This document shows positions 1 to 64,000 of a DNA stretch of 64,000 nt, piece after piece. The position numbers and the translations under genes were made by a program. Source of the stretch: Microbacterium ginsengiterrae (GTDB lineage Bacteria; Actinomycetota; Actinomycetes; Actinomycetales; Microbacteriaceae); contig NZ_JACHMU010000001.1 in the NCBI RefSeq assembly GCF_014205075.1, forward strand, positions 496,001 to 560,000. The letters are read 5' to 3'. Each line of letters begins with the position of its first letter. The stretch's first letter is position 1. The notes under the pieces are model-generated. The model ran no database searches, was not told the origin of the DNA, and worked only from the letters and a program-made list of their open reading frames with translations.

Positions 1-399
1 ATCCTCGACGAGCTCGACACCGAAGGACTCGCACCGGCCAGCGGCTGGCAGCGCACGATCTGGTTGCCACCCGACGGATGGGAGCTCACCAATGCGCTCC
101 TCGCATCCGGTGTGCGCCGAGGCGCGCTCATCACCTTCAACGATCGCCTCGCGTTCGGCGCCTATCAGGCCATCAGTGAGAGCGGCGCCTCAGTTCCCGA
201 GGACTTCTCCGTGGTCTCCTTCGACGACCACCAGCTCGCGTCCTGGCTGCATCCGCACCTCACGACGTTCGCGCTGCCCCACCGGGAGCTCGGCATCCAC
301 GCGGTCGAGATGCTGCTGTCGGGAGGCGGCGCGGAAGTGCGCCGCCTCCCGATGCCCCTCCGTCTCCGCAGTTCGGTGAAGGACCTCACGGCGACGTGA
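1..399 (+). CDS. LacI/GalR-family transcriptional regulator, C-terminal part
   Basis: The frame is open from the first base, so only the last 132 residues are visible and the DNA-binding head lies outside the window. What remains is the C-terminal half of a periplasmic-binding-protein-like effector domain: a segment reading ITFNDRLAFGAYQA, then SVVSFDD followed by a short helix, then LTTFALPHRELG, which is the order seen at the end of LacI-type repressors. These proteins usually sense a sugar or sugar phosphate and repress neighbouring carbohydrate genes; the target here cannot be told because the upstream neighbours are missing. The protein ends in the usual Leu/Arg-rich strand after the last helix. 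Confidence 0.85.
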   Translation: MLDELDTEGLAPASGWQRTIWLPPDGWELTNALLASGVRRGALITFNDRLAFGAYQAISESGASVPEDFSVVSFDDHQLASWLHPHLTTFALPHRELGIHAVEMLLSGGGAEVRRLPMPLRLRSSVKDLTAT

Positions 400-457
400 C
401 GATGGCCGGCGGCCGTATCCGGCTATCGTGGATGCCCACCGAACCTCAGGAGCGACC

Positions 458-763
458 ATGGGATCCGACGACGAGAAATCCCGCCCTCGGGCGCTGCGCG
501 ACGGCACGAAGGAGGCACGCTTCGCCGCGCGCTACGCGACGATCGACGAGGTGGCGGAGCTGCTCGGAGTCACTCCGGTCTCCCTCCGCCAGACGATGCG
601 CCGGCGCGACGCGGGCGAGGCCTCAGCGGCGAGCGACGCGTTCATCGACCCGATCGGCAATGTGTCCGGTTACCTCTGGGATCGCGACGACCTGACTCCG
701 GAGGCGATCGAGGCGTGGCACAACCGTCCACGAAGAGGACGGCGACCCGACAGCGCTCGATGA
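458..763 (+). CDS. Small protein with an excisionase-like HTH segment
   Basis: An open frame of 101 residues from the ATG at 458, which has AGGAG about 6 bases upstream; an upstream in-frame start at 428 lacks a good ribosome site. Residues about 25-50 read as a helix-turn-helix of the MerR/excisionase sort (TIDEVAELLGVTPVSLRQ), and a Trp-Asp-Arg-Asp-Asp-Leu segment near residue 75 resembles the part of such domains that ends in a short strand and helix. The C-terminus is Arg-rich. I cannot name a family or target. It is a lone short gene between the LacI regulator and a tRNA, with no sign of a prophage around it. Confidence 0.6.
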   Translation: MGSDDEKSRPRALRDGTKEARFAARYATIDEVAELLGVTPVSLRQTMRRRDAGEASAASDAFIDPIGNVSGYLWDRDDLTPEAIEAWHNRPRRGRRPDSAR

Positions 764-783
764 CGAGTGCTGAACGACAAGGA

Positions 784-859
784 TGGAGCCGACTACGGGA
801 TTCGAACCCGTGACATCCTGTTTACAAGACAGGTGCTCTACCAGCTGAGCTAAGTCGGC
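784..859 (-). tRNA. tRNA-Thr (anticodon TGT)
   Basis: On the minus strand the sequence folds as a full cloverleaf: 7-bp acceptor stem (GCCGACT with AGTCGGC), D arm with GCTC/GAGC, anticodon stem CCTGT/ACAGG with loop CTTGTAA giving anticodon TGT, and T arm ACGGG-TTCGAAT-CCCGT. The 3' CCA is encoded, unlike in the other three tRNAs of this window. Confidence 0.95.
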
Positions 860-901
860 GAACGCCGTCCAGCTTAGCGAGCCGGAGAGGCGGGTCGGAA
901 A

Positions 902-1828
902 CTACGACGACGGGGTCGGAGTCGGAGAGGGAGTGGGGTCGGTCTCGCTCGCCACCGTGAGGACGAACTGCGAGAACTCCGCCGGATCGTCAAGGGCCCC
1001 CACATACGCGGAGCCGTTCACCACGACCATGGGCGCGCTGGTGAGGACGAGGTCGTCCGAGCCATCGAGGGGACCGGCCAGCGCGCGAGAGGTCGCCTCC
1101 TTCGCCCAGCCGACATAGTCCGCGTCCTCGATGCACGAGCGCACGACCTTGGGAGTGTCCACCCCGACGGCCACGGCGAGGTCGGCCAGCTCGACATCCG
1201 AGCGGCCGCTGCTGTCCACCTCGGGCTGGTCGATGAGCAGCTCGTGGTTGTACGCGTAGAACTGGTCGGGCGAATGGCTTGCGACGCATGCTGCAGCGGC
1301 GGCGGCGCGCAACGAGTACTTGGTGCCGCTGGAGCTGGCGGTGAGCATGGCCACCGGATGATAGGTGGCGGTGACCGCTCCCTCGCCGATCCAGCTGGCG
1401 AGCTGACGGCTGTTGGCACGTTCGAACTCACCCGCTCCGGGAGAGAGGTAATCGACGTAGATGTGCACGTCGACGGCGGCGTTGGTCGGCTCCGCGGTGG
1501 GCTCGGCGGTCTCCTCGCCTGCTTCCGACTCCTCGGGGGTCGGCGTCGCAGGGACGGCCTCCGCGGTCGTGTCGGCCAGGCTGCGGACGACGATGCCGTC
1601 GCCCTCGAGCCCGTCGGGGTTCATCATCGGCTTCGAGACCGTCGACGTCACCGCCATGGTGACCGCGGTACCCACGGCCCCGACGGCGATGATCGCGACC
1701 GCGCCGATGATGATCCCCCGCATGACACGCGCTCGCGACTGCTTGGTCTGGATCTGCTGAGCCTTCTCCCGCACCGCCTCACGGGAATTGCGAGGGGTGG
1801 GGACGTTCGGCGTTTCGTCGCTCGACAT
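902..1828 (-). CDS. Membrane-anchored DsbA/thioredoxin-fold protein lacking the CxxC
   Basis: 308 residues from the ATG at 1828, preceded by AGAGGAA. A basic N-terminus is followed by one membrane segment (about residues 38-60), a Thr/Pro/Glu-rich linker, and a thioredoxin-like DsbA-fold domain from about residue 115. The domain layout matches actinobacterial DsbA-family proteins (strand VDVHIYVDYLSP, helical insert, then the cis-Pro region SAPMVVVNG). However, the active-site position that normally reads CPxC reads SPGA, so both redox cysteines are gone; two other cysteines remain in the helical insert. It ends in a Ser/Thr/Pro tail outside the membrane. The fold suggests an extracytoplasmic binding or chaperone role instead of disulfide exchange; that is inference. 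Confidence 0.75.
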   Translation of the reverse strand: MSSDETPNVPTPRNSREAVREKAQQIQTKQSRARVMRGIIIGAVAIIAVGAVGTAVTMAVTSTVSKPMMNPDGLEGDGIVVRSLADTTAEAVPATPTPEESEAGEETAEPTAEPTNAAVDVHIYVDYLSPGAGEFERANSRQLASWIGEGAVTATYHPVAMLTASSSGTKYSLRAAAAAACVASHSPDQFYAYNHELLIDQPEVDSSGRSDVELADLAVAVGVDTPKVVRSCIEDADYVGWAKEATSRALAGPLDGSDDLVLTSAPMVVVNGSAYVGALDDPAEFSQFVLTVASETDPTPSPTPTPSS

Positions 1829-1944
1829 CGTTCCTCTTGAGAGTTCGGGATGGGGTTCGATCCCCTGATTCGCCCGCCGATCGTATGCACCGGATCGATC
1901 AGGACCGTCTTCGATGCTATCCAGACAGGCTGGGAAATACCCAG

Positions 1945-1956
1945 GTGCGGCCGCAC
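1945..1956. promoter_or_regulatory. 12-bp perfect palindrome in the divergent ABC-ATPase leader
   Basis: GTGCGGCCGCAC is a perfect palindrome just upstream of a CATACT hexamer (1961-1966) that could be a -10 box for the sugar-ABC ATPase gene starting at 2063. It may be an operator, but there is no family match I can name. The rest of the 234-bp divergent gap (1829-2062) shows only a GGCCCG/CGGGCC mini-hairpin near 1975 and the AAGGAG ribosome site. Confidence 0.3.
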
Positions 1957-2062
1957 GTGCCATACTGATACCGGCCCGATGGCGGGCCACGGCGAGGCCC
2001 GGCCTCACCGCATCCATCACAACGGATCGTCCGGCACGTACCTGCCGGTGAAGGAGAAAACA

Positions 2063-3166
<1,104 letters not shown>

Positions 3167-3175
3167 TCGATCACC

Positions 3176-3216
3176 GACGCGGCGCGGGCTGACCTCAGGG
3201 TCACCCGCGCCGCGTC
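3176..3216 (+). terminator. Rho-independent terminator after the ABC ATPase
   Basis: A 13-bp GC stem (3176-3188 with 3204-3216) whose loop carries a second small hairpin (TGACC/GGTCA), followed by GTTTCTCC. Confidence 0.85.
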
Positions 3217-3248
3217 GTTTCTCCACCCGCATCGCAGGGAGAGGCAGC

Positions 3249-4550
3249 ATGCAGGACGCGCTTCGGATCACCGCCAGCAAGATCAATCCCGAGCTGCTGG
3301 CGCTGCCGTGGTCGACGCCGCTGGCCAAGTGGCCGTCCGAACGGATCGTCTCCCTCCCCAAGGGCCTCTCCCGCCATCTCGTCCGATTCGCGGATCTCTC
3401 CGGCCGCGTCGTCGCCGTCAAGGAGACGACGGCGGAGATGGCGCAGCGCGAATACGACATGCTCGGCAACCTCGGGCGCCTCGACGTTCCGTGCGTGGAT
3501 CGCGTGGCGGTCATCGCCGGCCGAACGGACAGTTCCGGGGCACCGCTGCCCGCCGTCCTCGTCACCTCTCACCTGCGGTTCTCCATGCCGTACCGCGCAC
3601 TGTTCACGCGCGTGCTGCGCCCCGACACCGCGACGCGCCTGGTCGACGCGCTCGCCCTGCTCCTCGTGCGGCTGCACAACGTCGGCTTCTACTGGGGCGA
3701 CGTCTCACTGTCGAACACCCTGTTCCGCCGCGACGCCGGCGCGTTCGCTGCGTATCTGGTGGATGCCGAGACCGGTGAGCTCCACGAAGAAGGGCTGACC
3801 GAGGGGCAACGGCTGTACGACCTGGATCTCGCCCGGACGAACATCGCCGGAGAGATCATGGACCTCGCCGCCGGCGGACGGCTCGAGCACGGCGTCGATG
3901 CCGTGGCCATCGCCGACGGCATCGTCTCGTCGTATCACTCGCTGTGGGCGGCCCTCACGGCGGAGGAGTCGTTCTCCGCCAACGAGACCTGGCGGATCAC
4001 CGAGCGGGTCGAACGCCTGAACGCCCTGGGCTTCGACATCGATGAGATGTCGATGTCCACGACCACCGACGGCACGGTGGTCCACATCCAGCCCAAGGTC
4101 GTCGACGCCGGACACCATCAGCGCCGCCTCATCCGACTGACCGGGCTCGACGTCGAGGAGAACCAGGCGCGACGGCTCCTCAACGACCTCGACGAGTTCC
4201 GCGCGCGGTCCACGAAGGACTGGACGGACGAGGAGATGTACGCGCACGAGTGGCTCACGCGGGTCTTCGAGCCCGTCGTCCGGGCCATCCCCTACGAGCT
4301 GCGCGCGAAGCTCGAGCCCGCCGAGGTGTACCACCAGGTGCTCGAGCACCGCTGGTACCTCTCTCAGGCCAACGGGCGGTCCATCCCGCTCGCCGAGGTG
4401 CTCACGTCGTACATCAACGACGTGCTCCGTCACCGCCGCGACGAGGCGACGATCATGGGGCCGCCGACCGAGACGATGTCCCTCCCCGTGGTGACGGGCG
4501 CGATGCCCGCAGCCGACGAGGACGAGGTCGACTGGCGGGACCTCGTCTAG
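3249..4550 (+). CDS. DUF4032 protein with a kinase-like N-terminal fold
   Basis: 433 residues, start ATG 3249 behind GGGAGAGG. The N-terminal 230 residues look like a divergent lipopolysaccharide-kinase/Ser-Thr-kinase fold: an AVKET strand with a lysine, an LHNVGFYWGDVSLSNTLF catalytic-loop-like segment with Asp and Asn, and LVDAETGEL where a DFG-like metal site would be. The C-terminal half is the DUF4032 region. The family is conserved in Actinomycetota and, as far as I know, without assigned function. It follows the sugar ABC ATPase in the same direction, but the terminator between them argues for a separate transcript. Confidence 0.8.
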   Translation: MQDALRITASKINPELLALPWSTPLAKWPSERIVSLPKGLSRHLVRFADLSGRVVAVKETTAEMAQREYDMLGNLGRLDVPCVDRVAVIAGRTDSSGAPLPAVLVTSHLRFSMPYRALFTRVLRPDTATRLVDALALLLVRLHNVGFYWGDVSLSNTLFRRDAGAFAAYLVDAETGELHEEGLTEGQRLYDLDLARTNIAGEIMDLAAGGRLEHGVDAVAIADGIVSSYHSLWAALTAEESFSANETWRITERVERLNALGFDIDEMSMSTTTDGTVVHIQPKVVDAGHHQRRLIRLTGLDVEENQARRLLNDLDEFRARSTKDWTDEEMYAHEWLTRVFEPVVRAIPYELRAKLEPAEVYHQVLEHRWYLSQANGRSIPLAEVLTSYINDVLRHRRDEATIMGPPTETMSLPVVTGAMPAADEDEVDWRDLV

Positions 4551-4555
4551 GCCCG

Positions 4556-5194
4556 TCAGTACCCGACGGTGAAGTTCTCGCGGTGGTGCTTCGGGTTCTC
4601 GATCTCGTCGACCACGGCGATGCCGAAGTCCGCGCCGGAGATGTAGGACTCACCGGCATCATCCGTGACGAGGACCTGGCCGCCATCCCGGTACTCTCCG
4701 GTGCGCTCTCCCGGTGCGAACATGCCGAAGCCACCGGCCGGGTGGATGAAGAACCAGTCCTTGCCGCTGTCGTCGGCCTGCAGGTCCTCGAGCACGCCGA
4801 TCGCCTCCTGCGCCTCCGCCTTGAACTCCTCCGGGAAGCCGGAGTCGATCAGTCGGGGTCCACCGGGGGCGACGAGGCTCCCGCCGGCCCCGCCGACGAC
4901 ACCGAGCCGCACGTTCTCGCCGAGCGCCGCGAACAGCTCCGCCGTCGCGGCGCGGACCTTGCCGACCATGTCGCCGCGCGGCGAGACCGCCTGGATGACG
5001 ACCTCGGCCTCCTCGATCTGCTCGAGAAGGCTCGGCACGTCGAGGATGGTCCCCTCGACGTACACGGCACCGTCGACCCGTGTGGCGGGGACGGACCGGG
5101 CGACCGAGATCACCGAGTGTCCGCGTGCCACCGCCTCTGCGACGATGTGCGAGCCGGCGTAGCCGGTGCCTCCGATGACGGCGATGCGGGTCAT
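4556..5194 (-). CDS. Atypical SDR / NAD(P)H-binding oxidoreductase
   Basis: 212 residues from ATG 5194, with GGAAGGAA upstream. The N-terminus MTRIAVIGGTGYAGSHI is the Rossmann dinucleotide loop GGTGYAG of atypical short-chain dehydrogenases (NmrA/YwnB-like). It lacks the classical YxxxK catalytic pair, so it may bind NAD(P)H without acting as a typical dehydrogenase. It converges on the DUF4032 gene (5 bases apart) and lies 76 bases downstream of rlmB in the same direction. Substrate unknown. Confidence 0.8.
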   Translation of the reverse strand: MTRIAVIGGTGYAGSHIVAEAVARGHSVISVARSVPATRVDGAVYVEGTILDVPSLLEQIEEAEVVIQAVSPRGDMVGKVRAATAELFAALGENVRLGVVGGAGGSLVAPGGPRLIDSGFPEEFKAEAQEAIGVLEDLQADDSGKDWFFIHPAGGFGMFAPGERTGEYRDGGQVLVTDDAGESYISGADFGIAVVDEIENPKHHRENFTVGY

Positions 5195-5270
5195 GTGATT
5201 CCTTCCGAGGAGCAGGTGTCTGTGAGTTCGAACCGTCTGGCCCGTCGGATATTCCGGGCCGGCGCCGGAC

Positions 5271-6281
5271 TCAGGCGCGCGCGTCGGCCGCGCGCACCGT
5301 TGCGACCTGGTAGAGCGCGACGGATGCGGCGATTCCGGCGTTGAGCGACTCCGTGGCCGCCGAGATCGGGATCGAGACGATCTGGTCGCAGTTCTCGGTG
5401 ACGAGGCGCGAGAGACCCTTGCCCTCGGATCCCACGACGATGACGACCGGTCGATCGGCGAGGGCGAGGTCCGGCAGGGAGACGTCTCCGCCGCCGTCGA
5501 GGCCGATCACGAACACGCCCTGCTTCTTGAACTCCTTGAGCTGCGTGGTGAGGTTCGTCGCCATCGCCACGGGGATGCGCGCGGCCGCACCGGCACTGGT
5601 CTTCCACGCGGCGGAGTTCACTCCGGCCGAACGACGCTGCGGAAGGATGATGCCGTGACCGCCGAACGCCGCGGTCGAGCGGATGATGGCTCCGAGGTTG
5701 CGCGGGTCGGTGATGCCGTCGAGGGCGACGAACAGCGGCACCTCGCCACTGTCGATCACCTTCTCCAGCAGATCCTGCGGGTGCGCGTACTCGTACGGCG
5801 GCACCTTGAGCGCCACGCCCTGGTGCACCCCGTCGAATCCGGCCATGCGGTCGAGTTCCTGCCTGGTCACCTCGAGGACGGGGATGCCGCGATGCGTCGC
5901 GATCGAGAGCATCTCCTTCACGCGGTCGTCCATCTCGACCCGCTGGGCGATGTAGAACGCCGTGGCGGGGATCTTCGCGCGCAACGCCTCGAGCACCGAG
6001 TTGCGCCCGGTGACGTTCTCGGTGTCGTCGCCGGCCTTCGCCTTGGGCGACCGGTTGGGGTTGCTCGGCGTGCTGGAACGTCCGCCGGGGCGTCCTTTGC
6101 CGCCCGCGGCCGCGTACCGCTCGTTCGCGGCCTTGCGCTTGCCTGCGACGTGCCAGGCGCGGTCCTCCGCCTTCGGCGTCGGCCCGCGGCCCTCGAGCGA
6201 CTTGCGTCCGAGTCCACCGGTGCCCTTGGTGGCACCCTTCTTCTTGCTGTTGCCCGCTCCGGGGCGTGACGGCTTAGCCAT
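5271..6281 (-). CDS. rlmB: 23S rRNA (guanosine-2'-O-)-methyltransferase, RlmB/TrmH family
   Basis: 336 residues from ATG 6281 with GGAG upstream; the start overlaps the end of cysS by 8 bases. About 85 residues at the N-terminus are a basic, Gly/Lys/Arg-rich low-complexity extension common in actinobacterial members. Then come an RNA-binding L30e-like domain (NSVLEALRA to about residue 165) and the SpoU catalytic domain with its knot motifs: NLGAIIRSTAAFG, VVIVVGSEGKGLS and ISAATESLNAGIAASVALY. The enzyme methylates the 2'-OH of a guanosine in the 23S rRNA peptidyl-transferase region using SAM. Co-expression with cysS is a typical actinobacterial arrangement. Confidence 0.92.
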   Translation of the reverse strand: MAKPSRPGAGNSKKKGATKGTGGLGRKSLEGRGPTPKAEDRAWHVAGKRKAANERYAAAGGKGRPGGRSSTPSNPNRSPKAKAGDDTENVTGRNSVLEALRAKIPATAFYIAQRVEMDDRVKEMLSIATHRGIPVLEVTRQELDRMAGFDGVHQGVALKVPPYEYAHPQDLLEKVIDSGEVPLFVALDGITDPRNLGAIIRSTAAFGGHGIILPQRRSAGVNSAAWKTSAGAAARIPVAMATNLTTQLKEFKKQGVFVIGLDGGGDVSLPDLALADRPVVIVVGSEGKGLSRLVTENCDQIVSIPISAATESLNAGIAASVALYQVATVRAADARA

Positions 6282-7683
6282 TGATACTCCAATGAGTTCC
6301 GGCCGGAGTGTCCTCCAGCGTGATTCCTGCGGCCGCGATCGCGTCGCGGATACGATCCGCTGCCGCCCAGTCCTTTTCGGCGCGCGCGGTCGCGCGCTGT
6401 TCGATCATGGTGCGGACGAGCGCATCCAGCGCCGAGCTCTCGGCGTTCGCGTCCGTCTTCGCCCACTGCGTCGAGAGGGGATTGATCCCGAGGATGTCCG
6501 TCATCCGCATGACGTCCATCACGTCCTGCTTGGCCTCTTCGTGCTTGCCCGCATCCAACAGTGCGTTACCCGAACGGATGCTGCTGTGGATCGCGGCGAG
6601 CGCACGCGGTACCGCGAGGTCATCGTTCATGGCCTCCCAGAACTCCGTCGGCAGGCCTTCCTTGTACTCGGCCCAGCCGGGCCCGGCCAGTCGCTGACCG
6701 CGCTCGAGGAAGGTGCGGATGCGTCCGAGTGCGGCGTCGGCCTCCGCCCAGGTGGACTCGCTGAGGTCGAGGCTCGACCGATAGTGTGCGGCGGCGAGCG
6801 CATAGCGGACGACCAGCGGGTCGTGCGCGCCCAGCACGTCGGCGGCGAGGGTGAAGTTCCCGAGCGACTTGGACATCTTCTGACCATCGACGGTCACCAG
6901 GCCGTTGTGCACCCAGTAGCGCGCGAAGGCGTCGCCCGCTGCCGTCGACTGCGCCAGCTCGTTCTCGTGGTGCGGGAAACGCAGGTCGAGACCGCCGCCG
7001 TGGATGTCGAATTCGCCGCCGAGATAGCGCTTGGACATCGCGGAGCACTCGATGTGCCAGCCAGGACGTCCCGCTCCCCACGGCGAGGACCAGTGGGCGT
7101 CTCCCGGTTCGTCGCTCTTGGCGCCTTTCCAGAGCGCGAAGTCCTGCGAGTTGCGCTTGCCACGCGGGTCGGCGTCCTCGGCCGCCTCCATCGCATCGAC
7201 GGACTGGTGCGTCAGCGCGCCGTATTCCGGCCAGGACCGCACATCGAAGTACACGTCGCCCGAATCGTCGGGCGCAGGGTAGGCGTGTCCGCGCTCGATC
7301 AGAGTCGCGATGAGTTCCTGCATCTGCGGGATGGATGCCGTGGCGCGCGGCTCGTACGTGGGCGGCAGGATGCCGATGCCGGCGTACGCCGCCGTGAACT
7401 CCTGCTCCATGCGATAGGCCAGAGCCCACCACGGCTCGGCGTCCGAGGCGTTGGCGATCACCTTGTCGTCGATGTCGGTGACGTTGCGCACGAACGTCAC
7501 GCGGCCGTAGCGGTGGGTGAGCCAGCGTCGCAGGATGTCGAAGCTCAGTGCCGCACGGACGTGACCGATGTGCGGACCGGACTGCACCGTGGGCCCGCAG
7601 ACGTACATCGTGATGTTCTCGGGGTCGAGAGGCACGAAGTCGCGCAGTTGCTGAGCGCGGGTGTCGTAGAGGCGGAGAGTCAC
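6274..7683 (-). CDS. cysS: Cysteinyl-tRNA synthetase
   Basis: 469 residues if started at GTG 7683, which overlaps the stop of the GNAT gene (GTGA); a longer reading into that gene is unlikely. Class I synthetase motifs are present: the zinc ligand in CGPTVQ, HIGH as [14 protein letters not shown] as [10 protein letters not shown], and the WHIECSAM zinc/amino-acid-binding stretch. It charges tRNA-Cys in the cytoplasm. In actinomycetes the same fold also gives MshC of mycothiol synthesis, but length, KMSKS sequence and linkage to rlmB favour CysS. The order ispDF, GNAT, cysS, rlmB looks like one transcript with minimal gaps. Confidence 0.92.
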
Positions 7684-8225
7684 TGCTCCAGCGTACCGGG
7701 GACCGCCTGCATGGACCCCTGTGTGAGGTCGCGGCGGTAGAACACCGACTCCGGATCCTCCCGGTAGTCGCCGAACGGACCGCACGGCGTGTACCCCTCG
7801 GAGAGGTAGAGGCCACGCGCTGCCCGGAAGTCCGCCGTCGAACCGGTCTCGAGCCAGAGCGTCGTGATGCCCTCCGCACGTGCGAGATCCGTGAGGTGGC
7901 GCAGCAGCAGCCTGCCCAGCCCCTGTCCGCGAACGGACGGTGCGGTGCGCATGGACTTCAGCTCGGCATCCTGCGGTCCTGTGCGCCGGTATCCGCCCAC
8001 CGCGAGGATCTCCTCATCGCGCCAGACGGTCACGAAGCGGACCTCGGGTGCCCGCAGTGCGTCGACGTCGAGCGCGTGGACGCTCTCGTCCGGGGACTGG
8101 CGGTACATGTCCGCGAGATGCTCGAGCACGAACGCGCGGCTTCTCGGGTCGGTCAGATCGTCGTCGCGGAACTGCCACATGTCCACATGCTCGCACGCGG
8201 ACGTTTCCGTCTCGTGTCGCGTCAT
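7680..8225 (-). CDS. GNAT-family N-acetyltransferase
   Basis: 181 residues. The acetyl-CoA-binding motif A is clear (RTAPSVRGQGLGRLLLRHL, residues about 92-110), followed by the LWLETG strand and the ARGLYLSEGYTPCGPFGDY end typical of small-molecule GNAT enzymes. The start at 8225 has only a weak ribosome site; an alternative ATG is at 8180. It sits between ispDF (9-base gap) and cysS (4-base overlap), so it is co-transcribed with housekeeping genes. The acetylated substrate is unknown. Confidence 0.82.
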   Translation of the reverse strand: MTRHETETSACEHVDMWQFRDDDLTDPRSRAFVLEHLADMYRQSPDESVHALDVDALRAPEVRFVTVWRDEEILAVGGYRRTGPQDAELKSMRTAPSVRGQGLGRLLLRHLTDLARAEGITTLWLETGSTADFRAARGLYLSEGYTPCGPFGDYREDPESVFYRRDLTQGSMQAVPGTLEQ

Positions 8226-8234
8226 CCGGTGGAT

Positions 8235-9422
8235 TCAGACCAGCGGCACGACCATGGCGACGGCCATGGCGGAGATGCCATCGCCGCGCCCGGAGAACCC
8301 CAGGCCGTCCGTGGTGGTGGCCGTCACCGACACGGGGGCACCGCCGAGCGCCGCCGACAACACGCGCTCTGCTTCGGCACGCCGACCGCTGAACCGCGGG
8401 CGGTTGCCCTGGAACTGCACGGACACGTTGCCGATGCCGAACCCGGCGTCCGCGAGGAGTTCCCTCGTGCGGGCGAGGAAGACGTCACCGTGCGCGCCGG
8501 CGTACTCCGGGTGCGCCGTGCCGAAGTGCTCCCCGATGTCTCCGAGACCGGCCGCACCCAACAGTGCGTCGACGATCGCGTGAGCGACGGCATCGCCGTC
8601 CGAGTGCCCGGACAACGCGGTCTCCCCCGGCCACTGCAGCCCCGCCAGCCAGAGGTCGCCCTCGCCGCCGAAGGCGTGCACGTCGGTCCCGATCCCGACC
8701 CGACCGACGGTCGTCGAGCCCCGCTCGGGAGAGAGCAGTCGGCGGGCTCTTTCGAGATCGGCGGGCACCGTGATCTTGAACGCCACCGGCGAGCCGGGGA
8801 TGTGGACGACGGGGTGCCCGGCTGCCGCGTACAGGGCCGCGTCGTCGGTGTACTCGGCCCCGGAGTCGAGCGCGAGGGCGTATGCCTTCTCGAGAAGGGC
8901 GCGCGGGAACCCCTGCGGGGTCTGCGCCGCGACGAGCTCCGAGCGATCGACGGCCTCGACGACCGCGGAACCGGAGACGCGCTTGAGCGTGTTCACCACG
9001 GGAAGAGCGGGGAGGACACCGCGATCGTCCGTCACCGCCTGCGCCACGGCGTCGATCTGCGCTGCCGGAGTGAGGGGGCGCGCCGCATCGTGCACGAGCA
9101 CCGTCTCGACGTCGCCCCACAGCGCGCGCAGACCGGCCGCGACGGACTGTTGCCTGGTCGCTCCGCCGGTGACGACACGTCCGAGTTCGACGCGGTCGCC
9201 TGCGGCGGCGCGCAGCTCACTCTCGGCATCGCCTTCGTGTCCGGCCGGCGCGACGACGATCACCTGTGCGGGGGCCGCCTGGAACACCTGGTCGAGAGCA
9301 TGCCGGAGCACCGAGTGCTCATCGATGCCGACGAGCGCCTTCGGCGCATCGGCCCCCAGACGAGTACCGGAGCCGGCTGCGACGACGATGATCGCCGTCG
9401 CCGGCACAGGAAGCAGAGTCAC
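8235..9422 (-). CDS. ispDF: Bifunctional MEP-pathway enzyme IspD-IspF
   Basis: 395 residues from GTG 9422. Residues 1 to about 230 are IspD (2-C-methyl-D-erythritol 4-phosphate cytidylyltransferase), with the nucleotide loop [26 protein letters not shown] and QTPQGFPR. From about residue 238 the IspF domain (2,4-cyclodiphosphate synthase) begins with [13 protein letters not shown], carrying the Asp/His zinc ligands, then [17 protein letters not shown] and the C-terminal [16 protein letters not shown]. The fusion joins two non-consecutive steps of isoprenoid precursor synthesis (IspE lies between) and is known in several actinobacteria and alphaproteobacteria. carD lies immediately upstream in the same direction. 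Confidence 0.93.
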
Positions 9423-9458
9423 CCTGTCAGCCTACCGAGGCGCCGATGACCCCGGATG

Positions 9459-9941
9459 TCAGGACGCGAGGACCTCGTCGAGCAGCGAGCCCGCCTTGTC
9501 CTCGTCGCACTTCTCCGCGAGCGCGAGCTCGGAGATGAGGATCTGGCGAGCCTTCGCCAGCATGCGCTTCTCCCCCGCGGACAGACCGCGGTCCTGGTCA
9601 CGACGCCACAGGTCGCGAACGACCTCGCTGACCTTGATCACATCGCCGGAGGCGAGCTTCTCAAGGTTCGCCTTGTACCGGCGGGACCAGTTTGTGGGCT
9701 CTTCCGTGAACGGCGCGCGCAGGACCTCGAACACGTGGTCGAGACCCTCCTGGCCGATGACATCGCGGACGCCGACGAGGTCGACGTTCTCTGCCGGCAC
9801 TTCGATGATCAGATCGCCCTGGGTGACGTTGAGCTTCAGATACTTCTTCGTCTCGCCCTTGATGACGCGATCCTTGACCTCGATGATCGTCGCGGCCCCA
9901 TGGTGCGGATAGACGACCGTTTCGCCAACCTCAAAAAGCAT
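9459..9941 (-). CDS. carD: CarD-family RNA polymerase-binding regulator
   Basis: 160 residues from the ATG at 9941 ([15 protein letters not shown]), with AAAGGAC about 8 bases upstream; a longer frame starting at 9986 has no ribosome site and adds residues foreign to the family. The N-terminal Tudor-like RNA-polymerase-interaction domain is followed by the basic helical DNA-binding domain ([28 protein letters not shown]). The tryptophan that wedges into the upstream edge of the promoter bubble is probably the one in RDLWRRD. CarD stabilises open complexes and sets rRNA and housekeeping output in actinobacteria. It sits 36 bases upstream of ispDF, as in mycobacteria. Confidence 0.93.
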
Positions 9942-10072
9942 AAAATCGTGTCCTTTCGGCAACCTCCAGAATACCACAGGCGACATGCGCTAAGGTTTGC
10001 CCCCGCAGGGTCCGACGGAGGGCGGGCGTTACCCATAGAATGGACTGAATTCCCACAGCTCCAGGAGGATCC

Positions 10073-10546
10073 GTGAAATCGCGCCTTGTAGCATCCGCTG
10101 CCCTCAGCGCCCTCGTTCTGCTCGGCGCAACCGGATGCACGTTCATCACGCCTCAGTCGACGAACATCAAGTACTCGGCTGCTGACGGGGTGAACATCCC
10201 CGACTCCGACGGTCCGCTCGAGATCCGCAACGCGGTGGTCATCGCCACGGAAGACGGCTCGACCGGCAACCTCGTCGCCGCGATCGTCAACCCGACCGAC
10301 CGCAGTGAGACCCTCACGGTCGAGATCGAGGGCGTCGAGCCGCTCACGCTGCGCGTCGGCGCCGGCGACCAGCTGAGCCTCGGCGCCAACGCCGAGCCGC
10401 TGCGCATCGACGGACTCGACGCCAAGCCCGGAGCGACCGTGACGATGTACTTCCAGTCCGGAGATGCGATCGGCGCGACGGCCGACGTCCCCGTGCTCGA
10501 CGGCACCCTGTCCTACTACGCCGACCTCGTCCCTGAAGAGGACTGA
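10073..10546 (+). CDS. Secreted lipoprotein of unknown function
   Basis: 157 residues from GTG 10073, behind a perfect AGGAGG. A lipoprotein signal peptide ends in LLGATGC (Cys22). The mature part is rich in beta-strand-like segments (NAVVIATEDGSTGNLVAAIVNP, TLTVEIEGVEPLTLRV) suggesting an immunoglobulin-like fold, and has no catalytic motif I recognise. The gene converges on regX3 across a perfect bidirectional terminator. Homologues in related genomes have, to my recollection, sometimes carried a 'DNA modification methylase' label; nothing in this sequence supports that. Confidence 0.8.
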   Translation: MKSRLVASAALSALVLLGATGCTFITPQSTNIKYSAADGVNIPDSDGPLEIRNAVVIATEDGSTGNLVAAIVNPTDRSETLTVEIEGVEPLTLRVGAGDQLSLGANAEPLRIDGLDAKPGATVTMYFQSGDAIGATADVPVLDGTLSYYADLVPEED

Positions 10547-10560
10547 GCAAACTCGAGACA

Positions 10561-10599
10561 TGCGAGAGGCCGGCACCCGACGGGTGCCGGCCTCTCGCA
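10561..10599. terminator. Bidirectional terminator between lipoprotein gene and regX3
   Basis: A perfect 18-bp inverted repeat (10561-10578 with 10582-10599) with a 3-base loop, placed between converging genes. Confidence 0.85.
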
Positions 10600-10606
10600 T
10601 TCCCCA

Positions 10607-11290
10607 TCACCCTTCGAAGCGGTACCCCAACCCGCGGACGGTCACGAGCATGACCGGCTCCCCCGGGTTCTCCTCAATGCGCGACCGGATCCGCTTGATG
10701 TGCACGTCCAGCGTCTTCGTGTCGCCGAAGTAGTCACTTCCCCACACACGATCGATGAGCTGGCCCCTGGTGAGGACGCGCCCCGAGTTGCGCATGAGCA
10801 TCTCCAGGAGTTCGAACTCCTTGAGCGGCATGCTGATCTCCTCCCCGGCGACGGTGACCGTGTGGCGATCGATGTCGAGCGAGACCCGGCCGCCCTCCAG
10901 CACGCGCTCCTCCAGATCACCCTCGTCCGGCACCGCACGGCGCAGGACAGCGCGCATCCTGGCGAGGAGCTCTCGCGACGAATACGGCTTCGTGATGTAG
11001 TCGTCCGCGCCGAGCTCGAGACCCACGACGATGTCGACCTCGGAGTCCTTCGCGGTGAGCATGATGATCGGCACCGCGGATGTCGCGCGGATCTGCCGGC
11101 ACACCTCGGTGCCCGGGATGCCGGGGAGCATGAGGTCCAGCAGGATGATGTCCGCGCCGCCTTCCCGGAAGGCGGACACGGCCCCCGGCCCATCCTCTGC
11201 GATCTCGACGTCGTACCCCTCGCGTCGGAGCAGGTAGGCGAGCGGATCCGCAAGGTCCGGTTCGTCCTCGACGAGAAGGATGCGGGTCAT
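10607..11290 (-). CDS. regX3: Phosphate-responsive response regulator RegX3/PhoP type
   Basis: 227 residues from ATG 11290, which overlaps the kinase stop codon (ATGA). The receiver domain has the acidic pair VEDEPD, the phospho-acceptor Asp in IILLDLMLPG, the Thr in IIMLTAKDSE and the Lys in DYITKPYS. The C-terminal OmpR-type winged helix ends LVTVRGLGYRFEG. Pairing with a SenX3-like kinase and a divergent phoU marks it as the phosphate-starvation regulator of actinobacteria, which binds tandem 11-base PHO boxes. Such boxes are visible upstream of phoU and pstS in this window. Confidence 0.88.
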   Translation of the reverse strand: MTRILLVEDEPDLADPLAYLLRREGYDVEIAEDGPGAVSAFREGGADIILLDLMLPGIPGTEVCRQIRATSAVPIIMLTAKDSEVDIVVGLELGADDYITKPYSSRELLARMRAVLRRAVPDEGDLEERVLEGGRVSLDIDRHTVTVAGEEISMPLKEFELLEMLMRNSGRVLTRGQLIDRVWGSDYFGDTKTLDVHIKRIRSRIEENPGEPVMLVTVRGLGYRFEG

Positions 11291-12522
11291 GCGTTCTCTC
11301 CGTTCCCGACACGCGCGTCCTCGGCTGTCGCCGAGCCCTTTCGCGCGTGCTTCTTCTTCTTGTTCTTCTTCTTGGCCTTCTTCTCGTCCTGGCCCGCCGG
11401 GCCGTCGATCCGAGGAAGGACGATCGTGAACGTCGACCCACGACCCGGCCTCGACCACAGGCGCACCTCACCGCCGTGGCGCTGCGTCGCGTGCTTGACG
11501 ATCGAAAGCCCCAGGCCGGTTCCCCCTGTGCGTCGCGACCTCGCATCGTCCGCGCGGTAGAAGCGCTCGAAGATGCGCTCCCTGTCCGCTTCGTCGATGC
11601 CGATCCCCTGGTCGGAGATCGCGATCTCCACCGTCTCACCGTCGATCTTGACCCCCGCCCCCACGCGGGACCCCGCCGGCGAGTACGCGATCGCGTTGGC
11701 GATGAGGTTCCCGACGGCCTCGATGAGGGTCTGCGCGTCCCCGCGCACGAAGGCGCGACGGTCGCCGCCTCGGATCAACTCCACCCCGGCGGATTCCGCC
11801 TGCACCGCATGCGCCTCGATCGACGCGGCGACGACCTCGTCGATCGACACCGGTTCGGTCTCCGTGACCCCGTCGGACGCCTGCAGCCGCGACAGACTCA
11901 TGATGCGTCGGGTGAGCTGGCCGAGCCTGATGGCCTCCGCGGAGATGCGGGCGGCGAAGTCGCGCACCTGATCCGGATCGTCCGCCGCCGACTCGATCGC
12001 CTCCGCCAGCAGGATCACAGCGCCCACCGGCGTCTTCAACTCATGGCTGGTGTTGGCCACGAAGTCGCGCCGCACCTGTTCGAGGCGCTCCTGCTCCGTG
12101 ATGTCGCGGAGGATGAGCAGGACGAGTCTCCCCCCGAGCACGCTCGCGCGCGCGGAGACGAGCCGAGGGTCGAGGCTGACGGCGGATCTGCTCAGTCGCA
12201 CCGTCTCGGTCGTGGCGATTCCCGAGGCGCGAACGACGCGGACCAGCTCCCGGAACTCGCCGTTCTCGAGGCCCGCTCCGACCGCGATCCCGTACCGGGC
12301 AGCCGCGGGCGACGTAGCCAGGACGAGACCCGACGCATCGACCACGCAGGCGGCGTCGTCCATGCCGTCCAGGACCTCCGCTGCACCGTGCGGGACCTCG
12401 GCGGACGTGGCTTCGCTGTTCGTGACCCGCGAGCGCCGCGCCCAGGCGATGATGGCGGACAATCCCACGCCGATCACCAGCCCGACGGCGAGTGCGATGA
12501 GCGCGATCGACCCCGGGTTCAT
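11287..12522 (-). CDS. senX3: Phosphate-sensing histidine kinase SenX3/PhoR type
   Basis: 411 residues from ATG 12522. One N-terminal membrane segment (about residues 6-28) leads to a PAS-like sensor region, then the dimerisation/phospho-acceptor helix FVANTSHELKTPVGAV with the reactive His, and the ATPase domain with N-box NLIANAIAYSP, G1 DQGIGID, F-box FERFYR and G2 GGTGLGLSIV. A single membrane pass and a cytoplasmic PAS fit SenX3, which responds to the Pst-PhoU state, not directly to phosphate. Unusually, about 40 residues beyond the ATPase domain form a very Lys-rich tail (KKAKKKNKKKKHARKG). It overlaps regX3 by 4 bases. Confidence 0.88.
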   Translation of the reverse strand: MNPGSIALIALAVGLVIGVGLSAIIAWARRSRVTNSEATSAEVPHGAAEVLDGMDDAACVVDASGLVLATSPAAARYGIAVGAGLENGEFRELVRVVRASGIATTETVRLSRSAVSLDPRLVSARASVLGGRLVLLILRDITEQERLEQVRRDFVANTSHELKTPVGAVILLAEAIESAADDPDQVRDFAARISAEAIRLGQLTRRIMSLSRLQASDGVTETEPVSIDEVVAASIEAHAVQAESAGVELIRGGDRRAFVRGDAQTLIEAVGNLIANAIAYSPAGSRVGAGVKIDGETVEIAISDQGIGIDEADRERIFERFYRADDARSRRTGGTGLGLSIVKHATQRHGGEVRLWSRPGRGSTFTIVLPRIDGPAGQDEKKAKKKNKKKKHARKGSATAEDARVGNGENA

Positions 12523-12594
12523 GCCTCAAGCGTAGGCCCGGTTCGCCCTCCGTCCCGCATGTTTCCGCATGATCGAGCCCCCTTCCGACGTAGT

Positions 12595-12627
12595 GTTCAT
12601 CCATTGGGCACCGTTCGTTAACCTTCG
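12595..12627 (+). promoter_or_regulatory. PHO-box-like tandem 11-mers between senX3 and phoU
   Basis: Three consecutive 11-base units, GTTCATCCATT, GGGCACCGTTC and GTTAACCTTCG, share G at position 1, A at 5 and C at 7, as in the direct-repeat PHO box bound by PhoP/RegX3 regulators (unit consensus near GTTCACC). They sit between divergent senX3 and phoU, 73 bases from the senX3 start and 90 from phoU, so one site could control both. Confidence 0.6.
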
Positions 12628-12716
12628 GCGACCACAATCACTGCGGACGCCCGCACTCTCGGTGTCCACCGGCCGGCGACACCCGTCCGAGATCCGAACG
12701 AAAGGTAGCGACGATC

Positions 12717-13427
12717 ATGCGCGAAGTCTTCCACCAGTCCCTCGAGGACATCCAGTCCCGCCTCGTGGAGATCACCGACCTCGTCACCGTCGCCATCGAC
12801 AAGGCGACGCGCGCCTTCGCGAAGAGCGACGTCGCCATGGCCGAGGAGGTCATCGCCGACGACGCCCGCATCGACGAGCTGACCGTGAGTCTCGACGAGC
12901 TCGCGATCGAGGTGCTCGCCCGCCAGCAGCCCGTCGCCCGAGACCTGCGGATCGTCGTGTTCGCCCTGCGTGTGAGTGCATCGCTCGAACGGATGGGCGA
13001 CATGGCCGAGCACATCGCACAGCTCGCGCGTCTGCGCTTCCCCGAACGTGCGATCCCGAAGGGCCTCAAGGGCACCTTCAAGAAGATGGGCGAGCGGGAT
13101 GTCGAGATCTCCCGCACGCTGTCCGAGCTGTTGCGCACCCAGGACCTGCGCCTGGCCGATGAGATCCGCAACGCGGACGACGACGTCGATGAGCTGCACG
13201 CGCTCGTGTTCGAGAAGGTTCTCAGCGACAACTGGAAGGGCGAGCCGACGGCGACGGTGGATGCGACACTCGCCAGTCGCTACCACGAGCGGTTCGCCGA
13301 CCACGCGGTGGCAGTGGCCAAGAAGGTCGTGTACCTCGCCACGGGCGACTGGGCCGTCGCCGAGGAGGACATCGCCATCGCCGCCGAGGCGCACGAGGCT
13401 GCTGCCCGCCGGGCCGGCCTCGACTGA
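12717..13427 (+). CDS. phoU: PhoU, negative regulator of phosphate signalling
   Basis: 236 residues from ATG 12717, behind GAAAGG. It is all-helical with the two PhoU repeats, each carrying the acidic metal-cluster motif: ERMGDMAEHI in the first half and ERFADHAVAVAKKVVYL in the second. PhoU links the Pst transporter to the sensor kinase and keeps the regulon off when phosphate is ample. The gene is divergent from senX3-regX3 with a PHO-box-like array between, and ends in a terminator shared with gpmA. Confidence 0.92.
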   Translation: MREVFHQSLEDIQSRLVEITDLVTVAIDKATRAFAKSDVAMAEEVIADDARIDELTVSLDELAIEVLARQQPVARDLRIVVFALRVSASLERMGDMAEHIAQLARLRFPERAIPKGLKGTFKKMGERDVEISRTLSELLRTQDLRLADEIRNADDDVDELHALVFEKVLSDNWKGEPTATVDATLASRYHERFADHAVAVAKKVVYLATGDWAVAEEDIAIAAEAHEAAARRAGLD

Positions 13428-13441
13428 TCCGTCCGAAGACG

Positions 13442-13481
13442 CCGGAACCCCGTCGCCTCTTTCGAGATGACGGGGTTCCGG
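13442..13481. terminator. Bidirectional terminator between phoU and gpmA
   Basis: Stem of 13 bp (13442-13454 with 13469-13481) with a 14-base loop, then TGTTTCG on the plus side; it lies between converging genes. Confidence 0.8.
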
Positions 13482-13499
13482 TGTTTCGCGCTGAGGCTC

Positions 13500-14243
13500 T
13501 TACTTCTTGCCCTGCGCTGCGACGGCCGCGGCGCCGGCGGCGGCGGCCTCGGGGTCGAGGTACCGTGCGGGGCCGGTCGGGACGTTGTCGTCGTCGAGCT
13601 CGTAGACCAGCGGGATGCCGGTGGGGATGTTCAGTTCGGCGATGTCCTCGTCGCTGATGCCGTCGAGGTGCTTGACCAGACCGCGCAGCGAGTTGCCGTG
13701 GGCGGCGACGAGCACGGTCTTGCCGGCCTCGAGGTCGGGGACGATCGCGCTCTCCCAGTAGGGCAGCATGCGGTCGATGACGATCTTCAGGGACTCGGTG
13801 CGGGGCACCTCGCCGTCCATGCCGACGTAGCGCGGGTCGTTCACCTGGCTGAACTCGCTGTCATCGTCCAGGAGGGGCGGCGGCACGTCGAACGAGCGGC
13901 GCCACAGCTGGAACTGCTCAGGGCCGAACTCCTCGAGCGTCTGCGCCTTGTCCTTGCCCTGGAGCGCACCGTAGTGACGCTCGTTGAGGCGCCAGGAGCG
14001 CTTGACCGGGATCCACAGTCGGTCGGCGGCATCCAGCGCGATGTTCGCCGTCTGGATCGCGCGGCTGAGCATCGACGTGTGCAGGACGTCGGGCAGAAGC
14101 CCGGACTCGGCGAGGAGCTCGCCGCCCCGGCGGGCTTCGTTCTTGCCCTGGTCGGTGAGACGGACGTCCACCCATCCGGTGAACAGGTTCAATTCGTTCC
14201 ACTCGCTCTGGCCGTGGCGGAGCAGGATGAGAGTGCGGGTCAT
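13500..14243 (-). CDS. gpmA: 2,3-bisphosphoglycerate-dependent phosphoglycerate mutase
   Basis: 247 residues from ATG 14243. The histidine-phosphatase fold is obvious: catalytic [10 protein letters not shown] near the N-terminus (phosphohistidine), [11 protein letters not shown], the mutase-specific [11 protein letters not shown] and the second His in [17 protein letters not shown]. It interconverts 3- and 2-phosphoglycerate in glycolysis. The last about 20 residues are Ala-rich and not part of the fold. It is divergent from the methyltransferase gene with only 33 bases between starts. Confidence 0.95.
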
Positions 14244-14276
14244 GGCACCAGTCTATGCCGGTGGGAGAATGATCCC

Positions 14277-15101
14277 ATGGCCTCCACGCACGTCGGGCGT
14301 CCCACGAGGGGCACCACCGGGACGAACAGGCTCCGGCGCAACGACCGCTGGATCGCCGCGAGCGCGGCGTTCCGATCGGCCGCCGATCCTCTCGTGGTCG
14401 ACCTCGGATACGGCGCGAGCGGTGTGACCGCTTTCGAGCTCGCGACCCGCCTGACGAAGGTTCGCGCGGACGCGGAGGTCCTCGGCGTCGAGCTCGCGCC
14501 GGAACGAGTCGCGACGGCGCGCGCGCAGTTGGAACAGGTGCGCGCAGGCACCACGCCGTTCGCTCCTGACCTACCGGTGTCCTTCGCCAGGGGCGGTTTC
14601 GAGGTGCCGTTGCCCGACGGGCGGAGTGCCTCCGTGATCCGCGCCATGAACGTGCTGCGCCAGTACGACGAGGGCGACGTCGCGGAGGCGTGGCGATCCT
14701 TGACGTCGCGTCTGGCGAAGGGCGGCATGCTCTGCGAAGGCACGTGCGACGAGATCGGACGCATCGGCAGCTGGGTCGACGTCGAACCAGGCGGATCACC
14801 GGTGCGCTTCACGATCTCACTGCGTCTGGCGGAGCTGGAGCGTCCAGGGGTGGTGGCGGAGCGCCTGCCCAAGGCGCTGATCCACCGGAACATCCCCGGC
14901 GAGCGGGTCCATGATCTGCTCGTGGCCCTCGATCGGGAGTGGGAGCGTGCCGCTCCCCTGTCGACGTTCGGTGCGACGCAGCGCTTCGTCGCCGCGGTCT
15001 CCGGTCTGAAGGCTCAGGGCTGGCCGGTGCAGGGCAGTCGTTCGCGGTGGCGTCTGGGGGAACTCACCGTTCCGTGGGATGCCGTGGCACCTCAGCCCTG
15101 A
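14277..15101 (+). CDS. Class I SAM-dependent methyltransferase, target unknown
   Basis: 274 residues from ATG 14277 with GGGAG about 10 bases upstream. SAM motif I reads VVDLGYGASGV (about residue 41), motif II carries the acidic VLGVELAPERVATA, and motif IV-like SVIRAMNVLRQYDEG follows. The C-terminal 100 residues contain no recognisable substrate domain. It overlaps the 3' end of ygfZ tail to tail by 10 bases. Nothing nearby identifies the substrate. Confidence 0.8.
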   Translation: MASTHVGRPTRGTTGTNRLRRNDRWIAASAAFRSAADPLVVDLGYGASGVTAFELATRLTKVRADAEVLGVELAPERVATARAQLEQVRAGTTPFAPDLPVSFARGGFEVPLPDGRSASVIRAMNVLRQYDEGDVAEAWRSLTSRLAKGGMLCEGTCDEIGRIGSWVDVEPGGSPVRFTISLRLAELERPGVVAERLPKALIHRNIPGERVHDLLVALDREWERAAPLSTFGATQRFVAAVSGLKAQGWPVQGSRSRWRLGELTVPWDAVAPQP

Positions 15102-16219
15102 GCGCGTCGCGGGTCCTGGCCCTCCGGACGACGTGAGAGACGGGTCAGCCGGGGCACGTCGGCGGTGGCACCGGCATCCGCCGGGACGATCACCTGCTGT
15201 GCGGCGGCGATGTCGACGCCGTCGGCGCGCACGACGAGGTCGCCGGTCGGCGCGCGACGCGAGAGGATCGCCAGGGCGATCGGCCCGTCCTCGTGATGGC
15301 GGGCGACAGAGGTGATGGCGCCGACCTCGTCCTCACCGGCGAACACCGGAGCACCGGCTGCGGGAAGGACGTCGGCGCTTCCGTCGAGCTGCAACGCGGC
15401 CAGCCGACGCGGCGGGTGGCCGAGGTTGTGCACCTTCGCGACCGTCTCCTGACCGCGGTAGCAGCCCTTGTTGAGGTGCACGGCGCTGCGGATCCAGTCG
15501 GATTCATGCGGGAGGGAGCGCTCGTCGACCTCTGCGGCCCAGCGTGGCCGCCACGCGGCGACTCGGAGCGCTTCGGCGGCGAGCACGCCGGCCGCCGCGA
15601 TGTCCTCCAGGGCAGGAACGGATGCCTCGGCGTCGAGGATCGCGATGCGCCAGCGATAGCCCTCGGCCGGATGCTCGTCGATCACGGAGTACTGGTGGCC
15701 GCCGATCTGCACGGCGTTCCACGGATCGGCCCACACCAGCGGTGTCCCGTTCGGAGCGAGGGCGGCTGCGGTGACAGCGGACTCCGCCGCCCCTCCGGCG
15801 AACGCACCGACGAGAGCGAGATCATCGCGCACGCGCACCGTCACGCGGGAGCGGAACACCATCCGCGTGAGCCACGTCGCGAGCGCGTCGACGTCTCCGG
15901 AATCGGCGATGAGCCAGACCGATGCGCCGTCTTCCAGCACTCCGGCGGCGTGCTCGACGCGCCCCTGCGGATCGAGGATCAGCAGTTCGGTGCTCTCACC
16001 CGGACGAAGCCCGGTCAGCGCCTGCGACGTGATCGAGTCGAGCCAGGTCAGCCGATCCTCGCCGGCCACCTCGATGACGGTGCGGTCTCCCAGCAGCACC
16101 GCGGCGGAGCCGTCCGCGAGACGGCGCTGCTCGCGCATCGGCTCGCCGTAGTGCGAGATGATGCCGTCGTCGGCCACGGCACCCGGCCGGGACGCGAACG
16201 CGTCGGCGAGGGCGGACAC
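15092..16219 (-). CDS. ygfZ: YgfZ/GcvT-like folate-dependent Fe-S cluster protein
   Basis: 375 residues from GTG 16219, two bases after the stop of the FABP-like gene. The diagnostic YgfZ signature K-G-C-Y-x-G-Q-E is present as KGCYRGQETVAKVHN with its cysteine. The rest follows the aminomethyltransferase fold: an N-terminal LGDRTVIEVAGEDRLTWLDS strand-helix unit and a C-terminal beta-barrel. YgfZ uses a folate to help assemble or repair certain Fe-S enzymes. Coupling to a heme-binding FABP-like protein directly upstream suggests a shared redox or cofactor theme. Confidence 0.88.
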   Translation of the reverse strand: MSALADAFASRPGAVADDGIISHYGEPMREQRRLADGSAAVLLGDRTVIEVAGEDRLTWLDSITSQALTGLRPGESTELLILDPQGRVEHAAGVLEDGASVWLIADSGDVDALATWLTRMVFRSRVTVRVRDDLALVGAFAGGAAESAVTAAALAPNGTPLVWADPWNAVQIGGHQYSVIDEHPAEGYRWRIAILDAEASVPALEDIAAAGVLAAEALRVAAWRPRWAAEVDERSLPHESDWIRSAVHLNKGCYRGQETVAKVHNLGHPPRRLAALQLDGSADVLPAAGAPVFAGEDEVGAITSVARHHEDGPIALAILSRRAPTGDLVVRADGVDIAAAQQVIVPADAGATADVPRLTRLSRRPEGQDPRRAQG

Positions 16220-16221
16220 GG

Positions 16222-16824
16222 TCAGACCCGAGCCAGACGGGCGGATGCGTGCGAGGCCATCTTCCCGCCGAGGGCCGCGATGTCCCACGCCCACAGCAGG
16301 TGCCCGTCGACGAGGCCGTACATGCGGCTCGCCGCGCCGTACTCCTTGCCGCCGGCGCTGCGGACGATCGCATCCGTGGCGATGTCGACGCGAGGGCCGT
16401 TGATCTCGCCGAGGTAGAGCTCGAGCGCGCCGTCGGAGTGCGCGAGCGAGACCTCGATGGGGAATCCGCCGGATTCGGCGCGCAGCTTCTCGACGTCATC
16501 GACCGTGCGGGGCGCGGACTCCTCCATCGGAGGGAGCAGTGCAGGGCCGGCATCCGCCGCCGTCGCCGGGCGCGAAAGGCGCCAGTACCCGGTCTCGGCC
16601 ACGAGAGGGGTCGACTCCCGGTCGCCCTCGGCGGCCATCCACCCCGTCGCCGAGTAGTTCAGGTGGCCGGTGCCGTCGTGGCTGAAGCTCACGCGATGCG
16701 TGAACTCACCCTCGAAGCGGTGGTCACCCGCGGTGTATTCGATCACGCCGGTGCCTTCCCAGACGCCGATGAGCCAGCTCAGGGGCGCGAGGTCGGCAGG
16801 CAGGTCAGTGGGCAGCTCGAGCAT
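16222..16824 (-). CDS. FABP-family (nitrobindin-like, THAP4-type) heme-binding protein
   Basis: 200 residues from ATG 16824. The N-terminal LSWLIGVWEGTGVIEY is the hallmark first strand of the nitrobindin/DUF1794 ten-stranded barrel. TGYWRLSRP, a Gly-rich turn and a C-terminal DIATDAIVRSAGGKEYGAASRMYGLVDGHLLWAWDIAALG complete it. Relatives bind ferric heme and react with nitric oxide and peroxynitrite. An insert at about residues 90-125 is Pro/Glu-rich and longer than in minimal members. It is translated just ahead of ygfZ (2-base gap). Confidence 0.82.
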   Translation of the reverse strand: MLELPTDLPADLAPLSWLIGVWEGTGVIEYTAGDHRFEGEFTHRVSFSHDGTGHLNYSATGWMAAEGDRESTPLVAETGYWRLSRPATAADAGPALLPPMEESAPRTVDDVEKLRAESGGFPIEVSLAHSDGALELYLGEINGPRVDIATDAIVRSAGGKEYGAASRMYGLVDGHLLWAWDIAALGGKMASHASARLARV

Positions 16825-16847
16825 GATGGGATCGGATCAGCCGGGGG

Positions 16848-16961
16848 TCAGCGCTGTCCACGGAAGAGATTCCGCAGCACGACACCCGCGACGAAGACGA
16901 TCGCGAGACTCGCAAGGCCCAGCAGGCCGATGAAGAAGAGTTCGAGGGCGACGAGGTCCAT
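16848..16961 (-). CDS. 37-residue single-pass membrane peptide
   Basis: A short frame from ATG 16961 to TGA 16848. It begins MDLVALELFFIGLLGLASLA, continues through a uniformly hydrophobic helix (residues about 9-28) and ends with a basic tail, RNLFRGQR. GGAGGGG lies 12 bases upstream, a little far but plausible. It lies between two same-strand genes (24 bases before the FABP-like gene, 34 bases after the 96-residue membrane protein), leaves almost no other space in the gap, and its codons are GC-rich at position 3 like its neighbours. Function unknown; it could be a small membrane subunit or regulator. Confidence 0.6.
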   Translation of the reverse strand: MDLVALELFFIGLLGLASLAIVFVAGVVLRNLFRGQR

Positions 16962-16995
16962 GCGAATACTCTACCCCTCCGCCCGGAGGGTGGGT

Positions 16996-17286
16996 TCAGG
17001 ACGGGATCAGGGCGGCGAGGCCGAAGGCGGCGGAGACGACCCCGAGCAGCACCAGCGCGCCGATCGCACTGGCGGCGACGCGGAAGATGAACCCCTTGGC
17101 CTGCCCGTACCAGAGCTGCACGCCGAACGACAGCAGCACGGCCGCGCCGAAGCCGACCATGAGCCACTGCACGCGCCATTCCTCCGGGACGAAGATGCCG
17201 ATCGAGACGGCGGCGATCAACGCCGCCGCCCAGACGATGACGACGCCGGCGAGGGCGTTGCGCGGCGCGAGGGCGGGTTCTGACAT
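16996..17286 (-). CDS. Small three-TM membrane protein
   Basis: 96 residues from ATG 17286, with GGAAGC close upstream; a longer in-frame start exists at 17313. Three hydrophobic segments can be seen at about residues 10-30, 37-57 and 65-90. No catalytic motif is visible. It is the first gene of a small minus-strand group: this protein, the 37-residue peptide, the FABP-like protein and ygfZ. It is divergent from glnR with 91 bases between starts. Confidence 0.65.
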   Translation of the reverse strand: MSEPALAPRNALAGVVIVWAAALIAAVSIGIFVPEEWRVQWLMVGFGAAVLLSFGVQLWYGQAKGFIFRVAASAIGALVLLGVVSAAFGLAALIPS

Positions 17287-17377
17287 GCTTCCATTCTCAC
17301 CCATCGCTATCATTGGCGCTCGGGGGCGCGCTCGCCCTGGTCAGGGTGGCCGCCGCGTCGCCCGGAAGGAATAGCAC

Positions 17378-18058
17378 GTGGCATCGATCCTGGTTCTGTC
17401 TTCGGCCCCCTCGACGCAGGTGCTGCCCGCGCTCGAGCTGCTCAGCCACCAGGTCCGGCGGATCCCCGCGGAGGCGACCCAGTTGATCGGGGCTCCGGAG
17501 AGCGATGTGCTGGTCATCGACGGACGCGTCGACCTCGCCGGCGCGAAGTCCCTGTGCCGACTGCTGCGCACCACCGGCCAGGAGACCCCGCTGCTGCTGG
17601 TGGTCACCGAGGGCGGCATGAGTGCGGTGTCCGGCGACTGGGGCATCGACGACGTGCTCCTCGCCGAGGCCGGCCCCGCCGAGGCGGACGCCAGGATCCG
17701 CCTGGCCATCGCCCGTTACGAGGCGTCGGCCGAGCCGAGTCGCGTGCAGGCATCGGGCATCTCCATCGACGAGCAGTCGTACTCGGCGAAGCTGCACGGC
17801 AAACCGCTGGATCTGACCTACAAGGAGTTCCAGCTCCTGCACTTCCTCGCCACCCACCCCTCCCGCGTTTTCACCAGGGAGCAGCTGCTCAGTGAGGTGT
17901 GGGGGTACGACTACTTCGGCGGGACGCGGACGGTCGACGTGCACGTGCGTCGCCTGCGCGCCAAGCTGGGCGATCAGGAGCAGATCATCGGCACCGTGCG
18001 CAACGTCGGATACCGGTTCAACGTCTACGACGACGAAGCGGATGCCGCCGCCGGCTGA
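17378..18058 (+). CDS. glnR: Orphan OmpR-type nitrogen regulator GlnR
   Basis: 226 residues from GTG 17378 with GGAAGGA 7 bases upstream. The N-terminal domain is the atypical receiver of actinobacterial GlnR: it opens with [19 protein letters not shown], has SDVLVIDGR where a normal receiver has its phospho-Asp strand, and [23 protein letters not shown] later. It lacks the usual acidic pocket, so control by classical phosphorylation is doubtful. The C-terminal winged helix ([44 protein letters not shown]) is close to GlnR of Streptomyces. There is no partner kinase. GlnR activates ammonium uptake and glutamine synthetase genes. It lies 54 bases ahead of ppk1. Confidence 0.85.
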
Positions 18059-18112
18059 CACCGACGGAAACGAGTTCACGCGCACGACACGTCACGGTGC
18101 GAAGATGTACCC

Positions 18113-20281
18113 ATGATCGACGCCGCAATCACCGATGCCGGCCTTGGTGACGCCGAGGACGACGACTTCGACGACGCCATCGAGGCGCCAGACGCCCTGC
18201 TGCCCGATCATCGCTACCACGACCGCGAGATCAGCTGGCTGGCGTTCAACCAGCGCGTGCTCGAGCTCGCAGAGGATCCGTCGCTCCCCGAACTCGAGCG
18301 GGCGAACTTCCTGGCGATCTTCGCCAGCAACCTCGACGAGTTCTTCATGGTCCGCGTCGCGGGGCTCAAGCGCCGGATCGTCACCGGTCTGGCCGTCCCG
18401 ACGAACGTGGGGCGCTCACCGGCGGACGTCCTCGGCGACATCTCGCAGGAGGCGCACGCGCTGCAGTTGCGCCATGCCAGGGCCTGGACGGAGCTCGTCC
18501 GCCCCGCGCTGGCGGACGCCGGCATCGAGATCACGGAGTGGGACCGACTCAGCGACTCGGAGCGGTCGGCCCTGACGGAGTACTTCCAGCTCCACGTGTT
18601 CCCCGTCCTGATGCCGCTCGCGGTGGATCCCGCTCACCCGTTCCCGTACATCTCCGGCCTCTCGCTGAACCTCGCCATCCGCATCCGCAACGCGCGGACC
18701 GGTCGCCAGGAGTTCGCGCGCCTGAAGGTGCCGCCGATGCTGCCGCGCCTCGTCGAGGTGCCGGGCACGGGCGAGATCGCGCGCTACCTCCCGTTGGAGG
18801 ACCTCATCTCCAACCACCTCGGTGACCTGTTCCCCGGCATGGAGGTGCTCGACCACCACGCGTTCCGCCTCACGAGGAACGAGGACGTCGAGATCGAGGA
18901 GGACGAGAGCGAGAATCTCATCCAGGCACTGGAGGCCGAGCTGCTCCGCCGCCGGTTCGGCCCGCCGATCCGTCTCGAGATCGCCGACGACATGGATGAC
19001 GTCACCCTCAACCTGCTGGTCGAGGAACTCGCCATCACCGACCAGGAGGTCTACCGGCTCCCGAGCCCTCTTGATCTGCGCGGCCTCTTCTCGCTCTCGC
19101 GGGTCAATCGCCCCGACCTGCGCTATCCCCCGCACCTGCCGACGACGGCCGTCGCGTTCCAGCCGACGGGCTCGAGCAACCGCGCCGACATCTTCGCCGC
19201 CGTCCGGAAGAACGACGTCCTCGTCCACCACCCGTACGAGTCGTTCTCGACGAGCGTTCAGGCGTTCCTCGAGCAGGCCGCCCGCGATCCGCACGTGCTC
19301 GCGATCAAGCAGACCCTGTACCGCACCTCCGGCGACAGCCCTGTCGTGCAGGCCCTGATCGACGCCGCGGAGGCCGGCAAGCAGGTCCTCGCACTCGTCG
19401 AGGTCAAGGCTCGTTTCGACGAGGCGAACAACATCGTCTGGGCGCGCAAGCTCGAGAAGGCCGGCGTGCATGTCGTGTACGGCCTCGTCGGACTCAAGAC
19501 GCACTGCAAGCTCACGCTCGTCATCCGCGAGGAGGAGGGCCAGCTGCGCCACTACTCGCACGTCGGCACGGGCAACTACAACCCGAAGACGAGCCGCATC
19601 TACGAGGACTTCGGCCTGTTCACGTCGGACGCGCAGGTCGGCAAGGACCTCACGCGACTGTTCAACGAGCTCAGCGGCTACGCGATCGAGAAGAAGTTCA
19701 AGCGCCTCCTCGTCGCCCCGCTCCACCTGCGCAAGGGCCTGCTGCGTCTCATCGATCAGGAGCGCGCGCATGCCGATGCGGGCAAGCCGGCGCACATCCG
19801 CATCAAGGTCAACTCCATGGTCGATGAGGAGATCATCGACGCCCTGTACCGCGCGAGTCAGGCCGGCGTGAAGGTCGACATCTGGGTACGAGGCATCTGC
19901 AGCATCAGAGTCGACCTTCCCGGCATCAGTGACAACATCACCGTGCGGAGCATCCTCGGGCGATACCTTGAGCACTCCCGGATCTTCGCGTTCGACAACG
20001 ACGGCGACCCGCAGGTGTACATCGGCAGCGCCGACATGATGCACCGCAACCTCGACCGGCGGGTCGAGGCGCTCGTGCGCGTCACCGACGAAGGGCACAT
20101 CACCGAGCTGCTGTCGTTCTTCGATCTCTCCCAGGACGACGGCATCGCCTCCTGGCATCTCGGACCGGACGGAGTGTGGGAGCGGCACTCCGTCGACACC
20201 GAAGGTGCACCCCTTGTCGATCTGCAGGACAAGACGATGAGTCAGATCCGCCGCCGGCGCCGGTCCCGCACGGCGCGATGA
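18113..20281 (+). CDS. ppk1: Polyphosphate kinase 1
   Basis: 722 residues from ATG 18113. PPK1 domains are recognised in order: N domain ([41 protein letters not shown]), head domain ([15 protein letters not shown]) and two phospholipase-D-like C domains. The autophosphorylated His is in [22 protein letters not shown], and [22 protein letters not shown] and [20 protein letters not shown] line the ATP site. It makes polyphosphate from ATP reversibly. It shares ATGA with the MutT1-like gene, so both are translated from one mRNA, and it lies 1.1 kb from pstS. A role in phosphate storage fits. Confidence 0.95.
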
Positions 20282-21243
20282 CGCAGGCGGTCACGGTCGT
20301 GAAGGACGACAAGGCGGTGTACGCCGCCGGCGCGGTGGTCTGGCGTCTGACCGCGAAAGGCAAGCTCCGCATCCTGCTCATCCATCGCACCAAGTATCGG
20401 GATGTGACCCTCCCCAAGGGCAAGGTCGATCCCGGCGAGATGCTCGCTCAGACCGCTGTGCGCGAGGTGGCCGAGGAGACCGGCATCCGCGTGCATCTCG
20501 GGGTCCCGGTCGGGGTGAGCCGTTATTTCATGCGCCCCGGCCGCCAGAAGGTCGTCCACTACTGGGCCGCGGAGGCGACCGAGAAGGCGATCCGTCAATC
20601 CACGTTCGTCCCCAACAGCGAGATCGCGGCACTCGAGTGGGTCAGCGTCAAGAAGGCGAGGAAGGCGCTGAGCTACCCCGTCGACCTCGAGATCCTCGAT
20701 GAGTTCGACCGGCTGCTCTCGGACGGCGTGCTTCGCACCTTCCCCATCGTGGCGCTCCGGCACGCCAAGGCGGTGCCCCGGTCCGCCTGGGACGGCCCCG
20801 ACGCCGGGCGCCCGCTCACCGATCGCGGGCTCCGACAGGCCGAGGCGCTGGTCGAGCCGCTGCGCGCGTTCGGCATCCGCAGGATCATCACCAGCGACGC
20901 CGTCCGCTGCGTGCAGACGGTCACGCCGTTCGCGAACGCGCTCGGGCGCGAGCCGGTGCTCACCGAGCGCGTCAGTCAGGACGCCTGGGAGGAGGGCGTC
21001 TCGGATGTGCGCACCGTGATCGGCAAACGCGTGCGCGCACGCAAGCCCGCCGTCATCTGCAGTCACGGCCCTGTCCTCCCCGACATCCTGTCCGAACTCG
21101 CCCTGGCCACCGGGACCATGCACGGGTCATACCTCGGCAGCGCATCGTCGCTGGAGGTGGGGGCGTTCTCCGTCGCCCACATGTCGGCCACCAACCCCGG
21201 CTCCGGGATCATCTCGATCGAGACGCACATTCCCAAGATCTGA
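20278..21243 (+). CDS. Nudix hydrolase fused to histidine phosphatase (MutT1-like)
   Basis: 321 residues from ATG 20278 (4-base overlap with ppk1). Residues 1-150 are a Nudix domain with the full box G-x5-E-x7-REVAEETG. Residues from about 160 are a small histidine-phosphatase (SixA-like) domain with VALRHAKA, and the second His in [14 protein letters not shown]. The pair resembles mycobacterial MutT1, which hydrolyses 8-oxo-GTP/8-oxo-GDP and diadenosine polyphosphates. Coupling to ppk1 hints at cleaning oxidised or excess nucleotides during polyphosphate metabolism; that link is inference. Confidence 0.85.
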
Positions 21244-21296
21244 TCGTCACCGGCCGGCACCACGCGCAGCCGTGTGATGCCGACCGGTCGCCTGCC

Positions 21297-21341
21297 GTTC
21301 ACCTGCCGTTCACCGTCGTGGGGCAGTGTCGTTAACCGCCG
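21297..21341 (+). promoter_or_regulatory. PHO-box-like tandem repeats upstream of pstS
   Basis: Two adjacent 11-base units match PhoP/RegX3 half sites almost perfectly: GTTCACCTGCC (21297-21307) and GTTCACCGTCG (21308-21318). A further unit, GTTAACCGCCG, lies at 21331-21341. They lie 64-108 bases before the pstS start, where an activator would bind next to the core promoter. Confidence 0.75.
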
Positions 21342-21404
21342 CGCTTAGCGTCACTGTGTGCCCTGCACCGGGCCTCACCATTCACGATCGAACGGACACC
21401 CACA

Positions 21405-22505
21405 GTGAAGATCTCCCGAATCATGTCGCTCGGCGCCGTCGGCGCCATCGCCGCACTCACCCTCACCGGTTGCGCCACGAACGAAGCAGGCGCAGGCACC
21501 GGCGACAGCACGCCGACGTCCTCGATCGCCGGCATGCTCGAGGCCACCGGCGCCTCCTCCCAGGAAGCCGCCCAGCAGTCCTGGGTCGCCGCCTTCCAGA
21601 CGGCGAACCCCGACGCGACGATCAACTACACCTCGACCGGCTCCGGCACGGGGCGCGAGAACTTCCTCTCCGGCTCCTCGAACTTCGTCGGCTCCGACCG
21701 CGCGTTCAACGCCGACGAGGTCGCCGCGGGCGGCTTCGGGTCCTGCGCGACCGACGAGATCGTCGAGGTACCGGTCTACATCTCCCCCGTCGCCGTCGCC
21801 TTCAACCTCGAGGGCATCGACGAGCTGAACCTCGACGGCGCGACGCTCGCCGGCATCTTCGCGGGCGACATCACCGAGTGGGACGACCCGGCCATCGCCG
21901 AGCAGAACCCTGACGTTGACCTCCCCGATCAGGCGATCGTCCCCGTCCACCGGGCCGACGCCTCCGGTACGCAGGAGACGTTCACCAGTTACCTCGCCGC
22001 GGTCGCTCCTGACGTGTGGACCGACGAGCCGAGCGACGAGTGGCCGCTCTCGACGGGTGAGGCCGGCGACGGCACGTCCGGAGTCGTGAACGCCATCACG
22101 AACGGTGTCGGCTACATCGGTTTCGCCGATGCGTCGCAGGCCCAGGGGCTCGGCCAGGTCGCCATCGAGGTCGAGGGCGAGTACGTGCCGTACTCCGCAG
22201 AGGCCGCCTCCGCCCTGGTCGCCGCGTCGCCCCTCGAGGAGGGGCGTTCCGATCACGACCTCGCCTTCGCCGTCGACCCCGCGTCCGCACCGGCCGGCTC
22301 GTACCCGATCGCTCTCGTGTCGTACCTCATCGGCTGTGTCGAGTACGAGGACCCCGAGATCGCCTCTCTGGTGAAGGCGTACTTCGAGTTCGTCGCCTCC
22401 GCGGCGGGTCAGGACGTGGCCGCCTCCGCCGCGGGCAGCGCGCCGATCTCGGATGACCTGCGAGAGAAGGTCAACGCCGCCATCGGCGCGATCGTCACGG
22501 AGTGA
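21405..22505 (+). CDS. pstS: Phosphate ABC transporter substrate-binding lipoprotein
   Basis: 366 residues from GTG 21405. The signal peptide ends in the lipobox LTLTGC (Cys23). Phosphate-binding features are those of PstS: TSTGSGTGRENFLSG, the NFVGSDRAF strand, the IFAGDITEWDDP hinge segment and VHRADASGTQETFTSYL, whose Arg, Asp and Ser/Thr contact phosphate. It is anchored outside the membrane and hands phosphate to PstC/PstA. PHO-box-like repeats stand upstream and two stable hairpins follow, which would favour more pstS than pstCAB mRNA. Confidence 0.95.
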   Translation: MKISRIMSLGAVGAIAALTLTGCATNEAGAGTGDSTPTSSIAGMLEATGASSQEAAQQSWVAAFQTANPDATINYTSTGSGTGRENFLSGSSNFVGSDRAFNADEVAAGGFGSCATDEIVEVPVYISPVAVAFNLEGIDELNLDGATLAGIFAGDITEWDDPAIAEQNPDVDLPDQAIVPVHRADASGTQETFTSYLAAVAPDVWTDEPSDEWPLSTGEAGDGTSGVVNAITNGVGYIGFADASQAQGLGQVAIEVEGEYVPYSAEAASALVAASPLEEGRSDHDLAFAVDPASAPAGSYPIALVSYLIGCVEYEDPEIASLVKAYFEFVASAAGQDVAASAAGSAPISDDLREKVNAAIGAIVTE

Positions 22506-22510
22506 CACGG

Positions 22511-22530
22511 CGCTCGGCTCCGGCCGAGCG
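22511..22530 (+). promoter_or_regulatory. Small hairpin directly after pstS
   Basis: CGCTCGGC and GCCGAGCG (8 bp) around a TCCG loop begin 6 bases after the pstS stop codon. Too short to terminate alone, but it could protect the 3' end of pstS mRNA from exonucleases. Confidence 0.55.
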
Positions 22531-22540
22531 CGCATACCCC

Positions 22541-22586
22541 GCCCTCGTGGCGCCGGTCGCACAGATCGGCTCGGCGCCACGAGGGC
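22541..22586 (+). terminator. Intercistronic hairpin between pstS and pstC (attenuator-like)
   Basis: A perfect 14-bp stem (22541-22554 with 22573-22586) around an 18-base loop, with no clear U run. It sits inside an operon, so it probably acts as a partial terminator or mRNA-processing stabiliser that raises pstS over pstCAB. Confidence 0.65.
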
Positions 22587-22635
22587 ATCAGCCCGAAACC
22601 CGAACATCACCCGCAGCATCCGTGGAGCCGCTCAG

Positions 22636-23604
22636 ATGACAACACCCACGACGGGACCCGATCTCACCCGTCAGCCCGAGGCGCCCAAAGCCGTCCTCCG
22701 TCCGGGGGATCGCATCTTCTCCGGCACCGCGCTCGGGGCAGGCATCATCATCCTCGTCACGCTCGCCGCCGTGGCCGTCTTCCTCATCGTGCAGTCGATC
22801 CCGGCGTTCTCCCCCGACACGAGCGGCAACCACATCCTCCGCGGGCAGTCGTTCCTCGCCTGGGTATGGCCGTTCGTCTTCGGAACGGTGTATGCGAGCG
22901 CCATCGCGTTGATCGTCGCCGCCCCGCTGGCGATCGGCATCGCCCTGTTCATCTCGCACTACGCGCCACGCAGGATCGCAGGTGTGCTCGGCTACATCAT
23001 CGACCTGCTCGCCGCCGTACCGTCCGTCGTCTTCGGCCTGTGGGGTGCGCTGACCTTCGCGCCGATGCTCGTGCCGTTCTACAAGTGGCTGAACACGAAC
23101 CTCGGGTGGATCCCGATCTTCGGCGGGACCGCATCGGGGACGGGAAAGACGATCCTGACCGCTTCCCTCGTGCTCGCGGTCATGATCCTGCCGATCATGA
23201 CCGCGATCTGCCGCGAGGTGTTCCTGCAGACGCCGAAGCTGCACGAGGAGGCGGCCCTCGCGCTCGGCGCCACCCGCTGGGAGATGGTGCGCATGGCGGT
23301 ACTGCCCTTCGCCCGCAGCGGGATCGTCTCGGGAGCCATGCTGGGCCTCGGCAGGGCGCTCGGGGAGACGATGGCGGTGACCCTCGTCCTGTCACCGCTC
23401 GGCATCGTCACCTTCAACCTCCTCAACCCGGAGAACCCGACGACGATCCCGGCGATCATCGCTCTGCGCTTCCCCGAGGCTCATGACGAGGGCGTCAACA
23501 CGCTCATCGCCGCCGGCCTCATCCTGTTCATCGTGACGTTCGCGGTGAACTTCATCGCCCGCTGGATCGTCTCGCGCCGTGCCGAGTTCTCGGGAGCCAA
23601 CTGA
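22636..23604 (+). CDS. pstC: Phosphate ABC transporter permease PstC
   Basis: 322 residues from ATG 22636. Six membrane segments are apparent. The permease EAA loop reads EEAALALGATRWEMVRMAVLPFARSGIVSG, and ALGRALGETMAVTLVL is the conserved PstC stretch. It forms the channel with PstA. The stop is one base short of the pstA start, so translation is coupled. Confidence 0.95.
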   Translation: MTTPTTGPDLTRQPEAPKAVLRPGDRIFSGTALGAGIIILVTLAAVAVFLIVQSIPAFSPDTSGNHILRGQSFLAWVWPFVFGTVYASAIALIVAAPLAIGIALFISHYAPRRIAGVLGYIIDLLAAVPSVVFGLWGALTFAPMLVPFYKWLNTNLGWIPIFGGTASGTGKTILTASLVLAVMILPIMTAICREVFLQTPKLHEEAALALGATRWEMVRMAVLPFARSGIVSGAMLGLGRALGETMAVTLVLSPLGIVTFNLLNPENPTTIPAIIALRFPEAHDEGVNTLIAAGLILFIVTFAVNFIARWIVSRRAEFSGAN

Positions 23605-23605
23605 C

Positions 23606-24688
23606 ATGACCGTCACCGCCGTCGCCCCCGCCACCTCGTCGCGCAGCATGGGCCGCCTGCCCAAGTGGGCACTGTGGGCGCTGCTCGTGGCATCCTTCGC
23701 CGTCGCCGCGGTGGTCTTCGCGTTCGCGAATGTCGGCGGCGATCCCGCCGACTTCAACATCGCTCTGACCTGCGTGGTGGGGATGGTGCTCTTCCTCGTC
23801 CTCATCTACGTCGTCTCCTCGATCGCCGAGAGCCGCCGTCATGCCATGGACCGGCTGATGACGGCGTTGGTGTGCACGGCGTTCGTCATCGCACTGCTGC
23901 CGCTCGTCTCGCTCCTGTACACCGTCGTCGTCGCCGGCCTCGCTCGCTTCGACGCCGAGTTCTTCAGCTCGTCGATGCGCAACGTCGTCGGCGAGGGCGG
24001 CGGCGCCGTGCACGCCCTCTGGGGGACACTGCTGATCACCCTCGGCGCCACCGTCATCTCGGTGCCGATCGGGCTGATGACCTCGATCTACCTCGTCGAG
24101 TACGGTCAGGGCAAGAAGCTCGCCCGCGGCATCACCTTCCTCGTCGACGTCATGACCGGCATCCCCTCGATCGTCGCCGGCCTGTTCATCTACTCGGTGT
24201 TCGCGCTCATCATGGGGCCGGGCACGCGTCTGGGGATCATGGGATCGCTGGCCCTGTCCGTACTGATGATCCCCGTGGTGGTCCGCGGCTCCGAGGAGTT
24301 GCTGCGCATCGTGCCCAATGAGCTGCGCGAAGCGGCCTACGCCCTCGGCGTGCCGAAATGGCTGACGATCCTCAAGGTCGTGATGCCGACGGCCATCGCC
24401 GGGATCACCACGAGCATCATGCTCGCGATCGCCCGCGTCATCGGCGAGACCGCACCGCTGCTGCTCACCGTCGGCATGGTCCAGAGCATGAACCTCAACA
24501 TGTTCAGCGGACAGATGGCGACGCTGCCGGTGTTCACCTACATGCAGGCGAAGTACCCCGGCATCCCCGCTGAGGCGTTCATCGACCGCGCGTGGGCGTC
24601 CGCGCTCGCTCTCATCCTCATCGTCATGATCCTCAACCTCCTCGCCCGCGTGATCGCGAAGGTCTTCGCACCCAAGACCGGCCGCTGA
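23606..24688 (+). CDS. pstA: Phosphate ABC transporter permease PstA
   Basis: 360 residues from ATG 23606, immediately after the pstC stop. An extra N-terminal block of about 70 residues contains two hydrophobic segments before the usual six-helix core. The EAA loop reads [31 protein letters not shown], followed by [15 protein letters not shown]. It pairs with PstC. The stretch at 305-335 ([19 protein letters not shown]) is the external loop typical of PstA. Confidence 0.95.
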
Positions 24689-24720
24689 GCGGGCCCCCGA
24701 TCGAAAAGAAGGATTCCACA

Positions 24721-25500
24721 GTGTCCAAGAGCATCGAAGTCAACGACCTGAACGTCTACTACGGCGACTTCCTCGCCGTGGAGGGCGTGAACATCGACAT
24801 CAAGCCCAACACGGTGACCGCGTTCATCGGCCCGTCCGGGTGCGGGAAGTCGACGTTCCTGCGCACGCTCAACCGCATGCACGAGGTGATCCCCGGCGCC
24901 CGCGTCGAAGGCGAGGTGCTCATCGACGGCAAGAACCTGTACGGCCCCGGCGTGGATCCGGTCGTCGTACGCCGCCAGGTGGGCATGGTGTTCCAGCGTC
25001 CGAACCCCTTCCCGACCATGTCGATCAAGGAGAACGTCCTCGCGGGCGTCACCCTGAACAACTCGCGCATGCCGAAGTCCGATCAGGAGGCGCTCGTCGA
25101 GAAGTCCCTGCGAGGGGCGAACCTCTGGAACGAGGTCAAGGATCGCCTGGACAAGCCGGGGTCGGGTCTGTCCGGCGGCCAACAGCAGCGTCTGTGCATC
25201 GCCCGTGCGATCGCGGTGTCGCCCGACGTGATCCTCATGGACGAGCCGTGCTCCGCGCTCGATCCGATCTCCACCTTCGCGATCGAGGAGCTCATCGCCG
25301 AGATCAAGACCCGCTACACGGTCGTGATCGTCACGCACAACATGCAGCAGGCGAGCCGCGTCAGCGACCGCACCGCGTTCTTCAACATCGCGGGGACCGG
25401 CAAGCCGGGCCGGCTCATCGAGTACGACGACACCGCCACGATCTTCACGACCCCGTCGGTGCAGGCCACCGAGGACTACGTCTCCGGACGCTTCGGCTGA
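24721..25500 (+). CDS. pstB: Phosphate ABC transporter ATPase PstB
   Basis: 259 residues from GTG 24721, with AAGGA upstream; the usual length. Walker [11 protein letters not shown]-loop [13 protein letters not shown], signature LSGGQQQR, Walker [14 protein letters not shown] and H-loop VTHNMQQA are all present. The PNPFP motif after the Q-loop is PstB-specific. It energises PstCA and, with PhoU, reports transport activity to the kinase. It ends the pst operon and converges on the acyl-CoA ligase gene 15 bases away, with no obvious terminator between. Confidence 0.96.
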
Positions 25501-25515
25501 GCGGCGCCCGGCTCG

Positions 25516-27213
25516 CTACTCGGAGAGCAGGCTCTCGCGCACCTCTCGCCGCAGCACCTTGCCGATGAGCGAACGCGGCAGATCGTCCACCGCGGTGATG
25601 CGCCGGGGGACCTTGTAGGCCCCGAGTCTGGTCCGACAGAAGTCGCGCAGCGCGCCGGCGTCGAACACCGCACCGTCGCGGAGCACGACGGCCGCAGCGA
25701 CCTCCTCGCCGCCGCTCAAGCGGGGCAGCCCGACGACCGCGGCCGCGTCGACATCGGGATGCGCCTCGAGGACCTGCTCCACCTCACTGGGCGAGACGTT
25801 GAATCCGCCGGTGATGATCAGTTCCTTCAGCCGGTCGACGATGGTCACGAAACCGTCGGATGAGACCTCGACGATGTCGCCGGTGCGCAACCAGTCGCCC
25901 TCGAGCAGCGACGCCGCGGTGTCGCCGGGGCGTCCCCAGTAGCCCTGGAAGACCTGCGGTCCGCGGATGAGCAGTTCTCCCCTCTCCCCCAGCGGCACGT
26001 CGACGGACGGATCCGCGGGGTCGACGACGCGGATCTCCGTGCTCGGGAAGGGGACGCCGACGGTGCCGGGGCGACGCGTGCGCCCCATCGGGTTGCCGAC
26101 CGCGACGGGGGAGCTCTCGGTCATGCCGTATCCCTCGACGAGGATGCCGCCGGTGGCGTCCTCCCACGCCCGCACCGTCGACACCGGGAGGCTCATCGCG
26201 CCGGAGATGGCGAACCGGATGCTGGAGAGGTCGATGGTCCCTCGCGATGCGGCACGCGCGAGTTGATCGTAGATCGGCGGCACCGCCGGCAGGAAGGTCG
26301 CAGGGCTCGTGCGTGCGGCCTGCGTGACCAGCTCGAGATCGAAGGTGGGGAACAGCACGAGCTTGGCGCCGATGCTCATGGCGAACGTCAGGCACAGCGT
26401 CATGCCGTAGGCGTGGAAGAGCGGGAGGACGCCGTAGAACGTCTCCTTCCCGTCGACGAGGCCCGGCACCCATGCGCGACCCTGCATCGCGTTCGCCCGG
26501 AGGTTCGCGTGCGTGAGGATGGCACCCTTCGGGCTGCCCGTCGTGCCGCTCGTGTACTGCAGCAGCGCGGTGTCCTCCAGCACAGGCCCGGCGACGCGGC
26601 GCGAGATCCGGCGCTGATCGACGAGCTTCTTCCACGGCAGCGCGTTCTTCGCCTTCGGCGTCGCGGTGAGCTTCGCCCTCGATTCGCGGGCCTTCTTCAC
26701 GGGGAGACGCAGCGCCACGCGCTTCGAGAACGGCAGCGCCTCGGTGAGGTCGACGCTGATGATTCGTTCGAGGTCGAGGTCGGACGGGAACCCGGCGACG
26801 GTGTCGACCGTCTTGTCCCACACGATCGCGAAGCGTGCGCCGTGGTCTTCGAACTGATGCCGCAGTTCGCGGGCCGTGTAGAGCGGGTTGTGTTCGACGA
26901 CGATCGCGCCGAGGCGGAGCACGGCGTAGAAGGCGACGACGTGCTGAGGGCAGTTCGGAAGCACGAGGGCCACACGGTCGCCCTTCTGCACTCCGAGTCG
27001 ACGAAGGCCCTCCGCCGCCCGGTCGACCTGTTCACCGAGCTGACGATACGTCGTCACCGCACCGAAGAACTCCAGCGCCGGTCGCCCGCCGAATGCCCGC
27101 ACACTCGCCGTGAGCATCTCGGGCAGCGTCTGGCTCGGCGCGTCGATCCGGTGCGGCACCCCCTCCGCATACGAGGAGAGCCACGGGCGTGAGTCGTATG
27201 GGGTGACGGGCAT
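25516..27213 (-). CDS. fadD: Long-chain fatty-acyl-CoA ligase, FadD type
   Basis: 565 residues from ATG 27213. The AMP-forming signature is YTSGTTGSPKGAILTH, followed by GYGMTESSPVA (A5 motif), GDWLRTGDIVE (A7) and the C-terminal lysine in RSLIGKVLRREVRE (A10). A linker at about residues 175-195, rich in Lys/Arg/Ala, is longer than in acetyl-CoA synthetase. The overall layout fits medium/long-chain substrates. It follows the class IV aminotransferase gene by 31 bases on the same strand, with no clear metabolic link. Confidence 0.88.
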   Translation of the reverse strand: MPVTPYDSRPWLSSYAEGVPHRIDAPSQTLPEMLTASVRAFGGRPALEFFGAVTTYRQLGEQVDRAAEGLRRLGVQKGDRVALVLPNCPQHVVAFYAVLRLGAIVVEHNPLYTARELRHQFEDHGARFAIVWDKTVDTVAGFPSDLDLERIISVDLTEALPFSKRVALRLPVKKARESRAKLTATPKAKNALPWKKLVDQRRISRRVAGPVLEDTALLQYTSGTTGSPKGAILTHANLRANAMQGRAWVPGLVDGKETFYGVLPLFHAYGMTLCLTFAMSIGAKLVLFPTFDLELVTQAARTSPATFLPAVPPIYDQLARAASRGTIDLSSIRFAISGAMSLPVSTVRAWEDATGGILVEGYGMTESSPVAVGNPMGRTRRPGTVGVPFPSTEIRVVDPADPSVDVPLGERGELLIRGPQVFQGYWGRPGDTAASLLEGDWLRTGDIVEVSSDGFVTIVDRLKELIITGGFNVSPSEVEQVLEAHPDVDAAAVVGLPRLSGGEEVAAAVVLRDGAVFDAGALRDFCRTRLGAYKVPRRITAVDDLPRSLIGKVLRREVRESLLSE

Positions 27214-27244
27214 ATTCCCATCTTGCCGCGAATGGCGGGGACTG

Positions 27245-28129
27245 TCAGTGCCGCGGCGACAGGAGGTACTCGTTCAGTTCTGCCGTCAGCGCGTGGTCGA
27301 CCGGGAGCGCGGCGCCGTCGACGGCGGTGACCGCCACCGCCAGCCGTACGCTCGAGACCAACCATGCGGCATCCGCCCTGGCGAGGTCGGATGCCGGGAT
27401 GCGGTCGTACCCCGCGTCGAGACCGCGCGATGCCAGATGGTCGTACACGCTGAGCTGGGTCGTCCCGTGCAGGATGCCGCCCGTGGGTTCAGGAGTCGTG
27501 AACCGGTCGCCGATTCGGAGGATGAGCGATGCGGTCGGGGCCTCCAGCACGAACCCGTCGCTGGAGAGGAAGATCGCATCGTCCGCCCCGCGCCGTCGCG
27601 CTTCGCGCAGCGCCGCCATGTTCACCGCGTATGACAGGGTCTTCGCTCCGAGCAGCAGCCACGGCGCCCGTTCGGCAGCGGCCAGGTCGTATCCGCGGTC
27701 GAGCGTGGCGACCGAGACGCCACGGGCGCGCACGGCGGAGAAGTCCGGCGCCGGTGCCGCCGTGACCCAGGCGGTCGGCGTGGGTCCGTGCTCCACTCCC
27801 CTGCTGAGGATCAGCTTGATCACGGCCTCGCCAGGCGGGCACTGGGCGGCGGCGACCGCGACGGCCTGGCGCCACTGCTCCTGGTGCGGAACAGGGAGGT
27901 CGCAGATCCGCGCGGAGTTCGCGAGGCGCTCGAGGTGCGGAACGACCTCCTGCGCGTGTCCGTCGATCACGCCGATCGACTCGAACACGCCGTCACCTCG
28001 CTGCGTGCTGAGCTCGCCGACGCTGAGCGCCGGCGCTGCAGCATCCACCTCGGTGAACGTGTCCGCGAAGTCGTCGCGGGCGTCGTCGGCGGCGACGGGA
28101 TCGATGATCAGGGCGAATCGGTGCGGCAT
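27245..28129 (-). CDS. Class IV PLP aminotransferase / aminodeoxychorismate lyase-like
   Basis: 294 residues from ATG 28129. The PLP lysine lies in LLGAKTLSYAVNMAALREARRRGADDAIFLSSDGFVLEAPTASL, which is the fold-type IV core, followed by PEPTGGILHGTTQLSVYDHL. Members are branched-chain or D-amino-acid transaminases or 4-amino-4-deoxychorismate lyase (PabC). Actinobacterial proteins of this length are usually labelled aminodeoxychorismate lyase, which would make p-aminobenzoate for folate. No pabA/B is nearby, so specificity stays open. Upstream lies a 163-base gap holding a compact RNA structure (see 28186-28265). Confidence 0.78.
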   Translation of the reverse strand: MPHRFALIIDPVAADDARDDFADTFTEVDAAAPALSVGELSTQRGDGVFESIGVIDGHAQEVVPHLERLANSARICDLPVPHQEQWRQAVAVAAAQCPPGEAVIKLILSRGVEHGPTPTAWVTAAPAPDFSAVRARGVSVATLDRGYDLAAAERAPWLLLGAKTLSYAVNMAALREARRRGADDAIFLSSDGFVLEAPTASLILRIGDRFTTPEPTGGILHGTTQLSVYDHLASRGLDAGYDRIPASDLARADAAWLVSSVRLAVAVTAVDGAALPVDHALTAELNEYLLSPRH

Positions 28130-28174
28130 GAGATGACTCTACGACGGTCAGGAATACTCGGCGCGCGAGGACGT

Positions 28175-28180
28175 TACAAT
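28175..28180 (+). promoter_or_regulatory. -10 hexamer TACAAT ahead of the structured RNA
   Basis: TACAAT differs from TATAAT at one base and ends 6-7 bases before the first paired base of the structure at 28186, a natural place for transcription to begin. No good -35 is visible (GAATAC at the right distance), so the promoter call is tentative. Confidence 0.4.
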
Positions 28181-28185
28181 GGAGT

Positions 28186-28265
28186 GGCCGGGCCGCATAA
28201 CCCCGGGCTCCAAATTCTGCCGCTGCGAGCGGCCTTCCGCCGAGAGGCGTTCTTGCGGCCCGGTC
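28186..28265 (+). ncRNA. Candidate structured RNA with a closed three-way junction
   Basis: An outer 12-bp stem pairs 28186-28197 with 28254-28265. It encloses a 21-base strand beginning TAACCCCGGG, then hairpin 1 (GCCGCT/AGCGGC, loop GCG; 28219-28233), the linker CTTC, hairpin 2 (CGCC/GGCG closed by a GAGA tetraloop of GNRA type; 28238-28249) and TTCT. The outer stem holds one G-T pair (28187/28264), which is a stable G-U wobble only in plus-strand RNA. Together with TACAAT upstream, this suggests an RNA read from the plus strand. No protein gene follows on that strand. I cannot match it to SRP RNA, tmRNA, RNase P, 6C or a riboswitch I know. Confidence 0.5.
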
Positions 28266-28292
28266 TTCTCATGTCAGGGCGCAGGGCGCCGG

Positions 28293-28922
28293 TCAGAGCA
28301 ATCCGTCGGCACGCCAGAGGCCTGCGGCGGCCGACAGATCGTTGGCATACGTGTGCAGACGTCGTGCGCGCGCCGTGAGCTCCGACGCGCGGCCCGGCTC
28401 GGTCGCCTCGTAGTCGTCGGCGATGTGGGTGGCGCCGGACACCTGCACGCGGCAGAAGGCCGCCGCGCGGTCGAGCGCGACGGAGAAGTCACCGCGGAAC
28501 ACGCCGCGCAGGATGGTGTCGATCAGTGCCACGAGCTCTTCGGGGCCCGCCGGCGCCGGCGCGCCGGCGACCGCGGCATCCGCCGAGGCGAGCTCCACGC
28601 GCCCGCGCTCGTACAGCAGGGCGGCCGTCCGCGGGTCATGGTGGATCGCGAGCTGCAGGAGGTAGAGGCGCCAGAGCGACCCCGGCAACGACACGGCCGG
28701 AGCGACCGCCCAGAGTTCTGCGATGTCGTCGATCCCGTGCTCTGCGGTGAAGGCGATGAGGCGATCGGTGCTCTCCCCGCTCTCATCCGCACGGGCACGG
28801 GTGAGGAGTGCGGACGCCGTGGCGTGCGCGACGCGCACGGCCTCTGCCGAGTCGCCGGAGCCCGCGATGTTGTCGAACGCGGAGGACGGGCGGCGGACGG
28901 GGCGGTGGAACTGCTCGGGCAT
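28293..28922 (-). CDS. Conserved actinobacterial protein of unknown function
   Basis: 209 residues from ATG 28922. It is Ala-rich and predicted mostly helical, without signal peptide, membrane segment or known catalytic motif. One segment (GSLWRLYLLQLAIHHDPRTAALLYERGR) looks like a conserved core helix pair. It follows rskA by 19 bases on the same strand and may be the last gene of the dipZ-sigK-rskA transcript. Homologues in related genomes have, to my recollection, sometimes been labelled 'RNA polymerase subunit beta'; nothing here resembles RpoB. Confidence 0.65.
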   Translation of the reverse strand: MPEQFHRPVRRPSSAFDNIAGSGDSAEAVRVAHATASALLTRARADESGESTDRLIAFTAEHGIDDIAELWAVAPAVSLPGSLWRLYLLQLAIHHDPRTAALLYERGRVELASADAAVAGAPAPAGPEELVALIDTILRGVFRGDFSVALDRAAAFCRVQVSGATHIADDYEATEPGRASELTARARRLHTYANDLSAAAGLWRADGLL

Positions 28923-28941
28923 CCGTCCAGGGTACTCGCGC

Positions 28942-29730
28942 TCAGGCGGTGGGGATGGCGAGGATCGGCGCCGAGGACGGCGTACCGGTCGGCGAGCCGC
29001 CCGCGGGTTCGACGGTCACCGCGATCACGTCGCCGGCGCGCATCGCACCGTCCAACAACGCGGTGGCCGCTCCCGCATCCGTGTCGAAGATGCCGGCGGG
29101 CAGCGCATCCTCTCCACGCACGAACCACAGCTGGTACGTCTGATCGCCCTCGAGCGGGTCGAGCCCCTCGGTGACGAGCACGGCGCGTCCGACCGATGCT
29201 GACCAGTGCGCCGTGGCCTGCGCGCCGGCGCCGAGGTCGACGGTGGCCTGCTCGGCGTCGGGAGCCGACTCGATCTGCTCGAGCGCGACGACGGATGCCG
29301 GTGGCGTCAGTTGCGGGATGAGGACGGCAGCGCCGATCCCGAGACCGGCGATCAGGGCGACGGATGCGGCGAGCGCGAACAGGCGGCGGCCACGGCGACG
29401 CGGCGCAGGGGCGGGTTGCTCCTGCGGTGCCGGTGCCGGTTCGGCTCGAGGCGCCGGATCGACCCGCGCAACGGGCTTCTCGGTCGGCGGCGACGACTCG
29501 CCCTGCGGGATCGATGCGATCTGCTCGAGCAGCGCGGCCCTGATGCGTACAGGGGGCGCCTCGGCGGTGACGACACCGGCGAGAGCCGCAGCGGTCGCCT
29601 CATCGTCCTCCGCGATCGCGGCCCACTCGGGGTGTGCGAGAAGGGCGTCGGTGAAACGTCGCTCGTCGGCGTCGGACAGCGCGTGCAGTGCGCGGCCGGC
29701 CGCCAGTTCGGCGAACTCACTCTCGTTCAT
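28942..29730 (-). CDS. rskA: Anti-sigma factor, RskA type
   Basis: 262 residues. The N-terminal about 50 residues (ELAAGRALHALSDADERRFTDALLAHPEW) form the sigma-binding helices without the His/Cys zinc site, as in RskA/RsgI-like members. A Pro/Ala/Glu-rich linker leads to one membrane helix (about 117-139), and outside lies the RskA C-terminal beta domain (QTYQLWFVRGEDALPAGIF, DVIAVTVEPAGGSPTGTPS). Cleavage of such proteins inside the membrane frees the sigma factor. ATGA overlap with sigK gives tight 1:1 coupling. Confidence 0.87.
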   Translation of the reverse strand: MNESEFAELAAGRALHALSDADERRFTDALLAHPEWAAIAEDDEATAAALAGVVTAEAPPVRIRAALLEQIASIPQGESSPPTEKPVARVDPAPRAEPAPAPQEQPAPAPRRRGRRLFALAASVALIAGLGIGAAVLIPQLTPPASVVALEQIESAPDAEQATVDLGAGAQATAHWSASVGRAVLVTEGLDPLEGDQTYQLWFVRGEDALPAGIFDTDAGAATALLDGAMRAGDVIAVTVEPAGGSPTGTPSSAPILAIPTA

Positions 29731-30326
29731 ACGTTCACCCCCATCTCGTTCCTCAGTCGGGACAGTCCGTCCCGCATTCTCGTCTTCACGGTTCCCAGTG
29801 GTGCCTTCACGAGGACGGCGATCTCGCTTTGAGAGTAACCGCCGTAATACGACAGGACGAGCGCCTCGCGTTGCGGCTCAGGGAGGGTACCCAGCGCCGA
29901 GACGACGCGGTCGCCCTCGATGCTCAGCTCCACCTGCTCGGCGACGCTGTCGTGTGCGACGCCGATGTCGCGTATGCCCGCTCGGACATCCCGATCCGTG
30001 CTGGACTGCGACGCCCTCACACGATCGACCGCGCGGCGGTGGGCGATCGTGAGGATCCAGGTGCGTCCTTGACCTCTGTTCGGAACGAACCGCCCGGCGG
30101 ATTGCCAGATCTCCAGGAAGACCTCCTGCAGGACCTCTTCGCTCTGCGAGCGGTTGACGAGGACGCGGAGGATGAGACCGAACACGCGCGAGGACAGCAG
30201 GTCGTAGAGTTCGGCGAACGCCCGCTGGTCGCCGCGGGCGACGCGGACGAGGAGATCGGCGGCGAGGTCTCCCGCCGAACCGTCCTCCGGTACGTCCACA
30301 CCGTCGATGACCATCTCCCCAAGCAT
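29727..30326 (-). CDS. sigK: ECF RNA polymerase sigma factor, SigK type
   Basis: 199 residues from ATG 30326, behind GGGGAG. Region 2 (DQRAFAELYDLLSSRVFGLILRVL, then QEVFLEIWQSAGRF, GRTWILTIAHRRAVDRVRA) and region 4 (LPEPQREALVLSYYGGYSQSEIAVLVKAPLGTVKTRMRDGLSRLR) are complete, the latter with the HTH that reads the -35 box. Its partner rskA overlaps downstream. dipZ ends 42 bases upstream on the same strand, so sigK may be carried on the dipZ transcript and so auto-regulated. The assignment to SigK rests on this context plus the RskA-type partner. Confidence 0.85.
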   Translation of the reverse strand: MLGEMVIDGVDVPEDGSAGDLAADLLVRVARGDQRAFAELYDLLSSRVFGLILRVLVNRSQSEEVLQEVFLEIWQSAGRFVPNRGQGRTWILTIAHRRAVDRVRASQSSTDRDVRAGIRDIGVAHDSVAEQVELSIEGDRVVSALGTLPEPQREALVLSYYGGYSQSEIAVLVKAPLGTVKTRMRDGLSRLRNEMGVNV

Positions 30327-30368
30327 GCCGCATCCGCTCCCCTCAGCCTGACCACGCGCCGACAGGGA

Positions 30369-32072
30369 TCACCCGAAGGTGAACGAGTAGGCCTGGATCC
30401 CTGGCGGGATCTCCACCGTCAGCACGCCCGCTCCCGCCGCCTGCTGCACGAGCCGGTACGACCGTGGCGTGCCGTCCACGGTGATCGTCCGGCGGTCCCC
30501 GTCCGTCGTGCGGACGACGATGTCGCCGCTGCCGGCGAGCACCATCCGCACCTCCGAGGCCCGATAGTCGAGCCGCACGGCCGCACCCTCTCCTGCCGGA
30601 GCGGCGAACTGCGTCTCGATCTGCCATTCGCCCTGCAGGGCGAAAGTGTCGTCGGCCTGATCCGTGGGGAACTCGAACGATCCGGCGCCCGCCCGATACG
30701 CCCCCTCGCCGCCGTAGTTGACGTCCTTGGCGGAACCGAGGAAGGTCTCGCGGGTCGTGGCACCGGCCTCTGGCGTGACGTCCGCCACGTCGGTCGCGGC
30801 GGGCAGCGTCGCGTCGGGGTCGGCGTCCTGCAGTAGCTCGCGGATCATCTTCTCGGTCGCGGCGTAGTTGCCCTCCCCGAACGAGATGTGCCGGACCGTG
30901 CCCTCCGCGTCGATCAGATAGTGGGCAGGCCAGTACCTGTTGCGGTAGTTCGTCCAGGTCGACAGGTCGTTGTCGAGCGCGACGGGATAGCCGATGCCGA
31001 AGTCGCGAATCCCTGCGGCGACGTTCGCGGCATCCTTCTCGAACGCATACTCCGGCGAGTGGATGCCGATGACCTGCAGCCCGGCATCCGCATATGTCTC
31101 ATCCCACGCGACGACGTGCGGGATCGAACGCTGGCAGTTGATGCAGGAGTACGCCCAGAAGTCGACGAGGACGACCTGGCCACGCAGTGCGGCGAGGTCG
31201 AGCTCCTCTCCGTCAGGGGTGTTGAGCCACTGTTCGATGCCGCGGATGCTCGGGGCCGTTCCGCACGATTCGAGTTCCTCCGCCCCGTTGGTGCAGTTGT
31301 CCAGTTCGCGGTTCTCGTCGGTCACGAGTCCGCCGAGGTCGAGCGCGTCGGCCTGCTCCTCCGCCAGGTCCTGCTGGAGGCCGGCGGTGTAGTCGGGAAG
31401 AAGGCGTTGGAGAAGCTGAGGCACGTTGAACACCAGCCCGACGGCGAGGGCGATCATCGCCACGCCGGCGGTGATACGCAGCCCGCGCTCGCGCTTGCGG
31501 AAGGCGCGGATGCGCTCCACGAGGCCGCGCCCCGCGAGGGCGAAGACGAGAAGGGGCACCGCGACGCCGATGGCGAAGGAGAGGGTGAGTACGATCGTGC
31601 CCGGTCCGATCTGCCCGGTCGACCCCGCAACGATGATCGCGGCGAGGACGGGGCCGGCGCACGGCACGAACACCGCTCCCAGCGCGAGACCGACCCCGAA
31701 CCCGCTGCCGCGGTTGTTCACTTCTCTACGCGGCAGCCACTGGAAGGGTTTCTCCAAGAGCTGCTCGAACCGCGGGATGAGCAGGCCCACACCGATGACG
31801 ATGAGCACGATGATCCCCGCCCACCGGATGATGTCCTGCGGAAGACCCAGCAGGCCGAGCAGGAGCGAGCCGACCAACGTCACGAGGCTGAAGCTCAGGA
31901 CGAGTCCGGCGATGACGAGATAGGGGCGGCTGCGCCGTGCTGGCAGCGCCTCCCCGTCGAACCGGGCGGAGCCGGCACCTCCGGTCAGGAATATGACCGG
32001 CAGGACCGGCAGGATGCACGGCGAGATGCCGGTGATGAGGCCGCCGAGCAGCCCGATGATGATGAGGTCCAT
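30369..32072 (-). CDS. dipZ: DipZ-like CcdA/thioredoxin fusion, cytochrome c biogenesis/disulfide relay
   Basis: 567 residues from ATG 32072 with GGAAGG upstream. Residues 1 to about 240 are the CcdA domain: two reactive-cysteine motifs, SPCILPVLP and VPCAGPVL, and at least six membrane helices. A short linker precedes an outside thioredoxin/TlpA-like domain ([16 protein letters not shown], CxxC = CINC), and a C-terminal beta domain (about 445-567) of carbohydrate-binding shape follows. This matches mycobacterial DipZ, which passes reducing power from the cytoplasm across the membrane. It is divergent from the FAS1 lipoprotein, a possible client whose cysteines could be kept in the right state. 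Confidence 0.9.
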
Positions 32073-32095
32073 GTCCTCGCCTTCCGTCGGGGGTC

Positions 32096-32123
32096 CTTCG
32101 TTCCCGACACGTCGATCGGATTG
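32096..32123 (-). promoter_or_regulatory. SigK-like promoter for dipZ
   Basis: On the minus strand CAATCC (32118-32123) is followed after 16 bases by ACGAAG (32096-32101), close to the SigK form I recall from mycobacteria (CCATCC then CCGAAT at 16-17). Transcription would begin about 17 bases before the dipZ start codon. Confidence 0.45.
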
Positions 32124-32137
32124 GGGCAGATCAATTC

Positions 32138-32164
32138 CCATCCGATGCGCGGGGGGCTCCGAAG
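32138..32164 (+). promoter_or_regulatory. SigK-like promoter for the FAS1 lipoprotein
   Basis: CCATCC (32138-32143) and CCGAAG (32159-32164) are separated by 15 bases. The -35 equals the mycobacterial SigK box and the -10 differs by its last base. It lies back to back with the dipZ promoter, the two -35 boxes being 14 bases apart. The predicted 5' leader is about 43 bases. Confidence 0.55.
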
Positions 32165-32213
32165 AATCCTCGACGCCGCGGGAATATCGCGGGTCTTGCA
32201 CCTGGAGGTAGAC

Positions 32214-32873
32214 ATGTTCAGCACCAAGAAGAAGATGACCGCAGCACTGTCGCTCGGATTCGCCAGCGTTCTCGTGCTGGCGGGTTGCTCGATGAGCGAT
32301 GACACGGCCGACGAGCCCATGGAGGAGCCGGCGATGCCGGAGACCTCGGAGGCGGCCCCCGACACCATGGACCCCGCGGCCAACCTCGTCGGCCCCGGTT
32401 GTGAGGCCTATGCAGAAGAGGTCCCGGACGGCGCCGGCTCGATCATGGGCATGTCTCAGGACCCCGTGGCCGTCGCGGCGTCCAACAACCCGCTGCTGAC
32501 GACGCTCGTCTCGGCTGTGAGCGGCCAGCTGAACCCCGATGTCGACCTCGTCGACACTCTCAACGGCGATGAGTTCACCGTGTTCGCCCCGGTCGACGAG
32601 GCTTTCGCGATGATCGACGTCGACACGATCGAGACGCTGAAGACGGATTCCGACCTGCTCACGTCGATCCTCACCTACCACGTCGTCCCCGGTCAGATCG
32701 AGCCGGCCGACATCGCCGGTATGCACATGACCGTGCAGGGCGGCGAGGTCGAGGTCACCGGCGAGGGCGACATGTGGATGGTCAACGACGCCAACGTGAT
32801 CTGCGGTGGCGTGCAGACGGCCAACGCGACCGTGTACCTGATCGACTCGGTCCTCATGCCCCCGGCTGAGTAA
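32214..32873 (+). CDS. Fasciclin (FAS1)-domain lipoprotein, MPT83/MPT70-like
   Basis: 219 residues from ATG 32214, behind GGAGG. A signal peptide ends in VLAGC (Cys25), then a Met/Glu/Pro-rich linker and one FAS1 domain (about 75-219) with the H1 motif [15 protein letters not shown] and the H2-like [17 protein letters not shown]. Two cysteines (GPGC near residue 63 and ICGG near 200) match the disulfide pair of mycobacterial MPT70/MPT83. FAS1 domains mediate adhesion or ligand binding at the cell surface. Divergence from dipZ, with sigK-rskA beside it, repeats the mycobacterial SigK regulon. Confidence 0.88.
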
Positions 32874-32920
32874 GCCGGTTCCGGTGCCGAGAGGGGGAGC
32901 TCGGCGCCGAGTGGGAGGCG

Positions 32921-32960
32921 GCGTGGCCGTCGGCGAAGGTTGTGACGCCGGCGGCCACGC
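32921..32960 (+). terminator. Terminator after the FAS1 gene
   Basis: A 15-bp stem with one G-T pair (32921-32935 with 32946-32960) is followed by TCGTTCGTTC. A smaller 9-bp hairpin (32883-32891 with 32900-32908) precedes it, so the 3' end is doubly structured. Confidence 0.75.
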
Positions 32961-32984
32961 TCGTTCGTTCTAGACTGGTGTCGA

Positions 32985-33057
32985 GGGCCTCTAGCTCAGT
33001 TGGCAGAGCATCGGACTTTTAATCCGCGGGTCGTGGGTTCGAGCCCCACGGGGCCCA
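32985..33057 (+). tRNA. tRNA-Lys (anticodon TTT)
   Basis: Acceptor GGGCCTC/GGGGCCC, D arm GCTC/GAGC, anticodon loop CTTTTAA giving TTT, T arm GTGGG-TTCGAGC-CCCAC. The base after the discriminator is C, so CCA is not encoded. A TAGACT hexamer at 32971-32976 is a likely -10 box. Confidence 0.95.
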
Positions 33058-33090
33058 CCCAGAGCACGGCATATTCCCTATAGGGGTCGA

Positions 33091-33744
33091 TCAGCCGCGC
33101 GGCACGGCGAGGACGCGCTCCACACCGGTCGGCTCCGCACGGACGGCGCCGGCGGACGCGGCCGCGAGTTCCGCGGTGAGCTGCGACACGTCCTCGGGCG
33201 AGACCCACAGCGTGAAGACGACGCGGCTGCCGTATGCCGGCGCATCGAGCACGGCATCCCGCCCGCGCACCCAGTCCCTCAGCAGATTCTCGAACCGCCC
33301 CGCCTCGGCGTGCGCGCACGCCATCTCGACACCGGAGAGCAGCCGCCGGTCGACGAGCGCCGCATGATCCAGCGCCTCGGACACGGCGGACGAGTATGCC
33401 CGCACCAGACCACCGGCACCGAGCTTGACGCCCCCGAAGTACCGCGTCACGACCGCGACGAGGTCGGTGAGCTCACGTCGCTTGATGACCTCGAGCATCG
33501 GCACCCCGGCCGTCCCTGAGGGTTCTCCGTCGTCGGAGGAGCGGGCCCGCTCACCCCAGGGCCCCGTGACCTGCGCCGAGCAGTTGTGCCGGGCATCCCA
33601 CGCGCGACGACGAACGGCGGCGATCACGGCATCCGCCTCCTCCGCGGAGGAGACAGGGGCGACGTGTGCGATGAACCGCGATCTCTTGATCACGATCTCG
33701 TGGTCGACGGCGTGCGCGATCGTGGCTCGTCGGGGCGCGGTCAT
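33091..33744 (-). CDS. YigZ/IMPACT-family protein
   Basis: 217 residues from ATG 33744. The UPF0029/IMPACT N-terminal domain is clear: KRSRFIAHVAPVSSAEEADA, then DGEPSGTAGVPMLEV and RYFGGVKLGAGGLVRAYSSAV, the family signature. The C-terminal ferredoxin-like DUF1949 domain follows. Eukaryotic IMPACT modulates GCN2 signalling; bacterial members have no settled role, with translation-related functions proposed. It ends 33 bases past tRNA-Lys, head-on. Confidence 0.88.
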   Translation of the reverse strand: MTAPRRATIAHAVDHEIVIKRSRFIAHVAPVSSAEEADAVIAAVRRRAWDARHNCSAQVTGPWGERARSSDDGEPSGTAGVPMLEVIKRRELTDLVAVVTRYFGGVKLGAGGLVRAYSSAVSEALDHAALVDRRLLSGVEMACAHAEAGRFENLLRDWVRGRDAVLDAPAYGSRVVFTLWVSPEDVSQLTAELAAASAGAVRAEPTGVERVLAVPRG

Positions 33745-33754
33745 CACTGCGAGT

Positions 33755-34306
33755 CTACGAGGCGGTGAGGTCCGCGAGTCGTCGCGTCGTCCGAAGGTTC
33801 CGCGCGGTCCCCGGGACGCCGAGCGCGCGGTCCAGCACAGCTTTGGTGAGCTTCGTCGCATGGACGCCCTCGCTGCTGTACCGGATCCACAGGTCGCGGC
33901 CGACGAGCGCGAGCGCCTCCCCCGGGACCAGTCGGGACTCGAGCGTCTCGAGGGCGCCCTTTGAAGGCACCGCCTCGAGGAACATCGCGTGCACGAGCTT
34001 CTCCTCCCCCGATGGGAACGGAAGCGATGCCAGCCCCGCGACGAGTTCGTCATGCGTCCGCGCGATCACGGATGTGTCCACGCCGAACTCCTCGGCGACC
34101 ACGGCGCGAACACGGGCGCATGCGGCGGCGTGATCGCGCGGCGACCGACACAGGATGTTCCCGCTGGCGATGTACGTCGACACGTCCTCGAGGTCGGTCT
34201 CGGACTCGAGCACCTCGCGCAGCCGCGCCATCGGCACGCGGTTGCGTCCGCTGACGTTCACTGCGCGCAGGAGCAGGGCGCTGCGGCGGGATGGTGCACT
34301 GCTCAT
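33755..34306 (-). CDS. DUF1697 protein
   Basis: 183 residues from ATG 34306. The family opening is present (LLLRAVNVSGRNRVPMARLREVLES) with STYIASGNILCRSP and a C-terminal segment LTKAVLDRALGVPGTARNLRTTRRLADL, all typical of DUF1697. The fold is ferredoxin-like and no reaction is known. It lies 10 bases upstream of the YigZ gene on the same strand, so the two are probably co-transcribed. Confidence 0.88.
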   Translation of the reverse strand: MSSAPSRRSALLLRAVNVSGRNRVPMARLREVLESETDLEDVSTYIASGNILCRSPRDHAAACARVRAVVAEEFGVDTSVIARTHDELVAGLASLPFPSGEEKLVHAMFLEAVPSKGALETLESRLVPGEALALVGRDLWIRYSSEGVHATKLTKAVLDRALGVPGTARNLRTTRRLADLTAS

Positions 34307-34340
34307 GGGTTCGAGGATACGGGCCGAACGGAACAGGAAC

Positions 34341-34371
34341 GGCCCCGCGATGTCGACGTCATCGCGGGGCC
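34341..34371 (-). terminator. Terminator downstream of tRNA-Thr(CGT)
   Basis: A perfect 12-bp stem (34341-34352 with 34360-34371) with a 7-base loop. On the minus strand it directly follows the tRNA and is trailed by GTTCCTGTTCC. Confidence 0.75.
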
Positions 34372-34376
34372 GGCTG

Positions 34377-34448
34377 AGCCCCGAGTCAGGATTGAACTGA
34401 CGGCCTTCCCATTACGAGTGGGATGCTCTACCACTGAGCTATCGGGGC
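34377..34448 (-). tRNA. tRNA-Thr (anticodon CGT)
   Basis: Minus-strand cloverleaf: acceptor GCCCCGA/TCGGGGC, anticodon stem TCCCA/TGGGA with loop CTCGTAA giving CGT, T arm GTCAG-TTCAATC-CTGAC. CCA is not encoded (CAG follows). It complements the TGT isoacceptor at 784-859. Confidence 0.94.
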
Positions 34449-34508
34449 GTGACCCGAGGTGTCGGGCACGAGAGTCGATATTACCCTGTCCGTGCCGTCA
34501 CTGCGAAA

Positions 34509-36074
34509 TCACTCGCAGGTCACGTCCGCCTCGGGGACCGCGCCGTCGAGGAAGAAGGCCACCACGGCGTCGTCCACACAGAGGTTGCCCTTGTTGTATC
34601 CCGTGTGCCCCTCGCCGACGCGGGTGATGAGGACGCCCTCGTCGAGCTGCTCGGCCAGCGAGACCGACCACTCGTACGGTGTCGCCGGGTCGTTGGTCGT
34701 CCCGACGACGAGGATCGGTCCTGCCCCCTCGGCGTGGATCTCACCACGCGCACCGGTGGGCGGGTATGGCCACACCTCGCAGGAATCGGGTCCGCTCCAG
34801 TACGGCGCGACCGTCGGGGCGCCGTCGGCGATCTTCGCCTCGGCGGCGTCCTCGGCTGCCTCGTCGTCCTCCACGGGGTAGTCCATGCAGTTGTATGCGC
34901 GGAACGCCTCACTGGAGTTGTCGAGGTACACGCCATCCTCGCGCGCGTTGTACGCGTCGGCGAGGTAGAACGCCACGCTCGGGTCGCCCTGCAGCGCCGC
35001 GTCGAGGCCCTGGGTGAGCACGGACCAGGTGTCCTGGGAGTACAGCGTGACGATGATCGCCGTCATCAGCGAGTCGGCGCCCAGCATCCGACCGTCGCCG
35101 TTCTCCAGCGGCGTGCGGTCGACGGCGGCCAGCAGCGCACCGAGATCGGCCATCGCCTCGTCGACCGTGCCGTTGAAGGGGCAGGAGCCGGAGTCGAGGC
35201 AGTTCTGCATGTATGCGCGCAGCGCTGACTCGAAGCCGAGCGCCTGCGTGGTCCCGACCTCAAGCCCGGAGACTGCCGGGTCGATGGCACCGTCGAGCAC
35301 GAGACGGCCGGCCTTCTCGGGGTACAGCTCCGCGTAGGTGGCGCCGAGGAACGTGCCGTACGAGTAGCCGAGGTAGTTCAGTTGCGAGTCGCCGAGGACG
35401 GCGCGGATGAGGTCCATGTCCCTCGCTGAGTTCACGGTGGTGATGAACGGCAGGATGCCGTCACTGTTCGCCTCGCAGGCGTCGGCGAACTCCTGGTTCC
35501 GCTGGGTGAGCTCGTCCTCCCACTCCGTCGTCCCTCGGGGCGCGGCCGGGATGTCGTAGAGATAGGCGTCCATACCGGCGGCGTCGAAGCACCGCACCGC
35601 AGTGGAGTCGCCGACGCCACGGGGGTCGAAGCCGATCACGTCGTAGTTCTGGAGCAGGTCGTCGCCGACGGCGTAGGTCATGCTGTCGAGGATGAAGTCG
35701 CGCCCGCTGCCGCCTGGGCCGCCGGGGTTCGTCAGCAACGAGCCCATCGGCGCACCAGGAGCCTGGTGACGGACGACCGAGAGCTCGATCTCACCGTCGG
35801 CGGGGTTCTCCCAGTCCAGCGGCGCTGTGACGTACGTGCAGTCGAAGCTCGCTCCACCACGCTCGCAGGAAGTCCACTCGAGCGTCTGATCGTAGAACGG
35901 CAGGAGATCGGCGGAGACGCCGTCGGTGTCGGGCGCGTTGGTCGATGAGGGGCGGGGCTCCTGCCCCTCGGGGATGACGGCGTACAGGCATCCGCTGAGC
36001 ATCATGGCCGCAGCGGCCAGCCCTGCGGCGATGGTCGTGATCCGGCGCAGGCGGGACGTCTGTCGAGTGTTCAC
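34509..36074 (-). CDS. Secreted alpha/beta hydrolase, TAP-like lipoprotein
   Basis: 521 residues from GTG 36074, which overlaps the holB stop (GTGA). A lipobox, MMLSGC (Cys29), anchors it outside. The alpha/beta-hydrolase core shows the oxyanion stretch TNPGGPGGSG, the nucleophile elbow LGYSYGTFLG and, in the TAP-like C-terminal domain, the catalytic His in GEGHTGYNKGN. Streptomyces relatives are tripeptidyl aminopeptidases. It probably trims peptides or esters at the cell surface. Its place at the end of a DNA-metabolism operon is odd but common in this family of bacteria. Confidence 0.87.
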   Translation of the reverse strand: MNTRQTSRLRRITTIAAGLAAAAMMLSGCLYAVIPEGQEPRPSSTNAPDTDGVSADLLPFYDQTLEWTSCERGGASFDCTYVTAPLDWENPADGEIELSVVRHQAPGAPMGSLLTNPGGPGGSGRDFILDSMTYAVGDDLLQNYDVIGFDPRGVGDSTAVRCFDAAGMDAYLYDIPAAPRGTTEWEDELTQRNQEFADACEANSDGILPFITTVNSARDMDLIRAVLGDSQLNYLGYSYGTFLGATYAELYPEKAGRLVLDGAIDPAVSGLEVGTTQALGFESALRAYMQNCLDSGSCPFNGTVDEAMADLGALLAAVDRTPLENGDGRMLGADSLMTAIIVTLYSQDTWSVLTQGLDAALQGDPSVAFYLADAYNAREDGVYLDNSSEAFRAYNCMDYPVEDDEAAEDAAEAKIADGAPTVAPYWSGPDSCEVWPYPPTGARGEIHAEGAGPILVVGTTNDPATPYEWSVSLAEQLDEGVLITRVGEGHTGYNKGNLCVDDAVVAFFLDGAVPEADVTCE

Positions 36075-37225
36075 GGTTTCCTCCCGCTCGCGACGGTCAC
36101 GAGCAAACTCTCCAGAGCCAGCGTCGGTGCGACGTTGCGCTCCAGTGCCTCTCTGGTCTCGGCAAGATGATCGAGCACGACCAGCGTACGTTCCACGGGC
36201 CAGGCGGCGGCGAGCCCGTCGAGTTCGGCGCGCAGTTCGCGGTTGATGAGATCGTCGCCCCGACCGTACTGCAGCATCATCACATCGCGGAACATCGACT
36301 GCAGGTCGGTGAGCACCCGGTCGATGCCGTCCCGGAGGCTCCGCGTCGCGCGCTTCTTCTGATCGTCTTCCAGAGCGGAGATCTGCGCACGCAGCGCGGG
36401 CGGCACCGCCTGCCCCTCCGCGATGCCGACGGTGCGCAGCAGCGAGGCGCGTTCGGCGGCATCGCGTTCCGCCGTGAGCGACTTCGCATCGTCGGTGGCG
36501 GCCTGGATGATCTCGCCGGCGACCTCCACGGCGGAGCCCACTCCGCGTACGGACAGTACCGAGCGGAGCGTGGCGTCCCTGCGGCGCCTGGCCGATTCAT
36601 CCGTCGCCAGGCGCTGCGCCATGCCGATGTGTCGTTGCGCATGGCGTGCCGCCTGCTCCGCGACCGCCGGGTCGGCGCCGGTGCGTTCGACGATCAGCCG
36701 CGCGACGTCGTGGACGTCCGGTTCCCTCAGGCGCAGCGGTCGGACCCTGGAGCGGATGGTGGGGAGCAGATCGGCCTCGCTCGGGGCACACAGGACCCAG
36801 ACCGTCTTCTCCGGTGGTTCCTCGAGAGCCTTGAGCAGGACGTTGGAGGTGCGCTCCACCATCCGATCGGCGTCCTCCACCACGATGACCCGGTATCTCC
36901 CCGCCGACGGGGAGAAGTACGAGCGCTCGACGAGGGCGCGGGCCTCTTTGATGGTGATGATCACCTTGTCGGTGCGCAGGGCCGTCACGTCGGGATGCGT
37001 CCCGGCCAGCACCTGCCGCATGGTCTGCTCGTCTTCCGGCCCCTCGGCGATCAGCGCTGCAGCGAAGGCGTAGGCGAGCGTGGAACGTCCAGATCCTGGT
37101 GGGCCCGTGATGAGCCATGCGTGCGAGAGCGACGCAGGGTCGGAGGCGGCCGAACGCAGCGCCTCGACCGCGGCATCCTGCCCCCATACGTCCGTCCACG
37201 GGAACGGGGCGAGAGTCGCGGTCAT
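36071..37225 (-). CDS. holB: DNA polymerase III subunit delta prime
   Basis: 384 residues from ATG 37225. The AAA+ fold is present, but the P-loop reads GPPGSGRST with Arg in place of the ATP-binding Lys, and I see no four-cysteine zinc module, as in many actinobacterial delta-prime proteins, which act as rigid stators of the clamp loader. The sensor-1/SRC-like region reads NVLLKALEEPPEKTVWVL and TIRSRVRPLRLREP. It works with DnaX, found 23 kb away in this window. tmk lies 50 bases upstream and the hydrolase overlaps downstream. Confidence 0.88.
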   Translation of the reverse strand: MTATLAPFPWTDVWGQDAAVEALRSAASDPASLSHAWLITGPPGSGRSTLAYAFAAALIAEGPEDEQTMRQVLAGTHPDVTALRTDKVIITIKEARALVERSYFSPSAGRYRVIVVEDADRMVERTSNVLLKALEEPPEKTVWVLCAPSEADLLPTIRSRVRPLRLREPDVHDVARLIVERTGADPAVAEQAARHAQRHIGMAQRLATDESARRRRDATLRSVLSVRGVGSAVEVAGEIIQAATDDAKSLTAERDAAERASLLRTVGIAEGQAVPPALRAQISALEDDQKKRATRSLRDGIDRVLTDLQSMFRDVMMLQYGRGDDLINRELRAELDGLAAAWPVERTLVVLDHLAETREALERNVAPTLALESLLVTVASGRKP

Positions 37226-37275
37226 GATCTCAGCCTAATCGTCGCAGCCGACACGACCGCAGAGCGGCGGCGAGG

Positions 37276-37902
37276 TCACAGGAGCGAGGCGACGCGGTCC
37301 CTTGCCGCCGCGGCGATCTCCTCCGCCGGCGCTGCGGCGTCCAGGATGAGGAATCGCTCAGGCGCGCCATCGGCAAGGGCGAGGTAGGCCCGCCGCACAC
37401 GCGTGTGGAAGTCGAGTTTCTCCGCCTCCAGGCGGTCGAACGGCTTGTCCGCCGAGTCGAGCCGTGCGCGGGCGACGGAGGGGTCGAGATCGAGCAGCAG
37501 CGTCAGATCCGGCAGCGCGCCGTCGGTCGCCCACAGGGAGAGGTCGCGGATCTCCGTCGCGTCGAGGACGCGCCCCGCCCCCTGGTAGGCGACGGAGGAG
37601 TCGAGGTAACGATCCTGCAGGACGACCTCGCCACGCTCGAGCGCCGGTCGGACCACCGTCGCCACGTGATGCGCGCGATCGGCCGCGTACAGCAGCGCTT
37701 CCGCACGAGGGGCGATGTCTCCTCGGTGGTGCAGGACGATGTCGCGGATGAGTTGCCCCACCTCGCTGCCGCCGGGTTCGCGCGTACGCAGCACCGTATG
37801 CCCCTGGTCGATCAACCAGCGCTCGAGGAGCTCCGCCTGCGTCGTCTTCCCCGAGCCGTCGCCACCCTCGAGGGTGATCCAGACACCGGAGCGTGAGGTC
37901 AC
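37276..37902 (-). CDS. tmk: Thymidylate kinase
   Basis: 208 residues from GTG 37902 (GTGA overlap with topA). P-loop EGGDGSGKTTQAELL, the DR[Y/H] motif as LQDRYLDSSVAYQGAG and TREPGG are canonical; the lid region is SADKPFDRLEAEKLDF. It phosphorylates dTMP to dTDP for DNA synthesis. The topA-tmk-holB order is a conserved actinobacterial operon. Confidence 0.95.
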   Translation of the reverse strand: MTSRSGVWITLEGGDGSGKTTQAELLERWLIDQGHTVLRTREPGGSEVGQLIRDIVLHHRGDIAPRAEALLYAADRAHHVATVVRPALERGEVVLQDRYLDSSVAYQGAGRVLDATEIRDLSLWATDGALPDLTLLLDLDPSVARARLDSADKPFDRLEAEKLDFHTRVRRAYLALADGAPERFLILDAAAPAEEIAAAARDRVASLL

Positions 37903-40706
37903 GCCTCCGCCTGCTTCTTCTTGGCAGCGCGCGTCGCGGCGGCCTTCTTGGCTGCTGCCGATCGTGCCGCCGCCTTCTCGGCATCGGTCTTCGGCTTCGC
38001 CGCGGCCGTCTTCTTGGCAGGTGCCTTCGTCGCAGCGGCCTTCTTGGCCGGAGCCTTCTTGGCTCCACGCTTGGGAGCCGGTCCCTTCGCGCGCTTGTCG
38101 GCGAGCATCTGGACGGCGATCTCGAAGGTGATGTCCTCCGGCTTCTGACCGCGCGGGATGGTGACGTTGGTCTCGCCATCGGTGACGTAGGGGCCGAAGC
38201 GGCCGTCGCGCACCCGGATCGGCTTGCCGCTGACCGGGTCGGCGTCGAACTCGGCGAGCGCGCTGGAGGCTCGGCGCGAACCGGCGCCGTACTTGGGCTG
38301 CTTGTAGATCTCGAGCGCCTGTTCCAGCGTCACGTCGAAGATCTGCTGCTCGCTCTCGAGCGACCGCGAGTCCGTGCCCTTCTTCAGGTACGGACCGTAT
38401 CGACCGTTCTGCGCCGTGATCTCGTCGCCGGTCTCCGGGTCGGTACCGACGACTCGCGGAAGGCTCAGCAGTGCCAGGGCGGTGTCGAGGTCGATCGTGT
38501 CGACCGACATCGAGCGGAACAGCGAGCCGGTGCGGGGCTTGGGTGCGTCCTTCTTCGCCGTCTTCTTCTTCGGTGCCTCGACGACCTCGCCGGTCGCACC
38601 GTCGACGACGGCGTCGTCCTCCGGCAGGTTCTCCTGCACGTAAGGACCGTAGCGGCCGTCCTTGACGACGATGATGCGGCCGTTCTCCGGGTTCTCGCCC
38701 AGCACACGATCGCCGGCGACGGGCGCATCGATGAGTTCCTGTGCCTTCTCGGGCGTCAGTTCGTCGGGGGCGAGGTCTTCCGGCACGTTGACGATCCGGC
38801 CCCGCTCATCGGGCTTGCTCGGGTCGATGACCTCGAGGTACGGACCGTACTTGCCGAAGCGGAGGACGGCGTTGTCGGTGATGCGGGTCGAGTTCAGAGC
38901 CCGCGCGTCGATCTCGCCGAGGTTGTCGACGACCTGACGCAGTCCGACGTGATCCTCGGAGCCGAAGTAGAACGAGTGCAGCCATTCGACGCGCTTCTGC
39001 TCGCCGCGGGCGATCGCGTCGAGGTCGTCCTCGAGCGCAGCGGTGAAGTCGTAGTCGATGAGGTCGGAGAAGTGCTCCTCGAGCAGCCGCACCACGCTGA
39101 AGGCCATCCAGGTCGGTACGAGCGCCTGGCCGCGCTTGGTCGCGTAGCCGCGGTCGATCACGGTGCCGATGATGCTGGCGAAGGTCGACGGGCGGCCGAT
39201 GCCGTGCTCTTCGAGGGCCTTCACCAGCGATGCCTCGGTGTAGCGGGGCTTCGGGTTGGTCTTGTGCCCCTTGGCCTCGGCATCCGACATCGTGAGTCGG
39301 TCGCCGACGGCGACGGCCGGAAGCGACTGGTTCGAGTCGGCGTCGGCGTCGCGCTTCTCGTCCTTGCCCTCTTCGTAGGCGTCGAGGAAGCCCTTGAACG
39401 TGTAGACCGTGCCCGATGCGGTGAACTCCGCATTCCGGCCGTCCGCGTCGACCGAGATGGTCACGGTGGTGGTCTCGTACTTGGCGTCGGCCATCTGGCT
39501 GGCGACGGTGCGCTTCCAGATGAGGTCGTACAGCCGGAGCTCTTCCTTGTCGAGCTCACCGGCGACGGAGGCGGGCTTGCGGAAGTTCTCCCCCGACGGG
39601 CGGATCGCCTCGTGCGCCTCCTGGGCGTTCTTGCTCTTGGACTTGTAGACGCGGGGCTTCAGCGGCACCGCGCTGTCGCCGTACAGGGCGACGGCCTGGC
39701 TGCGCGCGGCCTGCACGGCCTGCGTGCTCAGCGCGACCGAGTCCGTACGCATATAGGTGATGAAACCCTTCTCGTACAGGCGCTGTGCAACGCTCATCGC
39801 CTGCTTCGCACTCATCGAGAGCTTGCGTCCTGCCTCCTGCTGGAGGGTGGAGGTGGTGAACGGGGCGTACGGGCTGCGTGTTCCCGGCTTCGCTTCGACC
39901 TTCGTGACGGCTCCCGCCGCCGCGGCGTCCACGGCGTGGGCGAGGGCGGTGGCATCCTCCTCGGAGAGGACGACGACGGCCTTCTTGAGCTTTCCGGTGT
40001 CGTCGAAGTCCGTGCCGCGGGCGAGCTGCCCTCCGTCGACGCGCACGAGGCGCACGCGGAAGGAGGATCCGCTGGCGGCGGATGCCTCGACATCCCAGTA
40101 GTCGGCGGAGACGAACGCCATTCGCTCGCGCTCCCGCTCGACGATCATGCGGGTGGCGGCGGACTGCACGCGTCCTGCGGACAGGCCGGTCTTGACCTTG
40201 TACCAGAGCACGGGTGAGACGTCCCAGCCGTACAGACGGTCGAGGATGCGACGGGTCTCCTGCGCGTCGACGAGCGCGAGGTCGAGTTCGCGGGTGTTGC
40301 CGACGGCGGCCTGGATGGCGTCCTTGGTGATCTCGTGGAACACCATCCGCTTGACGGGCACCTTGGGCTTGAGCGTCTCGAGGAGGTGCCATGCGATGGC
40401 CTCACCCTCGCGGTCCTCATCAGTGGCGAGGAGGACTTCGTCGGCGTTCTTGAGGGCGCGCTTGAGCTCGGCGACGGTCTTCGTCTTGCGATCCGACACC
40501 ACGTAGTACGGGTCGAAGCCGTTGTCGATGTCGATCGAGTACTTCCCGTATGCCTCCTTGTCGGCGGCAGGGATGTCCTTCTTGTCCGCGAGGTCGCGGA
40601 TGTGACCGACGGAGCTGAGCACCTCGTAGTCGTCGCCGAGGTACCCCTGGATCGACCGCATCTTCGTCGGGGACTCGACGATGACGAGCTTCTTGCCTTC
40701 AGCCAA
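37899..40706 (-). CDS. topA: DNA topoisomerase I
   Basis: 935 residues if started at TTG 40706, which has AAAGGAC 8 bases upstream; an ATG at 40739 has no ribosome site. The TOPRIM domain (KKLVIVESPTKMRSIQGYLG, ATDEDREGEAIAWHL) and the active-site Tyr in KGFITYMRTDSVALS are present. The C-terminal part has repeated topo-C modules (NGRYGPYLKKG, DGRYGPYVQENL, FGKYGPYLEVI, DGRFGPYVTDGE) instead of zinc fingers, and a long Lys/Ala-rich tail. In mycobacteria such tails aid strand passage and contact with RNA polymerase. It relaxes negative supercoils. First gene of the topA-tmk-holB operon. Confidence 0.95.
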   Translation of the reverse strand: MAEGKKLVIVESPTKMRSIQGYLGDDYEVLSSVGHIRDLADKKDIPAADKEAYGKYSIDIDNGFDPYYVVSDRKTKTVAELKRALKNADEVLLATDEDREGEAIAWHLLETLKPKVPVKRMVFHEITKDAIQAAVGNTRELDLALVDAQETRRILDRLYGWDVSPVLWYKVKTGLSAGRVQSAATRMIVERERERMAFVSADYWDVEASAASGSSFRVRLVRVDGGQLARGTDFDDTGKLKKAVVVLSEEDATALAHAVDAAAAGAVTKVEAKPGTRSPYAPFTTSTLQQEAGRKLSMSAKQAMSVAQRLYEKGFITYMRTDSVALSTQAVQAARSQAVALYGDSAVPLKPRVYKSKSKNAQEAHEAIRPSGENFRKPASVAGELDKEELRLYDLIWKRTVASQMADAKYETTTVTISVDADGRNAEFTASGTVYTFKGFLDAYEEGKDEKRDADADSNQSLPAVAVGDRLTMSDAEAKGHKTNPKPRYTEASLVKALEEHGIGRPSTFASIIGTVIDRGYATKRGQALVPTWMAFSVVRLLEEHFSDLIDYDFTAALEDDLDAIARGEQKRVEWLHSFYFGSEDHVGLRQVVDNLGEIDARALNSTRITDNAVLRFGKYGPYLEVIDPSKPDERGRIVNVPEDLAPDELTPEKAQELIDAPVAGDRVLGENPENGRIIVVKDGRYGPYVQENLPEDDAVVDGATGEVVEAPKKKTAKKDAPKPRTGSLFRSMSVDTIDLDTALALLSLPRVVGTDPETGDEITAQNGRYGPYLKKGTDSRSLESEQQIFDVTLEQALEIYKQPKYGAGSRRASSALAEFDADPVSGKPIRVRDGRFGPYVTDGETNVTIPRGQKPEDITFEIAVQMLADKRAKGPAPKRGAKKAPAKKAAATKAPAKKTAAAKPKTDAEKAAARSAAAKKAAATRAAKKKQAEA

Positions 40707-40794
40707 GGGTGCGTCCTTTCTTCGAAGCACACCATACACACCACTCTCATGGCGTGTTCACAGCGGAGCCGTGAGTGATTCGGGAGCGCTGCCG

Positions 40795-41127
40795 TCATGA
40801 TCCCTCGGGTGGCCCTGCTCGGGCGCGGGACGCGGCAGCAAGACCAGAGTACGCCGCCTGCACCTGCACGGTCACCATGAGTCCGTCGACCGCGCATTCG
40901 ACGAGGGTCGCCCGAGAGGCCGCCGCGACCCTGGCGGCGAGCGCACAGGGCTCGTCGTCCGTCACGATCGCTCCCGATGCGGCGTCGGCTGCGGCGAGCG
41001 CTGCGGCGTCGGCAGCACCGGCGGCTCGCTGAGCCGTGACCGCCGCCCCGCCCACGGCGGCCAGACCGATGGCGAGGGCACCCGCCACCGAGAGGACAGC
41101 CGCCGAGAGCGCCGTGCCCGCCATCAC
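40795..41127 (-). CDS. TadE-like secretion-neighbourhood protein (Rv3654c type)
   Basis: 110 residues from GTG 41127; ATG 41124 is the next codon and could be the true start. An N-terminal hydrophobic helix (residues about 5-28) is followed by an Ala-rich region with two cysteines (EPCALAARV and VECAVDGL). It has no Glu at +5, so it is not a pseudopilin of the usual sort. In actinobacterial Tad loci a protein like this closes the cluster. It overlaps the TadE gene, so it is translationally coupled. Confidence 0.75.
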   Translation of the reverse strand: MMAGTALSAAVLSVAGALAIGLAAVGGAAVTAQRAAGAADAAALAAADAASGAIVTDDEPCALAARVAAASRATLVECAVDGLMVTVQVQAAYSGLAAASRARAGPPEGS

Positions 41128-41471
41128 AGGCCTCCGTCGAGCGCGCAGCTCGTCGCGGTCAGCGGGATGCTGATCAACCGCCCGATCTGCGCGTCGATCC
41201 GCCCGGTCACGCAGACGAGATCGCCACGGCTCCCCCGCTCGACACGTGCATCGGCGGCGGCCGCCGCGACGGCCGCATGTGCCCTCGCCTCGCTCTCGCC
41301 GCGGCCGAGGAGCCTGGCGGCGTCGGCGACGGCATCCTGCAGGGACACCAGCCGCGCCGCCGCCCCGAGCGCCCCGGCTCCCAGCAGCAGCGTCAACGCC
41401 ACTGCGGGGAGCGCGAGCGCGAGTTCCGCGGCCACCGAGCCGCGTTGGTCGCCGCGCATCGTCGAGATCAC
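41124..41471 (-). CDS. TadE-family pseudopilin
   Basis: 115 residues from GTG 41471. The prepilin-like start is RG|SVAAELALALPAVAL, with Glu at +5 after the predicted cleavage by a prepilin peptidase, then a 20-residue hydrophobic helix and a small C-terminal domain with two cysteines (LVCVTGRID and TSCALDG), likely disulfide-linked. TadE pseudopilins help build or retract Flp-type pili. It lies four bases after the Flp-like gene stop. Confidence 0.82.
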   Translation of the reverse strand: MISTMRGDQRGSVAAELALALPAVALTLLLGAGALGAAARLVSLQDAVADAARLLGRGESEARAHAAVAAAAADARVERGSRGDLVCVTGRIDAQIGRLISIPLTATSCALDGGL

Positions 41472-41475
41472 GCCG

Positions 41476-41673
41476 TCACGAGACCGTCAACGCGCGGCGC
41501 ACGAGGTCGGTGAGGATGCCGCGCACCTCATCCGACCGCATGATGACGACGAGAAGCCCGGCGAATGCGACCGCAGCCATGGTCGTGATGGCGTATTCTG
41601 CCGTCGCCGCCCCGGACTCGTCGGCGAACAGCGAGGCCGCACGTCTTGTCGTGAGTGTGGGAATGGTGTCCAT
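41476..41673 (-). CDS. DUF4244 Flp-like pilin
   Basis: 65 residues from ATG 41673, with AAGGAAC upstream. The processing site ESG|AATAEYAITTMAAVAFAGLL has Glu at +5 and Tyr at +6, the Flp-pilin rule, followed by one hydrophobic helix and a short charged tail. It is the probable structural subunit of the fibre. I see no prepilin peptidase in the cluster, so processing must be supplied from elsewhere. Confidence 0.82.
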   Translation of the reverse strand: MDTIPTLTTRRAASLFADESGAATAEYAITTMAAVAFAGLLVVIMRSDEVRGILTDLVRRALTVS

Positions 41674-41699
41674 CTGTTCCTTCTTTCTTAAGTGCTGCG

Positions 41700-42596
41700 T
41701 CAGATCGGCAGCGGGGTCGAGGTGAGTACGGAGAGGATCAACGGCGCGACGCCCAGCAGCAGGAACGCCGGAAGCGTGCACACGCCGAGCGGGACGAGCA
41801 GTTGGGACGACAGCTTCGCCGCGCGCATCCGCCCGGTCACCCTGGCGTCGTGACGCTCCTGCGCCGCTGCGGCCCTGAGCAGCTCTCCGGCCGGCACTCC
41901 CGCCGCCCTGGACAGCTCGAGCACCTGTGCGGTGCGCCCGCTGTGCAGGCGGTCGTGCGACGAGGCGTCCTCCACGATGCGGAGCGAGCGCGAGATGGAC
42001 GCCCCGCCGCTCAGGGCGACGGCCATGAGGTCGGCGTGCATCCCCGGGCTGCCCGGGTCGGGCTGTGCGCGTCTCAGCAGCCGCCGCGTCCACACGCGCG
42101 CGCCGAGCACCAGCAGGAGTCCGGCGATCAGGCACCCGATGCCGATCGGATTGCCCAGGAGCACGCCGACCGTGTCGAATCCCAGCGCGAACCCGAGCAG
42201 GAGGCCTGCCAACGGCATCCACAGCAGGAGGCGCGCGGTGCCCGCCGGCTCGGCGAGGGCGATGCGCACGTCGTCAGCCGCCGACGCGGCATCCTGCATC
42301 GTCTCAGCGAGGGAGCGCAGCATCTCGGCCAGGGGCGCACCGACGGTGGAGGCGACGTCCCACGCGGCTGCGACGTCGCCCCATGCCCCGCCCTCGGCCT
42401 CGATCGCCTCCGTGAGCGGCAGTCCGCCGTCGCATCGCGCGACGACGGACTGCGCGATGAGGTCACCGGAGTCGGCGAGGTGCCGCCAGGCACGAAGCGG
42501 CGCGGCTCCTGCCTGCAGCAGCACGGCGAGCGTGCGCACCGAGGCCGCAGCGGACGCAGCTCCTGGGCTGTCGTGCGAGCGACGGAGAAGACTCAC
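41700..42596 (-). CDS. tadC: Type II secretion F-domain membrane protein (TadB/TadC)
   Basis: 298 residues from GTG 42596 (GTGA overlap with tadA). It seems to contain two F-like segments: residues about 10-100 (VRTLAVLLQAGAAPLRAWRHLA, then GAPLAEMLRSLAETMQDA) and 185-298 (DLMAVALSGGASISRSLRIV, AAGVPAGELLRAAAAQERHDA, LLVPLGVCTLPAFLLLGVAPLIL). Two membrane helices lie between and one at the end. Many Tad loci have separate TadB and TadC; here one protein may do both jobs. Confidence 0.8.
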   Translation of the reverse strand: MSLLRRSHDSPGAASAAASVRTLAVLLQAGAAPLRAWRHLADSGDLIAQSVVARCDGGLPLTEAIEAEGGAWGDVAAAWDVASTVGAPLAEMLRSLAETMQDAASAADDVRIALAEPAGTARLLLWMPLAGLLLGFALGFDTVGVLLGNPIGIGCLIAGLLLVLGARVWTRRLLRRAQPDPGSPGMHADLMAVALSGGASISRSLRIVEDASSHDRLHSGRTAQVLELSRAAGVPAGELLRAAAAQERHDARVTGRMRAAKLSSQLLVPLGVCTLPAFLLLGVAPLILSVLTSTPLPI

Positions 42597-43594
42597 CACG
42601 GTTCGTACTCCTCGATGTCGAGACGATCTCCGCGCAGCCGAAAGCGTCCGGCGTGCGCGAGGCGGCGGACGCCGTCGGTGCCGCGCTCGAGGTGGAGGAC
42701 GACCGTGAAGGCGCTGACGGCCTGCCGCGCGAGGGCGACGGCATCCATCCCGGCGAGCGCGCCGAGCGCCTCGAGACGCGCGGGGACGTCGGCGAGGCTG
42801 CTGGCGTGCAGGGTGCCTGCGCCACCGTCGTGCCCGGTGTTCAGCGCAGACAGCAGTTCCCTGACCTCCTCGCCCCTGCACTCCCCGACGATCAGTCGGT
42901 CCGGCCGCATCCGCAACGATTCCCTCACCAGTCTCGCGAGCGTGATGGAACCGGCGCCCTCCAGGTTCGACTGACGCGACTCCAGCGCGACATGATGCGG
43001 GTGATCGGGGTGGAGCTCCGCGACATCCTCGATCGTCACGATCCGTTCGGTGGCGGGGACCGCGTGCAGGAGCGCCGCCAGGAGTGTCGTCTTGCCGGTG
43101 CCGGTGCCGCCGGTGATGAGGATGTTCGCGCGGGCGGTGACGAGTTGTTGCAACCACGCTCGTCGCCGCGCGTCGAACGCCGCCAGCGCGGCCAGAGCAT
43201 CCAGGTCGGCGACCCCTGCGCGCGGGATGCGCACCGAGACGGCAGTCCCGGACGCCGACACCGGCGACAGCACGGCGTGCACGCGGATCCCGGAGGCCAG
43301 CCGGACGTCCACACACGGCGCCTGGTCATCAAGATGGCGCCCGCCTGCCCCGATCAGGGCGACGGCGAGATCGCGCACCTCCTTCTCGGATGCCGACCAC
43401 CCCTGGACACGCTCCGCGCCCTCGCCGCGGTCGATGAAGAGCCCGTCCGCGCCGTTGACGAACAGGTCGGTGACGAGCGGGTCGGTGCAGTGGGCGGCCA
43501 GCGGTCCGAGGGCGGCGTCCACCTCCGACGGAAGCGTCGCTCCCCCGTGCACGGCGGAGTCCGCGCGTGGCTGGATGACGAACGGCTGCGGCAT
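42593..43594 (-). CDS. tadA: Tad pilus assembly ATPase (CpaF/TadA)
   Basis: 333 residues from ATG 43594. Secretion-ATPase motifs are complete: Walker A ITGGTGTGKTTLL, Asp box TIEDVAELHP, Walker B-like LRMRPDRLIVGECRGEE and the His box TGHDGGAGTLHASS. The N-terminal domain is shorter than in CpaF of proteobacteria, as usual in actinobacteria. It powers pilus assembly. In mycobacteria an Ssd/CpaE-like gene precedes it; here the next thing upstream is a 6C-like RNA. Confidence 0.9.
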   Translation of the reverse strand: MPQPFVIQPRADSAVHGGATLPSEVDAALGPLAAHCTDPLVTDLFVNGADGLFIDRGEGAERVQGWSASEKEVRDLAVALIGAGGRHLDDQAPCVDVRLASGIRVHAVLSPVSASGTAVSVRIPRAGVADLDALAALAAFDARRRAWLQQLVTARANILITGGTGTGKTTLLAALLHAVPATERIVTIEDVAELHPDHPHHVALESRQSNLEGAGSITLARLVRESLRMRPDRLIVGECRGEEVRELLSALNTGHDGGAGTLHASSLADVPARLEALGALAGMDAVALARQAVSAFTVVLHLERGTDGVRRLAHAGRFRLRGDRLDIEEYEPW

Positions 43595-43712
43595 GCCACG
43601 ACGCTAGGGACGAGGGCATGCGGGGCGAGGGGCGCAGGCGCACCCTGTGCGCAACAACCGCGGATTCGCGACCAGTGCAGAGGGCGCTGCATCCCGCGTG
43701 CAGAACGGAGAA

Positions 43713-43805
43713 GGGCGGCACCTCACGGGGGGAATGAGGTGCCGCCCGAAGACGCGCCGGAATCGGGGAGATCGGGCGCGTCAGGGCCGGAATGGGATTC
43801 GGCTG
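43713..43805 (-). ncRNA. 6C-like small RNA (B11 type)
   Basis: On the minus strand a predicted RNA of about 93 bases contains two hairpins. Hairpin 1 has an 8-bp stem (43775-43782 with 43751-43758) and a 16-base C-rich loop. Hairpin 2 has a perfect 13-bp stem (43735-43747 with 43713-43725) and the loop TTCCCCCCG with six consecutive C. It is followed by TTCTCCGTTCTG, so it also serves as terminator. Two C-loop hairpins define the actinobacterial 6C RNA; loop 1 here has only four consecutive C. In M. tuberculosis the homologue B11 also lies beside the Tad-like locus (near Rv3660c), which supports the call. B11 is reported to act on cell-division and secretion mRNAs through its C-rich loops. 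Confidence 0.7.
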
Positions 43806-43811
43806 TCGTCG

Positions 43812-43839
43812 AGTGTACGTCTCTGAAGAGCCCGTACAA
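43812..43839 (-). promoter_or_regulatory. Promoter of the 6C-like RNA
   Basis: TTGTAC (43834-43839) and TACACT (43812-43817), 16 bases apart on the minus strand, predict a start near 43805, which gives the expected RNA length. Confidence 0.6.
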
Positions 43840-43953
43840 AACCCGCCACGCTACCCACTTTCGACGGTACTGACGACAATGGGGGAAGGCTAGGTTCGCA
43901 ATGTCAGCATCGTGCCGCGTGCACGACCGTCCCGCCGCAAAGGAGCGCGTGCC

Positions 43954-45918
<1,965 letters not shown>

Positions 45919-45930
45919 GCACCCGCTGCA

Positions 45931-45976
45931 CGACGAGGCCCCGCCGCATCCGAGAGGATGGGACGGGGCCTCGTCG
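45931..45976. terminator. Bidirectional terminator between acs and ridA
   Basis: A 13-bp stem (45931-45943 with 45964-45976) whose loop carries a second hairpin, CATCC-GAGA-GGATG; it lies between converging genes. Confidence 0.8.
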
Positions 45977-45988
45977 ATGAACGGCGGG

Positions 45989-46447
45989 TCAGGCGAGGAG
46001 GAAGGTGACCTCGACCTCGACCGGGCTGTCCAACGGCAGGGAAGCGACGCCGACGGCGGCACGCGCGTGGCGGCCTGCGTCGCCGAAGATCTCGCCGAGC
46101 ACTTCGCTCGCGCCGTTGATGACGGCCGGCTGGCCGGTGAAGGACGGGGCGCATGCCACGAAGCCCCCCACGCGCAGCACACCCGCGATGCGGTCGAGGC
46201 CGCCCGCGGCAGCGGCTGCCGCGGCGAGCGCGTTCAGTGCGCAGGTCCTGGCGTACGTCGCGGCATCCTCCGGTGTGACCTCCGCGCCGACCTTGCCCGT
46301 CGCGGGAAGGGCGCCGGAGGCGAACGGAAGCTGGCCGGAGGTGTACACGAGACCGCCGTGGACGACGGCGGGCACGTACGCGGCCACGGGGGCTGCGACG
46401 TCGGGAAGCTCGATGCCGAGCTCCTGCAGGCGGGTGGCGATGCTCAT
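45989..46447 (-). CDS. RidA-family enamine/imine deaminase
   Basis: 152 residues from ATG 46447, overlapping the upstream small gene (ATGA). The fold shows in VHGGLVYTSGQLPFASG, CALNALAAAAAAAGGLDRIAGVLRVGGFVAC and the C-terminal VEVEVTFLLA. The Arg that anchors substrate carboxylates in RidA proper is hard to locate: the region reads ASLPLDSPVEVEV instead of the usual LP...vEIE with an Arg before. It may belong to an Rid subgroup without deaminase activity. Confidence 0.82.
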   Translation of the reverse strand: MSIATRLQELGIELPDVAAPVAAYVPAVVHGGLVYTSGQLPFASGALPATGKVGAEVTPEDAATYARTCALNALAAAAAAAGGLDRIAGVLRVGGFVACAPSFTGQPAVINGASEVLGEIFGDAGRHARAAVGVASLPLDSPVEVEVTFLLA

Positions 46448-46671
46448 GCCGCACCGCCGTTCTCGAACTGGCGGGCAGCCTGTTCCGCGGCGGCGAGCCC
46501 TGCGCTGTTGGAGCCGTCGCTCGAGACGGGGCGCTTGAAGTAGGCCACGAGGCCACCCTCCGGACCCTGCACCACCTGCACCAGCTCCCAGCCCTGCTTG
46601 CCCCAGTTGTTGAGGATCGCGGCGGTGTTGTGGATCAGCAGCGGGGTGGTCAGATACTCCCACGTCGTCAT
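46444..46671 (-). CDS. Small DUF4177-like protein
   Basis: 75 residues from ATG 46671 with CAGGAG upstream. It begins MTTWEYLTTPLL and has LNNWGKQGWELVQVV, the Trp/Gly-rich strand pattern of DUF4177 proteins, then a charged Ala-rich tail. It is coupled to ridA by a 4-base overlap. Function unknown. The divergent penicillin-binding protein gene begins 91 bases upstream. Confidence 0.72.
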   Translation of the reverse strand: MTTWEYLTTPLLIHNTAAILNNWGKQGWELVQVVQGPEGGLVAYFKRPVSSDGSNSAGLAAAEQAARQFENGGAA

Positions 46672-46762
46672 GGCACTCCTGGTCGTCATTGCGGACGGCG
46701 GCGACGATCGGCACGCCGAGCGTCAAAGCCGGTATTCAGGGAACTCCCCTACGATCTAGCGT

Positions 46763-49336
46763 ATGCCTCAGAAGAATCGCACGGCGACAGGCGTGCTCGG
46801 CGGACTCCTCGGTCTGGTCGGGCTCAGCGTGGTCGCGGGGATCCTCGTGACTGCCACCGTCACCCCGGCGCTCGCCGTCGCGGGCGCCGCCGGCTCGCAG
46901 GCTCTCGACCTGTTCGAGAAGCTGCCGTCCTACCTGAAGATCGACGCTCCGATGGAGCCGAGCACGCTCTACGTCACCGGGAAAGACGGCAAGCCGACCA
47001 AGATGGCGGCGTTCTACGATCAGAATCGCATCCCGGTCTCGTTCGACCAGATCAACCCTGCGATGTACGACGCGATCCTGTCCAGCGAGGACAAGGACTT
47101 CTACGAGCACGGTGGTGTCAACATCGGCGCCACTGCCAAGGCGCTGATCGACAACCTCCAGGGGACGTCCTCCCGCGGCGCCTCGACGATCAGCCAGCAG
47201 TACGTGAAGAACGTGCTCGTGCAGCAGTGCGAGCAGGGCGTCCTGCCGGGCGAAGAGGACTACAGCGACAAGATCACCCAGTGCTGGCTCGATGCCACGA
47301 ACGCCACCGGCGCCGACGGCATCGAGCGCAAGCTGCAGGAGATGCGCTACGCGATCCAGATCGAGAAGGACTACTCGAAGAACGAGATCCTCCTCGGATA
47401 TCTGAACATCGCGAGCTTCGGTGGGACCGTCTACGGCATCGAGGCCGCGGCGAACTACTACTTCGGCGTCAAGGCCGCCGATCTCTCGGTCGCACAGGCG
47501 GCGACGCTCGCCGGCATCGTGCAGAACCCGAACACGTACCGCATCGACCTGCCGGGCGGGACGATGACCGGCAACGACGGCGAGGCCGTCAACTCGGCGG
47601 ATGACGGGTACAGCCTCACGCTGAAGCGCCGAGACTACGTGCTGGGCCGCATGCTCACCGACGGCAAGATCACGCAGGAGCAGTTCGACGAGGCGAACGA
47701 ATCGCCCATCGCACCGGACATCCACCAGCCGTCTCAGGGTTGCACCGCCTCGGGCGACAACGCCTACTTCTGCCAGTACGCGAAGACGGTCATCCTCAGC
47801 GATCCCGCGTTCGGCGAGACGCCGCAGGAGCGCACCAAGGCGCTGTACCGCGACGGCCTGAAGATCTACACGACGCTCGACATGCGTCTTCAGCGTCCTG
47901 CCATCGACGCGATGAACAGCCGCATCCCGCCGAACTACGACAACCAGTACTTCGGCGGCGCCGGCGTCACCATCGAGCCCGGCAGCGGTCGGATCCTGGC
48001 GATGACGCAGAACACGAAGTTCCGCGAGACCGCCAGCGACGATCAGGCGTACACGAGCCTCGTCTTCGCGTCGGACCGGGATCATGGCGGCTCCTCCGGG
48101 ATGCCGGTGGGCTCGGCATACAAGCTCTTCACCCTCGTGAACTGGCTCGAGACGGGTCACTCCGTGAACGAGAGCATCAACGGTCGCAACCAGACCTTGA
48201 AGATGACCGCGTCGTGCACCGGGTCCTCCTGGGATTTCGACACGAGCGACGTCGGCAACTTCGGTCGAGTCGGCGGATACACCGGGACGCCCATGTCCTT
48301 CACCCGTGACTCGCTGAACTCCGGATACTTCGCCATGGCGTCCCGCCTCGACCTCTGCGACATCAACGGCGTCGCAGACCGGATGGGCGTGACCCTCGGC
48401 AACGGCAAGAAGACCACGGAGGAGAACGTTCCGTTCGACGTGCTGGGTTCGAAGTACATCGCACCGTTGGACATGGCCGGGGCCTACGCCACGGTCGCAA
48501 ACAAGGGCGTCTACTGCGAGCCCAAGGCGATCGACAAGATCGTGAACCAGAAGGGTGAGGAACTTCCCATCCCCGACACGAAGTGCACCCAGGTGATCAC
48601 GCCCGAGGTCGCGTCGACGGCCGCGTACGCGCTGCAGGGCGTCATGGCGCAGGGCGGCACCGGTGCGCAGGCGAACACCTGGGACGGCACGCCGCTTCTC
48701 GGCAAGACCGGTTCGCACAACGAGTACGGCACGATGATGATCGAGTCGAGCACCAAGGCGACGACCGCCGTCTACGTCGGCCGCTGGCAGGGTACGGCGG
48801 ACATCTGGGGGCAGTGGTACAACGGCACGGAACTGCAGAACATCCGCTACGGCATCGCCCGCGACATGCAGGCTGCCGCGAACGCTCTGCTCGGTGGCGG
48901 CGATCCCTTCCCGGAGCCGGACCAGAAGCTGACCCGTCCCGTGTACGTGGACCTGCCGAGCGTTGTCGGGATGTCGGTGGGTGACGCGACGAGCACCCTC
49001 GAGAGCCGCGGCTTCGGTGTGAGCGTGGGCTCACCGGTCGACAGCGACCTGCCCGAGGGCACTGTCGCCACCCAGGACCCGGGTGCCGGCCAGGTCAGCG
49101 GCGGTACGACCGTCACGATCTCGCCGAGTTCGGGCAAGCCTCCGACGGTGAAGATCCCCAACGTCGTCGGCTCCACGTACGCGGAGGCCACGCAGGCGAT
49201 CGAGGGCGCCGGATTCTCCATCGACGGCAAGGAGTGCTCGGACGACTCCATCGTGGCGGCGCAGAACCCTGGACCTCGTGAGGCCAAGGCCGGCTCGAAG
49301 GTCACGGTCAACTGCGTCGGCGGCGGCGAAGATTGA
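46763..49336 (+). CDS. ponA: Bifunctional class A penicillin-binding protein with two PASTA repeats
   Basis: 857 residues from ATG 46763. A short cytoplasmic start and one membrane helix (about 8-35) lead to a GT51 glycosyltransferase domain, with catalytic Glu in SSEDKDFYEHGGV, then STISQQYVKN. The transpeptidase domain follows with SxxK as GSAYKLF, SxN as SLNSGY and KTG as GKTGSHN. Two C-terminal PASTA repeats start at VDLPSVVGMSVGDA and VKIPNVVGSTYAEA. It polymerises and cross-links peptidoglycan outside the membrane; PASTA modules bind muropeptides or beta-lactams. The metallophosphoesterase overlaps its stop (TTGA). Confidence 0.94.
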   Translation: MPQKNRTATGVLGGLLGLVGLSVVAGILVTATVTPALAVAGAAGSQALDLFEKLPSYLKIDAPMEPSTLYVTGKDGKPTKMAAFYDQNRIPVSFDQINPAMYDAILSSEDKDFYEHGGVNIGATAKALIDNLQGTSSRGASTISQQYVKNVLVQQCEQGVLPGEEDYSDKITQCWLDATNATGADGIERKLQEMRYAIQIEKDYSKNEILLGYLNIASFGGTVYGIEAAANYYFGVKAADLSVAQAATLAGIVQNPNTYRIDLPGGTMTGNDGEAVNSADDGYSLTLKRRDYVLGRMLTDGKITQEQFDEANESPIAPDIHQPSQGCTASGDNAYFCQYAKTVILSDPAFGETPQERTKALYRDGLKIYTTLDMRLQRPAIDAMNSRIPPNYDNQYFGGAGVTIEPGSGRILAMTQNTKFRETASDDQAYTSLVFASDRDHGGSSGMPVGSAYKLFTLVNWLETGHSVNESINGRNQTLKMTASCTGSSWDFDTSDVGNFGRVGGYTGTPMSFTRDSLNSGYFAMASRLDLCDINGVADRMGVTLGNGKKTTEENVPFDVLGSKYIAPLDMAGAYATVANKGVYCEPKAIDKIVNQKGEELPIPDTKCTQVITPEVASTAAYALQGVMAQGGTGAQANTWDGTPLLGKTGSHNEYGTMMIESSTKATTAVYVGRWQGTADIWGQWYNGTELQNIRYGIARDMQAAANALLGGGDPFPEPDQKLTRPVYVDLPSVVGMSVGDATSTLESRGFGVSVGSPVDSDLPEGTVATQDPGAGQVSGGTTVTISPSSGKPPTVKIPNVVGSTYAEATQAIEGAGFSIDGKECSDDSIVAAQNPGPREAKAGSKVTVNCVGGGED

Positions 49337-50277
49337 GCAGGCGCAGCACTGCACACCCGGCCCTCATCGCGCTCGGCGCGGTGGGGGCCGTCGGTGTGGC
49401 ATGCGCCGTGTGGGGCGTCGGGATCGAGCGGCACCTGTACACCGTGCGCGAGGTGTCCGCAGCGGCACTCCCGCCCGGCACCGCACCGCTGCGCGTGCTG
49501 CACGTCTCCGACGCGCACATGGCACCGTGGCAGCGCAGGAAGCAGGACTGGCTCGCCTCGCTCGCCGACCTGCAGCCCGACCTCGTCGTCAACACCGGTG
49601 ACAACCTCGGCCACCGCGACGGACTCGTCGGCATCCGCCGCGCGTTCGAACCCTTCGCGGGGACTCCCGGGGTGTTCGTCCACGGCTCGAACGACGTCCA
49701 TGGCCCGACCCCGCGCAACCCGCTGCGCTACTTCGCCGGACCGTCGAAACGGAAGATCACAGTTGAGAAGCTCGACACCGACGCACTCGACCGGTTCCTC
49801 GGCGAGGATCTCGGATGGGCCGATCTCAACAACCGCGCCGCCACCGTCCGCGTCGGAGACCGCGACGTGGACTTCTTCGGAGTGAGCGACGCGCACCGCG
49901 ACTGGGACGACCTCGACGTGCTCCCTGAGGCCATCGCCGGCCTCGGCACGAGAGAAGCCTCCCGTCCGCTGCTCGGTGTCACGCACGCCCCCTACCAGCG
50001 CGTGCTGAACAGGTTCACCGACCTCGGTGCCGACGCCCTCTTCGGCGGGCACACGCATGGCGGCCAGGTGTGTCTGCCGTTCTTCGGCACGCTGGTGGCC
50101 AACTGCGACATCCCGCTGTCGCAGGCGAAGGGACTGAGCACGTGGACGCACGGCGGGCGCAGCGTCCCGCTCAACGTCAGCGCCGGCTGCGGCCATTCCA
50201 TCTACGCGCCGGTGAGATTCGCCTGCCGCCCGGAGGCGACACTGCTGACTCTGACCGCTCGCGACACGCCCGCATGA
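49333..50277 (+). CDS. Membrane-anchored metallophosphoesterase
   Basis: 314 residues from TTG 49333. An N-terminal hydrophobic helix (residues about 9-28) anchors it. The calcineurin-like metal ligands follow in order: VSDAHMAPW, NTGDNLGHRD, HGSNDVHGP, VTHAPYQR and GGHTHGGQV. Relatives such as YkuE and YaeI are membrane-bound phosphatases; co-translation with a PBP suggests a substrate in the envelope, such as a lipid-linked phosphate. That is inference from context. Confidence 0.85.
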   Translation: MSRRSTAHPALIALGAVGAVGVACAVWGVGIERHLYTVREVSAAALPPGTAPLRVLHVSDAHMAPWQRRKQDWLASLADLQPDLVVNTGDNLGHRDGLVGIRRAFEPFAGTPGVFVHGSNDVHGPTPRNPLRYFAGPSKRKITVEKLDTDALDRFLGEDLGWADLNNRAATVRVGDRDVDFFGVSDAHRDWDDLDVLPEAIAGLGTREASRPLLGVTHAPYQRVLNRFTDLGADALFGGHTHGGQVCLPFFGTLVANCDIPLSQAKGLSTWTHGGRSVPLNVSAGCGHSIYAPVRFACRPEATLLTLTARDTPA

Positions 50278-50338
50278 GTGCGACCGGGTCCCGATTCGGC
50301 GCCGCCCGCGTTTCGAGGTAGACTCGAACGGTTGCAAA

Positions 50339-50412
<74 letters not shown>

Positions 50413-50420
50413 CGTTTGCA

Positions 50421-50448
50421 AGAAGGTCGCCCTCCGGGGCGGCCTTCT
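50421..50448 (+). terminator. Terminator after tRNA-Pro
   Basis: A 12-bp stem with one G-T pair (50421-50432 with 50437-50448), loop TCCG, followed by TCATATCC. It overlaps the leader of the HAD gene. Confidence 0.75.
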
Positions 50449-50466
50449 TCATATCCTGGAGAGATC

Positions 50467-51249
50467 ATGACTGCACCTCGCCTGGTCGCCTTCGACCTCG
50501 ACGACACGCTCGCCCCTTCCAAGAGTGCCATCGACCCGCGCATCGCGTCGCAGCTGCGCAGCCTGCTGCGCCTGGTCGACGTCGCGATCATCTCCGGAGG
50601 CAACGAGGACCAGTTCCGCTCGCAGGTGGTCGACAGGCTCGGCGATGCGGATGCCGCGGAGCTGTCCCGCCTGCACCTGCTGCCCACGTGCGGCACGCGC
50701 TATCTCCGTCACGACGGGTCCGACTTCGTCGCGATCTACGCCCACGATCTCTCCGAGGAGGAGAAGACGTCGGCGCTTCGTGCGCTGCGCGAGGAGGCCG
50801 AGCGCCTCGGCCTCTGGGAGGCGGACCCGTGGGGCGAGATCCTCGAGGACCGCGGTTCGCAGATCACCTTCTCCGCTCTGGGACAGCAGGCCCCCGGCAC
50901 AGCCAAGCACGCCTGGGACCCGGACGGCGCCAAGCGCCTGACCCTCCGCGACGCCGTCGCCGCCCGTCTCCCCGGGCTCGAGGTGCGAGCGGGCGGTTCG
51001 ACGTCCATCGACATCACCCGCGCAGGCATCGACAAGGCCTACGGCATGACGTCCCTCGCGGAGCACACCGGCATCCCTCTTGCGGACATGCTGTTCTTCG
51101 GCGATCGTCTGGACGAGGGGGGCAACGACTATCCCGTCCTCGCTCTCGGCGTGCGCTCGATCGCCGTGACGAGCTGGGAGGACACCGCCGATCAGCTCGA
51201 CCTGCTGCTGCCGACGTTGCAGCCGCAGTTGGGCGCACGCACCTCGTGA
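50467..51249 (+). CDS. HAD-IIB phosphatase (phosphomannomutase-like)
   Basis: 260 residues from ATG 50467, with TGGAGAG upstream. HAD motifs: AFDLDDTLAPSK (nucleophile and acid Asp), IISGGN, the Lys in GIDKAYGM and FFGDRLDEGGND with the metal-binding Asp pair. The cap (about 85-190) is of C2B type, as in Cof/trehalose-phosphatase and eukaryote-type phosphomannomutase proteins. Without a specific signature I call it a sugar-phosphate phosphatase of unknown substrate. Confidence 0.85.
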   Translation: MTAPRLVAFDLDDTLAPSKSAIDPRIASQLRSLLRLVDVAIISGGNEDQFRSQVVDRLGDADAAELSRLHLLPTCGTRYLRHDGSDFVAIYAHDLSEEEKTSALRALREEAERLGLWEADPWGEILEDRGSQITFSALGQQAPGTAKHAWDPDGAKRLTLRDAVAARLPGLEVRAGGSTSIDITRAGIDKAYGMTSLAEHTGIPLADMLFFGDRLDEGGNDYPVLALGVRSIAVTSWEDTADQLDLLLPTLQPQLGARTS

Positions 51250-51297
51250 CCCTCCTCCCGCGCGCCGCAGCCGGTCCGGCCGCGACGCGCGGACGGA

Positions 51298-52533
51298 TCA
51301 GCGCGCCACAGGGACGAGGCGCTGCAGCTGCGTGACGTGTCCGGGCTCCAGCTCGGCCAACGAAGCGACCCCGAGCAGGCGCATGGTCCGCTCGATCTCC
51401 GTGCGGAGGATCGCGATCGTCCTGTCGACACCCTGGCGGCCTCCCGCCATGAGCCCGTACAGGTACGCCCGGCCGATCAGGGTGAAGTCGGCGCCGAGCG
51501 CCACCGAGGCGACGATGTCGGCACCGTTCATGATGCCGGTGTCGACCATGACCGTGAAGTCGTCGCCGACGGCCTCGCGGACGGAGGGCAGCAGGTGGAA
51601 CGGGATCGGCGCGCGGTCGAGCTGGCGCCCGCCGTGGTTCGACAGGACGATGCCGTCCACGCCCTCGTCCTTCAGGCGCACCGCGTCCTCGACGTTCTGC
51701 ACGCCCTTGATGACGATCTTGCCCGGCCACAGGTCGCGGATCACCGCGAGGTCGTCGTAGCTGATCGTAGGATCCATCGCCGCATCCAGCAGTTCGCCGA
51801 CCGTGCCGCCGGTCGAGCTCAGCGACGCGAACTCGAGCTTCGGAGTCGTGAGGAAGTCGAACCACCACCACGGCCTGGGGATCGCGTTGATGATCGTTCC
51901 CAGCGTCAGCTGCGGAGGGATGCTGAAGCCGTTGCGCTTGTCGCGCAGGCGAGCCCCCGCGACCGGGGTGTCCACCGTGAAGTGCAGCGTGTCGAACCCG
52001 GCGGCCGCGGCCCGACGGGTCAGTTCGTACGAGATCTCGCGGTCGCGCATGACGTACAGCTGGAACCAGTTGCGCCCGTGCGGGTTCGCCGCCTTGACAC
52101 CCTCGATCGAGGTCGTGCCGAGCGTCGACAGCGTGAAGGGGATGCCGGCGGCTGCTGCCGCGCCGGCACCGGCGACCTCACCCTCCGTCTGCATGAGCCG
52201 GGTGAACCCGGTCGGCGCGATGCCGAACGGCAGCGCGCTCGGGCCGCCGAGGATCTCGACGGACGTGTCGACGTCAGGGGCGGGCTTGAGGATGCCGGGG
52301 TGGAACTCCACGTCCTCGAACGCCTGCCGCGCGCGGGCGAGCGAAACCTCCCCCTCCGCCGATCCGTCGGTGTAGTCGAAGGCGGCCTTGGGCGTGCGGC
52401 GCTTGGCGATCATCCGCAGGTCGGCGATCGTGAGCGCACTCTCCAGACGCCGCTTTCGTCCGTTCAGCTCTGGCTTTTTGAACTTCATCAGTTCGAACAG
52501 CTCCGCGGGCTTGGGCAGCTGACGCGTGACCAT
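51298..52533 (-). CDS. lldD: FMN-dependent L-lactate dehydrogenase / alpha-hydroxy-acid oxidase
   Basis: 411 residues from ATG 52533, behind AGAGGAA. The FMN-binding TIM barrel shows [57 protein letters not shown], the catalytic His and Arg in [10 protein letters not shown] and [34 protein letters not shown]. The gene follows a FadR-type GntR regulator by 10 bases, as in lactate operons. It oxidises L-lactate to pyruvate at the membrane, passing electrons to quinone. Confidence 0.88.
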
Positions 52534-52543
52534 GGCGTTCCTC

Positions 52544-53251
52544 TCAGTCGTGGTCGCCGGGCGTGAGCCCGGCGGCGGTGTAATAGCCGGTGATGTGATC
52601 GTGGACGAGTGTGCGCGCGGCATCCGCATCGCCCTCATCGATCGCTGCGACGATCTCGCGGTGCTCGGCGCGCAGGCGCGCCGCCATGGCGTCCCAGTCG
52701 TCGATCTGCGCGGAGCCTGCGAACACGTACGACTCGATGGCTGTTCGCAGACCGGCCATCGTCGCAGTGATGACGGTGTTGCCGCTGGATTCGGCCAGCG
52801 CGAGGTGCAGGCGTGCGTCCAGTGCGAGGAACTCCCCCGCCGTGAGGCCGGGAGTGTCCATGGCGTCGAGGATGCGGTGGGCGTCAGTCAGGTCGCGGCC
52901 GGGCTGCTCGGCGAGCGACGCCGCCACGGCCTCCTCCAGGACGAGCCTGGTGCGAACGACGTCGCCGAGGGGAAAGCCCTGCGCGGCCACCTGGAGCCGC
53001 ATCAGGGCCGAAAGGCCCCCGGAGGGTGTGGCGATGACGATCGCTCCGGCGGACGGTCCTGACCCCGTCGACGTGCGGATGAGACCGAGGACCTCGAGGA
53101 CACGGAACGCCTCACGGACGCTGGAGCGGCCGACGCCGAGCTCTGACGCGAGATCACGTTCTGAGGGGAGCCGGTCTCCCGGGCCGAGGCGCGCGTCGAG
53201 AAGGTCGCGTTCGATGTGATCGAGCACGAGCTGCCAAGCGCGTTCCGCCAT
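52544..53251 (-). CDS. lldR: FadR-subfamily GntR regulator, LldR-like
   Basis: 235 residues from ATG 53251, which has a perfect AGGAGG; an upstream in-frame start at 53299 runs through the operators and is unlikely. The wHTH is residues about 5-70 ([33 protein letters not shown]). The C-terminal all-helical FCD domain carries the metal-binding pattern [14 protein letters not shown] and [10 protein letters not shown]. Two identical operators lie directly upstream, so it should repress itself and lldD and release on lactate. Confidence 0.85.
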
Positions 53252-53260
53252 GCGTCCTCC

Positions 53261-53300
53261 TGTGGTCTGACCACAGAGTATCCCCTGTGGTCTGACCACG
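53261..53300. promoter_or_regulatory. Two identical LldR/FadR-type operators
   Basis: TGTGGTCTGACCACA at 53261-53275 is a perfect 15-base palindrome, and the same sequence with G as last base lies at 53286-53300, 25 bases further. The core TGGTCTGACCA is the classic operator of FadR/PdhR/LldR regulators. The near copy ends 9 bases before the lldR start codon and so overlaps the expected transcription start. Confidence 0.85.
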
Positions 53301-53315
53301 CAAGACGGCAGCCGA

Positions 53316-53969
53316 TCAGCCCAGGCGCCCGCCGGACTCCTCGAGGTAGCAGTGACCGCACAGCGACTCGTACGTGACGACGTCAGCGGGGGCCACGCTC
53401 AACGCCCCTTCATCGATCGCGACCTGATCGCCGTCGAACACGAACCGGCCGTTGATCACGCGGCCGTTGAAGACCGCCTTGCGTCCGCACCGGCAGATCG
53501 TCTTGAGCTCCTCAAGCGAGTGCGCGATGGCGAGCAGGCGAGCAGAGCCCGGGAAGGCATGGGTCAAGAAGTCGTTGCGGATGCCGTAGGCCATCACCGG
53601 GATGCCGTCGACCACCGCGATGCGGAACAGATCGTCGATCTGGGCAGGGGTGAGGAACTGCGCCTCGTCGACGAGGAGGCAAGCCACATCGATCGGGTCC
53701 GCGGGGATCAGCCCTTCGGCACTGCGCCGTCGCATCCGCTCGCGTTCCGCGCCGAACAGCGCGCGCGCATCCCCGTCCTGCGGGATGAGGAAGTCGACCT
53801 CGCGGGTGACACCAAGGCGGCTCTCGATCTGAGTCGCACCCTTGGTGTCGATCTCAGGCTTGGCCAGCAGCACGTGCTGGCCGCGCTCCTCGTAGTTGTA
53901 CGCGGCCTGCAGCAGTGCCGTGGACTTGCCGGAGTTCATCGCCCCGTAGCGGAAGTAGAGCTTCGCCAC
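53316..53969 (-). CDS. tdk: Thymidine kinase
   Basis: 217 residues from GTG 53969. Type II thymidine kinase: P-loop RYGAMNSGKSTALL, Walker B-like LLVDEAQFL, lasso region with structural zinc cysteines CRCGRKA and CGHC. It salvages thymidine to dTMP and complements tmk elsewhere in this window. A 15-20 residue insert around residues 75-90 (AERERMRRRSAEGLI) sits between the fold's two halves. It stands alone. Confidence 0.93.
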   Translation of the reverse strand: MAKLYFRYGAMNSGKSTALLQAAYNYEERGQHVLLAKPEIDTKGATQIESRLGVTREVDFLIPQDGDARALFGAERERMRRRSAEGLIPADPIDVACLLVDEAQFLTPAQIDDLFRIAVVDGIPVMAYGIRNDFLTHAFPGSARLLAIAHSLEELKTICRCGRKAVFNGRVINGRFVFDGDQVAIDEGALSVAPADVVTYESLCGHCYLEESGGRLG

Positions 53970-53978
53970 GGCGACGGG

Positions 53979-55448
53979 TCACCTCGAGATGTTCAGTGCG
54001 GCAGCCGTGGCGGTCATCGCCTTCTCCGCAGCGTCGGGATCGCCGTTCAACGACTGACCGTACGTCGGGATGAGCTCGCGCAGCGTCGGCTCCCAGCCGG
54101 CGTACTGCTCGGGGAAGCACTTCTTCAGCAGGCCGAGCATGATCGGCACAGCCGTCGATGCGCCGGGAGATGCGCCGAGGAGACCGGCGATCGAGCCGTC
54201 GGCCGCGGAGACGACCTCCGTGCCGAACTGCAGGACGCCGCCCTTCTTCGCATCCTTCTTCATCACCTGCGCGCGCTGACCGGCCTGGATCAGAGTCCAG
54301 TCCTCGTCCTTCGCGGTCGGCATGAATGTGCGGAGGCTGTCGACCTTCTTGGCGTGCGTCTTGACCAGCTCGCCGAGCAGGTAGGTGATCAGGTCCGGGT
54401 TCGCGAACGCCACCCGGAGCATGGGCCACAGGTTGTGGGCACGCACCTGGGAGACGATGTCGAGCATCGACCCGTTCTTGAGGAACTTCGGGCTGAAGGT
54501 CGCGAACGGACCGAACATCAGCGACGCCTCACCGTCGACGACACGGGTGTCCAGGTGCGGCACCGACATCGGCGGCGCACCCACGGAGGCCTGCGAGTAC
54601 ACCTTCGCCTTGTGCTGGGCGACGACGGCGGGATTCGTGGTCTTCAGGAACTGACCGCCGATCGGGAAGACGCCGTAGCCCTTGATCTCGGGGATCCCGG
54701 AGCGCTGGAGCAGCTTCAGCGCCCAGCCTCCGGCACCGACGAAGACGAACTTCGCGTTGACCCGGTCTGGCGTACGGCCGAGGCTGTTGCGGAAGGTGAC
54801 CTGCCAGCTGCCGTCCTTCTGCTTCTTGAGCGAGCGCACCTCGTGGTTGGTGAGCAACTGGAAGCCGTCACCCTGCAGGTGGTCGAAGAGCTGGTGGGTG
54901 AGGGCGCCGAAGTCGACGTCGGTGCCCGCGGGCACACGCGTCGCCGCGAAGGGCTCCCCCTTGCGGCGCTTCTGCATGAGCAGCGGTGCCCACTGGTTGA
55001 TGACGCGGGAGTCCTCGCTGTACTCGATGCCCTCGAACAGCGGCTGCTCCTTGAGCACCTCGTAGCGCTCCTTGAGGTACGCGACATCCTTCTCGCCACG
55101 GACGAAGGTCATGTGCGGCGTCGAGTTGATGAAGGTCGACGGGGCATCGAGGACACCCTTGTCGACGAGCGACGACCAGAACTGGCGGCTCTGCTGGAAC
55201 TGCTCGTTGATGGCGATCGCCTTGGCCGGGTCCAGCGGACCGCCGGTCTGCGGCATGTAGTTCAGCTCGCAGAGGGCCGCATGGCCGGTGCCCGCGTTGT
55301 TCCACGGGTTCGAGCTTTCCTGGGCCACATCGGACAGCCGCTCGAAGGCGACGATCTTCCAGTCCGGCTGCAGTTCGCGCAGCAGAGTGCCCAGGGTGGC
55401 GCTCATGATGCCACCACCGATGAGGACGACGTCGACGGATTCAGTCAC
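53979..55448 (-). CDS. mqo: Malate:quinone oxidoreductase
   Basis: 489 residues from GTG 55448. The FAD-binding GGGIMSATLGTLLRELQPDW opens the protein, followed by NAGTGHAALCELNYMP and a C-terminal VVSAADGSIAGLLGASPGASTAVPIML and YGQSLNGDP, all specific to Mqo. It is a peripheral membrane flavoenzyme that feeds electrons from malate into the quinone pool, usually the main malate oxidase of actinobacteria. The tdk gene follows after 9 bases. Confidence 0.95.
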   Translation of the reverse strand: MTESVDVVLIGGGIMSATLGTLLRELQPDWKIVAFERLSDVAQESSNPWNNAGTGHAALCELNYMPQTGGPLDPAKAIAINEQFQQSRQFWSSLVDKGVLDAPSTFINSTPHMTFVRGEKDVAYLKERYEVLKEQPLFEGIEYSEDSRVINQWAPLLMQKRRKGEPFAATRVPAGTDVDFGALTHQLFDHLQGDGFQLLTNHEVRSLKKQKDGSWQVTFRNSLGRTPDRVNAKFVFVGAGGWALKLLQRSGIPEIKGYGVFPIGGQFLKTTNPAVVAQHKAKVYSQASVGAPPMSVPHLDTRVVDGEASLMFGPFATFSPKFLKNGSMLDIVSQVRAHNLWPMLRVAFANPDLITYLLGELVKTHAKKVDSLRTFMPTAKDEDWTLIQAGQRAQVMKKDAKKGGVLQFGTEVVSAADGSIAGLLGASPGASTAVPIMLGLLKKCFPEQYAGWEPTLRELIPTYGQSLNGDPDAAEKAMTATAAALNISR

Positions 55449-55493
55449 CCGTCCATCCTAGTTCGCTTGCGGGCATGCCCCGACCGGAGCATC

Positions 55494-55551
55494 GGCATCC
55501 GGCATCCGGCATCCGGCATCCGGCATCCGGCATCCGGCATCCGGCATCCGG
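55494..55551. repeat. Eight tandem copies of the heptamer GGCATCC
   Basis: Eight perfect head-to-tail copies of GGCATCC occupy 55494-55549, with two more bases of a ninth. They lie between mqo (start 55448) and asd (stop 55705) in non-coding DNA, starting 46 bases upstream of the mqo start codon. A perfect short-unit array like this should vary in copy number between strains and may affect the mqo promoter. The same heptamer is scattered at high density elsewhere in the window. Confidence 0.95.
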
Positions 55552-55562
55552 CCCGCACGCTT

Positions 55563-55638
55563 GCAGGGCCGAAGCACGGATGCAGGGCGACACGCCGCCG
55601 CGGCGCCCTGCAGGCGTGCGCGGGCCCTGCATCCGTGC
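55563..55638 (-). repeat. Nested inverted repeat between asd and mqo (likely asd terminator)
   Basis: A perfect 15-bp inverted repeat (55574-55588 with 55624-55638) encloses a second pair (CACGCC 55591-55596 with GGCGTG 55613-55618). GCAGGGC occurs twice on the left (55563, 55582) and GCCCTGC twice on the right (55605, 55624), so alternative stems are possible. It lies 67 bases past the asd stop codon and could end its transcript, though no U run is seen. Confidence 0.65.
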
Positions 55639-55704
55639 GCGAAGACCGACCGTGAACCGGAGTCCGGTGCGACGTGCGCGCCGCGACGAACCGGGGCGAC
55701 CGGA

Positions 55705-56871
<1,167 letters not shown>

Positions 56872-58158
56872 TCAGCGGCCGGTGCCGGCGTGGACGACGG
56901 CCTCGACCTCGGCATCGAGGCCGTATGCGGTGTGCACGATGCGGGCGGCATCGGCGAGGTCGGTGTCGCGCAGGACGACCGAGATGCGGATCTCGGACGT
57001 CGAGATCATCTCGATGTTGATGCCCGCGGTCGACAGCGCCTCGAACAGCGTCGCCGACACACCGGAGTGCACGCGCATGCCGGCGCCGACGACCGAGAGC
57101 TTGCCGATCTGGTCGTCGTGGACCAGGCTGTCGAAGCCCACCTCTGCCTGCTCGGCCGCGAGAGCCTTGAGCGCGGCCGATGCGTCCGCCTTCGGAAGCG
57201 TGAACGAGATGTCCGCACGACCGGTCGCGGCGGCCGAGACGTTCTGGACGATCATGTCGACGTTCGCGCCAGACTTCGCGACGATCTTGAAGATCTCGGC
57301 GGCCTTGCCCGGCACATCGGGGACCCCGACCACGGTGATCTTGGCCTGACCCTTGTCGGTGGCGACGCCGGCGACGATCGGTTCTTCCATGACTTCTCCC
57401 TCAACTTCGCGCGGGTCGTTCATCCCCTCGCCCAGAACGTATGTGCCCTCGCCGGATGAGAACGTCGACCGGGCATGGATGAGCACGCCGTGGCGGCGAG
57501 CGAACTCGACCGCGCGGATGTACAGCACCTTCGCCCCGTTGGCGGCGAGCTCGAGCATCTCCTCGCTGGAGACGTGGTCCAGTTTCTGCGCCCGCGGGAT
57601 GACGCGGGGGTCGGCGGTGTAGATGCCGTCGACGTCGCTGTAGATCTCGCAGACGTCGGCATTGAGGGCCGCAGCGAGCGCGACGGCCGTCGTGTCGGAA
57701 CCGCCGCGTCCGAGCGTCGTGATGTCGCGGGTGTCGCGGTTGAATCCTTGGAAGCCCGCCACGATGACGATCGCTCCCTCGTCGAGGGCCTCCCGCAGGC
57801 GCACCGGCGTGACATCGACGATGCGTGCGGAACCGTGGTGGTCATCGGTGATCATCCCGGCCTGGCTGCCGGTGAACGAGCGGGCGTCGAAGCCCATGGA
57901 ATGGATCGCCATCGCCAGCAGGGCCATGGAGATGCGCTCTCCGCTGCTCAGCAGCATGTCCATCTCACGCGGGGCGGGGATGGGGGCGACCTCGTTGGCG
58001 AGGTCGAGCAGCTCATCCGTGGTGTCGCCCATCGCGCTCACCGCCACGACGACATCGTGACCGGCGCGACGGGTGTCGACGATGCGCTTGGCGACGCGCT
58101 TGATGCTCTCGGCGTCGGCGACGGACGAGCCGCCGTACTTCTGCACAATGAGGGCCAC
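56872..58158 (-). CDS. lysC: Aspartate kinase
   Basis: 428 residues from GTG 58158 (protein start [15 protein letters not shown]), behind GGGAG 5 bases upstream; a GTG two codons earlier (58164) would leave no room for a ribosome site. The kinase domain has [50 protein letters not shown]. Two ACT domains (about 265-340 and 345-428) bind feedback effectors, in the corynebacterial type Lys plus Thr. A separate beta subunit from an internal start is known in corynebacteria; I did not pin one here. Confidence 0.95.
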
Positions 58159-58283
58159 ATTCACTCCCGGGGAAAGACGGGCGGTTTCGCCCACGGGCCA
58201 TTCTACGTTCGTCGCGCATGTCGCCCCCCGCATGTGACGACCGGCGGCTGCCCCGCCTCTCAGGGTCGCCGCGAGTGTTCGCG

Positions 58284-59207
58284 TCAGGGAGCGGGCGGCG
58301 GCGGGAGGACCTCGGCCCGCGCCCGCAGACGCCCGCCGGTCGCGGCCAGCCAGCATCCGGCGAGGACGAGGGGGAACCCGATCAGCAGTCCGAGAGTGAT
58401 CGGCTCGGCGAGGAAGAGGGTGCCCAGGAGGATCGCGACCACCGGATTGACGTAGGTGAAAAGCGGCGCCCGCACCGGCCCGACCTCGCGGATCAGTGCG
58501 AAGAACGCCACGAAGGCGACGGCCGTGCATATGACTCCGAGCAGCAGCAGCGCGACGGTCGAGCGGACCGTCGGAACCTCATGCGTGGTGAGCAGCGCCG
58601 CAGGGAGGTAGCCGATGCCGATCGCGGCCAGGGACAGGGTGATCGTGCCGATCGACGGCACGTCGGAGAGCCGATGGGCGATGATGAACGGCGCGATCGC
58701 GTACAGCAGCGCGGTGAGCATGATCTCGCCGATGGCCACGGCACTCGCCTGTCCGGACGGGAAGAGTCCTGGACCGGCGACGATCACGATCACACCGACG
58801 AACCCCAGGAGGAGGCCGCCGAGTCGCAGCGGAGCCAGCGCGGATCGGTCGCCGCGGATGAGGCCGATCATGACCGCGAACAGTGGGACCGTCGCCACGA
58901 GCAGCCCGGTGAGACCGGAGGGCAGCTGGGTCTCGGCGTGGCTGAGGAGCAGGAACGGCCCTGCCATCTCGACCAACCCGAACGCGAGCACCCACGGCCA
59001 GTGCCTCCACGCCGCCTTCAGCGCTCCGCTGCGCAGAGCGAACGGCAGGAGGATGACGGCGCCGAGCAGCGTCCGTCCTGCGACGACAGCAGGGGGCGTG
59101 AAGGACTGGACGGCCTCTTTGATGAACAGGTAGGTGATCCCCCACACGACCGCCATCACCGCGAACAGCAACCACCCTTTCCGGGTGAAGCCGCCCTGCG
59201 CGTTCAC
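58284..59207 (-). CDS. EamA-family (DMT) transporter
   Basis: 307 residues from GTG 59207, with a weak ribosome site. Ten membrane segments fall into two EamA repeats: [31 protein letters not shown] in the first and [39 protein letters not shown] in the second. It is a drug/metabolite exporter-type protein; amino-acid or nucleobase efflux is usual for the family, and the position between recR and lysC gives no proof. It lies 34 bases downstream of recR. Confidence 0.85.
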
Positions 59208-59241
59208 TCGTCCACGACCGGGGTGAGACCGATGCGGGTGC

Positions 59242-59835
59242 TCACAGCGTGCGCCTTCCTTCGAACGCGCGGCCGAGCGTGACCTCGTCCGCGTACTCGA
59301 GGTCGCCGCCGACCGGCAGTCCGGATGCCAGCCGCGAGACGGTGATCTGCATGGTCGTGAGGAGCCGGCTCAGGTAGCTCGCCGTCGCTTCGCCCTCGAG
59401 GTTCGGGTTGGTCGCGATGATGACTTCCTGCACGGTGCCGTCCGCGAGCCGGGACATGAGCTGCGTGATGCGCAGATCATCGGGGCCGACCCCGGCGATC
59501 GGGCTGATCGCTCCGCCGAGCACGTGATAGAGCCCACGGAACTCACGGGTGCGTTCGATCGCCGAGACGTCCTTGGCGTCCTCGACGACGCAGATGAGAG
59601 CGGGATTGCGGCGCGGGTCTCGGCAGATCGCGCACCGGTCCTGCTCCGACACGTTGCCGCAGATCTCGCAGAATCGCACGCGCGCGCGCACCTCGGTGAG
59701 CAGCTCAGCCAACCGGGCGACATCGAACGACGGGGTCTGCAGGATGTGGAAAGTGATCCGCTGGGCCGACTTGGGTCCGATGCCGGGGAGCCGACCGAAT
59801 TCGTCGATGAGTTCCTGAACGATGCCGTCGTACAT
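59242..59835 (-). CDS. recR: Recombination protein RecR
   Basis: 197 residues from ATG 59835, overlapping the dnaX stop by one base. The helix-hairpin-helix ([17 protein letters not shown]), zinc finger [22 protein letters not shown] core ([25 protein letters not shown]) and Walker-like end are in order. RecR forms a clamp with RecO for gap repair. dnaX-recR coupling is a general bacterial pattern. Confidence 0.96.
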
Positions 59836-62156
59836 CAGGCGAACCTCGCCGGAGGCTCGTAGGGCTCTTCACGGACGAACGTCGCGCCGAGCACCTGGCG
59901 GATCACGGCCTCGCCGTAGCGCTGCACACCACCGGGCGATCGCTCCGACACGGCGGGAGCCGTGCGCGTCGGCGCCGTGCGCGGTGATGCCGAGGGTGCG
60001 TCTGCAGCGGGCATCGTCGTCTCCGCCGGAGCCCGGTACTCGTCCGGACGGTAGGGAGGCTCTTCGTCGGGGGGTGGAGCGTCATCGTCGTCCGGCAGAG
60101 GCGGCTCGTCGCGGTCGACCAGCCCGTCGTGGGGAGGGGTCGGTGCCGTCGCCTCGACCTCGGCGGGCTCGTCGTCGACGGGGAACTGCGGCTGCGGGGC
60201 ACCACCGACCGGCGGGACCGGCGGGGACGCGACGGCGGGGCTGTCGGTCGGGATGGACGCGACGGCCCAGTCCGTCACCGGTGCGGCAGATGCGGAAGCC
60301 GAGGCCTCCGTGGCCTGCGCACTCCCGTCGCGCGGGGTACGCGCCGGCGCCGCGCCGCCGCCCTGAGCGCTCGGACGAGGGGCCGTGCGCACCGGTGCAG
60401 GGGCTGCGGCGTCCGCCAGCGCGGTAGGAGGCAGTTGAGCGGGTCGGTACTTGACCTTCACGCCGAGCTCCTGCTCGATCGCGGAGCGCAGATGGTCGGA
60501 GGGCCCGTCGCCCGGCGTGACGCCCTTGAACTTCTTCAGGTCGTGCTCGCTGGTGAAACCGACGGTGAGGATGTCGGTGTCGGTCGCGAAGTCCAACGGC
60601 TGCACGGCGGTCACGAGCAGCCAGGATGCGCGGCTGACCGTCTCGAGGCGTCGGAGGACAGCCGGCCACGCCGCACGGATGCGGTCGATGTCGACGGGGC
60701 CCGACGGTGCCGCCTCTGGTACCGACGAGGCTGCGGAGGCCGTAGCGGTCTCGGCCACCGGCGAGGACGTCTCCGACACCGAGGATGAGACCGAGGGCGC
60801 CGCGGGGGCAGCCGCGGGCGCATCGGACCGTGCGACCTCGGGTGCCGGTGCCGCCTGCGCGGGGGGCGTCGCCTCGGGTGCCGGTGCGCCGGCGGCGGGC
60901 CGGACAGCAGGCTGCTCGACCGTCGCCGGCGGTGCAGCAGGTGCATCCTGTCGCGCCGCGGGCGGGGTCGCCGTCGCAGGCGGAGCCGTCACGGCAGACG
61001 GGGCCGAGACCGGAGCGGGCGCCGCAGTCGCGACCGGCGCTGCGGAGGCGGACGCACCGGCCGCGCTGAGGACGCGGGCGATCATGAGCTCGAGGTGCAG
61101 GCGCGGCGACGTCGCCCCCGTCATCTCATCGAGCGCCGCGCTCACGACATCGGCGGTACGCGACAGGCGCGCGGAGCCGAAGGCCCCGGCCTGCGCCCGC
61201 ATGCGGGCCAGCTCGTCTTCGGCGAGGCCCCGCAGCACGGCGGACGCGCCGTCACCGACCGCGGCGATCACGATGAGATCGCGAAGTCGCTCGAGCAGGT
61301 CGTCGACGAAACGGCGCGGATCCTGGCCGGTCTGGACGACACGGTCGATGGCGGGGAAGGCAGCAGCGGCGTCGCCCGCGGCGAGCGCGTCGACGATCTC
61401 GTCGAGCAGCGCACCGTGGGTGTACCCGAGCAGCGACACCGCGCGCTCGTACGTCACGGCGTCGTCATCGGACCCGGCGATGAGCTGGTCGAGCAGCGAC
61501 AGGGTGTCGCGCGGCGACCCGCCGCCGGCCCGGACGACGAGCGGCAGCACACCCTGTGCGACATTCACGCCCTCTTCGACGCACAGCTTCTCGACGTAGT
61601 CGAGCATCGCGGCCGGAGGTACGAGCCGGAACGGGTAGTGGTGCGTGCGCGAGCGGATCGTGCCGAGCACCTTGTCGGGCTCGGTCGTCGCGAAGATGAA
61701 CTTCACGTGCTCCGGCGGCTCTTCGACGAGTTTCAGCAGCGCGTTGAACCCCTGCGGGGTGACCATGTGCGCCTCATCGAGGATGAAGATCTTGAACCGG
61801 TCGCGGCTGGGGGCGAACGTCGCACGCTCGCGCAGATCGCGTGCGTCGTCGACGCCGTTGTGGCTGGCCGCGTCGATCTCGACGACGTCGAGCGATCCGC
61901 CGCCGGAGCGCGACAGCTCGACGCAGCTCGGGCACGTGCCGCACGGGGTGTCGGTCGGGCCCTCCGCGCAGTTCAGGCAACGGGCGAGGATGCGCGCCGA
62001 TGTCGTCTTCCCGCAGCCGCGGGGCCCGGAGAACAGGTAGGCGTGACCGACGCGGTCACTGCGCAGGGCCGTCATCAGCGGATCGGTCACCTGGGACTGA
62101 CCGATCATCTCCCCGAAGTTCTCGGGCCGGTAGCGGCGGTAGAGGGCTGTGGTCAC
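59835..62156 (-). CDS. dnaX: DNA polymerase III subunits gamma/tau
   Basis: 773 residues from GTG 62156. The clamp-loader ATPase has P-loop [13 protein letters not shown], zinc module [24 protein letters not shown] and the Arg finger [10 protein letters not shown]. After about residue 365 comes a 100-residue Ala/Pro/Ser-rich linker, then a tau-like C-terminal domain ([26 protein letters not shown]) and a second Pro/Asp/Glu-rich low-complexity stretch. I see no slippage heptamer, so a short gamma form may come from proteolysis or not exist. It works with holB. Confidence 0.95.
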
Positions 62157-62208
62157 CGCTCCAGCCTACGGCGTGCCACGGACACTTCGTGAGGCTGGGA
62201 GCGGCGCA

Positions 62209-64000
62209 TCAGTCCTCGAACGACGAGATCACCGGGATGGCGGTCGTGATCACGGGAACGGATGCCGAGATCCGCGTCCCGTCGTCGCGTCGCGCACCCT
62301 CGAACTGCCCGAGTCGCGGGCGGCCGGGCAGCACGGGGCCCTGGTCGGCGAGCGGCACGACCGCGTCGGTGTCCGTCGACGCCCTGTACTCTCCGCCTCG
62401 GACCGTGAAGGTGACCGGTTCCCCGCTGCGCACGTGCACGCGGAGCTGATCGCGCGTGATCGTCACCTGCAGCGCCGACCCCTGCCACTGCAGCGGGAAC
62501 GACAGCGACGGCCAGTCAGCGGGCAGCCGCGGGTCGAAGCTGAGCTCCCCCGCGTGGTCGCGCATCCCGCCGAAGCCGGACACGAGGGCGGTCCACACCC
62601 CGCCCGCCGAGGCCACGTGCACGCCGTCTGAGGCGTTGTGGTGCAGGTCGCCGAGGTCGACGAACAGGGACTGCTCGAAGTATGTCCGCGCGAGGTCCTG
62701 GTATCCGACCTCCGCAGCGAGCACCGACTGGACGACGGCCGAGAGCGTGGAGTCACCGGTGGTCAGGGGGTCGTAGTAGTCGAAGTCCGCCCGCTTCTCC
62801 TCCGGGGTGAAGTGGTTGCCCTGCAGGAAGAGGGCGAGCACGACGTCCGCCTGCTTGAGGACCTGGAACCGGTAGATCACCAACGGGTGGAAGTGCAGCA
62901 GGAGCGGACGCTGGTCGTCCGGGGTGTGCTCGAGGTCCCACACCTCGCGCTCGAGGAACAGCGAGTCCTGCGGGTGGATGCCGAGCGACTCGCTGAACGG
63001 GATGAACATCGCTTCTGCGGCCCGGTCCCACGCGTCGGGCTCGCCGGCGTCCAGGCCGGTGCGTTCGACGATGCCGGCATACGCCTGGGGATCGTCCTGC
63101 TCGATCTCCCGTACGACGCGCGCGGCGTAGCGCAGGTTGTACCTGGCCATGACGTTGGTGAACAGGTTGTCGTTGACGACGGTCGTGTACTCGTCCGGTC
63201 CCGTGACGCCGTGGATGTGGAATGTCGCATCGCCGTTCGCACCGCGCCAGAACCCCAGCGTCGCCCACAGCCGAGCCGACTCCACGGCGATGTCGACGGC
63301 CTCGCGACGCAGGAAGTCCTCATCACCCGTGGCTCGCACGTACTTGCCCAGCGCGAAGCTGATGTCGGCGTTGATGTGGTACTGCGCGGTACCGGCCGCG
63401 TAGTACGCCGATGCCTCCTCACCGTTGATCGTGCGCCACGGGAAGAGAGCGCCGGCCTCGTTGAGCTGCGCGGCCCTGCGGCGGGCGGCGGGGAGCATGA
63501 GCACGCGGGCGCGCAGGGCGTTGCGCGCCCACTGCGGGCTCGTGTACGTGAGGAACGGCAGGACGTAGATCTCGGTGTCCCAGAAGTAGTGACCGCTGTA
63601 CCCGGATCCGGAGACGCCCTTCGCCGGCACGCCTGTTCCGTCGGCGCGCGCCGCCGCCTGGGCGAGCTGGAACAGGCACCACCGCGTCGCCTGCTGCAGG
63701 TCGTCGTGTCCTTCGATCACGACGTCGGAGCGCTCCCAGAACGCATCCAGCCAGCGCCGCTGACGATCGAACTGCGACGCGACCCCCTCGACCTCCGCAC
63801 GATCGAGCGAACGACGGCAGCGGTCGACGAGCTCACGCGCAGGCACCCCGCGGGAGGTGTGATAGCTGACGAGCTTCGTGACCGTGATGGGGACGCCGGC
63901 CTTCGCCTGGATCCGGAAGACGTTCTTGGCGATGTCCGATTCGATGAGCGTCCGTGCGCTGTAGTCGTTGTCCGTCTCGATGACGTGGTCGGCGACCACC
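62209..64000 (-). CDS. GH65 glycoside phosphorylase, N-terminus outside window
   Basis: The frame is open to the window edge, so about 597 C-terminal residues are seen of a family that is normally about 750-850. The (alpha/alpha)6 barrel shows SGSGYSGHYFWDTEIYVLPFL, RTINGEEASAYYAAGTAQYHINADI, the acid Glu in GVTGPDEYTTVVNDN and the phosphate-binding HHNASDGVHVASAGGVWTAL. The small C-terminal beta domain follows. Such enzymes split maltose, trehalose or kojibiose with phosphate, giving glucose 1-phosphate. Specificity depends on parts not visible. Its minus orientation next to dnaX leaves a 52-base gap. Confidence 0.88.
   Translation of the reverse strand, partial: VVADHVIETDNDYSARTLIESDIAKNVFRIQAKAGVPITVTKLVSYHTSRGVPARELVDRCRRSLDRAEVEGVASQFDRQRRWLDAFWERSDVVIEGHDDLQQATRWCLFQLAQAAARADGTGVPAKGVSGSGYSGHYFWDTEIYVLPFLTYTSPQWARNALRARVLMLPAARRRAAQLNEAGALFPWRTINGEEASAYYAAGTAQYHINADISFALGKYVRATGDEDFLRREAVDIAVESARLWATLGFWRGANGDATFHIHGVTGPDEYTTVVNDNLFTNVMARYNLRYAARVVREIEQDDPQAYAGIVERTGLDAGEPDAWDRAAEAMFIPFSESLGIHPQDSLFLEREVWDLEHTPDDQRPLLLHFHPLVIYRFQVLKQADVVLALFLQGNHFTPEEKRADFDYYDPLTTGDSTLSAVVQSVLAAEVGYQDLARTYFEQSLFVDLGDLHHNASDGVHVASAGGVWTALVSGFGGMRDHAGELSFDPRLPADWPSLSFPLQWQGSALQVTITRDQLRVHVRSGEPVTFTVRGGEYRASTDTDAVVPLADQGPVLPGRPRLGQFEGARRDDGTRISASVPVITTAIPVISSFED

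Follow-up and report, generated by a model that had tools for sequence, protein, structure and literature searches.

The class Actinomycetes includes mycobacteria, Streptomyces and bifidobacteria, and to our knowledge class-wide non-coding RNAs in it are few. The Ms1 and 6S RNAs are standalone, structured molecules with a long closing stem, as in the RNA described here, and are larger than it. A further point of comparison is scr2952 of Streptomyces coelicolor, an sRNA reportedly described by Vockenhuber et al. in 2011. Ms1 and 6S RNAs are described in PMC9130861 as binding RNA polymerase; the present RNA has no Rfam match. The 6C RNA (RF01066) resembles the present RNA in being an actinobacterial sRNA with a class-level spread and an accessible C-rich sequence; it is characterised, according to PMC8388888, by two stem-loops that contain at least six C residues each, whereas the present RNA has a run of four C residues located in a junction strand. 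As the loops of the latter are TGCGA and GAGA and RF01066 did not match, 6C RNA was rejected as an identity. The same paper describes scr2952, which may occupy the same locus as one copy of the present RNA, beside HelD (SCO2952), as a genus-conserved transcript of confirmed expression; it is treated there as a Streptomyces transcript only, without a fold, a class-wide distribution or a promoter class. Genes of the SigH/SigR regulon (trxB1, mshC, mca and others, as given in PMC10012870) share the promoter pattern GGAAT-N17-19-GTT with the present RNA gene; these genes code for proteins, while the link of the RNA gene to the regulon is predicted, from the promoter pattern only. A literature search found no class-wide RNA of such description, and as most subscription papers fall outside its coverage, absence is unproven.

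The window analysed was a 64,000-nucleotide stretch of Microbacterium ginsengiterrae DNA. A structured RNA gene is located at 28186-28266 on the plus strand, where two minus-strand genes leave a gap of 163 bases. One of these (27245-28129, −), outside the RNA gene, encodes a class IV aminotransferase (aminodeoxychorismate lyase-like; PF01063), for which the best NCBIfam lyase models scored below their own cut-offs. The other (28293-28922, −) encodes a 209-aa protein without a Pfam domain, the 3′ end of whose gene usually points towards the RNA; among the best 120 of 1180 relatives of this protein, the close ones are mostly from Microbacterium and many are named 'DNA-directed RNA polymerase subunit beta' in public records. 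A plus-strand ORF spanning the RNA (28179-29174) was not taken as a gene since homologue lengths differ by single bases. Genes for an RskA-type anti-sigma factor (PF10099) and an ECF sigma factor adjoin the RNA region (28942-30326, −), the latter being called by sequence and a weak SigH_actino match, and such genes recur close to the RNA in relatives.

A covariance search with Rfam 15 (4227 families) at E ≤ 10 found nothing overlapping 28186-28266, in agreement with the view of an earlier, sequence-only reading that this structure fits no known RNA family. At the Rfam cut-offs, the whole window yielded four tRNAs and an msiK RNA, none at the RNA, and nine homologue loci yielded two tRNAs only. 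The msiK RNA (RF01747) is located at 2005-2063 (+) and scored 65.3 bits against a cut-off of 33. Three loci of group g44, which is probably Streptomyces as judged partly from gene order beside a HelD gene, gave nine sub-threshold matches at E ≤ 5, one of which overlapped the RNA; this match, to Thr_leader, was rejected at 29.5 bits against a cut-off of 55 (E 0.026). Also rejected were a ZTP-riboswitch-like match on the minus strand (27758-27846; 21.7 bits, cut-off 39), judged a chance match inside the aminotransferase gene, and SRP RNA, as the only RF00169 match of the genome is elsewhere (G000:C1:566182-566278).

Homologues were detected far outside Microbacterium. Searching with 28130-28292, blastn gave matches at E ≤ 2e-5 in 54 of 58 genomes, the source genome included, and chance-level matches only (E 0.007-0.6) in the remaining four. 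The distant matches, from other families, cover approximately 28187-28263, which is the RNA, while the flanks align poorly. Two covariance models were built, R1 from 35 sequences and R2 from 72 sequences, the latter picked greedily at less than 90% identity from 162 distinct sequences; the 81-position core at 28186-28266 scores 90.9 bits with R1 and 85.5 bits with R2. Model R1 detected the RNA in three of the four genomes poorly served by blastn (G038, G051 and G056), with G049 not among the matches listed. In overlapping samples of the class, R1 matched 178 of 296 genomes and R2 matched 240 of 394; the family is not universal, 154 of the 394 genomes being without an R2 match. Phylum-wide samples were matched in 14 of 198 (R1) and 18 of 246 genomes (R2), every one of them within the class, and these samples therefore serve as a false-positive control as well. 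The RNA is present in a single copy in its own genome, where the next R2 match has 20.3 bits (E 1.15). A pattern scan of named genomes, with a pattern that deliberately omits the g44 (probable Streptomyces) form, found at least 80 loci, including ones in Cellulomonas, Brevibacterium, Arthrobacter, Rothia, Bifidobacterium, Actinomyces, Nocardioides, Geodermatophilus, Gordonia, Nocardia and [Mycobacterium] manitobense, and R1 confirmed 80 of 80 (one cut at a contig end). The homologue set used below came from 180 searched sources and 183 matches, of which 179 were kept (162 distinct sequences, 160 with 60 nt upstream); those left out were the antisense matches L146 + and L060 + (about 30 bits), the long variant L122 and the end-truncated L150. 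It is almost certain that the RNA represents a real family.

In g44, genes for a malic enzyme and a UvrD/HelD-like protein flank the RNA, and we take SCO2951 to be the malic enzyme. SCO2952 is HelD according to PMC8655204, and in PMC8388888 scr2952 is among 11 ncRNAs of confirmed expression and is one of the five of these conserved in more than half of the tested Streptomyces. On this gene-order match only, there is about an even chance that the RNA is a known but uncatalogued sRNA, scr2952, seen in a new genus. PMC8388888 also states that all 11 ncRNAs are in Rfam, yet no Rfam family reached its cut-off here, and scr2952 is missing from the S. lividans Rfam hits tabulated in PMC8079986. The identity would also leave the class-wide spread unexplained. 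The proposal of the sequence-only reading that this is a new small RNA is thus supported as regards a small RNA, while the word 'new' has to be qualified, given that scr2952 may be one of the orthologues; what is claimed as new is, therefore, the description of the family and not the first sighting of every member. The present analysis may supply a fold and a wide context for an sRNA previously described as a transcript of Streptomyces.

By sequence comparison, the class-wide family is read in the plus-strand sense and has a predicted fold consisting of an outer stem (P1), a short helix (P2), an exposed strand and two hairpins (A and B), preceded by a promoter pattern. The 12-bp P1 (28186-28197 with 28254-28265) has a single G-T pair (28187-28264) and lies precisely where the sequence-only reading had placed it. 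That reading had also described two hairpins, one with a GNRA tetraloop, and these were confirmed as hairpin A (28219-28233, GCCGC-TGCGA-GCGGC) and hairpin B (28238-28249, CGCC-GAGA-GGCG, where GAGA is the GNRA loop). A third element, a 21-base single strand at 28198-28218, was correctly located but is not wholly unpaired, as it contains one side of P2, a helix of two pairs (28199-28200 with 28250-28251) that adjoins hairpin B. Helix P2 extends the 3′ strand of hairpin B and, hence, the conserved strand and hairpin A form an insertion in one helix. The conserved unpaired strand itself is CCCCGGGCTCCA (28201-28212; family form CCCCGGGYYYCA), the presumed functional site.

Both P1 and P2 covary. 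In an alignment of the 72 sequences used for R2 (A4), 14 of 22 pairs exhibited changes on both sides with pairing kept, in a total of 170 cells, compared with means of 10.4 pairs and 49.4 cells for shuffled controls and maxima of 9 pairs and 23 cells for slid structures. Pairs 1 to 11 of P1 each had two-sided changes; pair 11-70 was non-standard in 41 of 70 readable rows. The P2 pairs 14-66 and 15-65 occur as AU, GC and UA, and 15-65 also as CG, with non-standard combinations in 9 and 8 of 72 rows, respectively; across lineages the helix takes the forms AA/UU, AG/CU, GA/UC, GU/AC, GG/CC, AC/GU and UG/CA. A tree-aware test, which was not R-scape, was applied to the 162 sequences (MAFFT alignment made without structure, a FastTree tree and 200 nulls obtained by permuting Fitch substitutions within branches; columns less than 60% occupied removed, reducing 100 to 81). 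Seven of 23 pairs had E < 0.05 within the structure set, namely 1-80, 3-78, 7-74 and 12-69 in P1, 14-66 (E printed as 0.05) and 15-65 in P2, and 35-47 in hairpin A. Over all 3081 column pairs, only the structure pairs 1-80 and 15-65 (E 0.005) passed E < 0.05. Pair 15-65 emerged from the initial covariation scan as the one unlisted pair that exceeded the null, and pair 14-66 is post hoc, having been added on account of 15-65. Pair 52-65, an extension of hairpin B in model R1, was dropped as it had a covariation score of −4.7 and position 65 pairs with 15. Of the outcomes that the sequence-only reading had named as refuting its proposal, a lack of conservation, a lack of covariation and a clear Rfam hit were each checked for, and all three checks came out in favour of the proposal.

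In hairpins A and B most pairs are invariant and are supported by conservation, with one covarying pair in hairpin A (35-47: CG in 147 sequences, UA in 14 and GC in 1); hairpin A is GTCGC/GCGAC in Nocardia, [Mycobacterium] manitobense, Antrihabitans and the probable Streptomyces copies. Hairpin B exhibits no covariation because its pairs are nearly invariant. Fold energies were unremarkable, with 22 of 200 shuffles of 28175-28290 folding as well as the plus strand (z −1.2) and 8 of 200 as well as the minus strand (z −2.1); the case therefore rests on conservation and covariation. The computed minimum-energy fold of the window sequence (−42.9) hides part of the exposed strand, compared with −38.9 for the proposed fold. 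An alternative fold, with CCCC and GGC paired to hairpin B, has the lower energy in the window but was rejected; over 159 sequences, its index pair had a mean probability of 0.07 versus 0.55 for the index pair of hairpin B. Covariation cannot decide between these two, as the bases involved are near invariant. Over the final 23 pairs in 162 homologues there were 3324 Watson-Crick, 176 G-U, 18 A-C and 159 other cells (219 G-U versus 20 A-C with pair 52-65 still counted). The excess of G-U over A-C indicates a plus-strand RNA, the sense that the sequence-only reading had preferred on account of a single pair.

The promoter region contains two overlapping patterns. The −10 box TACAAT seen in the sequence-only reading was found at 28175-28180 (+), five bases before the stem, and is of the housekeeping type. 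That reading had missed a SigH/SigR-type promoter formed by a −35 element, GGAAT (28151-28155, +), and a −10 element, GTT (28173-28175, +), with a spacer of 17, so that the SigH/SigR regulon pattern GGAAT/C-N17-19-GTT is present at promoter distance at 28151-28175. The SigR consensus is GGAAT-N18-19-GTT according to PMC9205884; according to PMC10012870, Corynebacterium SigH has the same consensus, single promoters have N17 or N18, and the promoters that SigH shares with SigE have GGAAC. Among homologues, a TANNNT starting at −20 to −9 was detected in 122 of 160, whereas the slice at −60 to −49, used as a control, had one in 1 of 160; a housekeeping-like −35 (TTGA patterns) at the correct spacing accompanied TANNNT in only 1 of 160. 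A search for GGAAY-N15-21-GTT matched 69 of 160 homologues, many of them Microbacterium or close kin, and returned spacers of 17, 18 and 19 only (20, 41 and 8 rows); mononucleotide-shuffled sets averaged 0.8 matches and never exceeded 4, and the downstream flank and the reverse complement gave none. The motif was absent upstream of the other 91. Three promoter classes were observed among named loci: GGAAY-N17/18-GTT without TANNNT (Nocardia, Gordonia, Antrihabitans, [Mycobacterium], Geodermatophilus, Georgenia and Cellulomonas telluris), both patterns together (Microbacterium, Microcella, Agromyces, a Nocardioides and g44 rows) and TANNNT alone. Over 50 taxon labels, some above genus level, 12 had the GGAAY type, 36 had TANNNT and 8 had neither.

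The pattern GGAAT-N17-19-GTT occurs three times in the whole window, at the RNA, at 50199 (−) and at 5255 (−). The genome encodes a SigH_actino protein (306.2 bits, cut-off 251.55), and its sigH gene has a GGGGAAT-N18-GTT approximately 140 bases before the SigH_actino match. It is, hence, likely that the RNA is transcribed by SigH/SigR, the thiol-oxidative/heat stress sigma factor, in the lineages with the motif, a role that would be combined with that of a housekeeping −10 in the present genome. Downstream of P1, a T-rich tail (28266-28272, +) may act as a terminator in the Microbacterium-like lineage, where the T fraction after position 81 (49 rows) was 0.84, 0.69, 0.47, 0.35, 0.29, 0.69, 0.35, 0.37 and 0.16 and then about 0.1. 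The tract of the window itself (TTCTCAT) is weak and, hence, the 3′ end is a guess. The predicted transcript would be about 85 to 90 nt in length, from approximately 28184/28186 to approximately 28272, with both ends being predictions.

The exposed strand is near invariant. In CCCCGGGYYYCA, columns C17-C19, G21, G22 and A27 were identical in 162 of 162 rows (also 72 of 72), positions 24 and 25 were always pyrimidines and position 23 was C or T in 154 of 161 rows; changes in the YYY part are mainly from one pyrimidine to another (CUC, UCC, CCC, CCU and CUU). On balance, we think that the RNA is probably a stress-linked, trans-acting sRNA, produced from an autonomous single-copy gene, that would expose this near-invariant strand. 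Action in trans is suggested because the neighbours differ while the strand stays near invariant. P1 would protect the ends of the RNA, P2 and the GNRA hairpin B would keep the strand open, and, as the least certain step, the RNA would present the unpaired strand in trans, most likely for pairing with purine-rich (Shine-Dalgarno-like) stretches of mRNAs. Action by base pairing is put forward tentatively; antisense pairing would not require CCCCGGG to be as strictly invariant as it is.

The same invariance is the basis of the main rival, that the RNA binds a protein or ribonucleoprotein (RNA polymerase, the ribosome or an RNA chaperone) with the invariant strand and the GNRA hairpin forming a tertiary or protein site. 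CCCCGGG, the stem of hairpin A and hairpin B are near invariant across families, as is typical of protein-contacting RNAs. The eight long paralogues that were read, six from g44 and two from another family (L122:5001-5108 and L274-L280, at about 3001-3110), point in the same direction: hairpin A is swapped for a different, longer central element, yet CCCCGGGCCTCA is kept in 8 of 8 and the CGCCGAGAGGCG hairpin is exact in 6 of 8. The pyrimidine drift within the YYY part, however, also suits pairing with purine-rich mRNA, and we consider protein binding somewhat unlikely as the mode of action. Six of the eight long paralogues are preceded by GGAAC-N18-GTT and the other two by GGAAG-N18 or N16-GTT; a terminator-like hairpin was seen by eye downstream.

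Neighbouring genes and the relative orientation of the RNA vary from lineage to lineage. Context was counted with a crude ORF finder at 140 loci, with some genomes counted twice and short-flank loci (L001-L037 and L079-L120) excluded. The most constant neighbour was a homologue of the 209-aa protein, within about 3 kb of the RNA in 80 of 140 loci; of 84 such genes, 50 were upstream on the same strand, 31 were convergent and 3 were arranged otherwise, so that the RNA is mostly at the 3′ end of this gene in either orientation. A gene of the PhoU_div cluster lay downstream on the strand of the RNA in 30 of 140 loci (e.g., L039, L047, L053, L155 and L193), in 22 of them at 20 to 374 nt, and a PHO4-type transporter gene followed the RNA in 27; one of two scanned members of the PhoU_div cluster matched PF01865. 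This arrangement would suit a cis-acting leader or attenuator of a downstream gene, ancestrally of a PhoU_div-PHO4 phosphate transporter operon. Even the commonest same-strand downstream gene, that of the PhoU_div cluster, was however present in no more than those 30 of 140 loci, so that relatives do not share one downstream gene. In the window, the next plus-strand gene appears to be about 4 kb downstream according to the ORF list, in agreement with the earlier remark that this is no obvious mRNA leader; elsewhere the neighbours include malic enzyme and a UvrD/HelD-type protein (g44), Zincin_1, oxoglutarate dehydrogenase and others. In addition, the distance from TANNNT or GTT to the stem is narrow, and the RNA is followed by the T-rich tail in the Microbacterium-like lineage or by the terminator-like hairpin in the long paralogues. 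As the neighbourhood changes while the promoter position is constant, an independent RNA is argued for and a cis-acting leader is improbable. It was also observed that the RNA lies upstream of a PhoU_div-PHO4 operon in several families. Genes for ABC-transporter ATPases and permeases were near the RNA in 43 and 38 of the 140 loci, respectively, and the ABC transporter near the RNA in the window is, by our own reading, of the phosphate (pst) type.

An inverted-repeat DNA element, or a leader of the aminotransferase gene read from the minus strand, would fit a start of the RNA 56 nt upstream of that gene, the near symmetry of the stem and the slightly better folding of the minus strand relative to shuffles, but is highly improbable given the G-U excess (p about 1e-33 assuming equal strands and independent cells, which the cells are not), the presence of the SigH/SigR pattern upstream on the plus strand with none in the reverse complement or downstream flank, and the lack of any aminotransferase hit beside the RNA at all 20 loci examined in other families.

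A family present in about 60% of sampled class genomes, with no Rfam match and preceded in several lineages by the promoter pattern of a stress sigma factor, would add a non-coding arm to the thiol-stress response; a covariance model of the family and a clear candidate for its functional site are already at hand. A broader and more speculative proposal, which we regard as unlikely, is that this uncatalogued class-wide family is a non-coding output of SigH/SigR and a global effector, with CCCCGGGYYYCA and the GNRA hairpin docking on a conserved cellular machine. Under this proposal, duplicated copies, comprising the extra copies and the long GGAAC-type paralogues of the probable Streptomyces, would have diverged into versions that differ in their induction. 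Some other genomes (e.g., G133 and G254) have two or three copies of the RNA at dispersed sites, and one locus (L129) carries a tandem duplicate at 5001-5083 and 5182-5266.
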